The notes under the pieces were generated by a model. That model did not search any database, was not told the DNA's origin, and worked only from the letters and a program-made list of their open reading frames with translations. A program made the translations under genes and the position numbers. This document shows positions 1-62,414 of a stretch of DNA of 62,414 nt, one piece after another (the stretch's first letter is position 1; every line of letters begins with the position of its first letter). The DNA comes from Microcaldota archaeon (GTDB lineage: Archaea > Micrarchaeota > Micrarchaeia > Micrarchaeales > Micrarchaeaceae), in the NCBI GenBank assembly GCA_021807115.1, contig JAKAPJ010000004.1, positions 1 to 62,414 of the forward strand, given 5' to 3'.

Positions 1-60
1 CTAGGGGACTCACACCCGTTCGCAACGGCGAGGCCGCGGGTGCGATTCCCGCCGAGTCCA
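1..60 (+). tRNA. tRNA 3' part, cut by the window edge; Ala(CGC)-like
   Basis: The 3' half of a tRNA is recognisable: a 7-nt loop TTCGCAA at 19-25 flanked by CCG/CGG, variable bases AGGCC at 31-35, a perfect 5-bp T stem GCGGG/CCCGC around loop TGCGATT (36-52), acceptor strand CGAGTCC (53-59) and discriminator A60. Loop plus variable region match archaeal tRNA-Ala with anticodon CGC. The D arm and 5' acceptor strand are not in normal position; they lie outside the window, or an intron intervenes. GGACTC at 6-11 could pair with GAGTCC at 54-59. A type II (Leu/Ser) reading with this stem as variable arm fits worse. The T loop starts TGC rather than TTC. Confidence 0.55.
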
Positions 61-61
61 C

Positions 62-84
62 AAAACTCTTTGAGAAAGAGTTTT
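62..84 (+). terminator. Perfect 10-bp hairpin just behind the tRNA
   Basis: AAAACTCTTT (62-71) and AAAGAGTTTT (75-84) are exact inverted complements around the loop GAG. The hairpin starts one base after the tRNA end and closes on a T run, so it looks like a transcript-end or processing signal for the tRNA. Its role is inferred; archaeal terminators usually need only a T tract. Confidence 0.5.
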
Positions 85-198
85 ATCAGAAACCGCGAAG
101 AAAACAACGGCGGTATAACTGTAGGATCTCGGCACAACCTTTTGGATGGTTTCCAACTCCGAGTTGCAAATTTTGTAGAATACATTGGTTGTGGTTAA

Positions 199-1251
199 AT
201 GCAGAGACCGAATCATAATAATATCTTAATCACCTGGATAAACGCATTCCGCGGCTTCTATAATCCAAAATGTCAGAAAATTGAGGACCTTGACTTTGTA
301 TCTAAGGTACTCTTCTCTATGAGGAGCGTTATACTTGTAATATCTTTTCAGGCAGCGGTCATAGCCTGCATACTCTCTTACGCGGGAGGTATGTTTGCCC
401 CGGTCTATTCTGTGCTTCTGATTGTGGGACTTGTGTCAGCCCATACGGCCAGCAACCTAACAAATGATTATTTCGGTTACACGAGAAATTATGATACGCT
501 TGAGTCGCCGCGTAGGAGGTACACAATACATCCGCTCGCAAGCGGCGTACTTAGCAGGCTGCAGGTTAAAATACTGGTTGCATTCTTCCTTGCTGTTGGA
601 TTATCCATAGCGCTGTTTTTTACTTACCTTCATGGAATTGGAGTTTTAGCGTTCGTGCTCGCTGGAATAATCCTCATGGTATCTTATGATGCAACCCCCG
701 TAACACTAAAACAGCTAGGGCTTGGGGAGATGGCCGCGTTTATAGTTTGGGGCCCGCTTATGATAGAAGGGGGCTTCTATGCACTTACCGGCCAGCTATC
801 GCTTATGGCATTTCTGGTATCCATCCCCTACGGCCTAGGCGTTATGTCGATTCTTTTAGGAAAGCATCTAGACCAGATGGCGTTCGATAGGTCGAAGAAA
901 CAGAACACCCTACCGGTTATTCTTGGCACGGATAGGGCTAAGCTGCTGAGTTCTGCTCTGATAATTTTTATGTACCTGCTTGTATTGGTGTTCGTTGCAT
1001 TACGTGAAATAACAGCCTTCGCCCTCCTTGTATTTATAAATCTGCCGAGAGCGGTTAGGGCTGTCAATGTCTTTCTAAGCCCGAAGCCGAAAGTGCCTCC
1101 AAAAGGATACGTGGGTTGGCCGCTGTGGTACCATCGATACGGCTTGTTCAACAACAGAAATTTTGGGTGGCTTTTCATCATCGGTTTGCTGACGGGAGCA
1201 GCTTTGGGCCACTTCGGCTATTCGTTTTTACTGTGCATTTGCGCACGGTAG
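199..1251 (+). CDS. UbiA-family prenyltransferase (MenA-like)
   Basis: A 350-residue polytopic membrane protein of the UbiA superfamily, which transfers an isoprenoid chain from a polyprenyl or geranylgeranyl diphosphate to a hydrophobic acceptor. The first Asp-rich motif is NDYFGYTRNYD (from residue 88), as in MenA-type enzymes but without the central Asp of NDxxD. The second is around residues 221-240 (DQMAFDRSKKQNTLPV), matching the family D-x(3-4)-D...K-x-TLPV pattern. About eight or nine hydrophobic segments follow. It stands alone between two tRNA-like elements, so no pathway neighbour fixes the acceptor; quinone, ether-lipid and tetrapyrrole acceptors all occur in archaeal relatives. 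The ATG at 199 is the first good start. Confidence 0.85.
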   Translation: MQRPNHNNILITWINAFRGFYNPKCQKIEDLDFVSKVLFSMRSVILVISFQAAVIACILSYAGGMFAPVYSVLLIVGLVSAHTASNLTNDYFGYTRNYDTLESPRRRYTIHPLASGVLSRLQVKILVAFFLAVGLSIALFFTYLHGIGVLAFVLAGIILMVSYDATPVTLKQLGLGEMAAFIVWGPLMIEGGFYALTGQLSLMAFLVSIPYGLGVMSILLGKHLDQMAFDRSKKQNTLPVILGTDRAKLLSSALIIFMYLLVLVFVALREITAFALLVFINLPRAVRAVNVFLSPKPKVPPKGYVGWPLWYHRYGLFNNRNFGWLFIIGLLTGAALGHFGYSFLLCICAR

Positions 1252-1454
1252 GCCTCGTAAGCAGCATTGGCTGCACCCAAGCCATTGTAACATGGCTGTG
1301 GATGACTATGAAACCTTTTTATGAAAAGTTTTATCGAAAAGTCTGGGTGCGAATATGGCCAGATTTGCACTGTGTCTGTTTATATTTCTCAATGCAATAT
1401 AATCTGTGTACGAAGACGCAGATGCTCGTATATAACGAAAATGAAATCTGCGGG

Positions 1455-1544
1455 GGGCTGTATGAAACAGATTTCCAATGGCAGGCTAGGAACCCGCGCA
1501 TCGTTCGCAATGATGAGGCCGCAGGTTCAATTCCGCAGAGCCCA
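1455..1544 (+). tRNA. tRNA-Ala(CGC)-like element, degenerate or intron-bearing
   Basis: A complete anticodon arm is visible: CATCG (1499-1503), loop TTCGCAA (1504-1510, anticodon CGC), TGATG (1511-1515), then AGGCC, a T loop TTCAATT (1526-1532), acceptor AGAGCCC (1537-1543) and A1544. GGGCTGT at 1455-1461 pairs with the acceptor at six of seven positions. Two defects argue against a normal tRNA: the T stem GCAGG/CCGC needs a bulged A, and 37 nt lie between acceptor and anticodon stem, about twice the usual D-arm length. It aligns base for base with the element at 1-60. Either an inserted tRNA intron or decay explains it. The gene on the other strand ends inside it. Confidence 0.35.
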
Positions 1545-2150
1545 TGACGGCTTCGCAACGAGGGAAGGCGCTATGGGGCTGCCTTCAGCATAGTGGAATG
1601 CCTTTCCCTTCTCGAGCATTTTGATAATCCCACCAATTGTTTCCGCCCGCCTCTTGTCTGTTGCAGTACTGAACCTGAATATTATTGCACGTGTATTAGC
1701 CCGGTTCGGCGTCTTGAGGAACGCTCTCGCTTTCCTGTTTTTGCCCACTTTTTTCAGAAAGTCCGCGGGGAGTGTAGCGATACTTGGTGGTGGGTAAGCG
1801 AGATTCCATCTGCCATCGTCCTTTGCCGCTTCTACTTCCTTCATCCCACTAGGCTTCATTCGTCCTTCCCTGATTAGCCTTTCTGCATGGACACGGTTTA
1901 CTTCTGACCATATGCTCTTCTTCCTCCTTGGGCATATCCACCAGAGCACGTATTCCTCTGTCCCTTTCCTTGCCTGCCCCGTAATCCGCCCATAGCAGAG
2001 CAACTGGTCCGGGACTTCGGTACCCCTAAGCGCATTGGAGTTGAAGCCCTTCTTGTAAATCTTGAGCCACACTCCATTGCTCTTGCCATGATTTTTCTCA
2101 AGCCATATCCCAATATTGTTAGATGACTTGAATGAAAGCATGCCCTCCAT
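1527..2150 (-). CDS. YdeI/OmpD-associated family protein
   Basis: 207 residues of the YdeI/OmdA family, whose members are small cytoplasmic proteins linked to antimicrobial-peptide or bacteriocin resistance in bacteria; the biochemical role is not settled. Family blocks are clear: WLEKNHGKSNGVWLKIYKKG near the N terminus, CPRRKKSIWSEVN in the middle, then REGRMKPSG and AKDDGRW. The usual CYGWIDGQ block reads CYGRITGQ, so the Trp and Asp are replaced, and this centre is the most diverged part. The start at 2150 is chosen because a TATA element (2173-2182) sits about 27 nt upstream, as for a leaderless mRNA. The gene's last 18 bases overlap the tRNA-like element on the opposite strand. A bacterial origin is likely but not shown. 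Confidence 0.75.
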   Translation of the reverse strand: MEGMLSFKSSNNIGIWLEKNHGKSNGVWLKIYKKGFNSNALRGTEVPDQLLCYGRITGQARKGTEEYVLWWICPRRKKSIWSEVNRVHAERLIREGRMKPSGMKEVEAAKDDGRWNLAYPPPSIATLPADFLKKVGKNRKARAFLKTPNRANTRAIIFRFSTATDKRRAETIGGIIKMLEKGKAFHYAEGSPIAPSLVAKPSWALRN

Positions 2151-2172
2151 GGCATCGTTTTGTAGGTGATGG

Positions 2173-2182
2173 AATATAAAAG
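2173..2182 (-). promoter_or_regulatory. TATA box of the YdeI-like gene
   Basis: Minus-strand CTTTTATATT is centred about 28 nt ahead of the ATG at 2150. It decides against the longer reading frame that begins at 2204. Confidence 0.55.
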
Positions 2183-2274
2183 CCATAGGATGGAGAGCAC
2201 GCATTGGATAAAGCGCCCGAGCCCGCGCTTCAGGGCTTGAAGGTATTCCGCGCCAAACCTGACATGGGGTTTGC

Positions 2275-3603
2275 TCATTCCTTTTTCTTTACCGGCCCGT
2301 CCTTGCTGAGCAGCTTCCAGTATATGATGCCGCTTACCGAAATGAAGATTCCCCCTATGGCCATCGGAAGCGCCAAGAACGATGGCAGCGCCTCTGACAG
2401 GAAGCCCGAAAGGCCGACGCTCGCCTGGGGGATCTGTATGGACATGCCCATTATTGCACTCGCCGTGCCGTAGTCTTGGTTATCTATTCCGCTTATGTTT
2501 ATGGCGGACCGGAGTGGCGCACCGACCCCTATAAACATCGCGTATACCGAATACAGCAGGCCTAGGAGTAGCAGCCCAAAACCTGTGCCGTACGGTATCC
2601 CCGGCCCGATGGATATTACGAATGCGATCATTATAATCGCTATGCCCTGCATCGCCCGGACTAGCGAGGCGGCTTTAAGGGTATTCACCCTTTTCTTGTA
2701 TACCGACTGGGACATATAGAATGATGCAATGGCTATTATGACATAGCCAGCCCCGAACATGTATCCGATGAACTGCGACGCTGCGGCGGCATCCAGCGCG
2801 TAGGACTTTGCAACCATTGCGGGCAGTATAGGAATGGCGAGGCCTACGCCCACGCCTGCAAATATCTGCGATGCCATCACCCTGAACATGTGGGGCGAAG
2901 ACTCCTTCTTGATGAAGAGCGACTGCTTCCGCTCAGGCTTTGCGAGCTCCTTCAGGAAGAAAAGGCTGAGCATGGATAGAAACACGAACAGCACACATAT
3001 AGCGAACATATACCTGAAGGCGAGCGTGATTGCCTGCAGCCCCGTAAAGCCGTACTGGCGTAGGGCGTTTGTGAGCATTCCTTGCAACGCCAGGAAAAGG
3101 CTGCCCATTACGGAACCTATTGCGGCAATGGTGAATATCCTGCCGAGCCTGTGCACCCTGTCATTGTGGTCTTTCCAGTTGTTTGCAATCAGTGCCTGCT
3201 GCCCGGCAGAGAATGCGCCCCTCATCCCGCCCGCCGTGCTTATGCCGACAAGCATGGCGGATATCACGACAACGGTCAACCTCAGGCCAGTGCCGGTTGC
3301 GATGAATGTGGATATCGTCAGTCCGGACAGGCCTAAAAGCGGCAGCACTTCTGCGATAATCATAGTATTGCCGTACCCTATCCTGTCGCCAAGCATGCCA
3401 AATATGAACGAAGTGAACGAAACGAAGAGTATTACAACAAAATATGCTGCGCCAACGCCTATCAAATCCTGATTCAATACGAATATGAGATACAGTGGCA
3501 GTGCCGAGGTGGTGAATGCTATGGCGATGCTACGGAGGGCGCGGGATGCGAGCAAGTACCTAAATGACTCGTTTATCTCTTTTGCGGTGTATTCCCCAAT
3601 CAT
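2275..3603 (-). CDS. MFS transporter
   Basis: 442 residues with about twelve hydrophobic segments and the two-halves layout of the major facilitator superfamily. The cytoplasmic loop after helix 2 reads FGMLGDRIGYGNT, a recognisable version of the G-x-x-x-D-R-x-G signature, and a basic central loop (KELAKPERKQSLFIKKE) separates the halves. The substrate cannot be told from sequence; drug or metabolite efflux is the commonest role in this superfamily. The stop is about 125 bases downstream of the YdeI-like start on the same strand, but that gene has its own promoter, so the two need not be cotranscribed. No TATA box is obvious ahead of the ATG at 3603. Confidence 0.85.
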   Translation of the reverse strand: MIGEYTAKEINESFRYLLASRALRSIAIAFTTSALPLYLIFVLNQDLIGVGAAYFVVILFVSFTSFIFGMLGDRIGYGNTMIIAEVLPLLGLSGLTISTFIATGTGLRLTVVVISAMLVGISTAGGMRGAFSAGQQALIANNWKDHNDRVHRLGRIFTIAAIGSVMGSLFLALQGMLTNALRQYGFTGLQAITLAFRYMFAICVLFVFLSMLSLFFLKELAKPERKQSLFIKKESSPHMFRVMASQIFAGVGVGLAIPILPAMVAKSYALDAAAASQFIGYMFGAGYVIIAIASFYMSQSVYKKRVNTLKAASLVRAMQGIAIIMIAFVISIGPGIPYGTGFGLLLLGLLYSVYAMFIGVGAPLRSAINISGIDNQDYGTASAIMGMSIQIPQASVGLSGFLSEALPSFLALPMAIGGIFISVSGIIYWKLLSKDGPVKKKE

Positions 3604-3798
3604 TCAATCATTGTGTCCTGCTGATTGCCTGCAACCTCGCATGCGCGGGCCCAAGCGCCTTCAGTAGTCCGTGCAATGTGCCCCGTGCCGCACACATTCT
3701 TCTACCTGTCCATACCTGTCGCCGTGTGCCTGATGCGCCTTTTGCCTGCGGGGATTTTGGGCTCCGCGGCGGAGGTGCATTTTGTATGTGCGGGTTGC

Positions 3799-4371
3799 TC
3801 ATGGCTTGAAACACATCAACACATTGCCAGACTTGAACGATTTTGCGCTTATGAGCCTGAGTTTGAGCTTCTGGCCCATCTTACCCAGTATAGGTGTGCC
3901 TCCCCCTATGATTACCGGAGTGACCATGAACCAGAACTCGTCTATCAGGCCGGCCTTCGCCAGCGCGGTCGATAGCTCAGACCCGCCTACCAATATGTTC
4001 TTGCCCGGCTGCGCCTTTATGCGCCTTATCTCATCCAAGTCTAATTGGTTCACAAGCCGGACATTCTTCCAGCCCTCATTCTCCTCGGCCTTTTCAAGCG
4101 TCCTGGAAACCACTATCTTTGGCGTGTTGTTGATCAGATACGCAATCTCCTTGTTCTCCTTGGAGAGGGTGGGATCCTTTGCCATCCTTGGCCATGCGCC
4201 CTCCATGGTCTGGTACATCCTGCGCCCGTAGATGAACAGGTCCGCACCCCTCAGCATCCCTACCGCGAACCGATTGAACTCGTCATCAACATTATGCCAG
4301 GACAGGTCATGACCCGGGCCCTCAAAGTACCCGTCTATGCTCAGCATCATGAACATGCACATTTTTCTCAT
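3799..4371 (-). CDS. RibD C-terminal-domain / dihydrofolate reductase-like protein
   Basis: 190 residues of the RibD_C family, related to the reductase of riboflavin synthesis and to dihydrofolate reductase; members use NAD(P)H, but stand-alone copies often have no assigned substrate. Visible blocks are MLSIDGYFEGPGHDLSW at the N terminus, YGRRMYQTM in the middle, and KNILVGGSELSTALAKAGL with a VTPVIIGGGTPI strand near the end, which form the nucleotide-binding sheet. The start at 4371 is preferred because the extra N-terminal residues of the longer frame run through a TATA-like element at 4404-4413. Divergent from the small protein at 4437, apparently sharing that element. The 195 bases between this gene and the MFS gene hold nothing recognisable. 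Confidence 0.8.
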   Translation of the reverse strand: MRKMCMFMMLSIDGYFEGPGHDLSWHNVDDEFNRFAVGMLRGADLFIYGRRMYQTMEGAWPRMAKDPTLSKENKEIAYLINNTPKIVVSRTLEKAEENEGWKNVRLVNQLDLDEIRRIKAQPGKNILVGGSELSTALAKAGLIDEFWFMVTPVIIGGGTPILGKMGQKLKLRLISAKSFKSGNVLMCFKP

Positions 4372-4403
4372 GCGCTCATCATTACCATTTTGTACTGCAA
4401 TAA

Positions 4404-4413
4404 CATATAAAAT
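4404..4413. promoter_or_regulatory. Shared TATA element for a divergent pair
   Basis: CATATAAAAT lies 33 nt from the RibD-like ATG (4371, minus) and about 28 nt from the ATG at 4437 (plus). Read on either strand it is TATA-like, so it may serve both genes. Confidence 0.45.
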
Positions 4414-4436
4414 GCCGCATTTTGGTACAAAAGATA

Positions 4437-4850
4437 ATGGACAGGGCAACCGAACCAAATATGCGAAAAACGGCGCGTTTTGGCCATTGGCAGCCGTATT
4501 ATCTGGTCCTGTTCACCTCCGCCTCCACTGTGGCCAGCTCCGCCACCGCCCTGCAGTACGCCATGGCCAATCCGTATTTCACGTATGTGGCCGGGCAGCT
4601 TGATTCATACGGCCTGGCTGGCTGCAACATGATCTCGAACATATGGACGGACCTGCCGTACTACGACTTCAGCGCATACCCGCCATATTACATGAATGGG
4701 ACACTGGCGCGCTATCCAATAGTCGTATTCGATATAGGCGTGGCTGACTACCGAATAAACCTCACGGGCTACGCCGTGGTTTATGGTAAAAACCTCACAG
4801 TATGCCTGCCGCCACGCTGGGCGCCGGCCTGCAGGGGGAGGGGGATATAA
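4437..4850 (+). CDS. Small membrane-anchored protein, possibly a glycosyltransferase remnant
   Basis: 137 residues with one hydrophobic segment (about residues 20-45, YYLVLFTSASTVASSATALQ) followed by an outward-looking domain with Asn-x-Thr sequons (NGT, NLT twice). The block around SNIWTDLPYYDFSAYPPYY resembles the extracytoplasmic C-terminal part of large GT39-type membrane glycosyltransferases such as the gene at 56249, so this could be a shortened descendant of one. It does have a plausible promoter (TATA at 4404-4413) and an intact frame. The last residues (PPRWAPACRGRGI) look like random extension beyond the original end. No family is assigned with confidence. Confidence 0.45.
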   Translation: MDRATEPNMRKTARFGHWQPYYLVLFTSASTVASSATALQYAMANPYFTYVAGQLDSYGLAGCNMISNIWTDLPYYDFSAYPPYYMNGTLARYPIVVFDIGVADYRINLTGYAVVYGKNLTVCLPPRWAPACRGRGI

Positions 4851-4892
4851 AGAATAAATAGTATGCCATACAAAGATAAAAGTGACCATGCC

Positions 4893-6272
4893 ATGACTTC
4901 AAACACCGAGGAGAAAAAGGCAGAGGAGAAGAAACCGGAGGAGAAGAAACCCGAAGAGAAAAAGGCTGAGGAGAGGAAGAGGTACAAGTTCCTGATCGTG
5001 TCAAAGGAGGCATCCGGCTCTGACATAGCATACCAGCTGAAGAAGGAGGGCAATGGGGTGAAGATGTTCATACAGGACGACAGCGAGCGCGACGTCCTGG
5101 ACGGGATGGTGGACAAGGTAGACGACTGGGAGAGCGAAAAGAGCTGGGCGGACATAATCATATTCGATTTCACAGGATTCGGATTTCGGCAGAACGAGCT
5201 CAGGGCGCAGGGATTCAAGGTGGTGGGGGGCAGCTATCTGGGCGACCAGCTCGAGCTTGACAGGAAATTCGCGCAGCAGTACTTCCAGAAGATGAACGTA
5301 AAGATGCTGCAGACCATGGAATTCGACAGCTTCAATGCGGCAAAGAAGTTCCTGAAGGACCAGAAGGACAAGAGATTCGTCATAAAGTTCACGGGAAACG
5401 CGGGGGACGAAAAGAGCCTGCTGTACATCGCGCAGACAAAGGACAATCTTGACCTCATAAAGCTGATAGAACACTACAGCAAGATATGGAACACCTCGTG
5501 GGGCGAGCCTAAGTTCGTGCTGCAGGAGGCCGTCGAGGGCGTGGAGACCGCCGTGACCGCCTTCTTCAACGGGGAGAAGTTCATCATGCCGGTGTACATG
5601 AACTTTGAGAACAAGAGGATGCTGACAGGGGACCTCGGGGTGTTCACCGGGGAGATGGGGACGCACGGCTTCTTCACGTTCGACAAGCTCAAGCTCTTCA
5701 AGAACACGCTGAAGAGGATAGAGGACGACCTGAAGAAGGACGGGTACGTAGGCACTATAGACGTAAACTGCATAATAAACGAGGACGGCATCTGGCCGCT
5801 GGAGTTCACCTCGCGGTTCGGCTACCCGCTGGTGGACCTCCTCTTCGAGGGGATGCACGGCCACACGAGGGTGACAGACCTCGTAGTGGGTCTCGCCAAC
5901 AGGACGCTTGACTTCATAGAGACCGACGACGGCTACCAGATAGGTGTGGTGGTGTGCGTGCCCACGTTCCCCTATGAGGAGGGGTACGACAAGTACGGGA
6001 AGGGGCTCCCTGTGATAATAATGGACGAGCGGGTGAACGAGAGCTTCCACGTGGGCGACCTGAAGCTCGATGAAGACGGCGTGTGGATAACTGCGGGGTC
6101 GTGGGGGTACGGGTTCGTGGTGACTGGAAGGGGGGACACGATGTTCGACGCCAAGACGCAGGCGTACAACAGCATAAAGCGCGTGGTGGTGCCAAACGCG
6201 ATCCACAGGATAGACATATCGGACAGGTGGATCAAGGACTATCCGAAGCTGCACCGGTGGGGGTATGTGTAA
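4893..6272 (+). CDS. PurD-like ATP-grasp ligase with charged N-terminal repeat
   Basis: The fold order is that of glycinamide ribonucleotide synthetase (PurD): an N-terminal domain after residue 30, an ATP-grasp core (KKFLKDQKDKRFVIKF, then FVLQEAVEGVETAVTAFFNG), and a C-terminal block (GSWGYGFVVTGRGDTMFDA). The PurD metal site RFGDPE reads SRFGYPLVDL, losing the Asp-Pro-Glu, so the usual reaction may not be catalysed. The N terminus carries tandem Glu/Lys repeats (EEKKPEEKKPEEKKAEE) unlike any PurD. No purine gene is nearby. A TATA-like GGATATAAAG at 4843-4852 and a GTGACC ribosome-site match support the ATG at 4893; 4863 is the alternative. Related archaeal proteins are of unknown substrate. 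Confidence 0.7.
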   Translation: MTSNTEEKKAEEKKPEEKKPEEKKAEERKRYKFLIVSKEASGSDIAYQLKKEGNGVKMFIQDDSERDVLDGMVDKVDDWESEKSWADIIIFDFTGFGFRQNELRAQGFKVVGGSYLGDQLELDRKFAQQYFQKMNVKMLQTMEFDSFNAAKKFLKDQKDKRFVIKFTGNAGDEKSLLYIAQTKDNLDLIKLIEHYSKIWNTSWGEPKFVLQEAVEGVETAVTAFFNGEKFIMPVYMNFENKRMLTGDLGVFTGEMGTHGFFTFDKLKLFKNTLKRIEDDLKKDGYVGTIDVNCIINEDGIWPLEFTSRFGYPLVDLLFEGMHGHTRVTDLVVGLANRTLDFIETDDGYQIGVVVCVPTFPYEEGYDKYGKGLPVIIMDERVNESFHVGDLKLDEDGVWITAGSWGYGFVVTGRGDTMFDAKTQAYNSIKRVVVPNAIHRIDISDRWIKDYPKLHRWGYV

Positions 6273-6554
6273 TGTGTCGGCAGTTGGCTGCCATGAAAGG
6301 CCGTTAGGGCGGCCAGGAGGGGAGAAACGACGATCAAGACTGGGCTTGATGCAGTAACGGGCCGGAATTGAGCATCCATATGGAAAGGGCGAATTTGCCC
6401 TGGCCACACTGATGCCTTTCGGTGCACGCCGCGGTCCATCTCCTTGTACTTATGCTGGATGCCGCGGCGCCTGAAAGCGCAGATTGACGAGGGTGTGCAG
6501 GCCAAGCATATGCCGCGCCCATGGGGCGCAGAAGCGGAACCGGAAGCAGAATGG
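6273..6554 (+). ncRNA. Structured intergenic region, candidate non-coding RNA
   Basis: The longest gap in the window (6273-6603) has no convincing reading frame but several perfect short stems: GGCAG/CTGCC (6279-6292), GGCCG/CGGCC (6299-6314), ATCAAG/CTTGAT (6333-6350), GGGC/GCCC (6387-6400), and a long one pairing GCCGCGG (6428-6434) with CCGCGGC (6462-6468), extended by CATC/GATG (6437-6440 with 6458-6461). GATGC/GCATC (6348-6352 with 6372-6376) would be an alternative to the third stem. Strand and limits are uncertain because stems are symmetrical; no promoter stands out. It is not a match to tRNA, 5S, SRP or RNase P RNA that I can defend. Confidence 0.35.
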
Positions 6555-6577
6555 GAAAATAAAAAAATAAAACAAAC
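6555..6577 (-). terminator. T-rich terminator of the histone gene at 6604
   Basis: On the minus strand the stop codon is followed within about 27 nt by TTTGTTTTATTTTTTTATTT, a typical archaeal oligo-T termination signal. Confidence 0.55.
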
Positions 6578-6603
6578 GGATTTTGCCGGACTTGGCCCTG
6601 CCT

Positions 6604-6903
6604 TCAGCGCTCGTCGTCCGGAAGCGCCGTGGCACGCCTCGCCGCCGCAAGGGCAAGGCTCTCCGTGTCCACGGACTCGCGCCTGCGCGCCCTGGCCTCC
6701 TCTGCGGCACGGACTGCGATCCGCGCAACCTCGCGCTCTGCGAGCGCCCTGAGCGCCTTCCTTGCCTCAGGCTCCACGCTCTTGGCCCCGGCGGCCCTGA
6801 AAACCTCGGTTAGTGCTTCCTCGTCCACTACCCTGTTCTCCTTCACGCTGAGTTCCACCCTCCTTTGTCTCTCTATCCTGTCCTCCATTTGCTGTGTTGC
6901 CAT
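6604..6903 (-). CDS. Archaeal histone-fold protein with N-terminal extension
   Basis: 99 residues. From about residue 30 the sequence follows archaeal HMf-type histones: FRAAGAKSVEPEARKALR for helix 1 and the start of helix 2, EREVARIAVRAAEEARARRR for the end of helix 2, and ESVDTESLALAAAR for helix 3. Compared with HMf, the AGRKT loop is RRRES and a roughly 28-residue charged extension (MATQQMEDRIERQRRVEL) precedes the fold. It should bind and wrap DNA as a dimer, but the altered loop could change DNA contact or multimer stacking. The ATG at 6903 follows GGGGTGAAGGAA, a good ribosome site; the in-frame GTG at 6912 is less likely. Monocistronic with its own T-rich terminator. Confidence 0.75.
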   Translation of the reverse strand: MATQQMEDRIERQRRVELSVKENRVVDEEALTEVFRAAGAKSVEPEARKALRALAEREVARIAVRAAEEARARRRESVDTESLALAAARRATALPDDER

Positions 6904-7012
6904 TTCCTTCACCCCTATTTCACTTATCGTCGTGCAATGTATTTAGCGGAAGAAGTACCCTGATGGGTATCGTCCGCGCCAGACAACGCAAAAATAAATT
7001 TGTTTGGTTGCA

Positions 7013-7023
7013 TTAAATAAATA
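7013..7023 (+). promoter_or_regulatory. TATA box of the M23 peptidase gene
   Basis: TTAAATAAATA is centred about 30 nt before the ATG at 7048, supporting that start over the upstream GTG codons at 7036 and 7039. Confidence 0.5.
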
Positions 7024-7047
7024 GGAAGCAGGCTTGTGGTGGTCCGA

Positions 7048-7701
7048 ATGGGAAAGGTAAATTACGTGCTTGGGAAACTTGTCAGGAGGGAGTCAAAGCT
7101 ACCAATCAGCAAGGAGAACATGGCGACGAAATCGAACATAAGGAGGAACAACCTCACGCCGAAGTACACTGCGCCGGATGTATACACGGACGGGGTCTAC
7201 CGCACCCCTGTCCCCATGGAGAAGGTGAGCGCGTTCGGCTCGCACTTCATATCGCCCGCGCACCAGGGCGGCATACGGCACGCGGTGGACTTCTATGTGC
7301 CGGAGGGTACAGAGGTGCGTGCGCCGGCCGCAGGCACGGTTATAAGGTTCAAGGAGGATTCCGACGCACACGGGCTGACAAAACGGTATTGGCTGCTTGG
7401 CAACGACATTCTGATAAAATGCAGCAACGGCGAGTACGTATCACTTGAGCACCTGCAGCACAACTTCGCGACAAAACTCGGGCTCGGGGCGGGCCAGAGG
7501 GTGGGACAGGGGGAGATAATAGGCATAAGCGGGGTGACAGGATATGCGGAATTCCCCCATGTGCACACTGAGGTCCTGAAGTTTGTGGGGAACGCAAGAT
7601 CCAAGGCGTCGCTGGCGAACTACAAGAACTACGTGACAAAGAAGATAAGATTCAGCAGGAAGGACATACCATTTGACCTTTACAGGGAGGAAAGCAGGTA
7701 G
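7048..7701 (+). CDS. M23-family (LytM/Gly-Gly endopeptidase-like) peptidase domain protein
   Basis: 217 residues containing an M23 metallopeptidase fold. Visible are HAVDF (78-82) with the following PEGTEVRAPAAGTV block, SLEHLQH (132-137), the GQRVGQGEIIGISG turn, and the HxH motif in FPHVHTEV (171-173). Known M23 enzymes cut peptide cross-links in bacterial cell walls or glycine-rich peptides. No signal peptide or membrane segment is present: the N terminus is basic (KVNYVLGKLVRRESK), so it looks cytoplasmic or exported by another route. An archaeon without murein would need another substrate, such as bacterial neighbours or its own surface proteins. The first ligand spacing (His three before Asp) differs from the classical HxGxD, so activity is not certain. 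Confidence 0.75.
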   Translation: MGKVNYVLGKLVRRESKLPISKENMATKSNIRRNNLTPKYTAPDVYTDGVYRTPVPMEKVSAFGSHFISPAHQGGIRHAVDFYVPEGTEVRAPAAGTVIRFKEDSDAHGLTKRYWLLGNDILIKCSNGEYVSLEHLQHNFATKLGLGAGQRVGQGEIIGISGVTGYAEFPHVHTEVLKFVGNARSKASLANYKNYVTKKIRFSRKDIPFDLYREESR

Positions 7702-7786
7702 CGCAGTGCCACGGCAAAGGCGCGGAGGAGAATGCAAGGGCACTGTTTTAAATAGTAAAACATACATAGTATAATCACGACTCTAA

Positions 7787-8506
7787 ATGGCTGAAGTCTT
7801 AATAAGTAAGCCGACCGAGACAACGGCTCTAAGCATAAAGGTTTATGGGAAGGGGAACGCGGACGCACTGACCACAGGGAAGCGTTCGGACATCGCAAGA
7901 CTTTACACCGACAGGTACTCGTCTCCTAAGTGGCACATACCGCCGGAGGAGCTCCGGCTGGACACGCTGTCGAACGAGATGGAGTTTGCGATGTCGGCCA
8001 GGGGCGGAATGATAATAACCGTGGAGGACGAAAGGGGCAAGGTCGTGGGCTTCAGGCTCGTGGTGGGATTCTCCAACATAGTGGAGGCCGCGAAGGCGGA
8101 TGCCGGGCTGATGTCGACGGTTGATGCGATGAGGAAGGCCACGAACTACGACATAAGCGAGGCGAGCTACACCGTAGACACCTGCGTGAGCCGCGACATG
8201 GAGGGCAGGGGGCTGGGCCACAAGATGATGGCGGTGCAGATAGAGGCGGCGAAAAGGGATGGGGCGCCTGCCATAATAGGATGGACAGTGGACACGAACC
8301 TCAAGATGATAAGGCTGTACGACTCGATGGGCTACGCCCCGATATGCGGGCTGATAGGGGTGACAACCGGATCGGACTACAACGTGAACTACAGGCAGGG
8401 CGGCGACGAGCCAGCGTTCCACTCGGAAAAGTATGCCCCGCTCACGTACAGGCATCTGCTGCTTAGGAAGGAGGATGCGCGGGACATGATTAGGGGCGAG
8501 GCGTGA
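7787..8506 (+). CDS. GNAT-family N-acetyltransferase
   Basis: 239 residues with the acetyl-CoA binding motif A of GNAT enzymes: a beta strand ending in YTVDTCVSRDMEGRGLGHKMM, where R-G-L-G-H matches the Q/R-x-x-G-x-G/A pyrophosphate loop, followed by the motif B helix NLKMIRLYDSMGYAPI. Such enzymes move an acetyl group from acetyl-CoA onto an amine of a protein or small molecule; the acceptor is not predictable here. The N-terminal 60 residues (TDRYSSPKWHIPPEEL) have no recognisable match. An AT-rich promoter stretch lies at 7746-7772 (TTTTAAATAG and AGTATAATC). The gene stands between a same-strand peptidase and a converging metal transporter, so the neighbourhood gives no functional clue. 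Confidence 0.8.
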   Translation: MAEVLISKPTETTALSIKVYGKGNADALTTGKRSDIARLYTDRYSSPKWHIPPEELRLDTLSNEMEFAMSARGGMIITVEDERGKVVGFRLVVGFSNIVEAAKADAGLMSTVDAMRKATNYDISEASYTVDTCVSRDMEGRGLGHKMMAVQIEAAKRDGAPAIIGWTVDTNLKMIRLYDSMGYAPICGLIGVTTGSDYNVNYRQGGDEPAFHSEKYAPLTYRHLLLRKEDARDMIRGEA

Positions 8507-8521
8507 GCCGCGCGGGGGAGG

Positions 8522-9160
8522 TCATCCGAAGGCCAGCACATAGAGGCCGACCAGCGCTATGACAATCCCAACCATTGCGTCGTTGTATTTCGGGTTCATG
8601 CGGTCCACGCGCCTTGCGAACCTCGAGTGCTCTACCAGTATGTGGCCAAGATACACGAGCACTAGCAGTGTCACTATTGAGCTTGCGGCGAAGGCCGCTG
8701 CCACGTCAAGCGCGAACCCCATTCCCATAGGCACCGCTACAAGGAATATGGGCAGCACAGAAAGGTCTGGCGACAGCGCCGCGCCGAGTATGGCAAAGTA
8801 CCCTATCCCGCCGCCCATCCGCTCCTCGCCGTATTTGCGGTAGTTGAATCGCCCCTTGGCGGCCAGCGCCTTCGCGGCGTACCACGCGCCGAATGCCAGC
8901 ATGATTGCCCCTATGGCGTATGTTACATACGCGACCACGATGCTCGAGAATATTAGCCCGAGCCCCACGACCGCGAACCCCAGGACCAGGGACAGGGCGG
9001 TATGGCCTACGCTGGTGACTATCCCTGTCTTCATAAGCCTGCTGTGGGACCAGCCCCTGGCCTTTCCGAGTATCGCAATTGTGGCCCAGTGGTCAGGCGC
9101 CGACATGTGCAGCGCGCCCACGACGACCGCGGCGACCAACAGAGGCAATTCCTGCATCAT
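8522..9160 (-). CDS. NicO/UreH-like nickel-cobalt transporter family protein
   Basis: 212 residues, six likely membrane segments. The first helix ends in GALHMSAPDHWATIA, giving the H-x4-D-H arrangement (His18, Asp23, His24) used by nickel/cobalt permeases, and a second motif TSVGHTALSLVLG places another Gly-His in the next helix, as in NicO/RcnA/UreH proteins. It probably moves Ni2+ or Co2+, direction unknown. A nickel route would make sense beside the nickel superoxide dismutase at 58.2 kb, though the genes are 50 kb apart. GGTGAT lies directly ahead of the double ATG (9160 and 9157); the second may be the true start because the spacing is better. Converges with the GNAT gene. Confidence 0.65.
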   Translation of the reverse strand: MMQELPLLVAAVVVGALHMSAPDHWATIAILGKARGWSHSRLMKTGIVTSVGHTALSLVLGFAVVGLGLIFSSIVVAYVTYAIGAIMLAFGAWYAAKALAAKGRFNYRKYGEERMGGGIGYFAILGAALSPDLSVLPIFLVAVPMGMGFALDVAAAFAASSIVTLLVLVYLGHILVEHSRFARRVDRMNPKYNDAMVGIVIALVGLYVLAFG

Positions 9161-9211
9161 ATCACCATAGCTGCACCGAACCCCGCGCCAACACCATATC
9201 AGGCGGCATGC

Positions 9212-9745
9212 TCATGCACGGGGGAGAAGGTCCTCGGCGGTTATTATGCCCTGCATGCGGCCGCCCTCTATCACGATTACTGCCTTGTACGACCGCAGTA
9301 GTGCCGCCACTGTGCTAAGCGGCGTGGAAGGGCCCACAGTGGGCAGCGGCTGGGATATGTACCTCGCTATGCCCTCATCGGCCCCTGCGCCGGCGAGGTT
9401 CTCCGTGGATACCGAGCCCACCATGACGCCCTTCTCCATGACAGGGAACTGGGATATCCTGCCCTCCCTTGCCAGGCGCGCTGCCTTTGCTACGCTGTCG
9501 GAATGCCGCAGCGACACAACCTCGCGGTGCATCGCATCTGACGCCACCCTCTCGCCCTCGTGCTCCCGCTTGTACAGTATCTCGACAAGCTGGCACCCTA
9601 TGGTGTAGCTCGGGTCCACGCGGCCGCGCTCTATCTTCGCTACGAGGGACTGGCTTATGCCCGCCTCTTTTGCAAGCTGCTGCTGGGTCATGCCTAGGCG
9701 CTTCCTTCTCTGCCCTATCCTGCTCAGATCCTCCATGGTTCCCAT
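9212..9745 (-). CDS. XRE-type HTH regulator with two CBS domains
   Basis: 177 residues. Residues 8-60 form a Cro/C1-type helix-turn-helix (RKRLGMTQQQLAKEAGISQSLVAKIERGR). Two CBS motifs follow: about 66-120 (HREVVSLRHSDSVAKAARLA ... FPVMEKGVMVGSVS) and 122-177 (LPTVGPSTPLSTVAALLRSY ... GIITAEDL). CBS pairs bind adenosine nucleotides, so the protein likely couples DNA binding to energy or SAM status; this architecture is common in archaea. The start at 9745 is chosen because the longer frame translates an AT-rich promoter. It is divergent from the hypothetical gene at 9851 and could regulate that gene and itself. The NicO-like gene follows on the same strand 50 nt downstream, so the two may be cotranscribed. 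Confidence 0.85.
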   Translation of the reverse strand: MGTMEDLSRIGQRRKRLGMTQQQLAKEAGISQSLVAKIERGRVDPSYTIGCQLVEILYKREHEGERVASDAMHREVVSLRHSDSVAKAARLAREGRISQFPVMEKGVMVGSVSTENLAGAGADEGIARYISQPLPTVGPSTPLSTVAALLRSYKAVIVIEGGRMQGIITAEDLLPRA

Positions 9746-9754
9746 TTGTATATT

Positions 9755-9820
9755 CTTATATTTATATTTTTCTATAAATTTATTCAAAATAGAATAAAAA
9801 TGCCAACATCGCTTTTATAC
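9755..9820. promoter_or_regulatory. Divergent AT-rich promoter region
   Basis: CTTATATTTATATTT and TCTATAAATTTATT (9755-9784) provide minus-strand TATA elements for the XRE-CBS gene. CTTTTATAC at 9812-9820 is a plus-strand TATA box about 35 nt before the ATG at 9851. Confidence 0.5.
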
Positions 9821-9850
9821 TGGCGCGGCGCAAGCACATCAGTGGTTGAA

Positions 9851-10207
9851 ATGACCGTTGGAAAACACAACTTGGGAAAGGAGGATGACAGGGAGGTCCG
9901 CGATACGCTGGTGGCTGCGTACGAGATATTGCAGCTGGCGCGGCGCACAGGCGGCGCGCCGGGGCGCTACGCAGATGGTGGCATAGAGGTAGCCCTCACG
10001 AGGTTCCATAACTTCGACGAGGTGAGGCTCAAGGTAGACGGCAGGGACATCGTGCTCGGAGGCAGGAACACGGTTACAGGGGAATTCGCCCCCGCGGAGC
10101 TGGAGGCCGGGCATAGGGAAATTGCGAAGGCCGCGGCTGTGCAGCTGCGCGCCATAAAGGGCAGGCTTGGGCTTGAGAGAGGCATTGCCGCGAGGGAGAA
10201 AGGATAG
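9851..10207 (+). CDS. Hypothetical small soluble protein
   Basis: 118 residues, mixed alpha/beta, no membrane segment, no motif I recognise. It reads as a Lys/Arg/Glu-rich N-terminal helix (KEDDREVRDTLVAAYEILQL), two or three strands (DEVRLKVDGRDIVLGGRN) and a C-terminal helix (HREIAKAAAVQLRAIKGRL). The start at 9851 is favoured by the TATA box at 9812-9820; an ATG at 9800 lies upstream of that box. The gene is divergent from the XRE-CBS regulator and may be its target. The 184 bases downstream, before the TRAM gene, contain only that gene's promoter and leader. Confidence 0.55.
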   Translation: MTVGKHNLGKEDDREVRDTLVAAYEILQLARRTGGAPGRYADGGIEVALTRFHNFDEVRLKVDGRDIVLGGRNTVTGEFAPAELEAGHREIAKAAAVQLRAIKGRLGLERGIAAREKG

Positions 10208-10295
10208 GGTTGACTGCCATGTGGCGACGAGTCCGGTAGGGGGTGCACCTGCGCCTCCTTATGGGGCCGGCGCCCATGGCGGGGCATACCAAAAG

Positions 10296-10305
10296 CTTTT
10301 ATATC
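10296..10305 (+). promoter_or_regulatory. TATA box of the TRAM gene, with a long leader
   Basis: CTTTTATATC lies about 90 nt before the ATG at 10392, so the mRNA should carry roughly 65 nt of 5' leader. This contrasts with the leaderless starts of most genes here. Confidence 0.5.
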
Positions 10306-10391
10306 TGTATCGCCATAGGTATTACCACGGAGAAGGAAGGCAGAAAGGCTCTAATTCTACGTAAAAGACAAACCAAGAGAAAGTGAATTGA

Positions 10392-10682
10392 ATGAACGAA
10401 GACGAAGGTATGGGAGGAAGCGGCGGATACGAAGGCAGGGAAAGGCGCGAAAGAGGAGGCAGGGGCGGCTTCGGCGGAGGGCCGGGCGGCTTTGCTCCAA
10501 AACCCGTGAAGGTGGGCGACGAGGTAGAGGTTAAGGTCGAGGCGGTCGCATCCAAGGGGGACGGGATAGCCAAGAAGGACGGCTTCGTGATCTTTATCAA
10601 GGGCGCCAAGGAGGGCGACTCCATAAAGGTAAGGATAACCGAGGTCAAGGAAAGGTTCGCCATCGGCGAAATAATGGCCTAG
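10392..10682 (+). CDS. TRAM-domain RNA-binding protein with Gly/Arg-rich N terminus
   Basis: 96 residues. Residues 36-96 are a TRAM domain (KVGDEVEVKVEAVASKGDGI, then GFVIFIKGAKEGDSIKVRI, ending ERFAIGEIM), a small beta barrel that binds RNA. Stand-alone archaeal TRAM proteins act like cold-shock chaperones. Residues 6-35 are rich in Gly and Arg (RERRERGGRGGFGGGPGGF), like eukaryotic RGG boxes, and should add non-specific RNA binding. The promoter gives a long leader, suggesting post-transcriptional control, possibly self-binding. A T-rich tract immediately downstream ends the transcript. Highly expressed in other archaea; expected here too. Confidence 0.85.
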   Translation: MNEDEGMGGSGGYEGRERRERGGRGGFGGGPGGFAPKPVKVGDEVEVKVEAVASKGDGIAKKDGFVIFIKGAKEGDSIKVRITEVKERFAIGEIMA

Positions 10683-10689
10683 GCGCAAC

Positions 10690-10729
10690 TTTTATTTTTA
10701 TATTTTTCTTCTTTTCCTATTTTTTTAAT
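10690..10729 (+). terminator. T-rich terminator of the TRAM gene
   Basis: Eight bases after the TRAM stop codon comes a 40-nt tract of repeated TTTTT runs broken by single A or C bases, the archaeal oligo-T terminator pattern. Confidence 0.6.
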
Positions 10730-10889
10730 TATAATTAGCTAGGTTTGGGCAGGCGCAGCCATGCAGCCCGCGCTGGCCTGCTGCTGCAGGCGCAGGGCGC
10801 GCGCGATTCAGATACCCTTTTATTATCTGGCAGCCATCTGTTTCAATCGCATACGGGGGATGCGGGAACAGGCAGGAGGATGGGTTGAT

Positions 10890-11954
10890 ATGGGAAAACG
10901 CGCGGCGATACGCCCTGTTGACTGGGACGGGGGCAGGGTAGTCTGGATAAACCAGCGCAACATACCGTGGAAGGAGGAATGGCGGCGCAGCTCCTCTGTC
11001 GAGGAGCTTGCAAGGGCCATAGAGACGCTGGAGATACGCGGCGCGCCGGCCATAGGCGTTGCCGCAGGTTTCGCACTGACACTGGCGGTCTGGGGCGCAA
11101 GGGGAGGGGCGCAGGGCGCAATGAAGGCGCTGCGCAGGGGCGCAGGGCGCATTCGTAGTACAAGGCCAACCGCCGTGAACCTCTTCTGGGCGGTACAGAG
11201 GATGCTTGACAGGGCGGAGAGGATGCACGATGAGGGAGCTACGCTCGCCGGCCTGAAGGAGGGGATGCTGGAGGAGGCGCGGGCGATACAGAGGGAGGAC
11301 ATAGAGGCGAACATGGCTATAGGCAGATACGGCAACTCGCTTGTGAGGGACGGGGACGTCATACTCACCCACTGCAACGCGGGCGCCCTGGCCACCGCAG
11401 GGTACGGCACTTCATACGGAGTCATAAGGGCGGCGTGGGAGAGCGGGAAGGACATAAGGGTGATTGCAACCCAGACGGCACCGCTCTACCAGGGCGCAAG
11501 GCTCACGATCTGGGAGCTGACTAGGGACGGCATACCGGCAACCCTCATAACAGACAGCATGGCGGCGTATGCTATGGGGAACGAGGGAGTGACTAAGGTG
11601 ATGGTTGGGGCGGACAGGATACTGCTAAACGGAAGCGTGGCAAACAAGATAGGTACGCTGGGGCTCGCGGTGATTGCAAAGCACGTAGGGATACCGTTCT
11701 ATGTCGCCGCGCCGCTGTCGACGGTAGACCCGAAGAGCAGGAGCATACCAATAGAGTCTAGGGCGCCTGAAGAGGTCAGGACGTTTCTTGGCAAGGTGCG
11801 CATGACAGTGGAGGATGTGCCAGTGCTGAACCCCGCCTTCGACGTTACGCCCCCGCGCCTGGTCTCCGCCATAATAACGGAAAGGGGCATTGCAAGAAAG
11901 CCATATGAACGTTCCCTTGGAAACATTATTGGCGCAAGGGGCGGCAAGGGGTGA
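10890..11954 (+). CDS. mtnA: Methylthioribose-1-phosphate isomerase family (MtnA/eIF2B-like)
   Basis: 354 residues of the MtnA/eIF2B-alpha family. MtnA converts 5-methylthioribose-1-phosphate to the ribulose form in methionine salvage; relatives act on 5-deoxyribose-1-phosphate or ribose-1,5-bisphosphate. The substrate loop RGAPAIGVAAG, the catalytic Cys in THCNAGALATAGYGT, and the Asp in MVGADRILLNG are present, as is NKIGTLGLAVIAKHVGIPFY. The GALATAGYGT form is typical of MtnA rather than of ribose-1,5-bisphosphate isomerase. The next gene starts four bases after the stop and encodes a class II aldolase, the right partner for the product. Start at 10890 has a GGTTGAT-like ribosome site; 10860 is an alternative behind the TATA-like CTTTTATTATC at 10817-10827. 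Confidence 0.85.
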   Translation: MGKRAAIRPVDWDGGRVVWINQRNIPWKEEWRRSSSVEELARAIETLEIRGAPAIGVAAGFALTLAVWGARGGAQGAMKALRRGAGRIRSTRPTAVNLFWAVQRMLDRAERMHDEGATLAGLKEGMLEEARAIQREDIEANMAIGRYGNSLVRDGDVILTHCNAGALATAGYGTSYGVIRAAWESGKDIRVIATQTAPLYQGARLTIWELTRDGIPATLITDSMAAYAMGNEGVTKVMVGADRILLNGSVANKIGTLGLAVIAKHVGIPFYVAAPLSTVDPKSRSIPIESRAPEEVRTFLGKVRMTVEDVPVLNPAFDVTPPRLVSAIITERGIARKPYERSLGNIIGARGGKG

Positions 11955-11958
11955 TCCA

Positions 11959-12567
11959 ATGGCAGGGCATAGCTATACCGAAAGGGACGGCAAGAGGCTC
12001 AGGCTCGACATCATAGAGGTAATGAGGAGGCTCTACCTCAGGGGCATGAACAGCACATTCTCTGGCAATGTTAGCGTAAAGGTGGGGCGCAAGACTATGC
12101 TGATAACCCCGTCGCAGGTCGACAAGTTCAGCATGTCGCCCAAGGACATAACGTTTTTTGATTTCGTAAAGGGGAGGGCGGTGTCGGGCCCGGAGCAGTC
12201 TACGGAATGGAAGATGCACGCGTACGTGTACGAGGCGTGCAGGCACGTGAACGCCATAGTCCACCCGCATCCCCAGATATCGCTCGCGTTCGTGGAGACG
12301 AGGGGGCTTGAGACGCTGGGGCTGAGGAACGACGAGGAGTCCGCATATTACATAGGCAGGGTGGGGGAGGTGGGCAAGCTGCCCTTCGGCAGCGCGGAGC
12401 TGGCCGAGGCCGTGGCGAACCAGGTCTCGGAGAACGACGCCGACGTGGTCTTATTGAAGGGGCACGGGACAGTTGGAGTTGGCAACACCCTCTACCAGGC
12501 GCTCGACAGGGTCGAGGCGCTGGAGCATATCGCGAAGAAAAGGGCGTTTTCTTACCTCCTGGAATAG
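11959..12567 (+). CDS. Class II aldolase/MtnB-type protein
   Basis: 202 residues of the class II aldolase/adducin family, zinc enzymes that split or dehydrate sugar phosphates. Zinc ligands appear as HPHPQ (with the catalytic Glu in STEWKMHAYVYEACRHV just before) and a third His in LLKGHGTVGVG. With MtnA upstream it could be methylthioribulose-1-phosphate dehydratase (MtnB) or the aldolase that cuts methylthio- or deoxyribulose-1-phosphate to dihydroxyacetone phosphate plus an aldehyde. No MtnC/E or dioxygenase lies nearby, which favours the aldolase route. The start is fixed by a perfect GGTGATC ribosome site overlapping the mtnA stop. Confidence 0.8.
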   Translation: MAGHSYTERDGKRLRLDIIEVMRRLYLRGMNSTFSGNVSVKVGRKTMLITPSQVDKFSMSPKDITFFDFVKGRAVSGPEQSTEWKMHAYVYEACRHVNAIVHPHPQISLAFVETRGLETLGLRNDEESAYYIGRVGEVGKLPFGSAELAEAVANQVSENDADVVLLKGHGTVGVGNTLYQALDRVEALEHIAKKRAFSYLLE

Positions 12568-12586
12568 CAGGCGTGGATCGGGCGGC

Positions 12587-13846
12587 CTAAGCGAACGACA
12601 GGAATGCGGCATAGACAAGTATGTTGATCGCAGTCAGGACTATGCCGACTTTTGCGAACTCCGTGAATGTTAGCGAATATCCGCGCTTTTCCGCTGCTTG
12701 GACGATTATCACGTTGCTGGCGGCGCCCAGGACCAGTAGATTGCCGGCTATGGTGCTCCCTGCCGCAAGCGCCAGGTATGCCGCCTGCCCTGCGCCTGAC
12801 AGCTGCAGTATGTGCAGGTACATTATGGCAAGCGGCACGTTCGATATGAACTGGCTTATAACTGTGCTCAGCACCAGGATCACAGGTATGCTGCTGATGT
12901 CGATCCCGTTACCGTACAGCACGGACTGGAAGAAGCCGGATCCGAAAACGCTCCCGGTAAGCACGAAAAGCGATATGAAGAACACTATGGTGCCCCATTC
13001 GACTTTCTTGAAGATCTCTGCGCGGCGAGGGCTGAACGCCAGAACGGGCAGCGCGGCTGCTGCTATGTAAGAAAGCCTGAACGGCACTGAGGGAAATAGG
13101 ATGGGCGATACTATGTCAAGCAATATGAGCGCTAGCAGGAGCGCGAGAGAGAGCTTGGTGAGGGTTGCCAGCCCCTTGTCATAGGGTTCGGAGTATTTCA
13201 CCGCACGCAGGGAAGTCCTCCTGAAGCTTTTGCCGTAGAAGATGCGGAGCACCGCATATGTAAGCACGAGATTTAGGATCGTTGGGATCAGCAGCGCGGC
13301 GGGGAAGGCTATGAACGGGCTCTTGACCCCACTGGATGCGGCAATTAGGAAATTCTGCGGGTTGCCTATAGGGCTGGCGACGCTGCCGATTGTTATGGCA
13401 AAGGCGAGCGTGAGCAGCATGAGGGACGGCGGAAGCCTGAGCCTGCGGGCCAGCAGGAGCGCTATTGGTGTGCCGACCACGGCCAGCGCGTCGTTCACCA
13501 CCAGCATTGACACGATGCCTATGCCAAAAAGCATGTACACCACAAGGGCGTCGGTTGATCCTGCGCTCTTGAAAATGCCGATGGACAGTCGCACAAGGTA
13601 GCCGCTCTCCTCCAGCGCGACGGCGATGACGAACATCCCTACCAGTAGGAATATCACGTCGAAATTTATTGCCGCAAGGGCGGCCTGGACGGTTATCTGC
13701 CCGCCCAATAGCACAAGTACGGCCCCGGCGAGGACTATCTGCCATATGCGTATCGGCACCCTTATGAACTGCCTCGCGGCTATGAGCAGGAACACAAGCA
13801 GCAGCACAGCCAGGGGAAAAAGCATGTCATCGCCATATGGAGCCAT
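12587..13846 (-). CDS. ArsB/NhaD/SLC13-type ion transporter
   Basis: 419 residues with about ten to twelve membrane helices. The ion transporter superfamily signature is clear: INFDVIFLLVGMFVIAVALE in the first half and FAITIGSVASPIGNPQNFLI in the re-entrant region, plus a related region near the end (AGSTIAGNLLVLGAASN). The S-P-I-G-N-P-Q-N hairpin aligns with the S-N-T sites of SLC13 and ArsB proteins. Arsenite export, Na+/H+ exchange and dicarboxylate uptake all occur; no arsenic gene is adjacent. It follows the prolyl oligopeptidase on the same strand after 31 bases and may be cotranscribed. An ATG at 13825 is an alternative start. Confidence 0.8.
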   Translation of the reverse strand: MAPYGDDMLFPLAVLLLVFLLIAARQFIRVPIRIWQIVLAGAVLVLLGGQITVQAALAAINFDVIFLLVGMFVIAVALEESGYLVRLSIGIFKSAGSTDALVVYMLFGIGIVSMLVVNDALAVVGTPIALLLARRLRLPPSLMLLTLAFAITIGSVASPIGNPQNFLIAASSGVKSPFIAFPAALLIPTILNLVLTYAVLRIFYGKSFRRTSLRAVKYSEPYDKGLATLTKLSLALLLALILLDIVSPILFPSVPFRLSYIAAAALPVLAFSPRRAEIFKKVEWGTIVFFISLFVLTGSVFGSGFFQSVLYGNGIDISSIPVILVLSTVISQFISNVPLAIMYLHILQLSGAGQAAYLALAAGSTIAGNLLVLGAASNVIIVQAAEKRGYSLTFTEFAKVGIVLTAINILVYAAFLSFA

Positions 13847-13877
13847 ACTTCAGTGCGCGGCGGGTGTTTTGCCGCAT

Positions 13878-16025
13878 CTATGCGTATGCGGGATTGCCGG
13901 AAGCCCCGGAACTGCGCTTTTTGCCGCCGCGCAGCAGGGCCTTCACCTTCTGCAGCGTGCCGCCCACCATACCTAGCTGCTGAAAGATGAACGACCATTC
14001 GTCCACGCTCTTTTCTATATAGCCGCTTAGGGCCATGCCGAATCCGTGGCCGGACTTTGGGTCGGTCCTGAGGATGATGTCCTCCGGGTTGGAGGCGAGC
14101 GCCTGCATCAGCGCGACCATCTTCCTGGCATGCATCGGGTCTACCCTGTCATCGTTACCTCCTGAGGTGAACAGCGTGGCGGGGTATCTCTGCCCATTCT
14201 TGACGTTCTCGTACGGGGAGTACTTCGCCAGGTATTTCGCATCGCTGCTGTCGGGGTTGCCGTATTCCGATATCCACTGCGCGCCGCCGCCGAACCTGTG
14301 GAACCTGAGCATGTCCAGCACAGGCACATCGCATATGACGGCCTTGAACAGGTCCGGGCGCTGCGTCATGACCGCGGCGGTCAGCAGGCCGCCGTTGCTT
14401 GCGCCGCTCACTGCGAGCTTGCCGCTGCTTGTGTAGCCCTGTGATATGAGCCATTCGGCCGCCGCTATGAAGTCGTCGAACACGTTCTGCTTCTTCTCCC
14501 TTGTCCCGGACATGTGCCAGTCCTGCCCATATTCGCCACCGCCCCTGATGTTAGCAACGGCGTAGACCCCGCCCTTCTGTATGAACGGTATTATTGCGGC
14601 GTCGTATTCGGGCACCATGCTGTCATCAAAGCCTCCGTACCCGTACAGGACCGTGGGGTTCTTGCCGTCGAGCCTGATGTCGTTGCGGTGCACGAGGAAC
14701 ATTGAAACCTTTGTGCCGTCCTTTGACGGGTACCATACCTGGTCCACGACCACATTCTTCAGGTCTGCAGCGCATGGCGTCTGGTATATTACATCCAGCC
14801 TGTCGGCCTTAACGTCATATCCGTATATGGTGGGCGGCATATTGAAGGAGCTCACCCTGAAGAACATCTCACTTGCGTTTGACATTCCCAGCGGGCCCTC
14901 CACCGTAGCCATCGGCGGGAATTTTATCTCCCTCTCGAACTTCCCGTCAAGCGAATACATTAGGACCGTAGAGTGGGCGTTCTTTAGGTAGCTTGCGACT
15001 ATGTGCCCGCCAACGACACTCGCATCGTTCAATACGTCAACCCGCTCAGGGATTACTTCCGTCCAGTTGCGCTGGCTGGGATTGGCCATGTCCACGCTTA
15101 CGACCTTGTTGTTCTTGGCGCCGCGGTCAGTGACCGCGTATATCTTTGTGCCGACCACGTTTATTATGTCGAACTTGCCGCTTATGTTCGTTATCAGAGG
15201 CACCATGCTTGTGCCGTTTGCGAGGTCCTTGTAGTAGACTGTTGTCCTGCCGTTGTACGCAGTGAGGAACAGGTGCCTGCTGCCCCCGAATGTGGCTATT
15301 TCGGTGAAGCTTCTTGCAGGCAGGCCTGCGCCGAAAACCGGGATATCGTCCTTGTGGTCCGCGCCGAGCCTGTGCAGGTATACGTGGTGGTTGTCCACCT
15401 GGTCAGCCTTGATGTTGGGATCGGGCCATTTTGAGTAGTAGAACCCGGAACTGTCGGGCAGCCAAACCATGTCAGCGTACCGTATTGGCGGTATTGTGTC
15501 GGTTAGCAGCGCGGCGGTGTCAAGGCTTAGGACATGTATGGCGGCCCTGTCGCTGCCCCTATCTGATGTCGCATATGCCACCATCCTGCCGTCGGGGGAC
15601 ACCTTGGCCCATGGCATGGATATGGAGCCGTCGCTGCTGAACGTGTTGGGATCCACGGCCACCTTCTGTGTTGTGCTGCCCTCTTCCCTGTAGTAAAGCA
15701 CCTTGTGGTTCTGCCCGGGCGAACGCCTGTACTGGAAGTAGCGCCTGGCTGCGCCTGAGCTGGCATGGAAAACCACGCCCTGCGATTCCACGTTGTATAG
15801 GTCGGATAGCTGCTGCCTGAGCTTGTCCCGTTCTGGTATCGCGTCGAGCGCGGACCTTGCCCGCGTGTTCTGATCTTCGACCCACTTGAGCGTGCGCTGT
15901 GACGACCCATCCTCAAGCCACTGGAACGGGTCCGTTTTCTGCTGGGTCGCCGATGCCCGGAGCTGCCGGTCGCGCAGCAGGCCCTTCCTTGCCTTTCCCG
16001 CTTCAGCATCGCGCGGTGTTTGCAT
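13878..16025 (-). CDS. Prolyl oligopeptidase (S9A)
   Basis: 715 residues, the normal length of prolyl oligopeptidases, cytosolic serine peptidases that cut short proline-containing peptides. Residues about 30-420 form the N-terminal beta-propeller cap (starting TDPFQWLEDGSSQRTLKWVE). The C-terminal hydrolase domain carries the Ser in GASNGGLL, the Asp in GGNDDRVDP and the His in KSGHGFG, plus the conserved NIRGGGEYGQDWH loop. No signal peptide. The start at 16025 is set by a strong TATA element (16047-16057) about 26 nt upstream; the longer frame translates the promoter. A basic 25-residue tail (KVKALLRGGKKRSS) is extra. Role: recycling peptides for carbon and nitrogen. Confidence 0.92.
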   Translation of the reverse strand: MQTPRDAEAGKARKGLLRDRQLRASATQQKTDPFQWLEDGSSQRTLKWVEDQNTRARSALDAIPERDKLRQQLSDLYNVESQGVVFHASSGAARRYFQYRRSPGQNHKVLYYREEGSTTQKVAVDPNTFSSDGSISMPWAKVSPDGRMVAYATSDRGSDRAAIHVLSLDTAALLTDTIPPIRYADMVWLPDSSGFYYSKWPDPNIKADQVDNHHVYLHRLGADHKDDIPVFGAGLPARSFTEIATFGGSRHLFLTAYNGRTTVYYKDLANGTSMVPLITNISGKFDIINVVGTKIYAVTDRGAKNNKVVSVDMANPSQRNWTEVIPERVDVLNDASVVGGHIVASYLKNAHSTVLMYSLDGKFEREIKFPPMATVEGPLGMSNASEMFFRVSSFNMPPTIYGYDVKADRLDVIYQTPCAADLKNVVVDQVWYPSKDGTKVSMFLVHRNDIRLDGKNPTVLYGYGGFDDSMVPEYDAAIIPFIQKGGVYAVANIRGGGEYGQDWHMSGTREKKQNVFDDFIAAAEWLISQGYTSSGKLAVSGASNGGLLTAAVMTQRPDLFKAVICDVPVLDMLRFHRFGGGAQWISEYGNPDSSDAKYLAKYSPYENVKNGQRYPATLFTSGGNDDRVDPMHARKMVALMQALASNPEDIILRTDPKSGHGFGMALSGYIEKSVDEWSFIFQQLGMVGGTLQKVKALLRGGKKRSSGASGNPAYA

Positions 16026-16046
16026 TTTAGGGACTGGATAAGTATC

Positions 16047-16057
16047 GTATATATATC
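16047..16057 (-). promoter_or_regulatory. TATA box of the prolyl oligopeptidase gene
   Basis: GATATATATAC on the minus strand is centred 26-27 nt before the ATG at 16025, the spacing expected for a leaderless archaeal mRNA. Confidence 0.65.
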
Positions 16058-16125
16058 TTGTGTGCATGTCGGCTTTGCGACGAGCTAGTATGCGCGCGGC
16101 CGCGGGCTGACGCGCTGCAGGCCGC

Positions 16126-17241
16126 TTATGTGCGGGATACGATTCCGTAAAGCAGGCTTGAAAGCTGTTCCTCGTCGCGGAATGCCATCCCTGAAGAGGC
16201 CTTCCTGATCCTGTTCATTATCGCAAGCCCTATCCCGGATTCCGGGAATGACTCTATTATGCCAAACCCCACTTTCAGGGAGTCGAGCAGTATGAGCCCG
16301 TCGTATAGGTTCTTTGCGACCTCGTAGAGGTTGCCGGCATCGCCCAGCGCTATTGTGCTGCACCCCGTTTCCTTTGCCACCGCGGCGCATGACTCGCCGG
16401 ATCCGATAAATGCGAATTCCGGAATGTCGTGCTGCACCGCGAGCATGTCGAGCAGGGCTTCGGTGCCGCATTCAGACAGCAGTAGGGGGGTCTCTGGGGC
16501 ATAATGCGCATACTTAGTGCCCGGGCTTATCGGGGAATCTGCGCTTTTCATCCCCTTGGTGACTGCGGTGGCCCTTGGCTTTTCCCCGAAAATGCGCCCT
16601 ATCTCCTCGATGGTAAATGGGCCTGGCCTGAGGACCGTGAACGAAGATGTATCGATTATGGTTGACTCCACTCCGAAGAAAGACCTGCCGGCGTCTATTA
16701 TGCATCCCACCTCCCCGTCGAAGTACTTTATGGCCTGGCTGCCGTTGGTCGCGGAGGGCTTCTTGGACGGGTTTGCGCTCGGGGCCGCAATAGGCACGCC
16801 CGCCTGGTCTATCAGCGCGAGCGCAACCGGATGCGCGGGCATGCGAAGCGCAACGGTCTTGAGGCCAGCAGTAACTGCGTCAGGAATGCCAGGCATGGCC
16901 TCCACTATCAGCGTGAGGGGGCATGGCCACGCCGCCAGGAGCGCCCTCTCGTACTTTGGGGGTATCCTCCCGACTTTCCGGGCCATGTCCATGGAGCTTA
17001 CATGGACTATCAGCGGGTTGTCTGCTGGGCGCCCCTTGATCCTGAAAATCGCCGAGCAGGCCGACGGGTCCAGGGCGGAGGCCCCTATGCCATAGACAGT
17101 CTCGGTGGGGAAGACTACGACGTCGCCGCGCTTTACAAAGCCGGCCGCCTCGCGCATCTTCCCGGGATCGGGTTTTACGGGGTCTACCTTTATAATCACA
17201 GTTCCGCCTTTGGGCGGGCCGTCACTTTTCCTCTGCCGCAT
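16126..17241 (-). CDS. sua5: Threonylcarbamoyl-AMP synthase, Sua5 type
   Basis: 371 residues. Residues about 20-220 are the YrdC domain that makes threonylcarbamoyl-AMP from Thr, bicarbonate and ATP for t6A37 in tRNA: GDVVVFPTETVYGIGASAL, KGRPADNPLIVHV, PIAAPSANPSKKPSAT and ESTIIDTSSFTVLRPGP are all intact. The linker SPGTKYAHYAPETPL leads to the C-terminal Sua5 domain (NLYDGLILLDS), which distinguishes Sua5 from short YrdC. The frame opens at 17241, inside the end of trmY; a GTG at 17199 would be an alternative. It follows trmY on the same strand with a 20-base overlap, so two tRNA-modification genes appear coupled. Confidence 0.92.
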   Translation of the reverse strand: MRQRKSDGPPKGGTVIIKVDPVKPDPGKMREAAGFVKRGDVVVFPTETVYGIGASALDPSACSAIFRIKGRPADNPLIVHVSSMDMARKVGRIPPKYERALLAAWPCPLTLIVEAMPGIPDAVTAGLKTVALRMPAHPVALALIDQAGVPIAAPSANPSKKPSATNGSQAIKYFDGEVGCIIDAGRSFFGVESTIIDTSSFTVLRPGPFTIEEIGRIFGEKPRATAVTKGMKSADSPISPGTKYAHYAPETPLLLSECGTEALLDMLAVQHDIPEFAFIGSGESCAAVAKETGCSTIALGDAGNLYEVAKNLYDGLILLDSLKVGFGIIESFPESGIGLAIMNRIRKASSGMAFRDEEQLSSLLYGIVSRT

Positions 17242-17806
17242 CGGTTACCACGTAGTTCTTGTCTAGCCAGTAGTTGACTATGTCTATGCAGCTGGCGGCG
17301 AGGTACTTCCCCCTCCCCAGCGACATCTTCCTGCCGTACCGCAGTATGAAGCGCTCGTCGTTCTTTGGTATGCCTATGTGGTCGCCGACCACGAAAAGGG
17401 AATCGCCGGAGAAGTCCTGGGATTCCATAGGCTCGCCTGCGGCCTCAAGCACGAACACCCTGTAGCCGGCCCTGTGCTTCTCTGCGACAAGGGCCTGCAT
17501 CGATTTCCTCGAGACCGCAATGCCGGGATGCTCGCCGCCCGAAAGCAACTTCCTGAATATTGCCTCCCAGCTCCTTTCGTCTATGTGCGCATCGCGGAGG
17601 GTTTCGCCCTCTATGCTTATGCACACTGGGGGCGAGGGAGGGCCGTTGAGCACGGCGTGGAACACGCAGTCGCCCCTGTGCGACTGCGACTTGAAAAGCG
17701 CCATTAGCATGCACTGGTATGCTATGTCCAGCCTGCCGCCGTCCATAAGGCTGCGAAACTTACCATCCGTGCGCCCCGTACGCGAATAAAGGATGAACTC
17801 CCTCAT
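17222..17806 (-). CDS. trmY: tRNA pseudouridine(54) N1-methyltransferase, TrmY family
   Basis: 194 residues of the SPOUT class, SAM-dependent with a trefoil knot. TrmY makes N1-methylpseudouridine at T-loop position 54 of archaeal tRNAs. The family features are visible: MREFILYSRTGRTDGKF at the N terminus, GGRLDIAYQCMLMALFKSQ, the segment HAVLNGPPSPPVCISIEG, the ERSWEAIFRKLL helix and the Gly-containing C-terminal knot GDHIGIPKNDE. A 30-residue C-terminal stretch (SLGRGKYLAASCIDIVNYWL) is as in relatives. Its stop overlaps the sua5 frame, and a membrane protein gene lies 30 bases upstream, so the three may be one transcript. Confidence 0.85.
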   Translation of the reverse strand: MREFILYSRTGRTDGKFRSLMDGGRLDIAYQCMLMALFKSQSHRGDCVFHAVLNGPPSPPVCISIEGETLRDAHIDERSWEAIFRKLLSGGEHPGIAVSRKSMQALVAEKHRAGYRVFVLEAAGEPMESQDFSGDSLFVVGDHIGIPKNDERFILRYGRKMSLGRGKYLAASCIDIVNYWLDKNYVVTDAAEEK

Positions 17807-17836
17807 TTCAGATCACGCTTCTCCTGCAATTTGGGA

Positions 17837-18874
17837 TCATGCGGCAGGCGGCTGGATAGGCTCCCTGTCCTTCCTCACCATGTAGTTCTCCAGCTTCATG
17901 GCCCTGCTGTAGAGGTAATTGAAGCGCTTGAGCGCCTCCCCGAGGTTTATCATTGTTATGTGCTCGCTCCTCTTGTTTATTATGTTGAATGGCGGTATCT
18001 TGTATGCCACGGTGTCGGTGAGGAGCATGCGCTCGTGCTGCTCCGTGGAGTCCTTGTCGTCCAGCAGCCTGACCTCCACCCCGACCCCAGCTTCGTTAAG
18101 CTCGCTCCTGAAGTCGATCATGTTGCTGGTGAAGTCCGTGTCGAGCATCTCCTTGGACGTGAGTATTGTCACCTTTGTCAGGCTGATTACGCTCCTGTTG
18201 GCCAGCCGATGGAAGTTCGCCAGCGCCACGGAGTTGAAGTGCTTGTCGACTATCCTGATATGCCCCTTGAGCTTGGAGAAAAGCTCATCCTGAAGGTCGC
18301 CCATGTTGGAGTAGGGCTTGCCGGGATTGATGGTTATTGTGTGCTTGAGCTTGGCGGATTTGGATGGGGCGGGCGCCCTGTTCATGTATTCGAGGAACGC
18401 CGCAGATGCGAATGACAGCGCTATCCCCGCATATACTACATACATGTATACGCCTCCGCCGAAGTAGTAGTAGAATGGGGATACCACAACGTAGAACAGC
18501 ATGACGTAGATGAGCGTGAAGCCGATGTGAGGTATCGCGTATTTCTTCATTGTCGCGGAGTTGCCCCGGTCGTAGTAGCGCAGGAACATTAGGAATGCAA
18601 CCCCGAATGAGAGCAGCGATATTATGAGCAGCACGTAGGATTCCAGTATGCCGCCGTGCAGCGAATTGTACTGCTGCGCGGTCTGCTGCAGCTGCTGCGC
18701 GACCTGGGTTCCGGTCGCATTGCTCTGCAGCAGCGCGCCTGCTGCCGCACCGTAAAGGACGGAGAATATCTGCACCAGGTAGGCGGAGCCGCCGATGAGC
18801 ATGAGCCCTCCTGCGCACAGCATTATCAGGGCTGCGATGCCCCTGTCCTCCCTCGACTCATCCCTTGATGACAT
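17837..18874 (-). CDS. Membrane protein with PLD/MIT_C-like cytoplasmic domain
   Basis: 345 residues. The N-terminal 175 have four hydrophobic segments (for example GIAALIMLCAGGLMLIGGSAYLV and ESYVLLIISLLSFGVAFLMFL), with a Gln-rich outer loop (QVAQQLQQTAQQYNSLHGG). The C-terminal 160 residues look like a soluble alpha/beta domain: DELFSKLKGHIRIVDKHFNS, SLTKVTILTS, and VEVRLLDDKDSTEQHERMLL. The last block resembles the H-x-R/K-x-x-x region of phospholipase D-like or MIT C-terminal domains, but without a full HKD motif, so catalysis is doubtful. The start at 18874 follows the minus-strand TATA-like AATATGTTTAATG (18889-18901). Divergent from the carbonic anhydrase gene. Confidence 0.65.
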   Translation of the reverse strand: MSSRDESREDRGIAALIMLCAGGLMLIGGSAYLVQIFSVLYGAAAGALLQSNATGTQVAQQLQQTAQQYNSLHGGILESYVLLIISLLSFGVAFLMFLRYYDRGNSATMKKYAIPHIGFTLIYVMLFYVVVSPFYYYFGGGVYMYVVYAGIALSFASAAFLEYMNRAPAPSKSAKLKHTITINPGKPYSNMGDLQDELFSKLKGHIRIVDKHFNSVALANFHRLANRSVISLTKVTILTSKEMLDTDFTSNMIDFRSELNEAGVGVEVRLLDDKDSTEQHERMLLTDTVAYKIPPFNIINKRSEHITMINLGEALKRFNYLYSRAMKLENYMVRKDREPIQPPAA

Positions 18875-18929
18875 AATGTTAAGATTGGCATTAAACATAT
18901 TAAGCCTATCCTCGCAGGAAATGGAAAAC

Positions 18930-18940
18930 TTAAATATTGT
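18930..18940 (+). promoter_or_regulatory. TATA box of the carbonic anhydrase-like gene
   Basis: CTTAAATATTG is centred 26 nt before the ATG at 18961, arguing for a leaderless start there rather than at 18937. Confidence 0.65.
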
Positions 18941-18960
18941 GCTGGGCAAATGTATATCCG

Positions 18961-19749
18961 ATGGCTGGTTTTATGGGAGGGGGCACTGATTCGATCACCA
19001 CGCTTGTTATAGCGTGCATGGACTGGAGGCTGAACGGGCCCGTGGACCAGCTCAAGGGCAGGGGCGACACCGTATCGCTGAGGAACGCGGGAGGGAATGT
19101 GCTTGGGCTGGAAGACGCCATAAACCAGGCCCTTGACCAGTACAGGAACATAAGCAAGGTTGTGGTAATGACGCATGACGACTGCGGCGCCATGAAGACA
19201 GTCAGGGACGTAATCAGGGGGAAGCTGAACGTGGGCGCGGACGTGCGCGAGGTGCTTGTGGAGCAGTTTGTGGGCAAGGTTGACGAAAAATACGGGGACG
19301 GGGAGTTCCTCAGGGAGCTAGAGTCGAAGAACAGGAAGATACAAAATGCGGCAATCGGCGCAATCTGCGCCGCAAGGCAGCTGGACGTCGTCGATGCGAC
19401 GCAGTCCGTAGGCTCGATCAAGCTGCCGGCACATCCGCCTGGCGAGGCGGAGGCGACGCTAGTCATAGCAAGGCCGTCAAGCAGAACCACCGCAAGCCTG
19501 CTGGGGGAGCTGGGGGTCAGTCCGTACAAGGCCTATGTGATAGAAGGGGACGTAGCCGCGCTTTTGCCGGATATGAAGGTCGCGGTGGGGCTCGGGGTCA
19601 AGAACATGGTGCTCTATGCGGCGGAGGGCGAGGCGCATGATGAGGCAGTGCGCGACAAGGCGAGGATAGAGTCGGCTGTTCCGGGGGCGAAGGTCACGGT
19701 GGCCAGGTCGGCCGGCACGACCGGAAAAATCAGCAAGAGCACATCATGA
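18961..19749 (+). CDS. Beta-carbonic anhydrase-like protein, two-domain
   Basis: 262 residues. The first half has a full beta-carbonic anhydrase zinc site: Cys19-x-Asp21-x-Arg23 in VIACMDWRL, RNAGGN (41-46), and His72/Cys75 in VMTHDDCGAM. These enzymes interconvert CO2 and bicarbonate with Zn bound by Cys-His-Cys and an Asp-Arg dyad. From about residue 165 a second segment repeats the fold pattern (ATLVIARPSSRTTASLLGEL ... GVKNMVLYAAEGEAHDEA) but lacks all three ligands, so it looks like a decayed duplicate. Bicarbonate would serve Sua5 and carboxylations. Start chosen from the TATA at 18930-18940. Other C-x-D-x-R homologues are COS or CS2 hydrolases, so the substrate needs testing. Confidence 0.75.
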   Translation: MAGFMGGGTDSITTLVIACMDWRLNGPVDQLKGRGDTVSLRNAGGNVLGLEDAINQALDQYRNISKVVVMTHDDCGAMKTVRDVIRGKLNVGADVREVLVEQFVGKVDEKYGDGEFLRELESKNRKIQNAAIGAICAARQLDVVDATQSVGSIKLPAHPPGEAEATLVIARPSSRTTASLLGELGVSPYKAYVIEGDVAALLPDMKVAVGLGVKNMVLYAAEGEAHDEAVRDKARIESAVPGAKVTVARSAGTTGKISKSTS

Positions 19750-19794
19750 AATTGGAGGGAGGGTTTGGGCTCGCGGGCTCATCTCGTGGTACTT

Positions 19795-20562
19795 ATGCGC
19801 GTTAGACTTGCACTGGTACAGATGCGGATAACCTCTGACATAGGCGCGAACCTGGAGAGCATATCTGCCTACGCTTCGCGGGCCAAAAGGGCCAGGGCCG
19901 ACGTAGTCGTGTTTCCAGAGATCTGCGTTACAGGGAACCTGAAGATAAACCCCAAGAGGGACGGGGGAGGGGTATACCTGAAGCACTTCGCAGGCTTGGC
20001 CAAGAGGGAGGGGCTTGACATAGTTGCAGGGTCCATAATAGAGCCCTCACGGGGCGGGCGGATGCGCAACGTATCGTACTACATAGACCGCAGGGGACGC
20101 ACGCTGGCCAGGTACGCGAAGAGGAACCTGTGGAAATCCGAAATGCGCAGCATTGCCGCGGGATCCTCCGCCGCGGTGGCAAGAACCAGGTTCGGGAAGA
20201 TAGGCATACTGGTGTGCTGGGACATAATGAGGCCGGAGTTCTTCGCGGAGCTGGCGGCAAGGGGGGTAAGCATTGTGGCCTGCCCCAGCTACTGGTGGAA
20301 GGCGGGCATCTACGGCGTGGACGGCAGGCTCATGGACTCAATCCTGAAGACCAGGTGCTTCGAGAACGGAGTGATAGTCGCATACTGCAACGCGGCTGGC
20401 TCGTCGCGAGGGCGGCTGCTCCTGGGCAGGTCCCAGGTTGTCTCGCCCGTGACGCTCAGGAGGCGCGCGCTGGGGCATAACAGGGAGGGCATGCTTGTCG
20501 CGGATGTTGATACGGGTTCCGCAGGCAGGGCAGCCAAGATTTATAGGCTCAGGGGAGGCTGA
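19795..20562 (+). CDS. Carbon-nitrogen hydrolase (nitrilase superfamily)
   Basis: 255 residues with the Glu-Lys-Cys triad of the nitrilase superfamily: Glu in VVVFPEICVTGNL, Lys in YAKRNLWKSE, Cys in IGILVCWDIMRPE. The members hydrolyse amides, nitriles or carbamoyl groups. The usual conserved block after the Cys, PEFFAELAARGVSIVACPSYW, is present, and a late segment reads VIVAYCNAAGS. Similar short proteins include omega-amidases and N-carbamoylputrescine amidases; the substrate is not inferable. It lies 45 bases after the carbonic anhydrase gene on the same strand and could be co-transcribed. The ATG at 19795 begins the beta strand RVRLALVQM, as in relatives. Confidence 0.85.
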   Translation: MRVRLALVQMRITSDIGANLESISAYASRAKRARADVVVFPEICVTGNLKINPKRDGGGVYLKHFAGLAKREGLDIVAGSIIEPSRGGRMRNVSYYIDRRGRTLARYAKRNLWKSEMRSIAAGSSAAVARTRFGKIGILVCWDIMRPEFFAELAARGVSIVACPSYWWKAGIYGVDGRLMDSILKTRCFENGVIVAYCNAAGSSRGRLLLGRSQVVSPVTLRRRALGHNREGMLVADVDTGSAGRAAKIYRLRGG

Positions 20563-20563
20563 C

Positions 20564-21094
20564 CTATTTCGCCGCCTTTGGGGCGCGCTCCTTCATCACG
20601 CGGCCAAGCACTATCCTCAGCCACGGCGAGTACACCTTCGGGTTCTTCCTTATGTCTTCGTCCAGCCCGGCCAGTGTGATCCATTTCCAGTTGGAAACCT
20701 CCTCTCCGTTTGGCCTGGGCGCGGCGTTGTGGTCCCCGAATATTACGTGGTCGAACTCGTGCTCGGTGAGGCCGTTGCCCATGTCTGCCTCGTATGTGAA
20801 GCTGAATACCTCCTTCATGCTGCAGTCGAATCCCATCTCCTCCTTCAGCCGCCTGTGGGCGGCGTGCATCACGTCCTCGCCAGGCATGGGGTGGCTGCAC
20901 GTGGTGTTGGTCCACAGGCCAGCACCGTGGTACTTAGTCTCTGCGCGGCGCTGCAGCATCGTCTCGCCCTTGGAGTTGAACACGAATATAGAGAATGCCC
21001 TGTGAAGCTTGCCCCCATGCTGATGGGCGCTCATCTTCTCGGCCGTGCCTATCTCCCTGTCGCTGTCGTCAACAAGGATCACGTCGGAATCCAT
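20564..21094 (-). CDS. idi: Isopentenyl-diphosphate isomerase, type 1
   Basis: 176 residues. Type 1 IDI is a Nudix-fold metalloenzyme that interconverts IPP and DMAPP, the first building blocks for isoprenoid lipids. The catalytic Cys lies in WTNTTCSHPMPGE, the catalytic Glu and metal ligands in GLTEHEFDHVIFG, and the Nudix helix reads AAHRRLKEEMGF. HQHGGKLHRAFSIFVF and LQRRAETKYHGAGLWTN complete the family pattern. Most archaea use the unrelated flavin-dependent type 2; type 1 is found in haloarchaea and some others, so this copy suggests transfer. Start at 21094, about 30 nt behind the TATA-like GTTATTAATAG (21123-21133). Ends 1 base from the converging hydrolase gene. Confidence 0.92.
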   Translation of the reverse strand: MDSDVILVDDSDREIGTAEKMSAHQHGGKLHRAFSIFVFNSKGETMLQRRAETKYHGAGLWTNTTCSHPMPGEDVMHAAHRRLKEEMGFDCSMKEVFSFTYEADMGNGLTEHEFDHVIFGDHNAAPRPNGEEVSNWKWITLAGLDEDIRKNPKVYSPWLRIVLGRVMKERAPKAAK

Positions 21095-21153
21095 AAAACC
21101 AGCCACTAGATATTCTGCCGATGACTATTAATAACTAGCCCGCGCCGTGCCGT

Positions 21154-22200
21154 TTACCCCATTACCCTCTCAAGCCTCTTGAGCATCTTGTATTTTTCCC
21201 CTGCCTCGACCCTTGCCGAGTCGACTATCTGGCGCATTGATGATATCACGCTGTCGTAGGTGTTGCGGTCCACCCCGAATGGTATGCCGTCCTTGCCCCC
21301 TAGGTTGTACGCGTATGTCACCGGATCCCTGTACGCAAGGTCCTTGCCGAATATCAGCGAAGACACGAATGCCAGTGAGCGCATAGTCGCGCGGCCCATC
21401 CCCTTCAGCAGCAGGAGCTCCTTGTAGTCTGAGGGGTTCACCTCGTTGGCGTTCCTTATCGCCTCCCTCGCCCTTTTGCTCAGGTCCACGGACACGGCTA
21501 TGCCGTGCCTGTGCGGATACGAATGCGCCAGCATCCTGCCGTATTCGTGCAGTGACTCGGATATGCCGCTGCGCGCCCAGCCGTTGGCGCCGGATGTGAG
21601 GTCGAGTGTCTTTATGCGCGTGCTTGATCCGACCGACGTGTGCGGCTCGTTCGCTATGTCACTGTCGTCAAGCTGGTCGCTGAACCACTGGAACCTTATA
21701 GTGTTGCTGGTGCCCTTTAGCATGCCCTGCTGCACAACCGCCCATTTCCTTGACCGGGAAAAGATGAATGTGTGGTGGTATATGCCTATGCCGTCATAGA
21801 CCAGCGCCGAGTCTATTTTCGCCGCCAGCCTGCTGTATTCCTGGAACGGATCGGCCTCGTTGGGTATGGAGAGCCGGTCTGTGCCCTCCGCAATGCCTTC
21901 GGGGGTCCTCAGCCCCACGCTCCCCTTTCCGCCCGCTATGTAGACGTACCCGCTGGAGTTGAGGGCCTCCTTTAGCGCACCCATTGTGACGGTGGTCGTT
22001 CCGCTGCTGTGCCAGTCGTAGCCTATTGCGCACGCCAGCGCCTGGAACCAGTATGGGTCGCTAAGCCGCCTCAGCAGCTCGTCCGGACCGGACTCGTCCA
22101 TGATGACGGTCGATATAGCGCCGGACAGCTTGACCATCCTGCTGAACAGCCATCGGGGCGCGCGGCCATGGTGCAGGGGCAACGAAGTCGCAGTATGCAT
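21154..22200 (-). CDS. DUF763 family protein
   Basis: 348 residues matching DUF763, a family of archaeal and some bacterial proteins without assigned function. Diagnostic stretches are SLPLHHGRAPRWLFSRMVKL at the N terminus, DELLRRLSDPYWFQALACAI, and GYDWHSSGTTTVTMGALKEA. A helix-hairpin-helix-like segment, YKELLLLKGMGRATMRSLAF, near residue 270 hints at DNA contact; several archaeal DUF763 genes occur near repair genes, but none is adjacent here. The start at 22200 is placed by a TATA box (22221-22230). The frame extending to 22251 is promoter sequence. Confidence 0.85.
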   Translation of the reverse strand: MHTATSLPLHHGRAPRWLFSRMVKLSGAISTVIMDESGPDELLRRLSDPYWFQALACAIGYDWHSSGTTTVTMGALKEALNSSGYVYIAGGKGSVGLRTPEGIAEGTDRLSIPNEADPFQEYSRLAAKIDSALVYDGIGIYHHTFIFSRSRKWAVVQQGMLKGTSNTIRFQWFSDQLDDSDIANEPHTSVGSSTRIKTLDLTSGANGWARSGISESLHEYGRMLAHSYPHRHGIAVSVDLSKRAREAIRNANEVNPSDYKELLLLKGMGRATMRSLAFVSSLIFGKDLAYRDPVTYAYNLGGKDGIPFGVDRNTYDSVISSMRQIVDSARVEAGEKYKMLKRLERVMG

Positions 22201-22220
22201 GCTTTTATTCTGCAGCAGCA

Positions 22221-22230
22221 TTATATATAG
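22221..22230 (-). promoter_or_regulatory. TATA box of the DUF763 gene
   Basis: Minus-strand CTATATATAA is centred 26 nt from the ATG at 22200, so the message is probably leaderless. Confidence 0.65.
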
Positions 22231-22260
22231 CGCATACCGCAGCATCGGCACGCGCAGAAA

Positions 22261-22270
22261 TACTTAAATC
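22261..22270 (+). promoter_or_regulatory. TATA box of the thioredoxin-NHL gene
   Basis: TACTTAAATC is centred about 26 nt before the ATG at 22292, so that ATG is preferred to the in-frame GTG/ATA region at 22271. Confidence 0.55.
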
Positions 22271-22291
22271 GTGATCCTGAGAGTGTTGGGC

Positions 22292-23839
22292 ATGGGAATG
22301 GATGTATTAGGGGGAGTGAACAGGATTATAGGACCCAACAGGGGAGCTATCGATTTCCCTCCGGAGTTCAAGTGGCTCAACACCAGCGAGCCGCTGTCCG
22401 CAGGTAAGCTCAGGGGGCAGGTGGTCGTACTTGACTTCTGGACATACTGCTGCATAAACTGCATGCACATGCTGCCGGTCCTTGCCAAGATAGAGGACGC
22501 ATACAAGGACAAACCCGTGGCGGTGATAGGCGTCCATTCCGCCAAGTTCCCGAACGAGCAGAGGCCTGAAAACATACAGGAAGCGGTACGCAGATACGAG
22601 ATGAGGCATCCGGTCATAGTAGACGAGGATAGGCGTCTGTGGAAGGCGTTCGGCGCCAGCGCGTGGCCGACAATAGTGGTGCTTGGGCCGGACTGGCGCG
22701 TACAGTACAAACGTGCTGGGGAGGTGCCATTCTCCGAGCTTGACGGGGCGGTGGAGTCTGTGCTCATAGACAGAAGGTACGAGGGGATGCTGGCAAAGGG
22801 ACCGCTGAAGCTCAGCGTGCCAAAGACCGCGGCGGGAGGTGTGCTGTCGTACCCGGGCAAGATGTCGCTTTCCCCGGACGAGGCCAGGTTTGCCATAAGC
22901 GATTCAAACCACAATCGCATTCTCATAGTGGAGACGGCGAGCGGCAGGGTTGTTGATGCGGTCGGGAGTGGGGCGCGGGGGCTCAGGGACGGCGGCTTCG
23001 CTGAATGCACGTTCTTCAGGCCGCAGGGGGTCCTGTGGCTGGGGAGCGGCACAGTGTATGTGGCGGACACGGAGAACCACGCACTGCGCGAGGTGGACCT
23101 GGAGGCAAGGACTGTGAAAACCATAGCCGGAGACGGCACGCAGGGGCCGTACCAGCCATTCGAGTACTCGGGCCTCGGGGCCAAGACGCGGCTCAGTTCC
23201 CCTTGGGACCTGGCGTACCATCGGCACAAGCTCCTTGTTGCAATGGCGGGCCTGCACCAGATATGGGCGTACGATATAGGCACAGGCACAATATACCCCT
23301 TTGGCGGCTCGGGCATGGAAAACATATTCGATGGCCCGCTCACGAACGCCCAGTTCGCACAGCCGAGCGGCCTGTCGATAAATGCAGACAACGACCATAT
23401 GTATGTGGCCGACAGCGAGGTGTCCGGTGTGCGCAGCATCGACCTGAAGGGGAGGTTTGTGAGCACGCTGGTGGGCAGCGGGCTTTTCAAGTTCGGCTAC
23501 AAGGACGGCACTTTCTATGAGGCCAGGATGCAGCATCCGCTCGGGGTCGCCGCGATAGGGGACAAGATTTATGTCGCAGACACCTACAACAGCGCAATAA
23601 GGGTCATTGATGTGGCGCATGACAGCGTAAGCACGGTGATAGGCAGCCCCGGCTCGAAGTCGTTCTGCAAGTTCGGCGAGGGCGGCTGCGACACCCTCGG
23701 CCTTTACGAGCCAAGTGACGTAAAGGCCAGCAGGAACGGGCGCACGCTGTACGTGGTTGACACCAACAACCATCTTGTGAGAACGTTCAGTTTTGATGAC
23801 TTTATGCTGAGGACGCTGGCCCTGAGGGAAAGGGATTAG
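22292..23839 (+). CDS. Thioredoxin-like plus NHL-propeller protein (NHLRC2-like)
   Basis: 515 residues. Residues about 20-150 are a thioredoxin/TlpA-like fold with the unusual CCINCMH active site (DFWTYCCINCMHMLPVL) and the cis-Pro region ASAWPTIVVLG. Residues 180-510 are NHL-type blades: LSPDEARFAISDSNHNRILI, VLWLGSGTVYVADTENHALR, LSINADNDHMYVADSEVSGV, IGDKIYVADTYNSAIRVIDV, GRTLYVVDTNNHLVRTF. The order matches human NHLRC2 and bacterial homologues, where the propeller covers the thioredoxin site. No signal peptide, so it is cytosolic. Function in prokaryotes is unknown; redox handling of a client bound by the propeller is the likely role. Confidence 0.85.
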   Translation: MGMDVLGGVNRIIGPNRGAIDFPPEFKWLNTSEPLSAGKLRGQVVVLDFWTYCCINCMHMLPVLAKIEDAYKDKPVAVIGVHSAKFPNEQRPENIQEAVRRYEMRHPVIVDEDRRLWKAFGASAWPTIVVLGPDWRVQYKRAGEVPFSELDGAVESVLIDRRYEGMLAKGPLKLSVPKTAAGGVLSYPGKMSLSPDEARFAISDSNHNRILIVETASGRVVDAVGSGARGLRDGGFAECTFFRPQGVLWLGSGTVYVADTENHALREVDLEARTVKTIAGDGTQGPYQPFEYSGLGAKTRLSSPWDLAYHRHKLLVAMAGLHQIWAYDIGTGTIYPFGGSGMENIFDGPLTNAQFAQPSGLSINADNDHMYVADSEVSGVRSIDLKGRFVSTLVGSGLFKFGYKDGTFYEARMQHPLGVAAIGDKIYVADTYNSAIRVIDVAHDSVSTVIGSPGSKSFCKFGEGGCDTLGLYEPSDVKASRNGRTLYVVDTNNHLVRTFSFDDFMLRTLALRERD

Positions 23840-23926
23840 CACGCCGCATAGGGGTATCCTATTATATAACCGCGTGCAGTGATGCACTAGGTTTTTAAGT
23901 TTTGACTCCGCTTATCTCTTGATTAC

Positions 23927-25405
23927 ATGGCAGATGACCAAGGCAAGGCACAGGGGGGCGCTAAATCCGGATCAATGATAAAGTACGTCGCGGCCATACT
24001 TGTTGTGGTTATAATTGCATTAGCTGCAGTGTTCTTCCTGGGCGCGCCTAAGGGAGGAGGGCAGGCAGGCACGCCAGCAGGGACAGGGGGCGGTTCGACT
24101 ATACAGCAGGCCGCGCCAGGGGCCCCGGTCCTTTCTATACCCAACCTTACACTGGCGTACAACACCACGGAAAGCATACATGCCAGCGCGGCGAACAAAA
24201 ATGACAGTGTGGTGCTATATGTGAACGGGTCCAGCGTGTCTGGCCCGGGTAAGTCGCTGAGGTATGCATTTTCAGGCATGGCGCTTGGGAAGTTCAACAT
24301 TACGGCGAAAGATAGGACAACAAACATTACGGCGACGGAATTTATAGATGTTGTCCCGGGCAAGCCTGTGCTCAGCATTAGCAGCATGGCGATAAAGTAC
24401 GGGACAAACGAATCGATTTATGCGGTAGGGGATCCGAGTACCGAGTATGTGGAAATCCTCGTGGACGGGCAGACCGTTACTCAGGCCAGGAACGGCACGC
24501 TGGATTTCATGTTCAACCAGAACCAGACTATGGCGGTAGGTAAGTACAACATAACCGTGGAGGATGTGAACGCGAGCCTGCAGAGCAGCCAGACAGTTGC
24601 CATAGAGGAACTGCCGAACGTAACATACACCAAAATAACGAACCTTACCTCCGATGTGGAGGGGTACAACATAATGGTCGCGCCAGGGGCCGTGGTATAT
24701 GCAAACGGCTACAGCATTTTGGCGCAGAACAACTTCACGGACCAGGGCACAATAATAACAGGTAACAGCACGGGCTATAACTATCCGCAATCCTACGGGG
24801 GGTCTGGCGGCGGCGGAGGGGTCGGGGGAAATAACTACGGGAGCTACAGTGGACACAATGGGGGCAACACCACGGTGAGTGGGGGCACCGGGGGGCTTTT
24901 CTCCAATAACGTTACCAGCCCGGGCAACTCGGGCAGCTCGGCAAAGGGCACCATGCCATCGCAGCAGCTTTCAAACCTTATCGCCACGTGGCATTCCAGG
25001 GGCATGCAGAATTACCTTGCAGGGGGAGGGGGAGCCAATGGAGGGAATGGCGCCGGAGGGGGGCAGGGGGCATACGGACTTTACATACAGGCCCAAAATA
25101 TCACGATATCTGGCATAATTTACGCAAACGGCCAAAACGGCCAAGTGGGTGGTGCTAACGGGCAATACTGCTTCAGCGGCAACGGAGGTGGCGGGGGAGG
25201 GGGAGGGGGCGGCACCATACTGCTAGCCTATGCTGACGGCCTTTCCACGGCAGGTTCAATCCTGAACGTCAGCGGGGGGAATGGCGGAAGTTCGCAGAAT
25301 GCAAAGGGGCTCTGCGGCGGGGCAGACTATACGAGCAACGGGGGAGGGGGCGGCACGGGGCAGGTAGTTAGTTACAAGTACGGCTTCATGCCGGTAACGC
25401 CCTGA
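23927..25405 (+). CDS. Membrane-anchored, glycine-rich surface protein
   Basis: 492 residues. One helix (about 17-39, MIKYVAAILVVVIIALAAVF) anchors the protein N-terminally, with a Gly/Ala/Thr linker after it. Two similar Ig-like modules of about 80-90 residues follow (APVLSIPNLTLAYNTTESIH and KPVLSISSMAIKYGTNESIY), sharing VLSI, YxTxESIxA and GKxNIT. The rest is Gly/Asn/Ser-rich: runs such as GGSGGGGGVGGNNYG and GGGGGGGGG separated by short hydrophobic strands, as in Gly-rich beta-helical proteins. About twenty N-x-S/T sequons suggest glycosylation outside the cell. Probably a surface coat or adhesion protein; no enzyme motif. GTTTTTAAG at 23891-23899 is a possible TATA box. Confidence 0.7.
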   Translation: MADDQGKAQGGAKSGSMIKYVAAILVVVIIALAAVFFLGAPKGGGQAGTPAGTGGGSTIQQAAPGAPVLSIPNLTLAYNTTESIHASAANKNDSVVLYVNGSSVSGPGKSLRYAFSGMALGKFNITAKDRTTNITATEFIDVVPGKPVLSISSMAIKYGTNESIYAVGDPSTEYVEILVDGQTVTQARNGTLDFMFNQNQTMAVGKYNITVEDVNASLQSSQTVAIEELPNVTYTKITNLTSDVEGYNIMVAPGAVVYANGYSILAQNNFTDQGTIITGNSTGYNYPQSYGGSGGGGGVGGNNYGSYSGHNGGNTTVSGGTGGLFSNNVTSPGNSGSSAKGTMPSQQLSNLIATWHSRGMQNYLAGGGGANGGNGAGGGQGAYGLYIQAQNITISGIIYANGQNGQVGGANGQYCFSGNGGGGGGGGGGTILLAYADGLSTAGSILNVSGGNGGSSQNAKGLCGGADYTSNGGGGGTGQVVSYKYGFMPVTP

Positions 25406-25519
25406 CTGGCATGGCTGTGCGCGTATAGCCCCTCATCGCAGTGATACTAACTGCAAGTGTGGGCGCACATTGTGCGACATACTTGGCGGCGGAGGAAAAA
25501 GATAAACCGCCAGAATCAG

Positions 25520-25545
25520 AATGAATATATTGTTTTGTATTCATT
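25520..25545. promoter_or_regulatory. Inverted repeat over the dehydrogenase operon promoter
   Basis: AATGAATA (25520-25527) and TATTCATT (25538-25545) are exact inverted complements 10 bases apart. They surround AATATATTG and abut TTTATA (25545-25550), the two TATA candidates for the operon starting at 25564. Position and symmetry suggest an operator for a dimeric repressor. Confidence 0.45.
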
Positions 25546-25563
25546 TTATAGTGGGGTGGGGAC

Positions 25564-26652
25564 TTGATAAAGAACGTATTTGAGGGGACGGTCGCCTATA
25601 GCCAGGTAATGGACGAGAACGGCAAGATAGACGAGCAACTATTCCCCAAGGACGTGGACGACTCCATGATCCTGGAGATGTACAAGAAGATGGCGTTTGC
25701 CAGGGCGCTGGATGCCAAGATACTGAGCCTGCAGAGGCAGGGGCGTGCGGTCACATATGCGCCGATGGTCGGGCAGGAGGCCACTCAGGTCGGAGCCGCG
25801 ATGGCAATGGGACCTAAAGATTTCCTTGTGCCTAACTTCAGGCAGCACGGCGTGTTCCTCGCCATGGGCTTCCCGCTTGAGGACATAATACTCGGATGGA
25901 GGGGCTACGAGGAGAGCCAGAAAATACCCAAGGACATTAGGACGCTGCCGATTGCCGTGCCGGTAAGCACCCAGATGCCGCATGGCGCCGGGGTCGCCTA
26001 CGCCCAGAAGTACCTGAAGACGGGGGGCGCTGTGCTCGCATGGGTTGGCGACGGCGGGACTTCGGAGGGGGACTTCTACGAGGCGATAAACTTCGCCGGG
26101 GCGAAGAAGGTGCCGATGGTTACGATAATAGAGAACAACGGATGGGCCATATCCGTGCCTAGGGGGGAGCAGACAGGGGCCCAGACGCTTGCGCAGAAGG
26201 CTTTCGCCGCGGGCATAAGCGGCATGCAGGTGGACGGCAATGATGTGATCGGGGTCTACAAGGCGGTTAAGGAGGCGCTGGAGGCCGCGAGGTCCAACAA
26301 CGTGCCGTGCGTCATAGAGTGCCTTACATACAGGATGAGCATGCACACCACGGCGGACGACCCGGGCAAGTACAGGCTGGAGTCTGACGTCGCGCCGTGG
26401 CTGCCGAGGGACCCGATACTTAGGGTGAGGAAGTACCTCGAATCCAAGGGGCTGTGGGACGGCGCCAAGGAGGCCGCGCTGGGCGAGGAGCAGCTAAAGC
26501 GCATAAACGCCGCGGTGGAGGTCGCGGAGCAGTTCAAGCCGGATCCCAAGGGGATGTTCGACAACGTATACAGCTTCATGCCGGAGATACTGCAGGAGGA
26601 GCTGGATGCGGCGCTGGCCGCCAACTGGTGGCAGCAGGCGAAGGAGGAATAG
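25564..26652 (+). CDS. 2-oxoacid dehydrogenase E1 alpha subunit
   Basis: 362 residues, the thiamine-diphosphate-binding half of E1 in a pyruvate or branched-chain 2-oxoacid dehydrogenase. The TPP motif is intact (GDGGTSEGDF ... VPMVTIIENNGWA, i.e. GDG-x(n)-NN). Other family blocks: FARALDAKILSLQRQG, GQEATQVGAAMAMG, the substrate-loop HGAGVAYAQ, and SMHTTADDPGKYR. The start is a TTG, preceded by GGTGGGG; no ATG is available. First gene of a cluster E1alpha-E1beta-E2-E3-hydrolase. Thermoplasma homologues of this group act on branched-chain 2-oxoacids and less on pyruvate, so the substrate is open. Product is acyl-CoA plus NADH, via lipoyl-E2. Confidence 0.92.
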   Translation: MIKNVFEGTVAYSQVMDENGKIDEQLFPKDVDDSMILEMYKKMAFARALDAKILSLQRQGRAVTYAPMVGQEATQVGAAMAMGPKDFLVPNFRQHGVFLAMGFPLEDIILGWRGYEESQKIPKDIRTLPIAVPVSTQMPHGAGVAYAQKYLKTGGAVLAWVGDGGTSEGDFYEAINFAGAKKVPMVTIIENNGWAISVPRGEQTGAQTLAQKAFAAGISGMQVDGNDVIGVYKAVKEALEAARSNNVPCVIECLTYRMSMHTTADDPGKYRLESDVAPWLPRDPILRVRKYLESKGLWDGAKEAALGEEQLKRINAAVEVAEQFKPDPKGMFDNVYSFMPEILQEELDAALAANWWQQAKEE

Positions 26653-26660
26653 GTGGTTGC

Positions 26661-27626
26661 ATGATGATGAACATGGTGACGGCGCTCAACAACGCCATGG
26701 ACCAGATTCTCCAAAGCAACGAGAAGGCGGTGGTGCTTGGAGAGGACGTGGGGAAGGACGGCGGCGTCTTCAGGGTCACTGACGGGCTCGTCAAGAAGTA
26801 CGGCCCTGACAGGGTTATAGACACGCCGCTTGCCGAGTCGAGCATAATAGGGGTTGCCGTGGGCATGTCGGCCGCCGGCATGCTGCCGATACCGGAGATA
26901 CAGTTCGCCGGGTTCATGCTGCTGAGCTTCAGCCAGCTGGTCAACCATGCCGCAAGGTTCCGCAGCAGAACGAGATCCTCGATACCGGTCCCGATGATTG
27001 TGAGGACTCCTGTCAGCGGCGGGGTCAGGACGCTGGAGCACCATTCCGACAGCCCTGAGGTATACTACTCGCACATAGGCGGGCTGGTCGTGGTGGAGCC
27101 GTCGACGCCGTACGATGCGAAGGGGCTGATGATAAAGGCGTCGCGGATGCAGGATCCGGTGGTGTTCCTGGAGCCAACCAAGCTCTACAGGCTATTCAAG
27201 CAGGAGGTCCCGGAGGACATGTACGAGGTGCCGATAGGCAAGGCCAGCACGGTCAGGGAGGGCAACGACCTGAGCATAATAACGCACGGCACGATGGTGC
27301 CCGTGGTCAAGAACGCGGTGGAGAAGAAGGGCGTGGACGCGGAGATAATAGACCTTCGGACAATAAACCCGCTTGACGAGAAGGCGATCCTGGACACCGC
27401 AAGGAAGACGGGGCGCGTGATAGTGGTGCACGAGGCATCGCTTACATTCGGCCCGGGCGCGGAGATCGCCGCGCGCATAGCCGAGAAGGCCATGTTCGAC
27501 CTCAAGGCCCCGATACTCAGGGTCGCATCTGCAAGCCTGCCGTACCCGTTCCCTGGCTACGAGAACTACTACATACCTAACGAGCTCAAGGTTGCGCAGG
27601 CCATAGACAAGATAATGTCGGTGTGA
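26661..27626 (+). CDS. 2-oxoacid dehydrogenase E1 beta subunit
   Basis: 321 residues, the transketolase-like partner of E1alpha; alpha2beta2 E1 holds TPP at the interface. Conserved blocks are VVLGEDVGKDGGVFRVTDGL, DRVIDTPLAESSIIGVAVGM, PIPEIQFAGFM, VRTPVSGGVRTLEHHSDSPE (with the catalytic-site His pair) and the C-terminal FPGYENYYIPNELK. The start at 26661 (three ATGs in a row) is nine bases past the E1alpha stop and follows AGGTGGTTGC. Length equals that of the family. It must act with the E1alpha upstream and E2 downstream. Confidence 0.93.
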   Translation: MMMNMVTALNNAMDQILQSNEKAVVLGEDVGKDGGVFRVTDGLVKKYGPDRVIDTPLAESSIIGVAVGMSAAGMLPIPEIQFAGFMLLSFSQLVNHAARFRSRTRSSIPVPMIVRTPVSGGVRTLEHHSDSPEVYYSHIGGLVVVEPSTPYDAKGLMIKASRMQDPVVFLEPTKLYRLFKQEVPEDMYEVPIGKASTVREGNDLSIITHGTMVPVVKNAVEKKGVDAEIIDLRTINPLDEKAILDTARKTGRVIVVHEASLTFGPGAEIAARIAEKAMFDLKAPILRVASASLPYPFPGYENYYIPNELKVAQAIDKIMSV

Positions 27627-27629
27627 TTG

Positions 27630-28910
27630 ATGAAGCTGATACGGTTCGTTGACGTAGGGGAGGGGATAACCGAGGGCCACATACAGAAGTGGCTGGTGAA
27701 GGACGGCGACGCGGTGAAGGAGGACCAGGCCGTGGTGCAGGTCGAGACCGACAAGGCGGTCGTCAACGCCCCGGCGCCAATTTCAGGAACCATAAAGATA
27801 AACAAGAAGGAGGGCACTACCGTCTATGTAGGGGAGACGGTGGCATGGATAGGGACCCCAGAGGAACTTGCAGGCATAGGGTCACAGCCGCAGGCCGAGG
27901 CAAAGCCGGCGGAGGCCCAGGCGCAGAAACCTCAGGCGGCGCCGGCCGTGCAGCAGGCCCAGGCGCCTGCGCCGCAGGGACAGAGACCCCGCGAGCCGAT
28001 GGCCACGCCGGCCGTAAGGAAGATGGCGCGCGACATGAACATAGACCTTGCTGCGGTCGTGGGTACCGGGCCGGGAGGGAGGATACTTGAAAGCGACCTG
28101 AAGGGCGCAAGGACGCAGCAGGCAGGGGCGGCGGCAACTGGCACATCAAAGCCTGCGGCCGCATCGATGCCGGTGAACAGGTTCGCGGAACTTGAGGAGA
28201 GGCACAGGGGGCAGGTGGAGCGCGAGCCTATGTCCCAACTGAGGAAGGTTATAGCGAAGAACATGGAGGAGTCGTGGAAGATACCGCGCGCGGTGCACAT
28301 GGACATGATAAACGCCGGGCCGCTCTACAACATAGTCTCCATGCAGAAGGAGAACGTGCTCAAGAGCTTCGGGATAAAGCTCACGTTCCTGCCGTTCATA
28401 ATAAAGGCGGTGGTGGAGGCGCTCAAGGAGAACCAGCACTTCAACGCAAGCTTCGACCGGGACTCGAACGAGATAGTGGTAAAGAAGTTCTACAACATAG
28501 GGCTGGCGGCGGAGGCGAAGGACGGGCTGAAGGTTGTGGTGGTGAAGGACGCGGACAAGAAGAGTATAGTAGACATAGCCAGGGATGTGGCATCGCTGCA
28601 CAAGAAGATACTTGACAACACCATTACCATAGACGAGATGAGGGACGCAACGTTCACCATAACCAACGTAGGCAGCCTGGGGGGAGGGTACCTCTCGGTG
28701 CCCATGATAAACCCGCCCGAGGTCGCGATACTGGCCATACACTCCATCAAGGATGCGCCGATGGTGGCGGACGGGAAGGTGGTGGTGGGCAAGCAGCTGC
28801 CGTTTTCCATATCGTTCGACCACAGGGTGCTTGACGGCGCGGATGCGGTGAAGTTCGGGCTGGCAGTAATAAGGTGCCTGCAGGATCCAGATTTCCTCGA
28901 AAGGTTTTGA
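27630..28910 (+). CDS. Dihydrolipoamide acyltransferase E2
   Basis: 426 residues in the classic order: one lipoyl domain (residues 1-78, with the lipoylated Lys in VQVETDKAVV), an Ala/Pro/Gln-rich flexible linker (QPQAEAKPAEAQAQKPQ), a peripheral-subunit-binding domain (MATPAVRKMARDMNIDL through GPGGRILESDL), a second linker, and the catalytic domain with the active-site DHRVLDGAD near the end. E2 builds the multimeric core and passes the acyl group to CoA. The Lys would be charged by the LplA/LplB pair encoded at 33.8-34.8 kb. ATG at 27630 overlaps the E1beta stop region (GGTGTGATTG serves as ribosome site); translational coupling is likely. Confidence 0.94.
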   Translation: MKLIRFVDVGEGITEGHIQKWLVKDGDAVKEDQAVVQVETDKAVVNAPAPISGTIKINKKEGTTVYVGETVAWIGTPEELAGIGSQPQAEAKPAEAQAQKPQAAPAVQQAQAPAPQGQRPREPMATPAVRKMARDMNIDLAAVVGTGPGGRILESDLKGARTQQAGAAATGTSKPAAASMPVNRFAELEERHRGQVEREPMSQLRKVIAKNMEESWKIPRAVHMDMINAGPLYNIVSMQKENVLKSFGIKLTFLPFIIKAVVEALKENQHFNASFDRDSNEIVVKKFYNIGLAAEAKDGLKVVVVKDADKKSIVDIARDVASLHKKILDNTITIDEMRDATFTITNVGSLGGGYLSVPMINPPEVAILAIHSIKDAPMVADGKVVVGKQLPFSISFDHRVLDGADAVKFGLAVIRCLQDPDFLERF

Positions 28911-28923
28911 TTCCGGTGTGTAA

Positions 28924-30303
28924 ATGGTCATGGGTTCATTGCCCGAACAGGTAGACCTCGCGGTCATAGGGGGCGGCGTGGGCGGATATGTGGCCGCGAT
29001 AAGGGCGGCGCAGCTCGGGCTGTCTGTGGCGCTGGTGGAGAAAGACAAGCTGGGGGGGCACTGCCTCAACTACGCATGCATACCGTCAAAGACGCTCATA
29101 CACATAGCTGACCTGTTCCACGAGATACGGCATGCGGAGAAGTTCGGCATAAGCGTGAGCGGCGCGGCGCTGGATCCGAAGAAGATGCTGGAATGGCGCA
29201 TGGGCGTGTCCAAGAAGCTCGAGAACGGCGTGGCGTTCCTGTGCAGCTCCAACCAGATAGACGTTTTCAACGGCGCGGCGACGTTCCTGGACTCCGGGAG
29301 GCTGCAGACCACCCGCGGCGTAACGCTGGAGTTCAAGCATGCGCTGATAGCCACCGGGTCTGAGCCCGCGGTCGTGAAGGGCTTCGAATTCGGCGGCAAC
29401 GTAATAGACTACAAGCAGGCGCTGATGCTTGACTACATCCCGAAATCCATGGTGGTAATAGGCGCCGGCTATGTGGCGGTGGAGATAGGCACGCTCTACG
29501 CGAAGCTGGGCAGCAAGGTGACGGTGCTTGCGCGCTCAGACGTGCTTTCGCACTTTGACAAGGATGCTGTGGCGCTGGTAAAGGCCAGGATGGCAGAGCT
29601 CGGGGTCACCGTTATAACTGGGGTAACCCCAGCTTCAAGGACACAGACGTCGATAACGCTCAGCGACGGCCGGACAATGGACGCGGATGTCATAGTTGTG
29701 GCGGTGGGGCTGGTGCCGTACACCGACGGGCTTGAGCTGCACAACACGAAGGTGGAGATGGACGAGAAGGGCTTCATAAAGGTGGACAGGCAGATGCGCA
29801 CCACGGACCAGAAGATACTTGCGGTGGGCGACGTTGTGGGCGAGCCCATGCTGGCGCACAAGGCGATGAGGCAGGGGGTCATAGCGGCGGAGGTGGCCGC
29901 GGGACAGAACTCAGCATACGAGAACAGGATAGTGCCCGCCGTGATATTCTCCGATCCGGAGATAGCGATAGCCGGAAGCATTGAGCCGGCGGATGGGATA
30001 AGCGTGACGAAGTTCCCGCTCAGCGCGCTGGGCAGGGCGGTGGCCCTCGACTCGCGGAAGGGTTTTGTCAAGATGGCATACGACCAGGACAAGTTCGTCC
30101 AGGGCGTTGAGATTGTGTCGCCCGAGGCGAACTCCATGATAGCGGAGGCCGCACTTGCCATAGAGATGGGGGCGACGCTCGAGGACATAGCCGACACGAT
30201 ACACCCGCACCCCACCTACAGCGAGGCGGTGCAGGAGGCCGCCGAGGGGGCACTGGGCAGGGGCATACACTTCTTCTACGGCAAGCAGCCCAAGCAGGCG
30301 TAG
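28924..30303 (+). CDS. lpdA: Dihydrolipoamide dehydrogenase E3
   Basis: 459 residues. FAD site AVIGGGVGGYVAAIRAAQLG at the N terminus, redox disulfide in GGHCLNYACIPSKTL (C-x4-C, with His and Tyr-Ala replacing the usual GGTCLNVGC residues), NAD site VVIGAGYVAVEIGTLYAKLG, FAD loop TTDQKILAVGDVVGEPML and the C-terminal catalytic His-Glu pair in HPHPTYSEA. It reoxidises dihydrolipoyl-E2 with NAD+. It starts 13 bases after the E2 stop with GGTGTGTAA ahead of the ATG at 28924. All four complex components are therefore consecutive. Confidence 0.94.
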   Translation: MVMGSLPEQVDLAVIGGGVGGYVAAIRAAQLGLSVALVEKDKLGGHCLNYACIPSKTLIHIADLFHEIRHAEKFGISVSGAALDPKKMLEWRMGVSKKLENGVAFLCSSNQIDVFNGAATFLDSGRLQTTRGVTLEFKHALIATGSEPAVVKGFEFGGNVIDYKQALMLDYIPKSMVVIGAGYVAVEIGTLYAKLGSKVTVLARSDVLSHFDKDAVALVKARMAELGVTVITGVTPASRTQTSITLSDGRTMDADVIVVAVGLVPYTDGLELHNTKVEMDEKGFIKVDRQMRTTDQKILAVGDVVGEPMLAHKAMRQGVIAAEVAAGQNSAYENRIVPAVIFSDPEIAIAGSIEPADGISVTKFPLSALGRAVALDSRKGFVKMAYDQDKFVQGVEIVSPEANSMIAEAALAIEMGATLEDIADTIHPHPTYSEAVQEAAEGALGRGIHFFYGKQPKQA

Positions 30304-30316
30304 AGCGGGTGCGGGG

Positions 30317-31063
30317 ATGGATTACAAACTAGACTTCGAGGACCTGATGGTGCAGACCGGCCTGGGCGCACTGCACTGCAGGCATCATGCAGGCAAGGGC
30401 GGCAGGATAGTGTTCCTCCACGGGATAGGCTCCTCGACCCTCGACTGGGATAGGTTACTTAAGCACCTGCCGGCGGACCTGGACGTATACCTTGTGGACC
30501 TGCTCGGCCACGGGAAGTCGGACAAGCCCCGCATCGACTACACAATAGGCGCGCAGGTGGGCACCATAGAGGAGCTCGTGATGGGGCTAGGGCTGGGGGA
30601 CTTCTACCTGTTCGGGCACTCGTACGGGGGATGGATAGCCGCGGCTTATGCATCCAGGCACGGCGTGGGCGGCCTGGTGCTCGAGGATCCCGGCGGCGTG
30701 GCCGAGGCGTTCTACGAGATGGAGGCCAGCGGCAAGGCGGCGGAGTTCAAGGAGCGGCTGTTCAAGGCGACAATGAGGTTCAACGAGAACAGGGACTACG
30801 TGATGAGGAGCATACTGGACCTGAGCTTCACCGAATACAAGCTGGACCAGCAGCTCCTTTCCGGCATACGCTCGCGGACCCTGCTGATATGGGGCTCTGC
30901 GGACCCGATGTTCGAGACCAAGTACTCCGGCCTTGTGAAGGCGCGCATACACGGCAGCGTGCTGAAGATAATAGACGGGGCTGCTCACGTGCCGCACTAC
31001 ACGCACTCTGCCGTGGTGGCATCGGAACTGCTGGAGTTCATGGGCGTACAAAAGAGTATTTAA
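30317..31063 (+). CDS. Alpha/beta hydrolase
   Basis: 248 residues with the alpha/beta-hydrolase triad: Ser in FGHSYGGWIAA, Asp in IWGSADPMFE, His in AAHVPHYTH; the oxyanion-hole strand is VFLHGIGSSTLDWD. It resembles lipase/esterase-like hydrolases, and the hydrolase part of acetoin-dehydrogenase E2 (AcoC) in bacteria. It starts 13 bases after lpdA, so it belongs to the operon. Possible jobs are removal of stray acyl groups from CoA or lipoyl, or splitting a substrate analogue such as acetoin; neither is shown by sequence. A TATA-like element inside its last codons (31056-31064) serves the next gene. Confidence 0.85.
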   Translation: MDYKLDFEDLMVQTGLGALHCRHHAGKGGRIVFLHGIGSSTLDWDRLLKHLPADLDVYLVDLLGHGKSDKPRIDYTIGAQVGTIEELVMGLGLGDFYLFGHSYGGWIAAAYASRHGVGGLVLEDPGGVAEAFYEMEASGKAAEFKERLFKATMRFNENRDYVMRSILDLSFTEYKLDQQLLSGIRSRTLLIWGSADPMFETKYSGLVKARIHGSVLKIIDGAAHVPHYTHSAVVASELLEFMGVQKSI

Positions 31064-31105
31064 ACCTGACATCCGAAGATACTTGGAGATATTCCGGGGA
31101 TATTC

Positions 31106-31669
31106 ATGGTGGGCTTTCTGACGGTGGCCATAGGGGCAGTGGTTGTCATACTTGTTTTTATGTTCGCCATCATATACAACGCGCTGGTAGTGCTGCGCAA
31201 CAACATAAACAAGGCATGGGGAGACATAGACGTTCTGCTTGAGAAGAGGCACGACATGCTCGGCAAGCTGCTCGACGTGGTAAAGGGATACATGACATAC
31301 GAGCAGAACCTGCTCACACAGGTGACCGCGCTGAGGACGCAGTGGATGGGCATGCAGAAGAACGACGTCCAAGGTAAGATAGACAACTCTAACCAGATGA
31401 GCCAGGCGCTCAAGTCCATCTTCGCAACAGCGGAGAACTATCCTGACCTCAAGGCGAATGCGAGCTTCATGCAGCTGCAGGGGGCGATAACCGACATTGA
31501 GAACCAGCTTGCCGACAGGAGGGAATTCTACAACGATGCGGTTAACTCGTTCAACATAAGGGTGCAGCAGGTGCCTTACAACGTATTTGCATCCGTGCTG
31601 GGCTACAAGACAATGCCTATGTATCCCGTTGCTGAAGAGGAGAAGCAGGATGTAAAGATGTCTTTCTGA
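31106..31669 (+). CDS. LemA family protein
   Basis: 187 residues. One N-terminal membrane helix (GFLTVAIGAVVVILVFMFAI) with a short outer tail, then the LemA four-helix bundle: YNALVVLRNNINKAWGDIDV, LEKRHDMLGKLLDVVKGY, and at the end ITDIENQLADRREFYNDAVNSFN with VPYNVFASVLGY. LemA is widespread in bacteria and occurs in some archaea; its molecular role is unknown, although gene neighbourhoods often pair it with a GIDE-domain membrane protein, as here. GTATTTAAACC (31056-31066) is a likely TATA box, leaving roughly 20 nt of leader. Confidence 0.9.
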   Translation: MVGFLTVAIGAVVVILVFMFAIIYNALVVLRNNINKAWGDIDVLLEKRHDMLGKLLDVVKGYMTYEQNLLTQVTALRTQWMGMQKNDVQGKIDNSNQMSQALKSIFATAENYPDLKANASFMQLQGAITDIENQLADRREFYNDAVNSFNIRVQQVPYNVFASVLGYKTMPMYPVAEEEKQDVKMSF

Positions 31670-31673
31670 TTCC

Positions 31674-33743
31674 ATGTCCGTCGCAGGGGGCTATGCTGGG
31701 ATTGTCTCGCCCAGTTTCGCCTACGGCGACATGAACAGCACGGCACTTGACACCGTGCAGGGGGGGAGGGCAGGGAGGAGGCCAAAGCCCATATTCTCGA
31801 GGGCCGTGTGGCTGGTCCTCATAGTGATACTGCTGATACTCTCGCTCGGGTTCTCGCTGCTCATAGCGCTGGCGGGGCTCGTGGTGGCGGTGATGTACGG
31901 CGTGTACTCCGCGCTAAAGCACTTCAGCTACTACCAGGTGCTTGTGGCAACGCCGACCACGAAGATCGACTCGGCGCCTTACGGCCTTGCGGAGATAAAC
32001 GCCGCCTTCCAGCCCGAGGGAGGGGGATACCTAGTTGCGCCAGTATCTGGCGCAAAGTGTGCATTCTACTGCGCCACAGTGTACGAGATTGTGGGATACG
32101 GGAATGACAGGGGCGTGGAAACCCACTATTCAGCCCAGGACGGGCTGCCGTCCATGCTTGCTGACGGCACAGGATACCTGATTGCGGACTTCACACTGGC
32201 GGACTTGGAGGTAAACCGCACAACGTATACTGTGCAGTACATGGACAGGCAGCTGCCGACAAAGGATGCGAACATACTCACCGACTTCTTTGAGAAGGCC
32301 GTAGCCGCCAAATCATCGGTGAACGGCAAGTTCCCAGACATCAACTTCAGCAAGGTGAGGGCGGTCGCCGCAAGTGCATCTATGCTGGACCGGGGGGCTG
32401 AATACGGCAGCAACGGGGTGCTGTACGTGGAGGAGACGGCAGTACCCATTGACACACGCTTCTTCGCGTTGGGGGAGGTAAAGAACATTGACAGGGACTA
32501 TCAGGGCAAACCGCTGAAGAAGATGGATGTGGATCCCTCATATGGGGTGTTCTCGATTCTGCCCGAATCGAAGGACGCTGCAATAAAGTCGCTGAGGGCC
32601 ATAACGCTTTACGATTTTTTGGGGGCGGCGGTGTTCCTGTTCCTGCTGGTTGCACTGTTCAACAGCAACCTCTACCGCAGCTGCGCGTTCTACGGAGGGA
32701 CCAAGAACAACCAGACATGCATTGCCCTAAACGGCACAACCTCGTCGCAAGAATACATCTTCTTTGGCATAAAACCTGGCGCGCCCCCGTCCGCCAGCGC
32801 GACCGCGGCTCCTATATTTATGGCAGTCACAAGGCAGATAGTCTTCCAGGGGGTGCCCCAGAGCGTCGGGGTATTGACTACGCGTGACTCGCTCTTCGTG
32901 GTAAATGCGGCGAACCTTTCCGCGAGGCACATAAATGTGACGGTGCACCAGTACAGTTACTTCACTAGTGATGGATACGAGTGGGGGGTGAACATCAGTA
33001 CTAATGCAACAACCATGCCTGGAACATACACAGTATACCTGCAATCAGGCAACGTCCCCGCCGCGCTTACCATAGTTGTGAAGGAGGACTTTGCGCTTGA
33101 CAACCCCATAACAGTAAGCGCGCAGTCGGTGGTGCTCACGCCAGGCGAATCTACTGCATTCGGGGCAGAGACCGCGTTCGACGCGATAGGACTGATGGGG
33201 CTTGGGGCGGACGGCATAAACGCCGCTGAGGTGGCGGTGGGGCAGGACAACGGCACGGGCGCATACGAATGGGATGTCATATTGAATGCCAGCCCGACCA
33301 CAACAGAGGCGAACTACACGCTGGAGCTGTACACGTACGACATGGACAGCAATAGCACCAAATATTACTACAAGAACGTGACGGTTTCGGTCGGCGGCCT
33401 GCGCGGCGTGGTGGAGCCTAGCGGATCGGGCAGGATGTCAGCAAACCAGAGCAGCTGCGGCAACTTTACGCTGGTGGAGGCCGGCACAATCGCGTCCGTC
33501 GCAGGTACATGCGTATGGACAGGGGGCAGCGTTGACATACTTGCGGCAGGGGGGAACAGCGGGGCTGCGACTGTCTCAATCGTGGGCGCTGACGGGACCA
33601 CATATTTCCATAACACAACAAACGCGCGGTGTGAGCAGCTTGTGGGGATTAGGGACCTGCCTGCCCAGAACTACACTGTGGACCTGCACAGCGGCGGGGG
33701 CGGCGGGGCGTGCGGAGTCGCACAGGCTACGCTTAGGGGTTAA
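31674..33743 (+). CDS. GIDE-domain membrane protein with large outer region
   Basis: 689 residues, 4 bases after LemA. A membrane helix pair at about 43-80 (SRAVWLVLIVILLILSLGFS and LVVAVMYGVYSAL) is followed by a GIDE-like domain: ATPTTKIDSAPYGLAEINAA, YLVAPVSGAKCAFYCATVYE, and ALGEVKNIDRDYQGKPLKKM. GIDE is the membrane-side domain of eukaryotic MUL1/MAPL-type ubiquitin ligases; prokaryotic copies lack the RING finger. A third helix (about 303-322, DFLGAAVFLFLLVALFNSN) ends that region. The last 370 residues lie outside, with Asn sequons, an Ig-like part (TTMPGTYTVYLQSGN) and a GNSGAATVSIVGADGTTYF module. Function unknown; probably a complex with LemA at the membrane. Confidence 0.8.
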   Translation: MSVAGGYAGIVSPSFAYGDMNSTALDTVQGGRAGRRPKPIFSRAVWLVLIVILLILSLGFSLLIALAGLVVAVMYGVYSALKHFSYYQVLVATPTTKIDSAPYGLAEINAAFQPEGGGYLVAPVSGAKCAFYCATVYEIVGYGNDRGVETHYSAQDGLPSMLADGTGYLIADFTLADLEVNRTTYTVQYMDRQLPTKDANILTDFFEKAVAAKSSVNGKFPDINFSKVRAVAASASMLDRGAEYGSNGVLYVEETAVPIDTRFFALGEVKNIDRDYQGKPLKKMDVDPSYGVFSILPESKDAAIKSLRAITLYDFLGAAVFLFLLVALFNSNLYRSCAFYGGTKNNQTCIALNGTTSSQEYIFFGIKPGAPPSASATAAPIFMAVTRQIVFQGVPQSVGVLTTRDSLFVVNAANLSARHINVTVHQYSYFTSDGYEWGVNISTNATTMPGTYTVYLQSGNVPAALTIVVKEDFALDNPITVSAQSVVLTPGESTAFGAETAFDAIGLMGLGADGINAAEVAVGQDNGTGAYEWDVILNASPTTTEANYTLELYTYDMDSNSTKYYYKNVTVSVGGLRGVVEPSGSGRMSANQSSCGNFTLVEAGTIASVAGTCVWTGGSVDILAAGGNSGAATVSIVGADGTTYFHNTTNARCEQLVGIRDLPAQNYTVDLHSGGGGGACGVAQATLRG

Positions 33744-33786
33744 CTCGCGGATATGCGGATGGGGCGTGCTTTGCGCGCGGCCCGAA

Positions 33787-34557
33787 TCAGAATATGTTGA
33801 TTATCTCCCTGCCCCTGTTCCATTCCGCCTTGCTGTACTTGCGCTCCTTTAGCTCCCTGGCGAGCGCCGCCTCCTTGCCGGTCAGCCCAGCCTCCTTGAA
33901 TTCCAGGCCGAGCGTCTCGGCGTAGCTGTCTAGAAGCGCCCTCTTTACATCCTCCATGCCGCTGCCGGATATGTCGCGTATGTTGGTGACGCGGTCCAGT
34001 ATGGTCTTTATGCCCTTGTCCTTGAGCTTCTCCCCGGGTACCTTGAGCACAGAGGCAAGCATCATCAGGTTTGTGTTCACAAGCACCGCGGCGTGGAAAA
34101 GAAGCGTGTTTGAGCGTATGGTGGCCGCGGCGCCCAGTATCTTCTTGCCGTTTGCCGTAACGTCATTGAGGTGGCCGCTCTCCGCAGGTATGCCAAGGCT
34201 CTTGAAGGCGTTGAGCGCGCCGGTGATCATGGTGGAGTAGAGCTTTATTACGTCAAGGTTTACCCCGTAGTTGTCCTTAGTTATGAACGAGTAGTTGAGG
34301 TCCCCAAGGTCGTGGTACACCGCGCCCCCTGCGGTGAACCTCTTTACGACATCAATCTTGTTGTCCCTTGCCACATCCATGTCCACTTCCTGCTCCGCAA
34401 GCTGGAAACACCCAAGTATCACCGCATTGCTGTGCCTATAGAACCTGAATGTCGGAGGGGATTCCTCCCTGATGACGCTTGCGAAGACGGCCTCTTCTGT
34501 GGCAAGGCTAAGGTAGGGGTCATCCGGGTATTCCACGTTCAAAAGCCTAACTTCCAT
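33787..34557 (-). CDS. lplA: Lipoate-protein ligase A, catalytic subunit
   Basis: 256 residues of the LplA catalytic domain. It activates lipoate with ATP and joins it to the E2 Lys. Visible: PPTFRFYRHSNAVILGCFQ, the lipoate pocket VVKRFTAGGAVYHDLGDLNY, and the catalytic Lys in TANGKKILGAAAT. It lacks the small C-terminal lobe of E. coli LplA, which is supplied by the separate LplB gene directly upstream. This two-gene form is known from Thermoplasma acidophilum, where both parts are required. The ATG at 34557 overlaps the lplB stop by 11 bases, so translation is coupled. A C-terminal helix (EAALARELKERKYSKAEWNR) is as in relatives. Confidence 0.92.
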   Translation of the reverse strand: MEVRLLNVEYPDDPYLSLATEEAVFASVIREESPPTFRFYRHSNAVILGCFQLAEQEVDMDVARDNKIDVVKRFTAGGAVYHDLGDLNYSFITKDNYGVNLDVIKLYSTMITGALNAFKSLGIPAESGHLNDVTANGKKILGAAATIRSNTLLFHAAVLVNTNLMMLASVLKVPGEKLKDKGIKTILDRVTNIRDISGSGMEDVKRALLDSYAETLGLEFKEAGLTGKEAALARELKERKYSKAEWNRGREIINIF

Positions 34558-34825
34558 CCCTAACACCCAATATGGCCCTGACAAGGTCCTCCTTTGACAG
34601 CCCGGGAGTCTGCACGTCCATGGCATAAAGCTCTTCGACCGCAATCTCCACGTCCCTGCGCTCGAGCCTTTTGCCGAGCAGCTTCCCCTCGAGCAGGGGG
34701 AGGGACTCCTCTGGTATCATGAAAAAATCCCCTGTTATCATTATGTCCCTTATTACGCCGTGCTCGATGTCGGCGCGTATCTTGAGCAGCCCTTTCGGGG
34801 CCTTGTACAGGGAGGATAGCTGCAT
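34547..34825 (-). CDS. lplB: Lipoate-protein ligase accessory subunit
   Basis: 92 residues corresponding to the C-terminal accessory domain of LplA: YKAPKGLLKIRADIEHGVIR, DIMITGDFFMIPEESLPLLE and the final EDLVRAILG helix. In Thermoplasma this subunit binds the catalytic subunit and is needed for lipoyl-adenylate formation. The minus-strand promoter region (34838-34855, with ATTATATATGG) precedes the ATG at 34825 by a short spacing. The pair sits 3 kb from the E2 that carries the acceptor lysine, strongly suggesting a dedicated system. Not to be confused with bacterial LipB, a different enzyme. Confidence 0.88.
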   Translation of the reverse strand: MQLSSLYKAPKGLLKIRADIEHGVIRDIMITGDFFMIPEESLPLLEGKLLGKRLERRDVEIAVEELYAMDVQTPGLSKEDLVRAILGVRDGS

Positions 34826-34884
34826 GGTATATCATGCCATATATAATACTAAATTACTTTCCCGCAGTGCCATTGCGACGCGGC

Positions 34885-35259
34885 TCACTCCTCGTCCTTT
34901 TTCCTGGATTGCGGCGGCACGGTGCCCACCTTGTTTATCATCTGCACGCCTATGGAGCAGAACTTGTATCCTATGCTCGCCACAAGGTAAAGCGCTATTA
35001 CCTCCGCGTATATCAGGGCGTCGTTCTGGCCGGTGGCCTCTATCTGCTTGAGCTCAGGGCCGAGAGAAGACAGCGAGGAGATGGTCGAATTGAGCGACGA
35101 ATTGGCGGCCGAGGCGCCCTGCTGCGACGGCGGTGCGACAGAGTAGGACACCGCTGCGCTGACCTTGTTGTAGATTGCGAGCCCGGAATCCAGGGCGAAA
35201 AGTATTATTGCTACGCCAATTACCAGAAGCACATATCCAACTGCGATGTTGAAATCCAT
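34885..35259 (-). CDS. Small two-helix membrane protein
   Basis: 124 residues with two predicted membrane helices (IAVGYVLLVIGVAIILFAL and ALIYAEVIALYLVASIGYKF) separated by a Ser/Ala-rich outer loop containing NSS and NST sequons (PSQQGASAANSSLNSTISS). Both ends are cytoplasmic by the charge pattern; the tail QSRKKDEE is charged. No family recognised. The start at 35259 is about 28 nt from the minus-strand TATA element CTTTAATATC (35284-35293). It precedes lplB on the same strand by 59 bases but lplB has its own promoter. Confidence 0.65.
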   Translation of the reverse strand: MDFNIAVGYVLLVIGVAIILFALDSGLAIYNKVSAAVSYSVAPPSQQGASAANSSLNSTISSLSSLGPELKQIEATGQNDALIYAEVIALYLVASIGYKFCSIGVQMINKVGTVPPQSRKKDEE

Positions 35260-35283
35260 CCGACCACAATCGTTTGAGACACC

Positions 35284-35293
35284 GATATTAAAG
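35284..35293 (-). promoter_or_regulatory. TATA box of the small membrane protein gene
   Basis: Minus-strand CTTTAATATC, centred about 29 nt from the ATG at 35259. Confidence 0.5.
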
Positions 35294-35349
35294 ATGTGAG
35301 GACAGGTTTAAATATCTGGCAGGATTAGGTATTACCGCGTTTCTTCCGC

Positions 35350-35359
35350 GATTTAAACC
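35350..35359 (+). promoter_or_regulatory. TATA box of the first flavin reductase-like gene
   Basis: GATTTAAACC is centred 25 nt before the ATG at 35379. Confidence 0.55.
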
Positions 35360-35378
35360 CGGATTACACGGTGGTTTG

Positions 35379-36146
35379 ATGGCGAACAGGCTGCCTAAGG
35401 CTGAATACGTATTGAAGGAGAAGATTGACGAGTCTCCAGACACGCTCAGGCTCGTTTTCGCGCCGGTGAACGAAAGGATGGCGGAGTTCTTCCCGGGCAT
35501 GTTCATTATGATAGGGGGCGTGCGGGATTCATCCGGCAGGCAGGGAGGCATGGCGGCACCGCGCGCATTTTCCATAGCCTCTGACCCAGGCTCTGATGAG
35601 GTGGAGATAATCGCGATAAGGAAACCGATGCACGGCAACGCAACCCACGAGTCGCACTTTGTCGCATCGAAGGTGGGTGACAGGTTCGTGGTGGAAGGGC
35701 CGCTCTCCTCTGGGGCGGCAGGCAGGAAGTTCGTGATCGAACTTGACCCGAAGCGCAAGATGGCCCTATTTGCTGGGGGGACGGGACTGGCGCCGTTTGC
35801 GTCCCTTCTGAGAAAGGAGGACAGGGTGAGGAGCGGGACCGACATCAGCGTGCTCTACAGCGCAAGGAGACCGGAGGAGATACTGCTGAGGCGCGAGATA
35901 GAGGATATGGCGCGCAGGAACAAGCTGAAGTTCGATGTCACCATCACAAGACCTGACAGCTCGGGGCAGGCGTGGGCGGGCAGGACGGGGCGCATAAGTG
36001 CGGGGATGATCAGCGGCAGCATACCGGACGTGGCGGAAAGGGACTGCTACATATGTGGGAGCAGGGATTTCTCCAACAGCATAAAGGCGATGCTCCTTTC
36101 GCTGGGCGTGCCGGAGGACAGGATAAGGATGGATGCGTGGGGATAA
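35379..36146 (+). CDS. Ferredoxin-reductase-family flavoprotein, copy 1
   Basis: 255 residues. FAD-binding barrel with the RxYS-type motif as PRAFSIASDP, then the NAD(P) domain with LFAGGTGLAPFASLL and the C-terminal CGSRDFSNSIKAML. Such FNR-family modules move electrons between NAD(P)H and a protein partner (ferredoxin, iron-sulfur subunit). The C terminus ends right after the nucleotide domain (MDAWG), so there is no 2Fe-2S extension as in PyrK or phenol hydroxylase reductases; a separate acceptor is needed. A second, similar gene begins 97 bases downstream. The partner is not encoded nearby. Confidence 0.83.
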   Translation: MANRLPKAEYVLKEKIDESPDTLRLVFAPVNERMAEFFPGMFIMIGGVRDSSGRQGGMAAPRAFSIASDPGSDEVEIIAIRKPMHGNATHESHFVASKVGDRFVVEGPLSSGAAGRKFVIELDPKRKMALFAGGTGLAPFASLLRKEDRVRSGTDISVLYSARRPEEILLRREIEDMARRNKLKFDVTITRPDSSGQAWAGRTGRISAGMISGSIPDVAERDCYICGSRDFSNSIKAMLLSLGVPEDRIRMDAWG

Positions 36147-36243
36147 CCAAAAACATTAACATTATATTCCTAACCATACAAGCTAGAATAGTTAAGCGCG
36201 GGTCAGGGAGTGCTAGTTTTGAACCGCGCCCAACGGTGAATTT

Positions 36244-36981
36244 ATGGCGAATATCCCCGTAACAGAGCGCAAGTACATGCTTGCGGAGAAGAAGGACGAG
36301 ACCCCTGAGGTTTTGATATTGAAGTTCATGCCGGAGGACGGGAAGCCCACTCCGTTCGACCCTGGGATGTTCATGATGATAACGGGAGTTGACGGCGCAG
36401 GGAAGAGATACACAGCAAGGGCGTTCTCGATAGCCTCGGATCCTTCGACCCCAGGCTTGGAGTTCATGATAATTAAGGAGCCGAAGCACGGGGACCACCT
36501 GGGCACATCGCACTTCATTAGCGCAAAGGTTGGGGATACGTTCATGCTCAAGGGGCCTAACGGCCAGTTCAGGTTCGATCCGTCGGTAAATAAGAAGGTG
36601 ATGTTCATAGCAGGGGGGACTGGACTGGCGCCGTTCATCTCAATGCTGAGGCACATAAAGGTCACGGGGTCTGGCAGCGACGTGGTGCTAATCTACAGCA
36701 CGAAGTTCTCCACCGAAATAATAGCCAAGGACGAGCTGAACGGCTATGTGAAGGACCTTGGCCTCAAGCTCGTCGTGACGGTCACCCGCCCGCAGCAAGG
36801 AGGCGGCTGGACGGGGCAGACTGGCCATGTGGACGCAGCCATGATAAGCAAGTATGCGCGGGACTTCGCCGAGCGGACTTTCTACATATGCGGGCCGCTC
36901 CCATTCGTCCAGGCGGTGAAGGACGCGATAACTGCGCTGAAGGTGCCGCCGGAGAGGGTCAAGGCGGACGTCTGGGGCTAA
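36244..36981 (+). CDS. Ferredoxin-reductase-family flavoprotein, copy 2
   Basis: 245 residues, a tandem paralogue of the preceding gene: TARAFSIASDPSTPGLEFMI for FAD, MFIAGGTGLAPFISML for NAD(P), and YICGPLPFVQAVKDAITALK at the C terminus, ending in DVWG versus DAWG in copy 1. Differences cluster in the flavin loop (KHGDHLGTSHF versus MHGNATHESHF) and the domain linker, which may set nucleotide or partner preference. TAGAATAGTTAAGC about 55 nt upstream is a weak promoter candidate, so the pair may be either cotranscribed or separately driven. Its end overlaps the converging transporter gene by 4 bases. Confidence 0.83.
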   Translation: MANIPVTERKYMLAEKKDETPEVLILKFMPEDGKPTPFDPGMFMMITGVDGAGKRYTARAFSIASDPSTPGLEFMIIKEPKHGDHLGTSHFISAKVGDTFMLKGPNGQFRFDPSVNKKVMFIAGGTGLAPFISMLRHIKVTGSGSDVVLIYSTKFSTEIIAKDELNGYVKDLGLKLVVTVTRPQQGGGWTGQTGHVDAAMISKYARDFAERTFYICGPLPFVQAVKDAITALKVPPERVKADVWG

Positions 36982-37853
36982 ACGAACCCTACGGCAACGG
37001 CGCCGATTACGGATATCACTATACCGGCAGCCTGGAGGCGGGTAAGGCGCTCCCTGTACAGCACATAGCACAGCAGCACTACAAGGACTGGCTCTGCCGC
37101 AGTTATCGCGCTGCCTATCGCCACCACGCTGAAAAGCACAACCAGCATGAACGACGCCTGAGCCGCGCCGTCGAGCAGGCCGGACACAACTGCAATGCGC
37201 CGTTGGCTTATGCCCCACAGGCGCAGGGACCTCTTCGTCCCCGCAGCGGCCCGCAACGACTTGGGCTTTACGGCAGCGTATCCGACCAGCGCCGCTATCG
37301 CGACGAGACGCGGCACGAAGTAGAATGCGGTTATGTCGTTCCTGTACGTGGACATCCCGTATACTGCGATCAGTATGAAAGCCGCGAAGCAGAGGTTGCC
37401 GGCCATCGCAGGCAGCAGTTTCCTGTTGAACCTGACATCTTCGGTAACGGTGATCATTAGCGCGCCGATTATTATCGCACCTATGCAAACCGCCTGCAGC
37501 GGGTTGACCGGCTCGCCGAGCACGAATATGCCAAACAGTATTAGTGCGGCAGGTGAGATGTTGATTAGCGCCCATGTGTCGGAGGCCTGCTCGGTGCGCA
37601 GGGAGATGTACACCAGGGCGTAGCCCGCGGCGAGGAATACCCCGCCCAGGCATGATAGCTCCAGAATAGTCACGGTTATCGACTGGGGAGGGAAAAGCGC
37701 GAATGCTACGGCTATGGGCACGCCGCCTGAGACTACTATGTACAATGCGGTCCTGTAGCTGCCAAGCGCGGTGGCTGCGTTCTTGGCCAGTGTGTCCCCA
37801 AGCGAGAAGAGGATGACACACACGAAGGCAGCGATTATCCCCGTGCTCAACAT
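36978..37853 (-). CDS. EamA/DMT-family transporter
   Basis: 291 residues with ten hydrophobic segments in two EamA repeats: GIIAAFVCVILFSLGDTLAK opens the first, NLCFAAFILIAVYGMSTYRN the second, each ending in the typical E-P-V/L region (FVLGEPVNPLQAVCIGAIII and AAEPVLVVLLCYVLYRERLT). Members export amino acids, sugars or other metabolites. The substrate cannot be named. The regulator gene at 37875 ends 21 bases upstream on the same strand, so the two are probably one transcript. Confidence 0.85.
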   Translation of the reverse strand: MLSTGIIAAFVCVILFSLGDTLAKNAATALGSYRTALYIVVSGGVPIAVAFALFPPQSITVTILELSCLGGVFLAAGYALVYISLRTEQASDTWALINISPAALILFGIFVLGEPVNPLQAVCIGAIIIGALMITVTEDVRFNRKLLPAMAGNLCFAAFILIAVYGMSTYRNDITAFYFVPRLVAIAALVGYAAVKPKSLRAAAGTKRSLRLWGISQRRIAVVSGLLDGAAQASFMLVVLFSVVAIGSAITAAEPVLVVLLCYVLYRERLTRLQAAGIVISVIGAVAVGFV

Positions 37854-37874
37854 GCAAAAACCGCGCGGGAAGGA

Positions 37875-38567
37875 TCAGATCTTCTTGAGCCTTGTCTCAA
37901 TCTCCTTCATGTCGAGCTTGGTGGCCAGAAGTGGTATCTTCTCAACCTGCGCGATCTTCACTGCCAGCTTGTCAACGGTGGTTATGTTGTGCATCACCAC
38001 GAGCTTTGGCTTTATGGGCGCCACACGTATGACCACCATGGGGGACCTTCCGGTTGACACATGGTCGAATATGAATGCGCGCTCCGTCGTGGAGCCGAAG
38101 AGCTTTGGATACTCCGAGGGGGACATCTCCAGTATTACCCTTAGGCTGTCCACCATGGTGTAGCCGAACAGCTTTATGGAGTCCAGGTATCCGGGATTGG
38201 AAAGGACCTTTCCTTCGATGATCCTGCTGAAGTCTACGCCGCTTATCGGCGCGACAAAATCGCGTATGTTGTAGAAAGGGACTGGAGCCTCTCCCCTTGG
38301 CGAGAACTTCTCGAGCCCCTGCCGCACTCCGCTGCCCTTGGCCTCGTCTATGGTGAAGAGAGCCTCGACGAACCTCTTTATTACACCCACGCCCGGACTG
38401 AGCCGCCTGTTGCTTTCGTAGTCGCTTATCGTGGAGGTGGATATCTTGATCTCCTTTGCAAGCTCCACCTGAGTTATGCCGAACAGCTCTCGCCATTTCT
38501 TCATGGTGCTTCCGGGGCTGTCGGAAAGTGCTACCTCGCCAGCCACCCTCTCTTTAAGTTCATCCAT
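37875..38567 (-). CDS. Archaeal HTH transcriptional regulator
   Basis: 230 residues. Residues about 14-62 form a Cro/C1-type HTH: PGSTMKKWRELFGITQVELA, then KEIKISTSTISDYESNRRLSPG. The opening MDELKERVAGEVALSD and the C-terminal alpha/beta domain (HVSTGRSPMVVIRVAPIKPK) match a conserved archaeal regulator family (COG1709-like). The C-terminal domain may sense a ligand; none is known to me. GGGGTGCGATATC precedes the ATG at 38567. It leads a likely two-gene unit with the EamA exporter, suggesting control of export, but it could equally be a global regulator. Confidence 0.8.
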   Translation of the reverse strand: MDELKERVAGEVALSDSPGSTMKKWRELFGITQVELAKEIKISTSTISDYESNRRLSPGVGVIKRFVEALFTIDEAKGSGVRQGLEKFSPRGEAPVPFYNIRDFVAPISGVDFSRIIEGKVLSNPGYLDSIKLFGYTMVDSLRVILEMSPSEYPKLFGSTTERAFIFDHVSTGRSPMVVIRVAPIKPKLVVMHNITTVDKLAVKIAQVEKIPLLATKLDMKEIETRLKKI

Positions 38568-38618
38568 GATATCGCACCCCTTATGAGCATGCACACGCAT
38601 GCAGAACGCAACGCAGCC

Positions 38619-39395
38619 TTATTCGGGCCTGCGCCGCTTCCTCTCCCGCTTGGCACGGTCTATGCCCTTGTAAAGCTGGTCTATGTACTCCTTGCTTATA
38701 TCATCCTTGCCTTTTAAGCTTTTCCCCGGATATGATGCAGGGAGCTCCTCCCCCTCTGGTTTCCTCGTGTAACCGTAGATCAGCAGTATTATGCCGCCCA
38801 CGAACGTGAGGAAGAAGGCTATGCCCAAATAGACCAGGTTGCCCTCCTTGGACGATATGACTGAGAGCACGTTGTTTGTGAGCGGCTGAGGGTAAGAGGC
38901 ATTTACCGCCACGGTACTGCCTGAAGACAAGCTCCCGTTCGTGTTGTCCACCACAAAATAATATGGACCGGGAGGCAGGAAGGCCGTCTGGTTTATGCTG
39001 TTGTATAGCGCAGGGGTGCCTGTCTCAGGGGTGGATGCAATGGTGACGTTGTTGAATATCAGTATCGTTCCACTGCCCTCGAGTGACTTGGCGTAGCTCA
39101 ATCCCGTGGCAGGGGCCGTGCCTGCCATGTCCCCATGCCACGCCGCATAGCCGCTTCCGTTGAAGAGATACACGTTGGCCTTGCCGCTGAGCTTGAGCAG
39201 CGCTATCAGATACGCGCTGTTTTGCAGCGTTATTTGCACATGTGAGTAGTTGTCCGCGGGTACGGTGAAGTTGTACAGGGTAACCTTCCCGGCAACCTGG
39301 CTTATTATGTTCGCCTGCTGGGACCCCACATACAGGAATATCGCTATGGATATTATCAGCAGAGCAATGCCCGCATAGAACAGATTCTTTATCAT
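38619..39395 (-). CDS. Membrane protein with outer domain between two helices
   Basis: 258 residues. A helix near the N terminus (FYAGIALLIISIAIFLYVG) and one near residue 200 (LVYLGIAFFLTFVGGIILLI) bracket an outer domain of about 165 residues rich in Asn, Ser and aromatic residues, with NFT, NYS, NGS, NVT, NQT and NAS sequons. The C-terminal 50 residues are cytoplasmic and strongly charged (KGKDDISKEYIDQLYKGIDR, KRERKRRRPE). The outer beta-rich part (GPYYFVVDNTNGSLSSG) resembles pre-peptidase C-terminal-type jelly rolls, weakly. Overlapping promoter elements lie at 39409-39430. Divergent from the giant surface protein gene. Confidence 0.65.
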   Translation of the reverse strand: MIKNLFYAGIALLIISIAIFLYVGSQQANIISQVAGKVTLYNFTVPADNYSHVQITLQNSAYLIALLKLSGKANVYLFNGSGYAAWHGDMAGTAPATGLSYAKSLEGSGTILIFNNVTIASTPETGTPALYNSINQTAFLPPGPYYFVVDNTNGSLSSGSTVAVNASYPQPLTNNVLSVISSKEGNLVYLGIAFFLTFVGGIILLIYGYTRKPEGEELPASYPGKSLKGKDDISKEYIDQLYKGIDRAKRERKRRRPE

Positions 39396-39408
39396 CAAGT
39401 GTAGATTC

Positions 39409-39430
39409 CTTATAAAAGTATTTAAATGTA
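39409..39430 (-). promoter_or_regulatory. TATA elements of the minus-strand membrane protein gene
   Basis: CTTTTATAAG and CATTTAAATAC (minus strand) lie 19 and 29 nt from the ATG at 39395; the second has standard spacing. Confidence 0.45.
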
Positions 39431-39505
39431 GTCAAACGCGGAGCGTTGCACATTATCCTAAAATAATATATTCCTCGCGGCAGGGGATGGTATGCAAGAC
39501 GCAGT

Positions 39506-42500
39506 ATGGCAATATGGATAAATACCTTTCCTTTCAAAATAGACAGAATAGCGCGTGGCGAAAATAGGGCACAAGCAAGTGATACTCTGAACGGCAATAG
39601 GACAGCAGCACTTTCAACCATACTTTCTGCGCTTGTCCTGATCATGCTATTCGGCTCTGCATCGGCACAGATGGTGCAGAACCCTGACCCGTTCGGTTTC
39701 GCACCGGGCAACATCATGGATGTGGGCCAGACAGTGGTAGCGAACACTGTGATAAGCAACACGCCGCAGTCGGGCCCCTATACCGGAAACTGGCAGTGGA
39801 TTCCACCCGTTGCAAACGGCTTCGCCCCGGGGAACACTGTTTCTAACACGCTCCCCACAACGAACAACGCGATGCCATTGTCGATAACTGCGACTAGCGA
39901 CACGCACCTCACATTGACGTTCAACGGCGTATCGTACACGGTATCTGCCGTGGGGGCAAACACTGTCGAAGGCGTATGGACCTTCAATGCATTCGCGATA
40001 GACCAGGGCACAAGTTCCGTATCATCGACAAACACGCTGCAAATAAACGCGGCGCCTTACATTTCATCGGTATCACCAAGCGGCGCCCAAATCCTCGACC
40101 TGGGCCAGACCGCAGTATTCAACGTGGTGCTCAACGGGGGGACGGGTCCGTTCACGTTCAACCTGGTGTACAACAACAACGGCATTGTCGCCAACACCAT
40201 AACTGGCATAGCAGTAGGGGGATCCGCGCGCTTGCCATTCACGCCTACAATCCCCACCCATTATTATTTCCAAGTTGCTGGCAACGATATTGGCACCCCA
40301 GTCAACTTCGGCTTTGGGACAGCGCCACAATTTGTGACAAACACAATGACTGTAGGAAGCGCGCCCCAATACGTGGCCTTTAATCCCGCTAGCACACTCG
40401 CGTATGTAGTAAACTACGGGTCCAACACGGTGAACGTCATAAATCTGAAAACTAGCGCCATAATCAACACCATAGCCGTTGGCGGCGACCCGTACGCGGC
40501 TGTCTTCAACTCCACAGGCACACTCGCGTATGTCACGAACCAGGGTTCCGACACCGTGAGCGTCATAAACCCTGCAACCAACACTGTAATCAACACCATA
40601 ACGGTTGGCACCGGCCCGGAGGGAGTGGCGTTCAACCCGTCCGGCACACTCGCGTATGTAGTAAACTACGGGTCCAACACGGTGAACGTCATAAACCCGA
40701 TAACTAGCGCCATAATCAACACCATAGCAGTTGGCGGCAGCCCGGAGGGAGTGGCGTTCAACCCGTCCGGCACACTCGCGTATGTCACGAACTACGGGTC
40801 CAACACGGTTAATGTCATAAACCCTGCAACCAACACTGTAATCAACACCATAACGGTTGGCACCGGCCCGGAGGGAGTGGCGTTCAACCCGTCCGGCACA
40901 CTCGCGTATGTCACGAACCAGGGTTCCGACACCGTGAGCGTCATAAACCCTGCAACCAACACTGTAATCAACACCATAACGGTTGGCACCGGCCCGTACG
41001 CGGCCGTCTTCAACCCCACAGGCAGGCTCGCCTACGTGACCAACGCCAGCACAACTACGGGAGCCGCCGGAAGAGTCAGCGTGATTGATACTGCAACCAA
41101 CGCAATAATAGAGACCATGGCGGTGGGTAGCTCCCCGACCTCCATTGCGATAACGTCCGCAAGCACACTCGCGTACGTGGTCAATAACTATGGCAATACG
41201 GTCAGCATTGTCTCCACCGTGCCCTTCGGCACGGTAGAAGTGCACCCCGCCCCAACAGCCTTCCTGACCGAATCGGTCAACGCGGTAGGCACAGGCCAGC
41301 CCGATACGCTCAGCGCAAATGTGCAGGGAGGCACAGGGCCATTTACGTTCAATTACATCTACACGAACAACGGCGTATCGGCAGACTATGTAGGCAGCGG
41401 CACTAGCGCCGCCTTTGTGTTTGTCCCCGCCTCCGCCAACACCTACACATTCAATGTGATTGTGACGGACACGGCGACATCGGTGCCATACACGTTCAAC
41501 TCCGCGCCGGTCGCAGTCTCGGTGTGCAACTTCTGCGCCACCAAGGTGTTTTCAAACACCGTGCTTGACATCTCGATGGGCTATCCGATGGAGACAAACT
41601 TCATGGGAGGGGTGGCACCATACACCGTAAACGTGGCGTGGCACCTGTCCACGAACTCGCTCTTCGGAGGCAACACCACTTCGCAGACGATGTCTAGCGG
41701 CCCGGTGTACTTCTTCCCGATACCGTTCTTCCCGAATGTGTTGCTGACGATGTTCAACGGACAGAACTATTCGACGTCCCTCGTAGCGGGCCCTGGCAAC
41801 ACGATAATCGGCAACTGGATATATACGGTAACGATAAAGGATTCCGCGGGCAACACTCTCGTAATGAGCAACACGATAACCGTGGAGGATATGCCAAGGC
41901 TGGCCCCAATAGCGGTTACGCATTATAACATAGAGCGTGGCCAGTCCACGGCCATGTCGGTTGCGGTCACCGGCGGCAGCGGCAACTTCCTGTACAGATG
42001 GATGTACATGCATCCCGTGTCTTTCCCGCCCAGCTTCGCCAACGTGCCTGTCGGTTCGACATTCGCCATAAGCGGAAACACCCTCACATTCACTAGCAAC
42101 GCGCAAACAGACATGGGAGGCTACATGTTCATGGTGCAGGTAAATGACCAGAACACTCCGGTGCAGACATTCATACCGGATATGCCCGTGGCGGTTGGAG
42201 TGAGGCCCGATATAATGGGCTGTGCATCGGTATCCAACGTTGTCATGAACCCGTGCGGCAGCGTATTCTCCAACACGCTTGTTGACGGGAGCCAGCCTGC
42301 AATAACCGAGAACATGCCAATAAGCGGCGGGGCAGGCACTTACACAGTCAACCTAATCTGGACAGGGGTGCTGGGCAACCCGAACTGGGATCCGGCCAGG
42401 GGCGGAGTGTCCGGCAGCAGCGGCCCTGTGGTGCTATCTGACAATGCAGTGGACCTTACGGTGAGCAGCGTATCAAACACGGAGCTCGTTGCCAGGTTCT

Positions 42501-44143
42501 CCTACAACTCCCTGCCTATAGATATATTCAGCACAGGCACAAACGAAATATACGGCAACTACACATTCAACGTGATAGTCAGCGACAGCAGCGGCGTCGC
42601 GGCCAACACCGCATGGGCGCTCAACACCGTGATGTTCAACCCGCCATTCCGGATAGCAGTGCAGCCGGCCTTCAGCACCAACACGATAACGTTCGGCACT
42701 ATCACCAATTTCACTGCCAACGCGATAGGGGGGATCCTGCCATACACGTTCACGATAGACATGGTCAACGCAGCCACGGGTGCATTGGTGCACAGCATGC
42801 AGATGCCGCCGATGCCGTTGCCTGGCATCACATTCAGCCTCTTCGGCATGCCGCCCATACCACCAGGCACATACGCCGCCAACATATTCATAACAGACGG
42901 CGCTACGACCCCCGTTACGATAAACAGCATATACAGCAGCAACATCATAATACCCAGCATAACACAGTACAACATAAGCGGCAACACATTCACCGGAGGC
43001 CACATGACGTTCTACCCGGGGGTAAAGCCGGTAATAAACTTCAGCAACACTGATTCCAACCTAACGTTCGCGCTCGAGAACAGCAGCGCGGCATTCAACA
43101 CCACTGGGATAAAGCTGATGAACGCCAGCACTACCGTCAACAACATAGGGCTGCCAAATGGAATAAAGGAGTTCTTCGCCTCGATGAACGTCATACTGCC
43201 AGCGAATTACACCATACAGGCGAACGCCAGCATGCACTATAACTGCTCCGTACCTTCCAACGAAATATTCCCGTACATACTGAACGGCAATGTATGGGCA
43301 AAGCTGTTGAACTTCACGGTCAACTCAGGGGGGTGCTTCATAACGCTCCGCATACCCAAGGACCCTGTGCTCAGCCTGTTCACCGTTTACCAGTCCGGGC
43401 AGCCCGCATCGTCAGGAGGAGGGAGTGGGGGAGGGGGCGGCGGAGGCGGGGGCGGGGTCACGTGCCCGCCATCCTGCGGCACCGGAACATCTGTCACCAC
43501 TACAACGACGATAGCCACGACCACGGCGACGACATCCATACCGGCCCGTAACATAAATATATCCATACACACGCCTGGCACTAGGCAGATCATAAACGTT
43601 TCGCCTGGCAGGTACGTGGACATACACTTCAACAACACAGGAACCCTGGTGTCTATAATCGCGGTGGTCAACGGCTCGGTCACTGTGGTCCTCTCGAACG
43701 ACACGGCAAACTCCAGCAGGCTTGGCGTAGTGCCAACGGGCATGAGCCTGCTCAGCGCCGTAAACGTATCCGCCCAGTCCAGCGTGAACGTCACCGTCAA
43801 TGTTACACAGCGCTACAACTGCGACTACCCGCCCTCGTCAGTGGCACCTTACAGGCTCGTCAACATGACATCACTTGTAAAGATAACGCCGTTCACGGTA
43901 AATTCCACGGCATGCACGGTGGCGTTCCTTGTGCCGAAGGATCCGGTGGTGATGCTTCTCTCCAACTACACCGCACCGCTTACTTCTACAACCGTGGCAC
44001 CCACAACGACGGTGCAGGCAAACGCCACTACGACGATAGTACCCACCCCGGCGGCGAACAGCGGCTTCCCGTGGTGGATAGTGGCTGTGGTAATAGTGGC
44101 GGCGGCAGTAGCATATTTCGTCCTGCACAGGCGCAGCAAATAG
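39506..44143 (+). CDS. Giant surface protein with YVTN propeller and C-terminal anchor
   Basis: 1545 residues. A signal sequence (about 33-55, TAALSTILSALVLIMLFGSA, cut near ASA-Q) is followed by a beta-sandwich module, seven YVTN-type blades (about 283-575, each LAYVTNxGSxTVxVINPxT), several PKD/Ig-like modules, and near the end two copies of a ~130-residue domain (sharing YNCSVPSNEIFPYIL / YNCDYPPSSVAPYRL and IPKDPVLSLF / VPKDPVVMLL). Thr-rich stalks (TTTTTIATTTATT) precede the C-terminal helix PWWIVAVVIVAAAVAYFVL with a basic tail. Very many Asn sequons. Likely an S-layer or adhesion protein. AATAATATATTCC near 39461-39473 is the promoter candidate. Confidence 0.85.
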   Translation: MAIWINTFPFKIDRIARGENRAQASDTLNGNRTAALSTILSALVLIMLFGSASAQMVQNPDPFGFAPGNIMDVGQTVVANTVISNTPQSGPYTGNWQWIPPVANGFAPGNTVSNTLPTTNNAMPLSITATSDTHLTLTFNGVSYTVSAVGANTVEGVWTFNAFAIDQGTSSVSSTNTLQINAAPYISSVSPSGAQILDLGQTAVFNVVLNGGTGPFTFNLVYNNNGIVANTITGIAVGGSARLPFTPTIPTHYYFQVAGNDIGTPVNFGFGTAPQFVTNTMTVGSAPQYVAFNPASTLAYVVNYGSNTVNVINLKTSAIINTIAVGGDPYAAVFNSTGTLAYVTNQGSDTVSVINPATNTVINTITVGTGPEGVAFNPSGTLAYVVNYGSNTVNVINPITSAIINTIAVGGSPEGVAFNPSGTLAYVTNYGSNTVNVINPATNTVINTITVGTGPEGVAFNPSGTLAYVTNQGSDTVSVINPATNTVINTITVGTGPYAAVFNPTGRLAYVTNASTTTGAAGRVSVIDTATNAIIETMAVGSSPTSIAITSASTLAYVVNNYGNTVSIVSTVPFGTVEVHPAPTAFLTESVNAVGTGQPDTLSANVQGGTGPFTFNYIYTNNGVSADYVGSGTSAAFVFVPASANTYTFNVIVTDTATSVPYTFNSAPVAVSVCNFCATKVFSNTVLDISMGYPMETNFMGGVAPYTVNVAWHLSTNSLFGGNTTSQTMSSGPVYFFPIPFFPNVLLTMFNGQNYSTSLVAGPGNTIIGNWIYTVTIKDSAGNTLVMSNTITVEDMPRLAPIAVTHYNIERGQSTAMSVAVTGGSGNFLYRWMYMHPVSFPPSFANVPVGSTFAISGNTLTFTSNAQTDMGGYMFMVQVNDQNTPVQTFIPDMPVAVGVRPDIMGCASVSNVVMNPCGSVFSNTLVDGSQPAITENMPISGGAGTYTVNLIWTGVLGNPNWDPARGGVSGSSGPVVLSDNAVDLTVSSVSNTELVARFSYNSLPIDIFSTGTNEIYGNYTFNVIVSDSSGVAANTAWALNTVMFNPPFRIAVQPAFSTNTITFGTITNFTANAIGGILPYTFTIDMVNAATGALVHSMQMPPMPLPGITFSLFGMPPIPPGTYAANIFITDGATTPVTINSIYSSNIIIPSITQYNISGNTFTGGHMTFYPGVKPVINFSNTDSNLTFALENSSAAFNTTGIKLMNASTTVNNIGLPNGIKEFFASMNVILPANYTIQANASMHYNCSVPSNEIFPYILNGNVWAKLLNFTVNSGGCFITLRIPKDPVLSLFTVYQSGQPASSGGGSGGGGGGGGGGVTCPPSCGTGTSVTTTTTIATTTATTSIPARNINISIHTPGTRQIINVSPGRYVDIHFNNTGTLVSIIAVVNGSVTVVLSNDTANSSRLGVVPTGMSLLSAVNVSAQSSVNVTVNVTQRYNCDYPPSSVAPYRLVNMTSLVKITPFTVNSTACTVAFLVPKDPVVMLLSNYTAPLTSTTVAPTTTVQANATTTIVPTPAANSGFPWWIVAVVIVAAAVAYFVLHRRSK
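40352..41232 (+). repeat. Seven in-frame YVTN-blade repeats, unit 126 bp
   Basis: Units begin at 40352, 40478, 40604, 40730, 40856, 40982 and 41123; the first five are exactly 126 bp (42 codons), the sixth is 141 bp with a 5-codon insertion, and the seventh is diverged. Units 2 to 5 share long identical DNA stretches, including silent positions, so they were copied or homogenised recently. Seven units equal one seven-bladed propeller. Confidence 0.9.
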
Positions 44144-44345
44144 TGCCAGGTCTGAATCCAAAACCCGCAAGGCGACGCAGCCTGCACGGCTGCAAAAGTT
44201 GCGACGTGCGGGTGGATTTGCGCAAGAAACTCCCTGGTTCATGTTGCATCCTGATTATTGATGCCATCCTGATGCCAGGGCTACCGTTGCATATGCATTA
44301 AGTATTAAAAGATGTTTTAGCGCTAACATAATCAAGGTTGGTAGA

Positions 44346-45101
44346 TTGGCAGGGGAGGTTGATACGCACGCGGATGCGCGCCTGAAAACAGGGATTGCGG
44401 GGCTCGACGAGATGCTCTTCGGAGGCATACCCATGCAAAACCAGGTAGTCATAGCAGGCGGGCCAGGATCTGGTAAATCGCTGCTATGCTTCGAGGTGCT
44501 CTACAACTGCGCGCGCTCTGGCGTGCCGGCGGCGTTCATAACATTCGAGGATCGCCCAGAGGACGTGCTCAAGAATGCAAAGGAGGCATTCCGGGACTTC
44601 GGCGACATAGACGGGCTGGTGGACGACGGCATGCTGAACGTGTGCGAGGAGGGGTTGCCAATAAAGGCGATAGACAGGGAGAAGGACAGCATGACCTCCT
44701 TCGGCAAGATAATATCGGACATGGAAGGAATGATAAGGGACACGAAGGCGCGGTGCGTGGCGCTTGATTCCATATCGCTACTGCAACTCGTGTTCCCGGG
44801 CACGAACACCCTGAGCTATAGGCGATCCATAGTCTCGCTGACAGCAAGCCTCAGGAAGATGGGGGTAACGGCGCTCCTCACCACTGAAATGTCATATGCG
44901 GACATGGATAGGGAGGGCTTCTCGCCGGAATTTTTCGTATTTGACGGCATAATATCGCTGCAGAAGAACTCGAAGAGCGATCGGCGGGAGTTTGGCATGG
45001 AGATAATCAAAATGAGAGGCACGAACCACAGCACGGCGTTCGCGCCGTATGAAATTACCCCTTCTGGTTTCAAGGTCAAGCCGTCGCCCGTGGGGGTGTG
45101 A
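44346..45101 (+). CDS. KaiC/RadA-like ATPase, single domain
   Basis: 251 residues of the archaeal KaiC family. Walker A GGPGSGKSLL, preceded by the family opening LKTGIAGLDEMLFGGIP; the Walker B strand is ARCVALDSISLLQL; the C-terminal strand MEIIKMRGTNHSTAFAPYEI is diagnostic of KaiC-like ATPases. These act as signalling or assembly ATPases, often near surface-structure genes. TTG start after GGTTGGTAGA; no ATG is available before the motif. The next gene, a Cys-rich surface protein, starts within two bases of its stop, so they are coupled. The 200 bases upstream of this gene contain no recognised feature. Confidence 0.88.
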   Translation: MAGEVDTHADARLKTGIAGLDEMLFGGIPMQNQVVIAGGPGSGKSLLCFEVLYNCARSGVPAAFITFEDRPEDVLKNAKEAFRDFGDIDGLVDDGMLNVCEEGLPIKAIDREKDSMTSFGKIISDMEGMIRDTKARCVALDSISLLQLVFPGTNTLSYRRSIVSLTASLRKMGVTALLTTEMSYADMDREGFSPEFFVFDGIISLQKNSKSDRREFGMEIIKMRGTNHSTAFAPYEITPSGFKVKPSPVGV

Positions 45102-45103
45102 GG

Positions 45104-45919
45104 ATGGCGCGCGGAACTGACGGTAACTCTGTTGGGCCACAGCAGCAAGCCATGGCGGGCCAGGGCGGCCTGGACCTGAGCCAGAGGGAAAAAATAACGC
45201 TCATGCTGCTGCTGATGGGGCTGCTGCTGGTTGTGGCAGGGGCGCTGACGGTGGTGTCTGGGTTTTCCGCAGGCCACTTTAACCCCGGTTCGGCAGATTG
45301 CGCAAGCTATCCGTTCCTTTCAGAACAGTACAGCTGCATATACGACAAGGCAAACGCCACGGGGAACCTTTCGATGTGCAGCATGCTTACCAGCAACCAG
45401 CGGTATTCATGCGTGGAGAATGTTGCAAAGAATTACCGGAACATAAGTGCGTGCTCGCTGATAAACATTACGTACCCGGAGTATTATTCATGCGTCATGA
45501 CGATTATTCCGCTAACAGGCACCAACTACAGCCTCTGCCAGGCCATGCACTCGCCAGAAGACCTGTACTGCATGTACACCTTCCTTGCCAGGCTGAACTT
45601 TTCAAGCCAGCAGGGCTGCATGTCAATCTCGAACACCACAATAAGCGCACAGTGCGCCAGCATATACTACTTTGAGAATGCGGTAAGGCACTCCGACCCG
45701 TCGTACTGCTATAGCCTCGCCAGCTCAGAGAACAGGACACTCCTTTACGCAGTGGAGCAGTACTACAGCCCGATAAACAGCAGTGCTGGGGCTGGGAACA
45801 TGACAGTTTCGGCACTCGCAGCCGCGCAGCTTAACATGTCTCCGAGGCAGTACTGCCAATACCGGCTTGGCGTATGCAAGCTGTCTTATAGCCAAGTAAG
45901 CGGAGTGACCTGCAGTTAG
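45104..45919 (+). CDS. Cys-rich, N-terminally anchored surface protein
   Basis: 271 residues. After a 30-residue Gln/Gly-rich cytoplasmic tail, one helix (ITLMLLLMGLLLVVAGALTV) anchors the protein; the remaining ~215 residues lie outside. That domain has about sixteen Cys in short repeats of form C-x(n)-Y-x-C: CASYPFLSEQYSCIYDKA, CSMLTSNQRYSCVENVA, CSLINITYPEYYSCVM, CQAMHSPEDLYCMYTF. Each unit resembles a small helical hairpin clamped by disulfides. Asn sequons are frequent. A disulfide-stabilised outer domain fits an acidic or extreme habitat. Family unknown to me. Start at 45104 is two bases after the KaiC stop; GGGGTGTGAGG serves as ribosome site. Confidence 0.7.
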   Translation: MARGTDGNSVGPQQQAMAGQGGLDLSQREKITLMLLLMGLLLVVAGALTVVSGFSAGHFNPGSADCASYPFLSEQYSCIYDKANATGNLSMCSMLTSNQRYSCVENVAKNYRNISACSLINITYPEYYSCVMTIIPLTGTNYSLCQAMHSPEDLYCMYTFLARLNFSSQQGCMSISNTTISAQCASIYYFENAVRHSDPSYCYSLASSENRTLLYAVEQYYSPINSSAGAGNMTVSALAAAQLNMSPRQYCQYRLGVCKLSYSQVSGVTCS

Positions 45920-45942
45920 AGGGGGAGGATCGTTGGGATTGC

Positions 45943-47346
45943 ATGACAAGGAAAAAGGCGGGCGGCTGGATAGTTTCGTCAGTGAAAATCGCACCGAATC
46001 CGGTTAACAACACGTACAGGTTGGTGTCAGCTGGCGGCGTTAGGAGCGTGCGTAGCCCAATTTTGCTTGAGGTGCTGGACAGGGTGGATATCGGCAGTAC
46101 GGAAGGCGAAGGGCAGGTGGCCGTTGCCGGCAGGGCCGCCAAAAAGGAGTATAGGATGGTAATGGATGGGTTGGTGGACGATAGCGGGATAGTGAGGAAT
46201 GCCCGGGACGCTGGCAAAAGCGGCATTGATGACCTTGATGTGGTGACGCGCGCCATGATGCCGAACATAGTGGGGGCGGCTGCGGAAGTCGTCAGGAGCC
46301 TGCTGTCCGGTGCGCCGGTGATGGTGAGGTTCCACAACGACTGCGACGGGGCCAGCGGCGCCGTAGGGCTGTTTGATGCGATATCCAGCCTGCAGGGCAG
46401 GACGGGCCTGGAGGACATGAACATGGCATGGCAGATGAACAGGAGCATAGCCTACAGCAATGACCTGGCGCAGTCGGATCGGCTGGTGTTCAATTCCTAC
46501 TCCTCGGTGGAGATGCCGCTCGTGCTCATAACGGATTTCGGCACGTCGCAGGAAAGCGAGGCGGCCATATCAGCCTACAAAGGCGTCTACAATTTCGTTT
46601 GGCTCGACCACCATCCCATCTACGCTGGGTTCCCGAAGGGGGACATACCATTTTACATTAACCCGTGGGACTTCGGCGGGAACTCGGACTACACCGCAGG
46701 GTTCCTTGCTGGCACGTTCGCCGAAGTGATGGCGCCCATAAGCGCGGCGGCGGTAAAGCGGGCTTCGCTCATAGGCGATTACAGCACCTATGCGGACAGG
46801 GAGGACGCTAGGTCCGTTAGGATATCCGCGGTGCTAGACTACATGACAGGGAAGAAGGAGTTTCAGGACAACGTGACGCCAAAATACATGAGATCGGTGA
46901 TAGAGGATGATGGTAAGCTCATGGAGATGTTCGGATATGTGACAAACATGTTTAACGAGTCCATAGAGGTAGGGCTGAAGAACGTCAAACATTACAGGAC
47001 CAGGGATAACGTAGGTGTCCATGTGCTGGACTTTGCGCACATTGCGGCCATGGGGGACGAGTACCCGTTGCCAGGCAGGTATTCATCGAAACTGCATGAG
47101 CGGATGGAGGCGCTGAATGGGGATAGGACAGTGACCGTGGTGCACTACGGCAGCTATATCTCGGTAAGGGTGTCCAGAGGGATATCGGAGTGGTTTGGCC
47201 TGCTGGGGAGGATGGAAATCGCAAAGGGGTCATCGGACTGCATATACTCATTCGGGGGGCACAATTCGGCGGCCAGCGTTAGGTCCGACAAGGACCACAT
47301 AGCGACCGCGCTCAGGCACCTGCTGAGCGCGATGGGGGTGCCTTAG
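45943..47346 (+). CDS. DHH-superfamily phosphoesterase (RecJ/GAN-like)
   Basis: 467 residues. The DHH metal sites appear in order: VMVRFHNDCDGASGAVGLFD, VLITDFGTSQESE, FVWLDHHPIYAG, and further on GDYSTYADREDAR; the DHHA1 domain ends with YSFGGHNSAASVR, matching GGH. Archaeal DHH proteins of this size include RecJ-like nucleases (GAN, which binds GINS) and nano-RNases or oligonucleotide phosphodiesterases. The 130-residue N-terminal region (SSVKIAPNPVNNTYRLVSAG) is not recognised, and the DHH core begins only at residue ~125. It ends overlapping the converging RfcL gene by 35 bases. Confidence 0.83.
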   Translation: MTRKKAGGWIVSSVKIAPNPVNNTYRLVSAGGVRSVRSPILLEVLDRVDIGSTEGEGQVAVAGRAAKKEYRMVMDGLVDDSGIVRNARDAGKSGIDDLDVVTRAMMPNIVGAAAEVVRSLLSGAPVMVRFHNDCDGASGAVGLFDAISSLQGRTGLEDMNMAWQMNRSIAYSNDLAQSDRLVFNSYSSVEMPLVLITDFGTSQESEAAISAYKGVYNFVWLDHHPIYAGFPKGDIPFYINPWDFGGNSDYTAGFLAGTFAEVMAPISAAAVKRASLIGDYSTYADREDARSVRISAVLDYMTGKKEFQDNVTPKYMRSVIEDDGKLMEMFGYVTNMFNESIEVGLKNVKHYRTRDNVGVHVLDFAHIAAMGDEYPLPGRYSSKLHERMEALNGDRTVTVVHYGSYISVRVSRGISEWFGLLGRMEIAKGSSDCIYSFGGHNSAASVRSDKDHIATALRHLLSAMGVP

Positions 47347-48568
47347 AAGACGCATTGGCCACAAGCCAGTCCACCTCCTTTGGTTCCAGCCCGTATGTGC
47401 GCATGAAAAAGTCGTACACGCCCTCGTCCTTCCCCTTCCCCAGCGACATCTCTGCCATGTCGGCAAGTACTACTATCTCCGCGTCCCTTATGCGGCGCAC
47501 CCCGAAGTGGATGTGCTTGCGGAGCCTGGAGGCTATCTCGTAGCTTGCGCCGCGGCTCTCCTTTGTCCCGCTCAGCACCTTTACCGTCTTTGGGAACGTA
47601 TACTGCCTTGACTTATCGGGATAGCTGGTCTTGGAGAGCGCCACGCCGCTGGACATCATCACGTTCATGTAGCGCCAATACGTGTAGTACTGGGAGCGGG
47701 AGGCCCTGCTTGCGAATATGGTGGCCTCGGAGAGTGACTGGTAGGCGGCGCAGATGTCAACCGCTGCACTGTACCTCTTGGGTATGTTCTCGTCAATCCA
47801 CTTGGCCAGAAGGTCGTTGGAGACATCGGTGTTCGCCGTGGCAATGAGCGGCGATGAGAACGTATTCGAGGAAAATATGCGGTCCAGCGTGTCGAATATG
47901 GCAATCCTCCTATCCCGCACGCCTATTGCGTCTATGGCGGCCTGGGGCGCGCCGTCGAGCGCTATTATGTCGTTTATTGCGCTCCTGGCATCCCCTTTTG
48001 AAGTATTCGCTATGGTATCCACCGATTCCTTCACCACATCGAGATGGTTGCGCCTTATGAAACGCCGTAGTATCTCGGATATCACGGGCGGGGGCAGCTT
48101 CCTGAACTCGATCGGCTCCGTGGTCAGCCTTAGGAAGGTTATGTTCTTGTGCCAGCGGTTGTTTGCTATGAACACTATTGGGCTCTTGGACGTTGACATT
48201 ATGCTGGATATCGCGGAACTCGCGCCTTTGTCGAGCTTTGGCGCAAGCTCGTCGATCTCGTCAAGAAGTATCATGTTCTTTTTGCCGAATATGGTCCTGG
48301 ACTGCGAAGCCGCAACAAGCAGTTTGTCTATGGATTCCTTGTCCCGATAGTCGCTCGCGTTCATCTCCACGACGTTCCAGCCGTGCTCCTGCGCCATGAG
48401 GCGGGCGGCCATGGACTTGCCGGTCCCGGGGGGGCCGAACAGCATCAGCGGCTTGCGCTTGGCGCCTGCGTCGATTCCGGCGGCGTACGCCCTGAGTGCT
48501 GACACCCCCAGGTCGTTGCCCAGCACCGCATCAAGGCTGCCCTCCACGTGCTCGTCCTCTGCAGTCAT
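47312..48568 (-). CDS. rfcL: Clamp loader large subunit (RfcL)
   Basis: 418 residues of the AAA+ clamp loader family: Walker A LMLFGPPGTGKSMA, Walker B NMILLDEIDELAPK, sensor 1 PIVFIANNRWHK, and the lid region SKGDARSAINDI. It opens the PCNA clamp with RfcS and loads it at primer ends. Archaeal RfcL is usually 470-500 residues and ends in a PCNA-binding box (QxxLxxFF); here the C terminus is short (ASSKAPPSRSAGA) and I see no such box. The GTGGACGC before the ATG at 48568 is the ribosome site. An inverted repeat surrounds its TATA box (48609-48640). Confidence 0.88.
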   Translation of the reverse strand: MTAEDEHVEGSLDAVLGNDLGVSALRAYAAGIDAGAKRKPLMLFGPPGTGKSMAARLMAQEHGWNVVEMNASDYRDKESIDKLLVAASQSRTIFGKKNMILLDEIDELAPKLDKGASSAISSIMSTSKSPIVFIANNRWHKNITFLRLTTEPIEFRKLPPPVISEILRRFIRRNHLDVVKESVDTIANTSKGDARSAINDIIALDGAPQAAIDAIGVRDRRIAIFDTLDRIFSSNTFSSPLIATANTDVSNDLLAKWIDENIPKRYSAAVDICAAYQSLSEATIFASRASRSQYYTYWRYMNVMMSSGVALSKTSYPDKSRQYTFPKTVKVLSGTKESRGASYEIASRLRKHIHFGVRRIRDAEIVVLADMAEMSLGKGKDEGVYDFFMRTYGLEPKEVDWLVANASSKAPPSRSAGA

Positions 48569-48608
48569 GCGTCCACCATGTCACCGTCACAAAACACGCT
48601 GAGCAATC

Positions 48609-48640
48609 CTATTGCCTTAAATATTTAGATATGGCAATAG
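48609..48640. promoter_or_regulatory. Inverted repeat flanking the rfcL TATA box
   Basis: CTATTGCC (48609-48616) and GGCAATAG (48633-48640) are exact inverted complements, enclosing TTAAATATTTAGATAT, which on the minus strand contains the TATA element for rfcL. This is a candidate operator. A second AT-rich stretch (AAGATATTTAAAC near 48670, ATTAATTAATACG near 48697) probably serves the divergent prenyltransferase gene. Confidence 0.45.
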
Positions 48641-48750
48641 TCCAGATGTTTAATGGCAGATAGGGTATAAAAAGATATTTAAACAATATTGCACATTAAT
48701 TAATACGCCCCAGGCTCTTGTCAGGCAGGGGGAGTTGGCAGGTCGTACTT

Positions 48751-49464
48751 ATGAAGAAATCTGGCACAATGCACGCTCCAGAGCATATAGCGCTAATACC
48801 GGACGGCAACCGCAGGTGGGCGAGATCCAACAAGGTGTCGTTGCTCGGCGGCTACAGCTTGGGCATAAAGAAGTTCGTGGAGTTCTCTACGTGGTCAAAG
48901 CAGTTCGGGGTCAAGACCATAACCGTGTGGGCGCTTTCCACGGAGAACCTCAAGAACAGGACGGGGCTAGAGCTCAAAATACTTTTCGACCTCTATACGA
49001 AGGCAGCGAAGGACAGGAGCATAAGGGAACTGCTAAGGGCGAACAATGCGCACCTAAACGTCATAGGGGACATGAGCGCACTGCCGAAAAAGCTCGTTGC
49101 TGCGCTAAAGGAGATAGAGGAGGAAACGAGGAGGTATGGCGACTTCACCATAAACCTGCTCGTGAACTACGGGGGAAAGGAGGACCTTATGTACTCGGTG
49201 AGGAGCATCAGCTCGGAGGCTTCAGAGGACAGGGGAGCCATAGGCGAGGCGGAAATGAGGGACCACCTGCGCACGTCTTCCATACCTGACATAGACCTGG
49301 TGATAAGGACGTCAGGGGAGATGAGGCTGTCAGGCCTGCTGCCCTGGCAATCGGCATATTCAGAACTGTATTTTACGAAAAAGTACTGGCCGGAGTTTAA
49401 CAGGGATGACCTGAGGAAGGCTGTGCAGACCTACTCGAAAAGGCAGAGGAGATTCGGCAAGTGA
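48751..49464 (+). CDS. uppS: Cis-prenyltransferase (undecaprenyl/dolichyl diphosphate synthase type)
   Basis: 237 residues. Condenses IPP units in cis to make long polyprenyl diphosphates, the lipid carrier for glycans. The catalytic-Asp motif PDGNRRWA, WALSTENLKNR for IPP binding, NLLVNYGGKEDL and the C-terminal RTSGEMRLSGLLPWQSAYSE block (Arg-x-Ser-G and hydrophobic pocket) are all present. Length is normal. The ATG at 48751 begins MKKSGTMHAPEH; a second ATG at residue 7 is also possible. With the kinase-like gene at 52695 and the GlcNAc-1-P transferase at 55032 it forms a lipid-carrier pathway. Confidence 0.93.
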   Translation: MKKSGTMHAPEHIALIPDGNRRWARSNKVSLLGGYSLGIKKFVEFSTWSKQFGVKTITVWALSTENLKNRTGLELKILFDLYTKAAKDRSIRELLRANNAHLNVIGDMSALPKKLVAALKEIEEETRRYGDFTINLLVNYGGKEDLMYSVRSISSEASEDRGAIGEAEMRDHLRTSSIPDIDLVIRTSGEMRLSGLLPWQSAYSELYFTKKYWPEFNRDDLRKAVQTYSKRQRRFGK

Positions 49465-49467
49465 AGG

Positions 49468-49476
49468 TCTTAAACC
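49468..49476 (+). promoter_or_regulatory. TATA box of the DUF2070 gene
   Basis: TCTTAAACC is centred 23 nt before the ATG at 49495. Confidence 0.45.
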
Positions 49477-49494
49477 TCCATCTCAGTGTGTTTG

Positions 49495-51360
49495 ATGAGC
49501 ACAAGACCCAGTGTTGATAGCCCAGTTAGCAGACTGCATGTGAGGATGCTCACGAGGAACATACCGAGCATGCTTTTCCTCCTCACCGCGCTTTTTGTCA
49601 TGAGCATGCTTGTCGGCGTCATATCGGTGGCCCTGACGGACTACAGCTACATAGGGGACACCTCGCACTCCATACTTGTTACCGGGCTGCTGACGGGCGT
49701 TCTGGTAATACTGATGCCAACGCTGCTGACGGTCCTGGTCATAAAGTGGCTGAAGGGCTACGTGAAGACCAATTACATAATGGTGGTGGCGCTTGCTGGC
49801 GGGGGGGCTTACTCGCTTTTCATAATGCTGGCCAGCGCGGTCTACCACATAGTAGGCGCTTACTCCCTGGCCACGGGCATAATACTAGTGGGGGACGCGA
49901 GCATATTCGGGTGGTGGTTCTTCATAAGCAAGGTGCTGCTGGGGCAGAAGAAGAAGGCGGTTCTGTACTCCGTCATACAGCCGGTCATAAATATGCTCCT
50001 CTACCTGATTGCAAGCAACCTAATCTTCACTTTCTCACTCCCGCTTAGCGCCCTGCTTGTCAAGTTGGCCGCGGCCATACTGATATTCGCGTTGGTCAGC
50101 TACATAATACTGTTCACGCTCGAGAGGCCCGTGAAGAAGTCGCTGGGCATGGGGGGCATAGACGCGTTCTCCCAGGTAGTGCAGGACTGGCTTTTCAACA
50201 TAAACATGACAATATCGGAGTCGTTCGGCAACAGGCTTGGGGTGCAGGCGGACATAGACACGCACACGCTTGTATTCAAGAACTCTGAGGGAAAAATAAA
50301 GGCCATAATGTTCGCCCCTTGGATACACTACGGCCCGTTCGGCACGTTATGCGGCAGCAACATGCCATATGTGCTGGAGTCCTATGCAGTGCAGAAGTAC
50401 GGGGCGCCCGCCCTCATAATGCACACTGCGGTCAACGAGGACAACAACCCGGTGTCGAGCGCGCAGATAAACACCATGAGGGACGTAATGGACCGGTCCA
50501 TAAGGGAGGCCAGGCGGATCACGGGGGCCGGAACGGGCATGTCGTACTCGAAGTCGAGGAACGGCACGGCTAATGTGCATCTGCTGTCCATAAACAACGT
50601 GAAGATTGCGACGCTGACAAGGGCGCCGTACATAACCGAGGATGTGAGCCCCGAAGCGCGCAAGGTGCTCAAGGAGCTGCTGGAGTACGGGAAGGAGAGC
50701 GCCATAATACTGGATGCGCACAACTCCAGGTACGAGAGCGCGTCCAACAAGGAGCTTGACGGGGTGAAATTCAACACGGTGTATATGGACGAATATGCGG
50801 GGGCGATAAAGGGAATGGGTGCGCCGCTCCACTCCAACAGGAAGGTCAGGGTGGGGGCGTCCGCAGTGAAGATATTCAGGCTGCTTGGCGGGCCCACGGA
50901 CATGGCCCCGGGCAACCTAAATGTTGTCGTATTCCAGTTCAACGGCTTCAAGCACGCCGTGATACAGTTCAACGCGAACAATATGCTCCCGTCGCTGCGC
51001 GAGGACCTGCTTGCCAGGGTAAGGAAGAAGTACAAGGTTGATGCGGAGATCTACACCACAGACACGCATTACGTGAACTCCATCAAAAAGAACGAGAGCA
51101 ATGTGCTTGGGCGGCACACCAAATATGCGAGGATAGCACCGATACTAGACAGGGCCGTGAAGGAGGCACTGGAGAATGTGGAGGGCGTGGAGGTGTATTA
51201 CAAGAAGGACATGGCAAAACGGTTCAGGATATGGGGGCCGGGGGTGAGGGAGAGGGCGTTTGACGTGGTAAACTCGGTTGTCGGCATGGCGAAGATACTG
51301 ATACCGGGCATGATAGTAGCTGGGTTTATATTAGCATCTTGGATAATATCAATTGTCTGA
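49495..51360 (+). CDS. DUF2070 family membrane protein
   Basis: 621 residues. The first ~220 residues hold seven or so membrane helices (IPSMLFLLTALFVMSMLVG through YIILFTLERP). The rest is a soluble domain with FAPWIHYGPFGTLCGSNMPY, MHTAVNEDNNPV, ILDAHNSRYESAS and VYTDTHYVNS-like motifs (YTTDTHYVNS), whose His/Asp pattern looks like a metal site. A last helix (ILIPGMIVAGFILASWIISI) ends the protein. This fits DUF2070, an archaea-wide family of unknown function. Its place between a polyprenyl synthase and AsnRS is not informative by itself; conserved Pro-x-His motifs make an enzyme likely. Confidence 0.85.
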   Translation: MSTRPSVDSPVSRLHVRMLTRNIPSMLFLLTALFVMSMLVGVISVALTDYSYIGDTSHSILVTGLLTGVLVILMPTLLTVLVIKWLKGYVKTNYIMVVALAGGGAYSLFIMLASAVYHIVGAYSLATGIILVGDASIFGWWFFISKVLLGQKKKAVLYSVIQPVINMLLYLIASNLIFTFSLPLSALLVKLAAAILIFALVSYIILFTLERPVKKSLGMGGIDAFSQVVQDWLFNINMTISESFGNRLGVQADIDTHTLVFKNSEGKIKAIMFAPWIHYGPFGTLCGSNMPYVLESYAVQKYGAPALIMHTAVNEDNNPVSSAQINTMRDVMDRSIREARRITGAGTGMSYSKSRNGTANVHLLSINNVKIATLTRAPYITEDVSPEARKVLKELLEYGKESAIILDAHNSRYESASNKELDGVKFNTVYMDEYAGAIKGMGAPLHSNRKVRVGASAVKIFRLLGGPTDMAPGNLNVVVFQFNGFKHAVIQFNANNMLPSLREDLLARVRKKYKVDAEIYTTDTHYVNSIKKNESNVLGRHTKYARIAPILDRAVKEALENVEGVEVYYKKDMAKRFRIWGPGVRERAFDVVNSVVGMAKILIPGMIVAGFILASWIISIV

Positions 51361-51385
51361 GGGCACGTTCTGCACGGTGGTTTTG

Positions 51386-52690
51386 ATGTTGGATCTGTAT
51401 ACAAGGGCCGCGCCTATATCCGAGGTATTGGGCTCGTCCGGTAAGGCGGTGGTCGTCAAGGGGTGGATACACCGCAAGCGCAGCAGCGGCGGAAAGCTGT
51501 TCGCGGTGGTGCGGGACAGGACAGGGCTGATACAGTGCGTTGCCGACAAGGGGAAGATGGACGCGCAGCAGTGGGATGCCCTGGACAAGGCTTACCTTGA
51601 ATCGAGCATAGTCCTCAGGGGCACAGCCAGGAAGGACGACAGGGCGCCGGGGGGCGTGGAGATAGACGTATCAGAGGCGCTGGTGGTGCACAGCGGCGAG
51701 CAGTTCCCGATAACCGAATACCAGAGCCCCGAGTTCCTGCTGGACGTGCGGCACCTGTGGCTGAGGAGCCAGAGGATGATAAAGGCAATGCAGGCCAGGT
51801 CGTACGTGTTCAGGTACGCAAGAAAGTTCCTGGACAAGAACGGCTTCTTCGAGATAACGGCCCCGCTGCTAACGCGCGCGGGCGGCGAGACGGGTGCGAA
51901 CCTCTTCGAGGTGGACTATTTCGGCCAGAAGGCGTTCCTGACCGAGTCTTCGCAGCTCTATGCCGAGGCGATGATATACTCGCTGGAGAAGGTGTATTCG
52001 TTCGCGCCTACGTTCAGGGCGGAGAAGTCCAGGACGACGAAACACCTTATTGAATTCTGGATGCTTGAGCCCGAGATGGCGTACTTCAACAACGCGCAGA
52101 ACATGAAATTCCAGGAGAAGTTTGTGAGCTACATAGCTACATCGTTCGCGAAGGAGCATGAGGACCTGCTCGGGCACTTTGGCGTGAGCAAGGATTCGCT
52201 CCTGAAGATAAGACCCCCTTTCAAGAGGCTGAGCTACGAGAAGGCCATAGACCTGCTGCAGCAGAAGGGGTCTGGCAAGAAATGGGGGGACGACCTTGGG
52301 GTGGAGGAGGAGAGGCTGCTGACAGAGGGGGAGGAGAAGCCCATATTCGTGCACAGCTGGCCCAAGGAGATAAAGGCGTTCTACATGCCGGTTAACCCCA
52401 AGGATGATAGGACAGTCCTGTGCGCCGACATGCTGGCGCCAAACGGGCACAGCGAGATAGTCGGGGGCAGCGAAAGGATATGGAGGCTTGACGAGCTGCT
52501 GGCCCGGATGAAGGAGTCGGGGCTCAACCTGGACAACTACAAGTGGTACATAGACCTGCGCAGGTACGGCTCTGTCCCGCACGCCGGATTCGGCATGGGC
52601 GTGGAGCGCGTGGTGAAATGGCTGCTTAACCTCGACCACATAAGGGATGCCATACCGTTCCCTAGGCTGATAAACAGGGTTGAGCCGTGA
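51386..52690 (+). CDS. asnS: Asparaginyl-tRNA synthetase
   Basis: 434 residues. N-terminal OB fold (KAVVVKGWIHRKRSSGGKLF, VVRDRTGLIQCV) binds the anticodon; the class II core has motif 2 (FAPTFRAEKSRTTKHLIEFW), the flipping loop and motif 3 (HAGFGMGVERVVKWLLN). The ATP/Asn pocket reads IKAFYMPVNPKDDRTVLCAD and NGHSEIVGGSERI, a pattern for AsnRS rather than AspRS. The archaeal genome can therefore make Asn-tRNA directly. The 12-residue longer frame is rejected because CGGTGGTTTTG stands before the ATG at 51386. A kinase-like gene follows 4 bases after the stop. Confidence 0.9.
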   Translation: MLDLYTRAAPISEVLGSSGKAVVVKGWIHRKRSSGGKLFAVVRDRTGLIQCVADKGKMDAQQWDALDKAYLESSIVLRGTARKDDRAPGGVEIDVSEALVVHSGEQFPITEYQSPEFLLDVRHLWLRSQRMIKAMQARSYVFRYARKFLDKNGFFEITAPLLTRAGGETGANLFEVDYFGQKAFLTESSQLYAEAMIYSLEKVYSFAPTFRAEKSRTTKHLIEFWMLEPEMAYFNNAQNMKFQEKFVSYIATSFAKEHEDLLGHFGVSKDSLLKIRPPFKRLSYEKAIDLLQQKGSGKKWGDDLGVEEERLLTEGEEKPIFVHSWPKEIKAFYMPVNPKDDRTVLCADMLAPNGHSEIVGGSERIWRLDELLARMKESGLNLDNYKWYIDLRRYGSVPHAGFGMGVERVVKWLLNLDHIRDAIPFPRLINRVEP

Positions 52691-52694
52691 GGCT

Positions 52695-53696
52695 ATGGAC
52701 CTTTTCACCTTATCTTTCGCGCTGATCGATGCCGTAATGGTCGCCGCATACTTCAACGACTCATCGAAGGAGGGGCTGTACAAGGCCGCGGCCCCGGTGG
52801 TTGGTAGCGTGGCGCTGTTCGGCGCGGTTGCACTGCTCCTTAGGGAGATGGGGAATACCATACCGAACGAAACGTCGGCCTTCCTGGTGCTGGCGTTCTC
52901 CGTGATGTTCGCTATCCTGCCGTTCTACTATGCAAGAAACAACAGGAGGCTGTTCCTTTTCCTGATCGCCACCATACTGCAGTTCTTCTTCGTCACATAC
53001 GTATACGGCTCTGTGCTGTATCCTTTCATACAGACGCTTGCGATAGGCACGGCATGCGGTTTCATAAACAGGGCAGGACTGCGCATATTCAGGCATCCAA
53101 AGGAGAGGGCCAACAGGGTGGTAGAGACCCGCAGGGACGTTATGCACGCGCTTCTGGGCGTAGCGATACTTGCGATATTCCTTGGCCTGCCGTTCTACGA
53201 CGCGGTATACGCCACCACCACTGCGATACTGATAGGATATACGTACAACAGCCTCGTGGGCGACAGGCGCGGTGGATGGTCGTTTGCGTTCCTGAAGTCG
53301 CTTGAGCGGCCGAACTCGCTATTCGGGCTCGGGGCGCTCTACCTTGGCGTGGGCATGGCGCTGCTGATGGGGTTCATACACGCCAGGAACTTCATGTTCG
53401 TGGGGATAGCGGCGCTGCTCATAGCCGACCCAGTTGCCACGATAGTTGGGATAAACATGGGAGGGCCCAGGCTGCCATACAACAAAAGAAAGTCCCTGTA
53501 CGGCACCGTCGCGTTCCTCGTGGTTGTTGCCGCCGTAGGGTACATCTTCGTGGGATGGTACTCCGTGCTGTTCGGTATCTTCCTTGCTGTGGTCGAGGGG
53601 ATAGACATGCCGCTGGACGACAACATTAGCATACCAGTCTTCACCATAATTGCCTATGCCGCGCTGCTGGCGGCCATAGGGCAGCTAGCGCTCTAG
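52695..53696 (+). CDS. Polyprenol/dolichol kinase-like membrane protein
   Basis: 333 residues with about nine membrane helices. The CTP-using kinase signature of the dolichol kinase/phytol kinase/CDP-diacylglycerol family appears: IADPVATIVGINMGGPRLPY, KRKSLYGTVAFLVV, and EGIDMPLDDNISIPVFTI, which match the D-x-x-A-x-x-x-G, K-S-x-x-G-S/T and D-N-x-x-x-P motifs. It would phosphorylate the polyprenol made from the neighbouring cis-prenyltransferase product. The N-terminal half is more divergent. Start at 52695, next to GTGAGGCT; it ends overlapping nfo by 12 bases on the opposite strand. Confidence 0.7.
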   Translation: MDLFTLSFALIDAVMVAAYFNDSSKEGLYKAAAPVVGSVALFGAVALLLREMGNTIPNETSAFLVLAFSVMFAILPFYYARNNRRLFLFLIATILQFFFVTYVYGSVLYPFIQTLAIGTACGFINRAGLRIFRHPKERANRVVETRRDVMHALLGVAILAIFLGLPFYDAVYATTTAILIGYTYNSLVGDRRGGWSFAFLKSLERPNSLFGLGALYLGVGMALLMGFIHARNFMFVGIAALLIADPVATIVGINMGGPRLPYNKRKSLYGTVAFLVVVAAVGYIFVGWYSVLFGIFLAVVEGIDMPLDDNISIPVFTIIAYAALLAAIGQLAL

Positions 53697-54542
53697 AGCC
53701 AGCCCGGCTGCACGCACTGCCGCCTGGGCCGCCTTGAGGTTTGTGGCCTCGTTGCCGTATTCGTTTATGGGAGTCTCCATTACGAAGCACTTGTCCTGGA
53801 AGGCCTTGTTCCTGAACAGCGCAACGAAACCGCTCCTGCCTATCGTGCCCTTACCTATGTGCCAGTGCCTATCCAGGTGGCTACCTAACCCGAACTTGGC
53901 GTCGTTGAGGTGCACGAGGCCGAGGCGGCGCAGCCCTATGCGGCTGTCAAACTCCTCCACCACCCCCTCTATGCTCTGCGCGGTCCTGAGGTCGTAGCCG
54001 GAGGCGAAAGCGTGGCATGTGTCCAGGCAGACGCCTACCCTGCGCGAGCCTATGCCGTCTATTATCTTGCCTATCTCCGTGAAGCTTGAGCCCACGCTGT
54101 TGCTGTAACCCGCCGTATTCTCCAGCAGCACGTCAACGCCATCCACCACGTCCAGCGCGCCGCTGACTGCGGCGCAGGCGTTGCTTATGCCGGCGTCTAT
54201 TCCCGCGCCAAGGTGCGAGCCGATGTGCACCACTAGGCCGCGTATGCCCAGCTGCCTGCACCTCGAAAGGTTGCCAGCCAGCATCCTGCGGCTCTTCTCG
54301 TAGACCTCCCTGTTCGTCGAGGACGGGTTGCACAGGTACGGTATGTGGGCGAATGGTATGGCGCCGCTGCGCCTTGTCTCGGCCTTGAACTGCGCCTCGT
54401 CCGCCCCGCTTATCTCCGACTCCCTCCACGAGCGGGAGCTGGAGGTGAACATCTGGAATGTCCCGCACCCCATTGCCTGCGCGGCAACTGGCGCGTTTGC
54501 AATCGAGCCCGCTATTGACATGTGGAACCCGATCCGGACCAT
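53685..54542 (-). CDS. nfo: Endonuclease IV
   Basis: 285 residues, a metal-dependent TIM-barrel enzyme that nicks DNA 5' to abasic sites in base-excision repair. Zinc-ligand segments are all visible: IPFAHIPYLCNPSS, LVVHIGSHLGAG, VLLENTAGYSN, VCLDTCHAFASGYD, LVHLNDAKFGLGSHLDRHWH, HIGKGTIG and CFVMETP. The start at 54542 (MVRIGFHMSIAGS) is the family's normal N terminus; the extra codons upstream are promoter. The TATA-like TATAATACC is close (54561-54569). Length is normal. Confidence 0.95.
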   Translation of the reverse strand: MVRIGFHMSIAGSIANAPVAAQAMGCGTFQMFTSSSRSWRESEISGADEAQFKAETRRSGAIPFAHIPYLCNPSSTNREVYEKSRRMLAGNLSRCRQLGIRGLVVHIGSHLGAGIDAGISNACAAVSGALDVVDGVDVLLENTAGYSNSVGSSFTEIGKIIDGIGSRRVGVCLDTCHAFASGYDLRTAQSIEGVVEEFDSRIGLRRLGLVHLNDAKFGLGSHLDRHWHIGKGTIGRSGFVALFRNKAFQDKCFVMETPINEYGNEATNLKAAQAAVRAAGLALER

Positions 54543-54654
54543 TTTTGCACCTGCGCCGGTATTATAGCGGCACATAAGGATTGCGCTGTGGGTATTTTAA
54601 GATATGCAAGAGTGCCGCTAAACCGCGCAATGCGTACTCGTTTAAATACGTTGC

Positions 54655-54666
54655 AGTTTATATCAC
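54655..54666 (+). promoter_or_regulatory. TATA boxes ahead of the tailed histone gene
   Basis: GTTTAAATACG (54640-54650) and CAGTTTATATCA (54655-54666) precede the histone frame. The second places transcription start at about 54686, just before a GGGGAGGGG tract. Confidence 0.5.
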
Positions 54667-54695
54667 TCATAACATTTCTGGGGGAGGGGATTTTT

Positions 54696-54998
54696 CTGGC
54701 AAGGAAAAGGGCGTTCAGCCTCTACGACATGGAGCAGTTTCTCAGGGAAGCGGGGGCTGAGAGGGTAAATGAAAAGGCCGTGGTCAGCTTGGGGCAGGAA
54801 CTGGAGAACGCGGCAAGGGACATGATAAATGAAGCGGAAATGTATGCGAACTATGCAGGCAGGAAGACGCTTATCAAGTACTCCGACGTAAGGCTCGTTG
54901 GCAGGAAGAGGATCGGGGTGCGCGGCAGGGTGGCGATACACGTTAGGAAGAGGGCCGTGGTTGTGAGGCAGGCCAAAGCCGCACAGACGACGGCATAG
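54696..54998 (+). CDS. Archaeal histone with basic C-terminal tail
   Basis: About 100 residues. The fold matches HMf closely: FSLYDMEQFLREAGAERVNEKAVVSL, ENAARDMINEAEMY, and NYAGRKTLIKYSDVRL (AGAERV and AGRKT are the core signature). After helix 3 comes an unusual 35-residue tail rich in Arg, Lys and Val (VGRKRIGVRGRVAIHVRKRA), ending QAKAAQTTA. The start is uncertain: a CTG at 54696 after GGGGAGGGG and 30-36 nt from a TATA box fits best; an ATG at 54630 would add 22 residues but lies before that box. Second histone of the window; likely the main chromatin protein. Confidence 0.75.
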   Translation: MARKRAFSLYDMEQFLREAGAERVNEKAVVSLGQELENAARDMINEAEMYANYAGRKTLIKYSDVRLVGRKRIGVRGRVAIHVRKRAVVVRQAKAAQTTA

Positions 54999-55031
54999 CG
55001 CAAGTGCCCGTGTCCCCTTATTTACTGGCTT

Positions 55032-56072
55032 TCACAGCAGCCCCAGCGCCTTCAGAGCGAACGCAAGAAGTACGAACCCCAGCTCTATGGTCCACATGTA
55101 GAGGGAAACCTCCCATTCCTTGCAGCGCCTTAGGTTCATTATCAGGTGCGTCCAGCTGTATATCTTCTTGCCGTACGGAGGCTCGAATGTGCCATCCGAC
55201 CTCAGGTTCCCGAGATCCTTGACCTTGAACCTGCGCCGCAGGTGCAGCAAGAACTCTATTATCCACGGCATGAACACGACTATGCCGAATGCCTCCATGC
55301 TCCCTATTATCATCGCCGCGGCCATTGCTGCGCCCATGCAGTACGTAAAGCTGTCTCCCGAAAGCATTGTCGCAGGATACCTGTCGAATAGGAGGAATGC
55401 GAATGCGGCTGCACATACTATTGCCGATACCACGGCGCCCACGTATGTGCCGAATATTATGCTGTATACGAGCAGGCCCAGGCTGGCTATTAAGCCGCTG
55501 CCTGAGGATATGCCGTCGAAACCGCCCAGTAGGTTGAAGGCGTTCGCGGCGAACACAATCGCAAGCGGGAGCAGGACAAGGGGGTAGAATATGCCGAAGT
55601 TCACCACGCCCAAGAACGGTATGTTGAGCGTATGTATACCAGCATTCACCGCCATGAGGGGCACCGCGCCTATGAAGGTCAGCAGAGGCTTCTGCCACTG
55701 CTTCAGGCCCTTCCTGTGGTCCATCATGTCAGTAGTCTTCACCAGGACCTTTGACACGTTTATGTCGTCAATGAACCCGACGAACGATATTAGCAGAACC
55801 GACAGGACCACCGCGAAGAGGTCCACAAGGGAAGCCTTTGGGGTGTACATGCCGAAGCTGGCGCCGAATATGTATGCGAGCACGCCGACGGAGAACCCGA
55901 ACGCCACCGCGACGCCCCCGCTGCTTGCCAGAACTGGCTTGCGCCTCTTGTTGTGGTCCACCGATGTGACCCCTGCCTCGAACAGGTATGAGCGCAGGAA
56001 CAGCGCGGAAATGTATGTCACTGCCAGTGCTATCGCAGCAGGAACTATGAGCGTTAGGTATGATGAGTACAT
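55032..56072 (-). CDS. UDP-GlcNAc-1-phosphate transferase (GPT/MraY family)
   Basis: 346 residues, ten membrane helices. Catalytic motifs: FVGFIDDINVS (Asp-Asp), AFNLLGGFDGISSG, and MLSGDSFTYCMGAAMA, then the cytoplasmic loop LLHLRRRFKVKDLG and FEPPYGKKIYSWTHLIMNLRR. The late segment is like eukaryotic ALG7 and archaeal AglH rather than bacterial MraY, which has HHHxEL. It would transfer GlcNAc-1-P from UDP-GlcNAc onto the dolichyl-P carrier, opening N-glycan or surface-glycan assembly. Fits the many sequon-rich surface proteins here. ATG at 56072 chosen; upstream GTG is the alternative. Confidence 0.88.
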   Translation of the reverse strand: MYSSYLTLIVPAAIALAVTYISALFLRSYLFEAGVTSVDHNKRRKPVLASSGGVAVAFGFSVGVLAYIFGASFGMYTPKASLVDLFAVVLSVLLISFVGFIDDINVSKVLVKTTDMMDHRKGLKQWQKPLLTFIGAVPLMAVNAGIHTLNIPFLGVVNFGIFYPLVLLPLAIVFAANAFNLLGGFDGISSGSGLIASLGLLVYSIIFGTYVGAVVSAIVCAAAFAFLLFDRYPATMLSGDSFTYCMGAAMAAAMIIGSMEAFGIVVFMPWIIEFLLHLRRRFKVKDLGNLRSDGTFEPPYGKKIYSWTHLIMNLRRCKEWEVSLYMWTIELGFVLLAFALKALGLL

Positions 56073-56155
56073 GGGAAACACGGCACGGCGCAGTTCAAGG
56101 CAGGATGGCAGTCTTTAATAAGTAACCGTAGGATAAAATTATTAAACGCTACTGT

Positions 56156-56229
56156 GCCCTTGTAGTATAGCTTGGATAGAACGTGAGCTTGCGGAGCTTG
56201 AGACCCGGGTTCAAATCCCGGCAAGGGCG
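56156..56229 (+). tRNA. tRNA-Arg (anticodon GCG)
   Basis: A full cloverleaf, 74 nt: acceptor GCCCTTG/CAAGGGC, D arm from GTAT with GG at positions 18-19, anticodon arm TGAGC-TTGCGGA-GCTTG with GCG in place, variable AGAC, T arm CCGGG-TTCAAAT-CCCGG, and discriminator G at 56229. The anticodon stem uses two G-T pairs. GCG reads CGC/CGT Arg codons. AAAATTATTAAAC (56135-56147) is the probable TATA box. A T-rich stretch follows (TATTTTGTTTGG). Confidence 0.92.
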
Positions 56230-56248
56230 TATTTTGTTTGGAATCTGC

Positions 56249-57883
56249 ATGACTAGCGCAAGGGGCGCCGGGGTGGGCGCCATACCGGACATGGTTGCCT
56301 TCTGCCTCATGGGTCTTGTGCTGGTCGCGGGGATGGGGCTGGCCGCAATACTGTATGCCGGGCCGTACTATTCATACGACGACGGAAGCTACATCTTCTA
56401 CGCGCACCAGATTATGTCTGGCAACTTCAGCATTGCGCAAAGCCCATACGCATACGGATACCTGATGCCAGCGTCGTTGGCCTTATCGTTCCTGCTGCTC
56501 GGCGCAAGCCCCTTCTCCGCTGTGGTCCCGCAGCTGCTTGAGTATGCGTTGATACTGGCCATGGCCTTCCTCATAGGAAGGCGGCTGTACGGGAACGGCG
56601 CGGGGCTTGTGGGGGCGCTGCTTGCGGCCACTGCGCCGTTTGTGGTGAGCTACACCACAAGGGTGCTGCCCGACATGCTGCTTGGCGCGCTGGCTGGTGT
56701 ATCCATATACCTTCTGGTCATTGCAAGGGGGACCGCAAGACCAAAGCTGCTGTTGGTGGGTGCCGGTGCGGCGGCGGGCCTGACTGTGTACGTTAAACTG
56801 CTGGGCCTGGCCTTCATGCTTTTCTTCTTTATAGCCGCGCTCATGGAGGGGCTGGAGGGGGAGAAGACAGTGGCTGCGCCCGGGAGAAAGGAGAGGGGCA
56901 TATCCATGGGGCTGGCCGACTTCGGGTACGTTGCGGCAGGGATGCTCGCGCTCATGGCGGCGTACCTTGCCACGGTGTACCTGGCGACAGGCAACCCGCT
57001 CTACACATTCATCAACTACGGCAACTTCCAGGGGGAGATATCGCCCTCGTCGCTGGGCAACAACATAGCCACGCTCACCGCAATGACAGTTGGGTACTTC
57101 GCCACCACCAACGGCAACATACTTGGGCAGGCGATACATCCGCTGATATACCCGCTGGGGATGATGCTGTTCTGGGCCTTCCTTGGATCCCTGATGGGCG
57201 GGCGCAGCGGGGACCGGAACGCTGACTTCCTGTCCATCGTGCTCTGGGGCTCGTTCCTCTACTATTTCTACGGGACCATTTCTCTCACAAGCTATACACT
57301 GATGGACGTAGTGTCGCGCTATTTCCTGGTGCTCGCGGTGCCGATGGCGGTGCTGGGCGGATATGCGATAATGGAATTCTACGGGATATTCCGCAGAACC
57401 ATGGGCCACGCCGTCGCATGCATAATGGTGGCGGCGGTGCTTATAGAGGCGGTTGCGCTCAACCTGCCCGCGTACAGCACGGTATACAGCTATGACCTTG
57501 CCGTTTCGGGCAGCGCGGCCTTGCTCGGGGAGGTGGCGGCTATGGCGGCATCATGGGCCTGGGGGGCAAACACGGTTTTCTACACGAACGACATGGCGGC
57601 CGGAAGGTACCTAGAGTTCCTGTCCGGATACGGCACGCTGCACGTCATGGACGGCGGAACCTCATGCGTGCCTGCCGCAAACGGCATGGCGTACCTGCTT
57701 TTCTATGACAACTCCACTAGGGCGCAGGACATAGGGATGCTTAGGTCATGGGCCGGGGGCGGCTGCAGCCTCGTGCCTGTGGGCAACTTCAGCGACATAA
57801 ACAGGATAACCACGATAGGCGCATTCAACAACACCGACCTCTACGCCTCGGTGTACAGGGTGGCTGGGAGGGGAGGGGCTTGA
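56249..57883 (+). CDS. GT39/ArnT-type membrane glycosyltransferase
   Basis: 544 residues. About eleven membrane helices, with the catalytic Asp pair after the first (GPYYSYDDGSYIFYAHQI), and the aromatic loop AQSPYAYGYLMPAS, as in protein mannosyltransferase and ArnT-type GT-C enzymes that use dolichyl-phosphate sugars. Conserved TRVLPDMLLGALAG in the third helix region supports this. The last ~110 residues form an outer domain (NTVFYTNDMAAGRYLEF). Likely moves a sugar from dolichyl-P onto protein or glycan outside the cell. The frame begins earlier, inside the tRNA, but the ATG at 56249 is the first after it. Confidence 0.82.
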   Translation: MTSARGAGVGAIPDMVAFCLMGLVLVAGMGLAAILYAGPYYSYDDGSYIFYAHQIMSGNFSIAQSPYAYGYLMPASLALSFLLLGASPFSAVVPQLLEYALILAMAFLIGRRLYGNGAGLVGALLAATAPFVVSYTTRVLPDMLLGALAGVSIYLLVIARGTARPKLLLVGAGAAAGLTVYVKLLGLAFMLFFFIAALMEGLEGEKTVAAPGRKERGISMGLADFGYVAAGMLALMAAYLATVYLATGNPLYTFINYGNFQGEISPSSLGNNIATLTAMTVGYFATTNGNILGQAIHPLIYPLGMMLFWAFLGSLMGGRSGDRNADFLSIVLWGSFLYYFYGTISLTSYTLMDVVSRYFLVLAVPMAVLGGYAIMEFYGIFRRTMGHAVACIMVAAVLIEAVALNLPAYSTVYSYDLAVSGSAALLGEVAAMAASWAWGANTVFYTNDMAAGRYLEFLSGYGTLHVMDGGTSCVPAANGMAYLLFYDNSTRAQDIGMLRSWAGGGCSLVPVGNFSDINRITTIGAFNNTDLYASVYRVAGRGGA

Positions 57884-57891
57884 CTACGGAT

Positions 57892-58176
57892 TCACACATG
57901 CAGTATCACCTTGCCCACTATTGACCCTGCGCGTATATCGCCGAACTTCCTGCTGTCCTCGCTTAGGCGCGAATTGTCCCCCACTACGAAGCACGAATCC
58001 CTGCCGGAGCGCGTGACCCTCTTTACCATGCGCATGCCCGTGCCAGGATGGGGGAACACCACAATGTCGCCGCGGCGAAACTTCCTGCCCCAAGTGTAGA
58101 CCACGATGAAATCGCCCTCCCTCAGGCCCGGCTCCATGCTGCGGTCGCGCACCTTGAAGACCATGAGTGGCATCAT
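57892..58176 (-). CDS. sodX: NiSOD maturation peptidase-like protein (S26 type)
   Basis: 94 residues of the signal-peptidase (S26) fold without a membrane helix. The Ser of the dyad lies in FKVRDRSMEPGLREGD and the Lys in MRMVKRVTRSG; FVVGDNSRLSEDSRKFGDI is the third conserved block. This soluble form is the SodX type that removes the propeptide of nickel superoxide dismutase. The gene follows sodN by about ten bases, GGTCTGAGCG being a possible ribosome site for the ATG at 58176; a GTG at 58182 is alternative. An archaeal signal peptidase I would carry a helix and be longer. Confidence 0.85.
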   Translation of the reverse strand: MMPLMVFKVRDRSMEPGLREGDFIVVYTWGRKFRRGDIVVFPHPGTGMRMVKRVTRSGRDSCFVVGDNSRLSEDSRKFGDIRAGSIVGKVILHV

Positions 58177-58186
58177 GGCCACGCGC

Positions 58187-58702
58187 TCAGACCTTTGGGT
58201 AAACTATCTCCTCGCCGGTAGGATAGAACGCCTTGACCCTCTTTGTCTGCACGTTCTTCGTCTTCCAGAATATCTCGGCTATCTTCTCCACGTTGCCTAG
58301 CAGTGCCTTCGCATCTTCCATGCTGGTGCCCTGTTTTGCCTTTGATGCCAGCTTCAGCGTGTCCCACACCAGTCCGTGCAGCTCTGGGTTGGCCTGCACG
58401 TGCTCGGGCTTGAAGTAGTCAGCCCAGAGCACGCGTATCTCGTGCTTGCACAGTTCAGCGTGCTGCTCCTTTACGGCGACGTACCTTGCCATCTTGTTCT
58501 GCGCGTCGGCGTCAGCCTTCCCCACCTTTACGAGATCGGCTATGAGTCCGTCCATCCTTATGACAGTGTGCGCTGCGACCTGGGCAGCATGCGGATCGTA
58601 TATGCCGCACGGTATGTCACAGTGCGCATGCGCCACGCCCAATGGTCTCAGAGAGTCAGTGACCTCGAAAATCCGCCTCAGTGCCTTCTTTGCTATGTGC
58701 AT
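58187..58702 (-). CDS. sodN: Nickel superoxide dismutase precursor
   Basis: 171 residues. The nickel hook His27-Cys28-Asp-Ile-Pro-Cys32-Gly-Ile-Tyr35 (HCDIPCGIYDP) and the helix bundle with AVKEQHAELCKHEIRVLWAD, YFKPEHVQANPELHGLVWD and EKIAEIFWKTK identify NiSOD, which dismutates superoxide. A 26-residue leader ending AHA precedes His27: a cleavage after A26 would expose His1, which NiSOD needs as ligand. The mature part is about 145 residues, longer than Streptomyces NiSOD by a C-terminal KAFYPTGEEIVYPKV stretch. Ribosome site GGTGGATAA and TATA box support the ATG at 58702. Cytoplasmic by context. Confidence 0.93.
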   Translation of the reverse strand: MHIAKKALRRIFEVTDSLRPLGVAHAHCDIPCGIYDPHAAQVAAHTVIRMDGLIADLVKVGKADADAQNKMARYVAVKEQHAELCKHEIRVLWADYFKPEHVQANPELHGLVWDTLKLASKAKQGTSMEDAKALLGNVEKIAEIFWKTKNVQTKRVKAFYPTGEEIVYPKV

Positions 58703-58724
58703 TTATCCACCATAACTAGCTTAA

Positions 58725-58744
58725 CATAAAAGGTTTAAATAATT
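58725..58744. promoter_or_regulatory. Divergent promoter of sodN and leuS
   Basis: Minus-strand CCTTTTATG (58725-58733) is 27 nt from the sodN ATG. The adjoining GTTTAAATAATT (58733-58744) is symmetrical enough to serve both directions and lies about 65 nt before leuS. The two genes must share this 100-base stretch. Confidence 0.5.
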
Positions 58745-58804
58745 GCATTAAAATAAGGTAGTATTCTGTTCTTCTCCGGTGCTGCGGTTCGGTACAGGAC
58801 GGTC

Positions 58805-61687
58805 ATGCCCATGATTGATTACAAGGACATAGAAACCAAATGGCAGAAGGCGTGGGAGGATGCCAAGGTGTTCCAGCCAGAGCCTAACGACAAGGAGGGG
58901 CTGCTGGTCACGGCCGCGATACCCTACGTAAACTCCCCGCCGCACATAGGGCACCTGAGGACATACGGCACAGCGGACACGTACGCCAGGTACATGCGGA
59001 TGAGAGGCAGGAATGTGCTCTACCCGTTCGGCTTCCACGCGACGGGGACGCCGGTGATAGCGTTCGCAAAAAGGATAGCGAAGGGCGACAAGGAGCTGAT
59101 AGACGAGCTCAAGCTCTTCCATGTGGCGGACGAGGACATCAAGAAAATGACAGATCCGGTATTCATAACGGAGTACTTCATAAGGGCGCAGGAGGCCGAC
59201 TTCAGGAGGGCAGGGATGGGCGTGGACTGGAGGAGGAAGTTCGTAACCACTGAGCCGCTTTTCAGCAAACTGATCGAGTGGCAGTTCAGCAAACTGAAGG
59301 AGAAGGGGCTGCTCATACAGGGCACGCACCCGATCGGCTGGTGCACCAACGAAAGCCAGCCGGTGGGGCAGCATGACACCAAGAACGACGCGCAGCCGCG
59401 TATAGAGGAGATAACGGTGGTCAAGTTCAAGGATGCGGAATCTGACGCGTACTTCGTGTGCGCAACGTACCGCCCTGAGACTATATACGGGGTGACAAAC
59501 CTCTTCGTGGGCGAGAGTGTGGGATATGTTTCGGCCATCGTGGGCGGAGAGCGCTACTATATGTCGCTGGAGTCCACACATGCCCTCGCCAGGCAGATGA
59601 AGATAGAGGTGGAAAAGACCGTAGATGTGAAGGACCTGCTGGCAAGGCACGCGATAAACCCGGTCACAAAGGAGACCGTGCCGGTGCTGCCCGGGTTCTT
59701 CGTCAAGGCGGACGTAGGTACCGGCGTGGTCATGAGCGTGCCGTCCCACGCGCCATTCGACTATGCTGCACTGGAGCGGCTCAGGGCCGGCAACTACGCG
59801 CTGCCGCAGATGGAGTACAAGAAGCTGATAGAGGTTGAGCCGCTCAACGGCGTGTCGGTGGGGAGGTCGTGGACAGAGGGCAAGCGGGGCAGGGTAACGC
59901 ACCCCGAGATACCCGCGCTGGCGTACCTTGAGCTCCTGAACACCAACACGATGGCCGTCGAAAGCTCGCTGGAGTTTGCGACCAAGCTGATATACCGGGA
60001 AGAGTCTCACTGGGGCGTCATGCTCGTGGGCAAGTACAGGGGGCTGAAGGAGGCGGAGGCCCGGGAGAACCTCAAGAAGGACCTGACCGCGAGCAGGGAG
60101 GCGTTCTTCATATACGAGATAAGCAACCAGGAGCCGGTGTACTGCAGGTGCGGCACGAAGGTAGTGGTAAACGTGGTAAGCGACCAGTGGTTCATAAACT
60201 ACGGGGACGACAACTGGAAGAACGAGGTGAGCAGGGTCCTGCTCAAGATGAGGATATACCCGGACAAGTACAAGCACACGTTCGATGCGGTAGTGGACTG
60301 GATAGACGCAAGGGCCACTGAGAGGGCGCAGGGACTGGGCACGAAGTTCCCTCTCAACCCTGAACACATAATAGAGTCGCTGTCCGACTCCACGATATAC
60401 ATGGTGTTCTACACGTTCGTGCACATACTGCGCCAGTGGGACGTGCACCCCGAGCAGCTTAGCGCGGAGTTCTTCGACTACGTGATAAACTCGGTTGGCG
60501 ACGTTTCGGTCGTTGCGAGGATAACAGGTATAGACGAGATTGCAATAGGCAAGTGCAGGCAGTCCCTGCAGTACTGGTACAGTGATACCTCAAGGCACTC
60601 CGCGCCCGACTTGGTATACAACCACCTGGTGATGTACATATTCAACCACGTGGCGCTGCTCCCGCCCCCTATGTGGCCCAAGCAAATAGTCGTGAACGGG
60701 ATGGTGAACTACGAGGGGGAGAAGATGAGCAAGAGCCTGGGCAACATAATACCGCTTGGCGATGGGATAGCCAAGTACGGCTCCGACCCTATGAGGTTCA
60801 TAGAGATTGCCGGCGCGGACCTGGACACCGAGACCGAGTTCAGCGTGGACTCCGTGAACAGCATACTCTCCAAGAACGAGACGCTTTACGGCGCGGTTGA
60901 CGTGCTCAACGCAATGAACGGCGTGGAGCTGGAGCACATAGACTACTGGATGTATTCGCGCATAAACACGAGGATAGCGAAGGCTACAGAACACATGGAC
61001 CGGCTGGAATTCAGGGACGCGTACACCGAGGTGTACTATAACGCGCTGCGCGACATGAAATGGTACATGGACAGGGGCGGCCACAACCATGTCGTCATGC
61101 GGGACTTCCTGGAGAGCGCCATACTAATGCTGGCGCCCATAATGCCGCATTTCGCGGAGGAGATGTGGCACAGGACCGGGGGCACTAGCCTTGTTGTGCA
61201 GGAGAAATGGCCGGAGCCCAACGCGGGGCTGGTAAACGCTGCGGTGGAGGACGTGGAGTCCGTGATAGAGGGAACGGTGGACGACATAGCCGAAGTGATA
61301 CAGTTGTCCTCTAAGATAGACGCAAACAAGAACAAGAGAATATCTGGCATAAAGATAATAGTGGCAGACAACTGGAAGAGGATCGCATACAACATGCTTC
61401 TGGACCACAGGAACATAGCCAGGGTGGTGAAGGATCCCGGGCTCAAGGGTGTCGATCCGGGCAAGGTCGCGAAGTTCCTCGGGCCATTCGTGAACAGGTT
61501 GCCGACCCTCTTCAAGGTCCCGGAGGTGGACAGCAAGGAGGTGTACGACGGCTTCAGGGGATCTGCGGGATACTTCAAGAAGCTGTTCAGGGCGGAGATA
61601 ACCGTGGAGATGGAGGGCGCATCCGCCTCCCCGCGCGCGGGCAGGGCGCTGCCCACAAAGCCGAGCATAGAGGTAATTTGGGCCTGA
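58805..61687 (+). CDS. leuS: Leucyl-tRNA synthetase, archaeal type
   Basis: 960 residues, class I. ATP motif HIGHLRTYGTADTYARYMR; the editing (CP1) domain with FVCATYRPETIYGVTNLFVG; the second ATP motif EKMSKSLGNIIPLGDGIAKY; anticodon-binding helices near 690-790; and a long C-terminal domain ending EVIWA. The organisation (editing domain placed after the first zinc region, long C terminus) is that of archaeal and eukaryotic LeuRS. Start at 58805 or six bases on, at 58811. Divergent from sodN; the HAD gene follows 12 bases after the stop. Confidence 0.95.
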   Translation: MPMIDYKDIETKWQKAWEDAKVFQPEPNDKEGLLVTAAIPYVNSPPHIGHLRTYGTADTYARYMRMRGRNVLYPFGFHATGTPVIAFAKRIAKGDKELIDELKLFHVADEDIKKMTDPVFITEYFIRAQEADFRRAGMGVDWRRKFVTTEPLFSKLIEWQFSKLKEKGLLIQGTHPIGWCTNESQPVGQHDTKNDAQPRIEEITVVKFKDAESDAYFVCATYRPETIYGVTNLFVGESVGYVSAIVGGERYYMSLESTHALARQMKIEVEKTVDVKDLLARHAINPVTKETVPVLPGFFVKADVGTGVVMSVPSHAPFDYAALERLRAGNYALPQMEYKKLIEVEPLNGVSVGRSWTEGKRGRVTHPEIPALAYLELLNTNTMAVESSLEFATKLIYREESHWGVMLVGKYRGLKEAEARENLKKDLTASREAFFIYEISNQEPVYCRCGTKVVVNVVSDQWFINYGDDNWKNEVSRVLLKMRIYPDKYKHTFDAVVDWIDARATERAQGLGTKFPLNPEHIIESLSDSTIYMVFYTFVHILRQWDVHPEQLSAEFFDYVINSVGDVSVVARITGIDEIAIGKCRQSLQYWYSDTSRHSAPDLVYNHLVMYIFNHVALLPPPMWPKQIVVNGMVNYEGEKMSKSLGNIIPLGDGIAKYGSDPMRFIEIAGADLDTETEFSVDSVNSILSKNETLYGAVDVLNAMNGVELEHIDYWMYSRINTRIAKATEHMDRLEFRDAYTEVYYNALRDMKWYMDRGGHNHVVMRDFLESAILMLAPIMPHFAEEMWHRTGGTSLVVQEKWPEPNAGLVNAAVEDVESVIEGTVDDIAEVIQLSSKIDANKNKRISGIKIIVADNWKRIAYNMLLDHRNIARVVKDPGLKGVDPGKVAKFLGPFVNRLPTLFKVPEVDSKEVYDGFRGSAGYFKKLFRAEITVEMEGASASPRAGRALPTKPSIEVIWA

Positions 61688-61699
61688 GATCGTGATTTG

Positions 61700-62353
61700 A
61701 TGGACAGGGAATCGCTTGGGATGCTGAGGAACTATGATGCCTTCGTGTTCGACTGGGACGGCACGCTCAGTCGCCTCAAGCTGCTCAGGGCGCTGAACGA
61801 GCGGCTGAATCCCTACTGGAGGTACAAGAAGCGCAAGGGGCGCGAGGGCATGGGGGAGGGCAGCAGGGAGGACATAGACAAGAGTATAAGGAGGAAGGAG
61901 CGCTCCAGGGGCAGGCGGCTGGTGACCCCGCTGATAGACGTGTCCATGGTGTTCCTGAAGCCAAAACTCCACAACGACTCCAGGACCGTGCTGGACACGC
62001 TCAGGAGGAGGGGCAAGAAGATTGCCCTGTTCACAAACGGCTCGTCTTACAGGGTCCTCAAGGAGCTTTCGTATCTCGGCATAGAGGATTATTTCGAGGT
62101 CATAGTGAGCGCGCAGGACCTGAAGGCGCTCAAGCCCGACCCAATAGGGCTCAAGGTGGTGATCAGCGCCATAAAATCCAAGAAGGGCAGGGTGCTGTAC
62201 GTCGGGGACATGGTGGACGACGTGCTGATGGCGAAGTCCATGGGCGTGGACTGCTGCGCGGTGGCTGACGGATTCGACAGCTACGGCAGGCTGAAGGCCG
62301 CGAGGCCCAACTACCTCTTCAGAAGCATGGAGGAGTTCTGCGCGGCGCTTTAA
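61700..62353 (+). CDS. HAD-family phosphatase
   Basis: 217 residues of the haloacid dehalogenase superfamily: motif I AFVFDWDGTLSR (Asp nucleophile and second Asp), motif II ALFTNGSSY, motif III ALKPDPIGLKV and motif IV YVGDMVDDVLMAKSMG. The region between motifs I and II is basic (RYKKRKGREGMGEGSREDID) and about 80 residues long. Phosphatase on a sugar phosphate or nucleotide is probable, but the substrate is not predictable. It follows leuS by 12 bases with GTGATTTG as the ribosome site, so translation coupling is likely. The last 60 bases of the window contain a TATA-like GGTTTTAAAG, probably the promoter of the next gene. Confidence 0.85.
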   Translation: MDRESLGMLRNYDAFVFDWDGTLSRLKLLRALNERLNPYWRYKKRKGREGMGEGSREDIDKSIRRKERSRGRRLVTPLIDVSMVFLKPKLHNDSRTVLDTLRRRGKKIALFTNGSSYRVLKELSYLGIEDYFEVIVSAQDLKALKPDPIGLKVVISAIKSKKGRVLYVGDMVDDVLMAKSMGVDCCAVADGFDSYGRLKAARPNYLFRSMEEFCAAL

Positions 62354-62414
62354 GCCGCGGCGTGGGGATGCAAATAACCAGCTAAACGGGCGATACCGAA
62401 AGGGTTTTAAAGCT

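Follow-up and report, generated by a model that had tools for sequence, protein, structure and literature searches.

A nickel superoxide dismutase gene and an adjoining maturation peptidase gene in a Micrarchaeota genome, at a site that holds an Fe/Mn superoxide dismutase gene in sister genera

The DNA analysed (62,414 nucleotides; hereafter the window) was one contig of a 1.18-Mb Micrarchaeota genome that is 86% complete; among named genomes its closest relatives were Micrarchaeota assemblies. The locus comprised sodN, encoding a nickel superoxide dismutase (NiSOD) precursor, and sodX, encoding its candidate maturation peptidase, which began 4 bp downstream of sodN on the same strand (Table 1). 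On the upstream side of sodN lay a divergent leuS of archaeal type, encoding leucyl-tRNA synthetase (LeuRS), so that an operon beside archaeal LeuRS, as a preliminary description of this DNA had it, was indeed present.

Table 1. Features of the sodN-sodX locus, with positions in the window
Feature	Position	Strand	Basis or remark
sodX, S26-type NiSOD maturation peptidase, 96 aa, GTG start	57892..58182	minus	PF10502, PF00717, linkage
SodX Lys54, predicted general base	58021..58023	minus	aligns with KR motif of signal peptidase I 4ME8
SodX Ser15, predicted catalytic nucleophile	58138..58140	minus	aligns with SM motif of signal peptidase I 4ME8
sodN, nickel superoxide dismutase precursor, 171 aa, ATG start	58187..58702	minus	TIGR02753, PF09055, predicted structure
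SodN C-terminal tail KAFYPTGEEIVYPKV, residues 151-171	58190..58252	minus	predicted beta-hairpin
Nickel hook HCDIPCGIYDP, residues 27-37	58592..58624	minus	His27 would become His1
26-residue SodN leader MHIAKKALRRIFEVTDSLRPLGVAHA, ends AHA (residues 24-26)	58625..58702	minus	predicted helix
Divergent leuS-sodN intergenic region, 102 bp	58703..58804		read in sequence
GGTGG, putative ribosome-binding site for sodN, four bases upstream of ATG	58707-58711		read in sequence
TATA-like AAGGTTTAAATAAT in the leuS-sodN gap	58730-58743		read in sequence
leuS, archaeal leucyl-tRNA synthetase, flank defining the SOD slot	58805..61687	plus	TIGR00395 (leuS_arch) 831 bits; synteny

SodN scored 168 bits against TIGR02753 (the NCBI equivalog model; cut-off 90) and 153 bits against PF09055 (cut-off 25), and since both scores lay far over the cut-offs a chance match was excluded. 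The nickel hook was intact, as had been claimed, and showed no variation in 23 diverse SodN homologues. By comparison with PDB sequences the hook was aligned with residue 1 of Streptomyces NiSOD; Streptomyces NiSODs were the only sequence relatives of SodN in the PDB at E <= 0.001, and the alignment comprised residues 27 to 150. The predicted structure (AlphaFold, 23 homologues; mean pLDDT 90.9) was a four-helix bundle, and all 16 of its fold matches in the PDB with E <= 0.001 were NiSODs, with a target-normalised TM of about 0.9. By family models, hook and predicted four-helix-bundle fold, SodN is a NiSOD.

The leader described previously, 26 residues ending in AHA right before the hook His, could be read in sodN. 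In the predicted structure it formed a helix of its own, at low confidence across the putative cleavage site (residues 26-30). No hydrophobic signal-peptide core was found in it by hydropathy (maximum 0.34 over 12 residues), which argues for a maturation leader and not a secretion signal. Residue -1 before the hook His was Ala in 100 of 101 SodN homologues and residue -3 was Ala or Val in all 101; Ala/Val-x-Ala ahead of the cut is the classical S26 signal-peptidase-like rule. At the other end of the protein, the tail was predicted with good confidence as a hairpin with strands at residues 153-157 and 165-169. The preliminary description had regarded this long C terminus as extra. A comparable tail followed the last helix in 82 of 82 distinct SodNs listed, both archaeal and bacterial (Chloroflexota, Acidobacteriota, Aquificota), and by this comparison the tail is a shared trait of one NiSOD branch and no oddity.

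SodX scored 60 bits against PF10502 and also passed PF00717. Against TIGR02754 it reached 57.5 bits, under the cut-off of 63.25, which was passed in 17 of the 26 genomes having a match; the SodX label was based on linkage to sodN and on conserved residues, not on the TIGR02754 model. Ser15 and Lys54 were unvaried in 77 of 77 aligned sodN-adjacent SodX proteins, and no transmembrane stretch was found in the SodX sequence, as for a soluble protein. sodX adjoined sodN in 27 of 28 copies (27 genomes), the remaining copy being at a contig edge, and nearly all archaeal sodN loci had sodX directly downstream. In G220 and G221 (L253, L248) sodX was oriented opposite to sodN, unlike the usual operon. 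The 4 bp gap, the two Pfam matches, the Ser/Lys dyad and the lack of a transmembrane stretch agreed with the earlier account of a soluble S26 peptidase gene directly downstream, and the SodN family scores together with the adjacency and dyad of SodX upheld that of a NiSOD with its own maturation peptidase. According to an excerpt of PMC3919588, NiSOD activity in Prochlorococcus depends on the cognate peptidase (Eitinger 2004, as cited there). The sodN-sodX pair is intact, and the NiSOD that its sequence predicts is most likely functional.

In the mechanism proposed here, NiSOD would be made as an inactive precursor in the cytoplasm, and SodX, translated from the next gene, would cut after AHA with its Ser15/Lys54 dyad and leave His27 as the new N terminus. 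Nickel would be bound by the amino group of His27, the next backbone amide and the thiolates of Cys28 and Cys32, and in one redox state also by the side chain of His27. The assembled NiSOD, the only SOD detected for this cell, would then disproportionate superoxide. Cleavage before His27, nickel binding, SOD activity and assembly as a hexamer are properties that we infer for this protein.

Nickel importers were searched for in the same genomes. CbiM and NicO gave no match in the window's genome. CbiM was found in none of 60 close genomes. NicO was present in 5 of 27 genomes with NiSOD, in 0 of 27 with Fe/MnSOD and in a single one that had neither, which are few cases. The five NicO-bearing NiSOD genomes all came from one family. 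With CbiM absent and NicO in so few genomes, the SOD pattern was not attributed to nickel importers. The missing importers, like the SodX score just under the TIGR02754 cut-off, would be expected if the protein were made but inactive, through an absent nickel supply or a degenerate peptidase. We consider this quite improbable, given that the hook and the catalytic residues of SodX are fully conserved, that searches of the window's genome for other SOD types gave no match, and that most NiSOD-bearing relatives are likewise without CbiM or NicO, so that another nickel uptake route is likely. How small-genome archaea that lack both of the known importer families tested acquire their nickel is a puzzle in its own right.

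NiSOD was carried by 11 of 14 sampled genomes of the window's genus, by 27 of the 60 closest genomes (the window's genome counted) and by 53 of 301 genomes of the phylum. In excerpts of the literature, pairs of NiSOD and SodX are a classically bacterial trait (PMC3919588), published NiSODs include those of Thermoplasmatota, Nanoarchaeota, Aenigmarchaeota, Thaumarchaeota and Asgard archaea (PMC10783094), and Micrarchaeota are described with Fe SOD, Fe/Mn types only (PMC5864196, PMC8773360); with archaeal NiSOD already published and Micrarchaeota reported with Fe SOD, the finding extends a known kind. The view that archaeal NiSOD is rare was not sustained for this group by these counts, and NiSODs of other archaeal groups are published; the gene pair is of an ordinary kind, NiSOD and its peptidase being common in this archaeal lineage. 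Of the functional transfer proposed earlier, the functional part stood, the pair being intact and most likely functional; the implied isolation did not, given 11 of 14 genomes of the genus and 53 of 301 of the phylum.

In the SodN tree, two families of the order formed one clade (100/99), except G049; G156, from another family, also lay outside the main Micrarchaeota clade. When all SodNs of the window's genus were constrained to a single clade, the constraint was not rejected (p-AU 0.08). Bacterial SodNs (Chloroflexota, Acidobacteriota, Aquificota) sat among other archaeal ones, from which it follows that between-domain transfer has occurred in the family. This placement is what would speak for a recent direct transfer of the pair from a bacterium into the window's species, which is nevertheless very unlikely: the nearest SodNs were those of congeners (79% identity to G005) and other Micrarchaeota, and the SodNs of the order were one clade apart from G049. 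With most Micrarchaeota SodNs in one clade, the window's copy would have been mainly inherited or exchanged within the lineage and not be recently bacterial. The probability that the contig is bacterial or chimeric and was wrongly binned with archaeal DNA, a source of error that the preliminary description had named and that the classically bacterial character of NiSOD-SodX pairs (PMC3919588, in excerpt) might bring to mind, is negligible. SodN was nested in the Micrarchaeota clade, and an archaeal leuS on the same contig, with leuS-sodN-sodX in the same order in 10 independently assembled congeners, argues that there was no bacterial misassembly.

Phage and plasmid records were also searched for sodN. 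No phage record matched and only two plasmid records did, both bacterial, and spread by phages or plasmids was rejected on these grounds. G003 carried two differing sodN-sodX-leuS loci on two contigs (L118, L119), the second of which ended inside leuS; perhaps two strains were binned together. GenBank records titled 'Candidatus Marsarchaeota' (L032, L037) carried Micrarchaeota sodN and are probably mislabelled; the sodN of L032 was identical to that of G001, a congener of the window.

NiSOD and Fe/MnSOD were rarely found together. Among the 60 close genomes, 27 had NiSOD, 27 had Fe/MnSOD, none had both and 6 had neither (Fisher p = 1.5e-11, relatedness ignored). Across the 301 genomes of the phylum there were 53 with NiSOD and 168 with Fe/MnSOD, and a single genome (G221) had both, against about 30 expected, again with relatedness ignored. 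When independent pairs differing in both traits were taken from the trees, 0 differed the same way and about 4 in opposite ways (p about 0.125-0.25). Superoxide reductase was found in 0 of the 60 close genomes and was rejected as the alternative enzyme. In the window's genome neither the Fe/MnSOD C-terminal domain nor superoxide reductase gave a match; at 86% completeness, the assembly could have missed an Fe/MnSOD gene. From the mutual exclusion we infer that NiSOD is used in place of Fe/MnSOD in the window's lineage.

The gap beside leuS (the leuS slot) was compared across genomes. The window and ten congeners (G001-G003, G005-G011) had sodN-sodX divergent beside leuS, and an Fe/MnSOD gene stood in the slot in the same orientation in six genomes from sister genera of the family (G014, G018, G019, G023, G025, G026). 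Fe/MnSOD was also found there in three further genomes of sister genera (G229, G242, G271). Two non-homologous SODs therefore alternate between the same flanks. The slot was empty in many genera, as well as in G004 of the window's own genus, and with so many empty slots it is no general insertion hotspot. Where kept, its far flank was a peptidase-A24-like membrane gene, and the gap in these cases measured about 900-965 bp where it held sodN-sodX, about 730 bp where it held Fe/MnSOD and 45-245 bp where it was empty. In the window this far flank was replaced by a PMT_2 glycosyltransferase-like gene. Extra unidentified DNA was present in the slot at two loci (G010, G017). The divergent gap between SOD and leuS was mostly 44-102 bp (184 bp in G026) and was AT-rich with TATA-like elements under either enzyme, in NiSOD congeners and Fe/MnSOD sister genera alike.

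The Fe/MnSODs of the six slots (L129, L132, L133, L136, L138, L139) formed one clade in the tree (100/99), well separated from the ordinary type in other genera and with about 30% identity to the ordinary Fe/MnSODs of the family. Four metal ligands, at positions that we take to be the ligand positions, were retained in the alignment. Relatives of the slot type occurred away from the slot in G024 and G035, and on a very long branch in G053. By a four-gene RNA polymerase tree the hosts of the six were not a clade (p-AU 6.5e-73); one clade of enzymes in hosts that are not a clade fits an old slot resident that was lost or replaced several times. A host tree in which the slot-Fe/MnSOD lineages formed a clade excluding the window's genus was not rejected (p-AU 0.24), so that either SOD may have come first at the slot and two separate insertions are a possibility.

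A comparable pattern was found at a different place in the sister family. The Fe/MnSOD gene of G037 lay between a conserved four-gene operon and uL16/L10e with diphthamide-synthesis genes, and that of G172 shared the uL16/L10e and diphthamide-synthesis flank. sodN-sodX lay between both of these flanks in G051 and, inverted, in G058, and had one such flank in eight other genomes (G222, G052, G186, G197, G044, G041, G046, G220). Distances varied from about 50 bp to 5 kb, which makes this second neighbourhood weaker than the leuS slot.

The alternation at leuS is most simply read as one SOD having displaced a non-homologous other in place. Alternatively, NiSOD and the slot Fe/MnSOD may have been inserted independently in the same gap, a favourable promoter site having been used twice without displacement. 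This is a possible but doubtful course of events. It agrees with the many empty slots, that of G004 included, and with a species tree on which an Fe/MnSOD ancestor is not required (p-AU 0.24); it would require the same gap and orientation to be hit twice among roughly a thousand genes, which seems unlikely, at a place where almost no non-SOD gene was seen between the peptidase-like neighbour and leuS, and it meets a further difficulty in the second shared SOD neighbourhood of the sister family. Under displacement, sodN-sodX would be a replaceable cassette behind a shared divergent promoter region. A newcomer might arrive beside the resident SOD, which would become dispensable and be lost, or recombination between conserved flanks might move the switched state among relatives.

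In the LeuRS tree G007 (L123) stood next to G014, which has Fe/MnSOD in the slot, and G028 (L141) stood inside the NiSOD-bearing genus; the RNA polymerase tree disagreed on both. This conflict hints at exchange of leuS between genera, and the second route is suggested by the same two positions. No clear breakpoint was found within leuS by sliding identities, and recombination inside leuS is accordingly not claimed as the vehicle of the swap.

Taken as a whole, a cytoplasmic NiSOD matured by SodX, used instead of Fe/MnSOD and placed in the leuS slot by displacement is the reading that we regard as likely. For Micrarchaeota more broadly, we lean slightly towards SOD being an exchangeable cassette, in which Fe/MnSOD and sodN-sodX would replace each other at the same place (beside leuS in the window's family, near uL16/L10e in the sister family) and almost never occur together. 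NiSOD, of which a few archaeal cases had been reported, is hereby extended to a DPANN lineage that the excerpted literature describes as a user of Fe SOD. Dozens of sister species differ in SOD metal, and in some of them the alternative gene occupies the same site; with these natural replicates the question of why lineages switch metals becomes testable. What deserves further study is how two unrelated SODs alternate at a single site.

The leader of Streptomyces NiSOD has about 14 residues, and that of the window's SodN has 26. Streptomyces NiSOD (PDB 1T6U, 1Q0D) has the same hook, HCDxPCGxYDP, and the same four-helix fold (TMt about 0.9), with roughly 42% identity to the window's SodN in the fold alignment; SodN differs in about 8 extra residues inside the bundle and in the 21-residue C-terminal hairpin, which is absent in Streptomyces. 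In marine cyanobacterial sodN-sodX (Prochlorococcus MIT9313; PMC3919588, in excerpt) an S26-type peptidase is likewise encoded beside sodN and the leader is removed to expose His1, whereas the window's host is archaeal and its SodX is slightly under the NCBI model cut-off. In Marine Group II and other archaea, NiSOD alternates with Fe/MnSOD between clades (PMC10783094; Sutherland 2021, cited there), as it does here; the excerpts of that report do not mention Micrarchaeota, sodX or replacement at a shared site. The Fe SOD described from Micrarchaeota (excerpts of PMC5864196 and PMC8773360) comes from the same phylum and has the same function, but the enzyme is non-homologous to NiSOD. The leuS slot resembles gene displacement in situ in that a gene is replaced at one chromosomal place. 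Such displacement is a known concept for operons; the two occupants of the leuS slot are unrelated proteins that differ in their metal, and a dedicated protease comes with the nickel unit.
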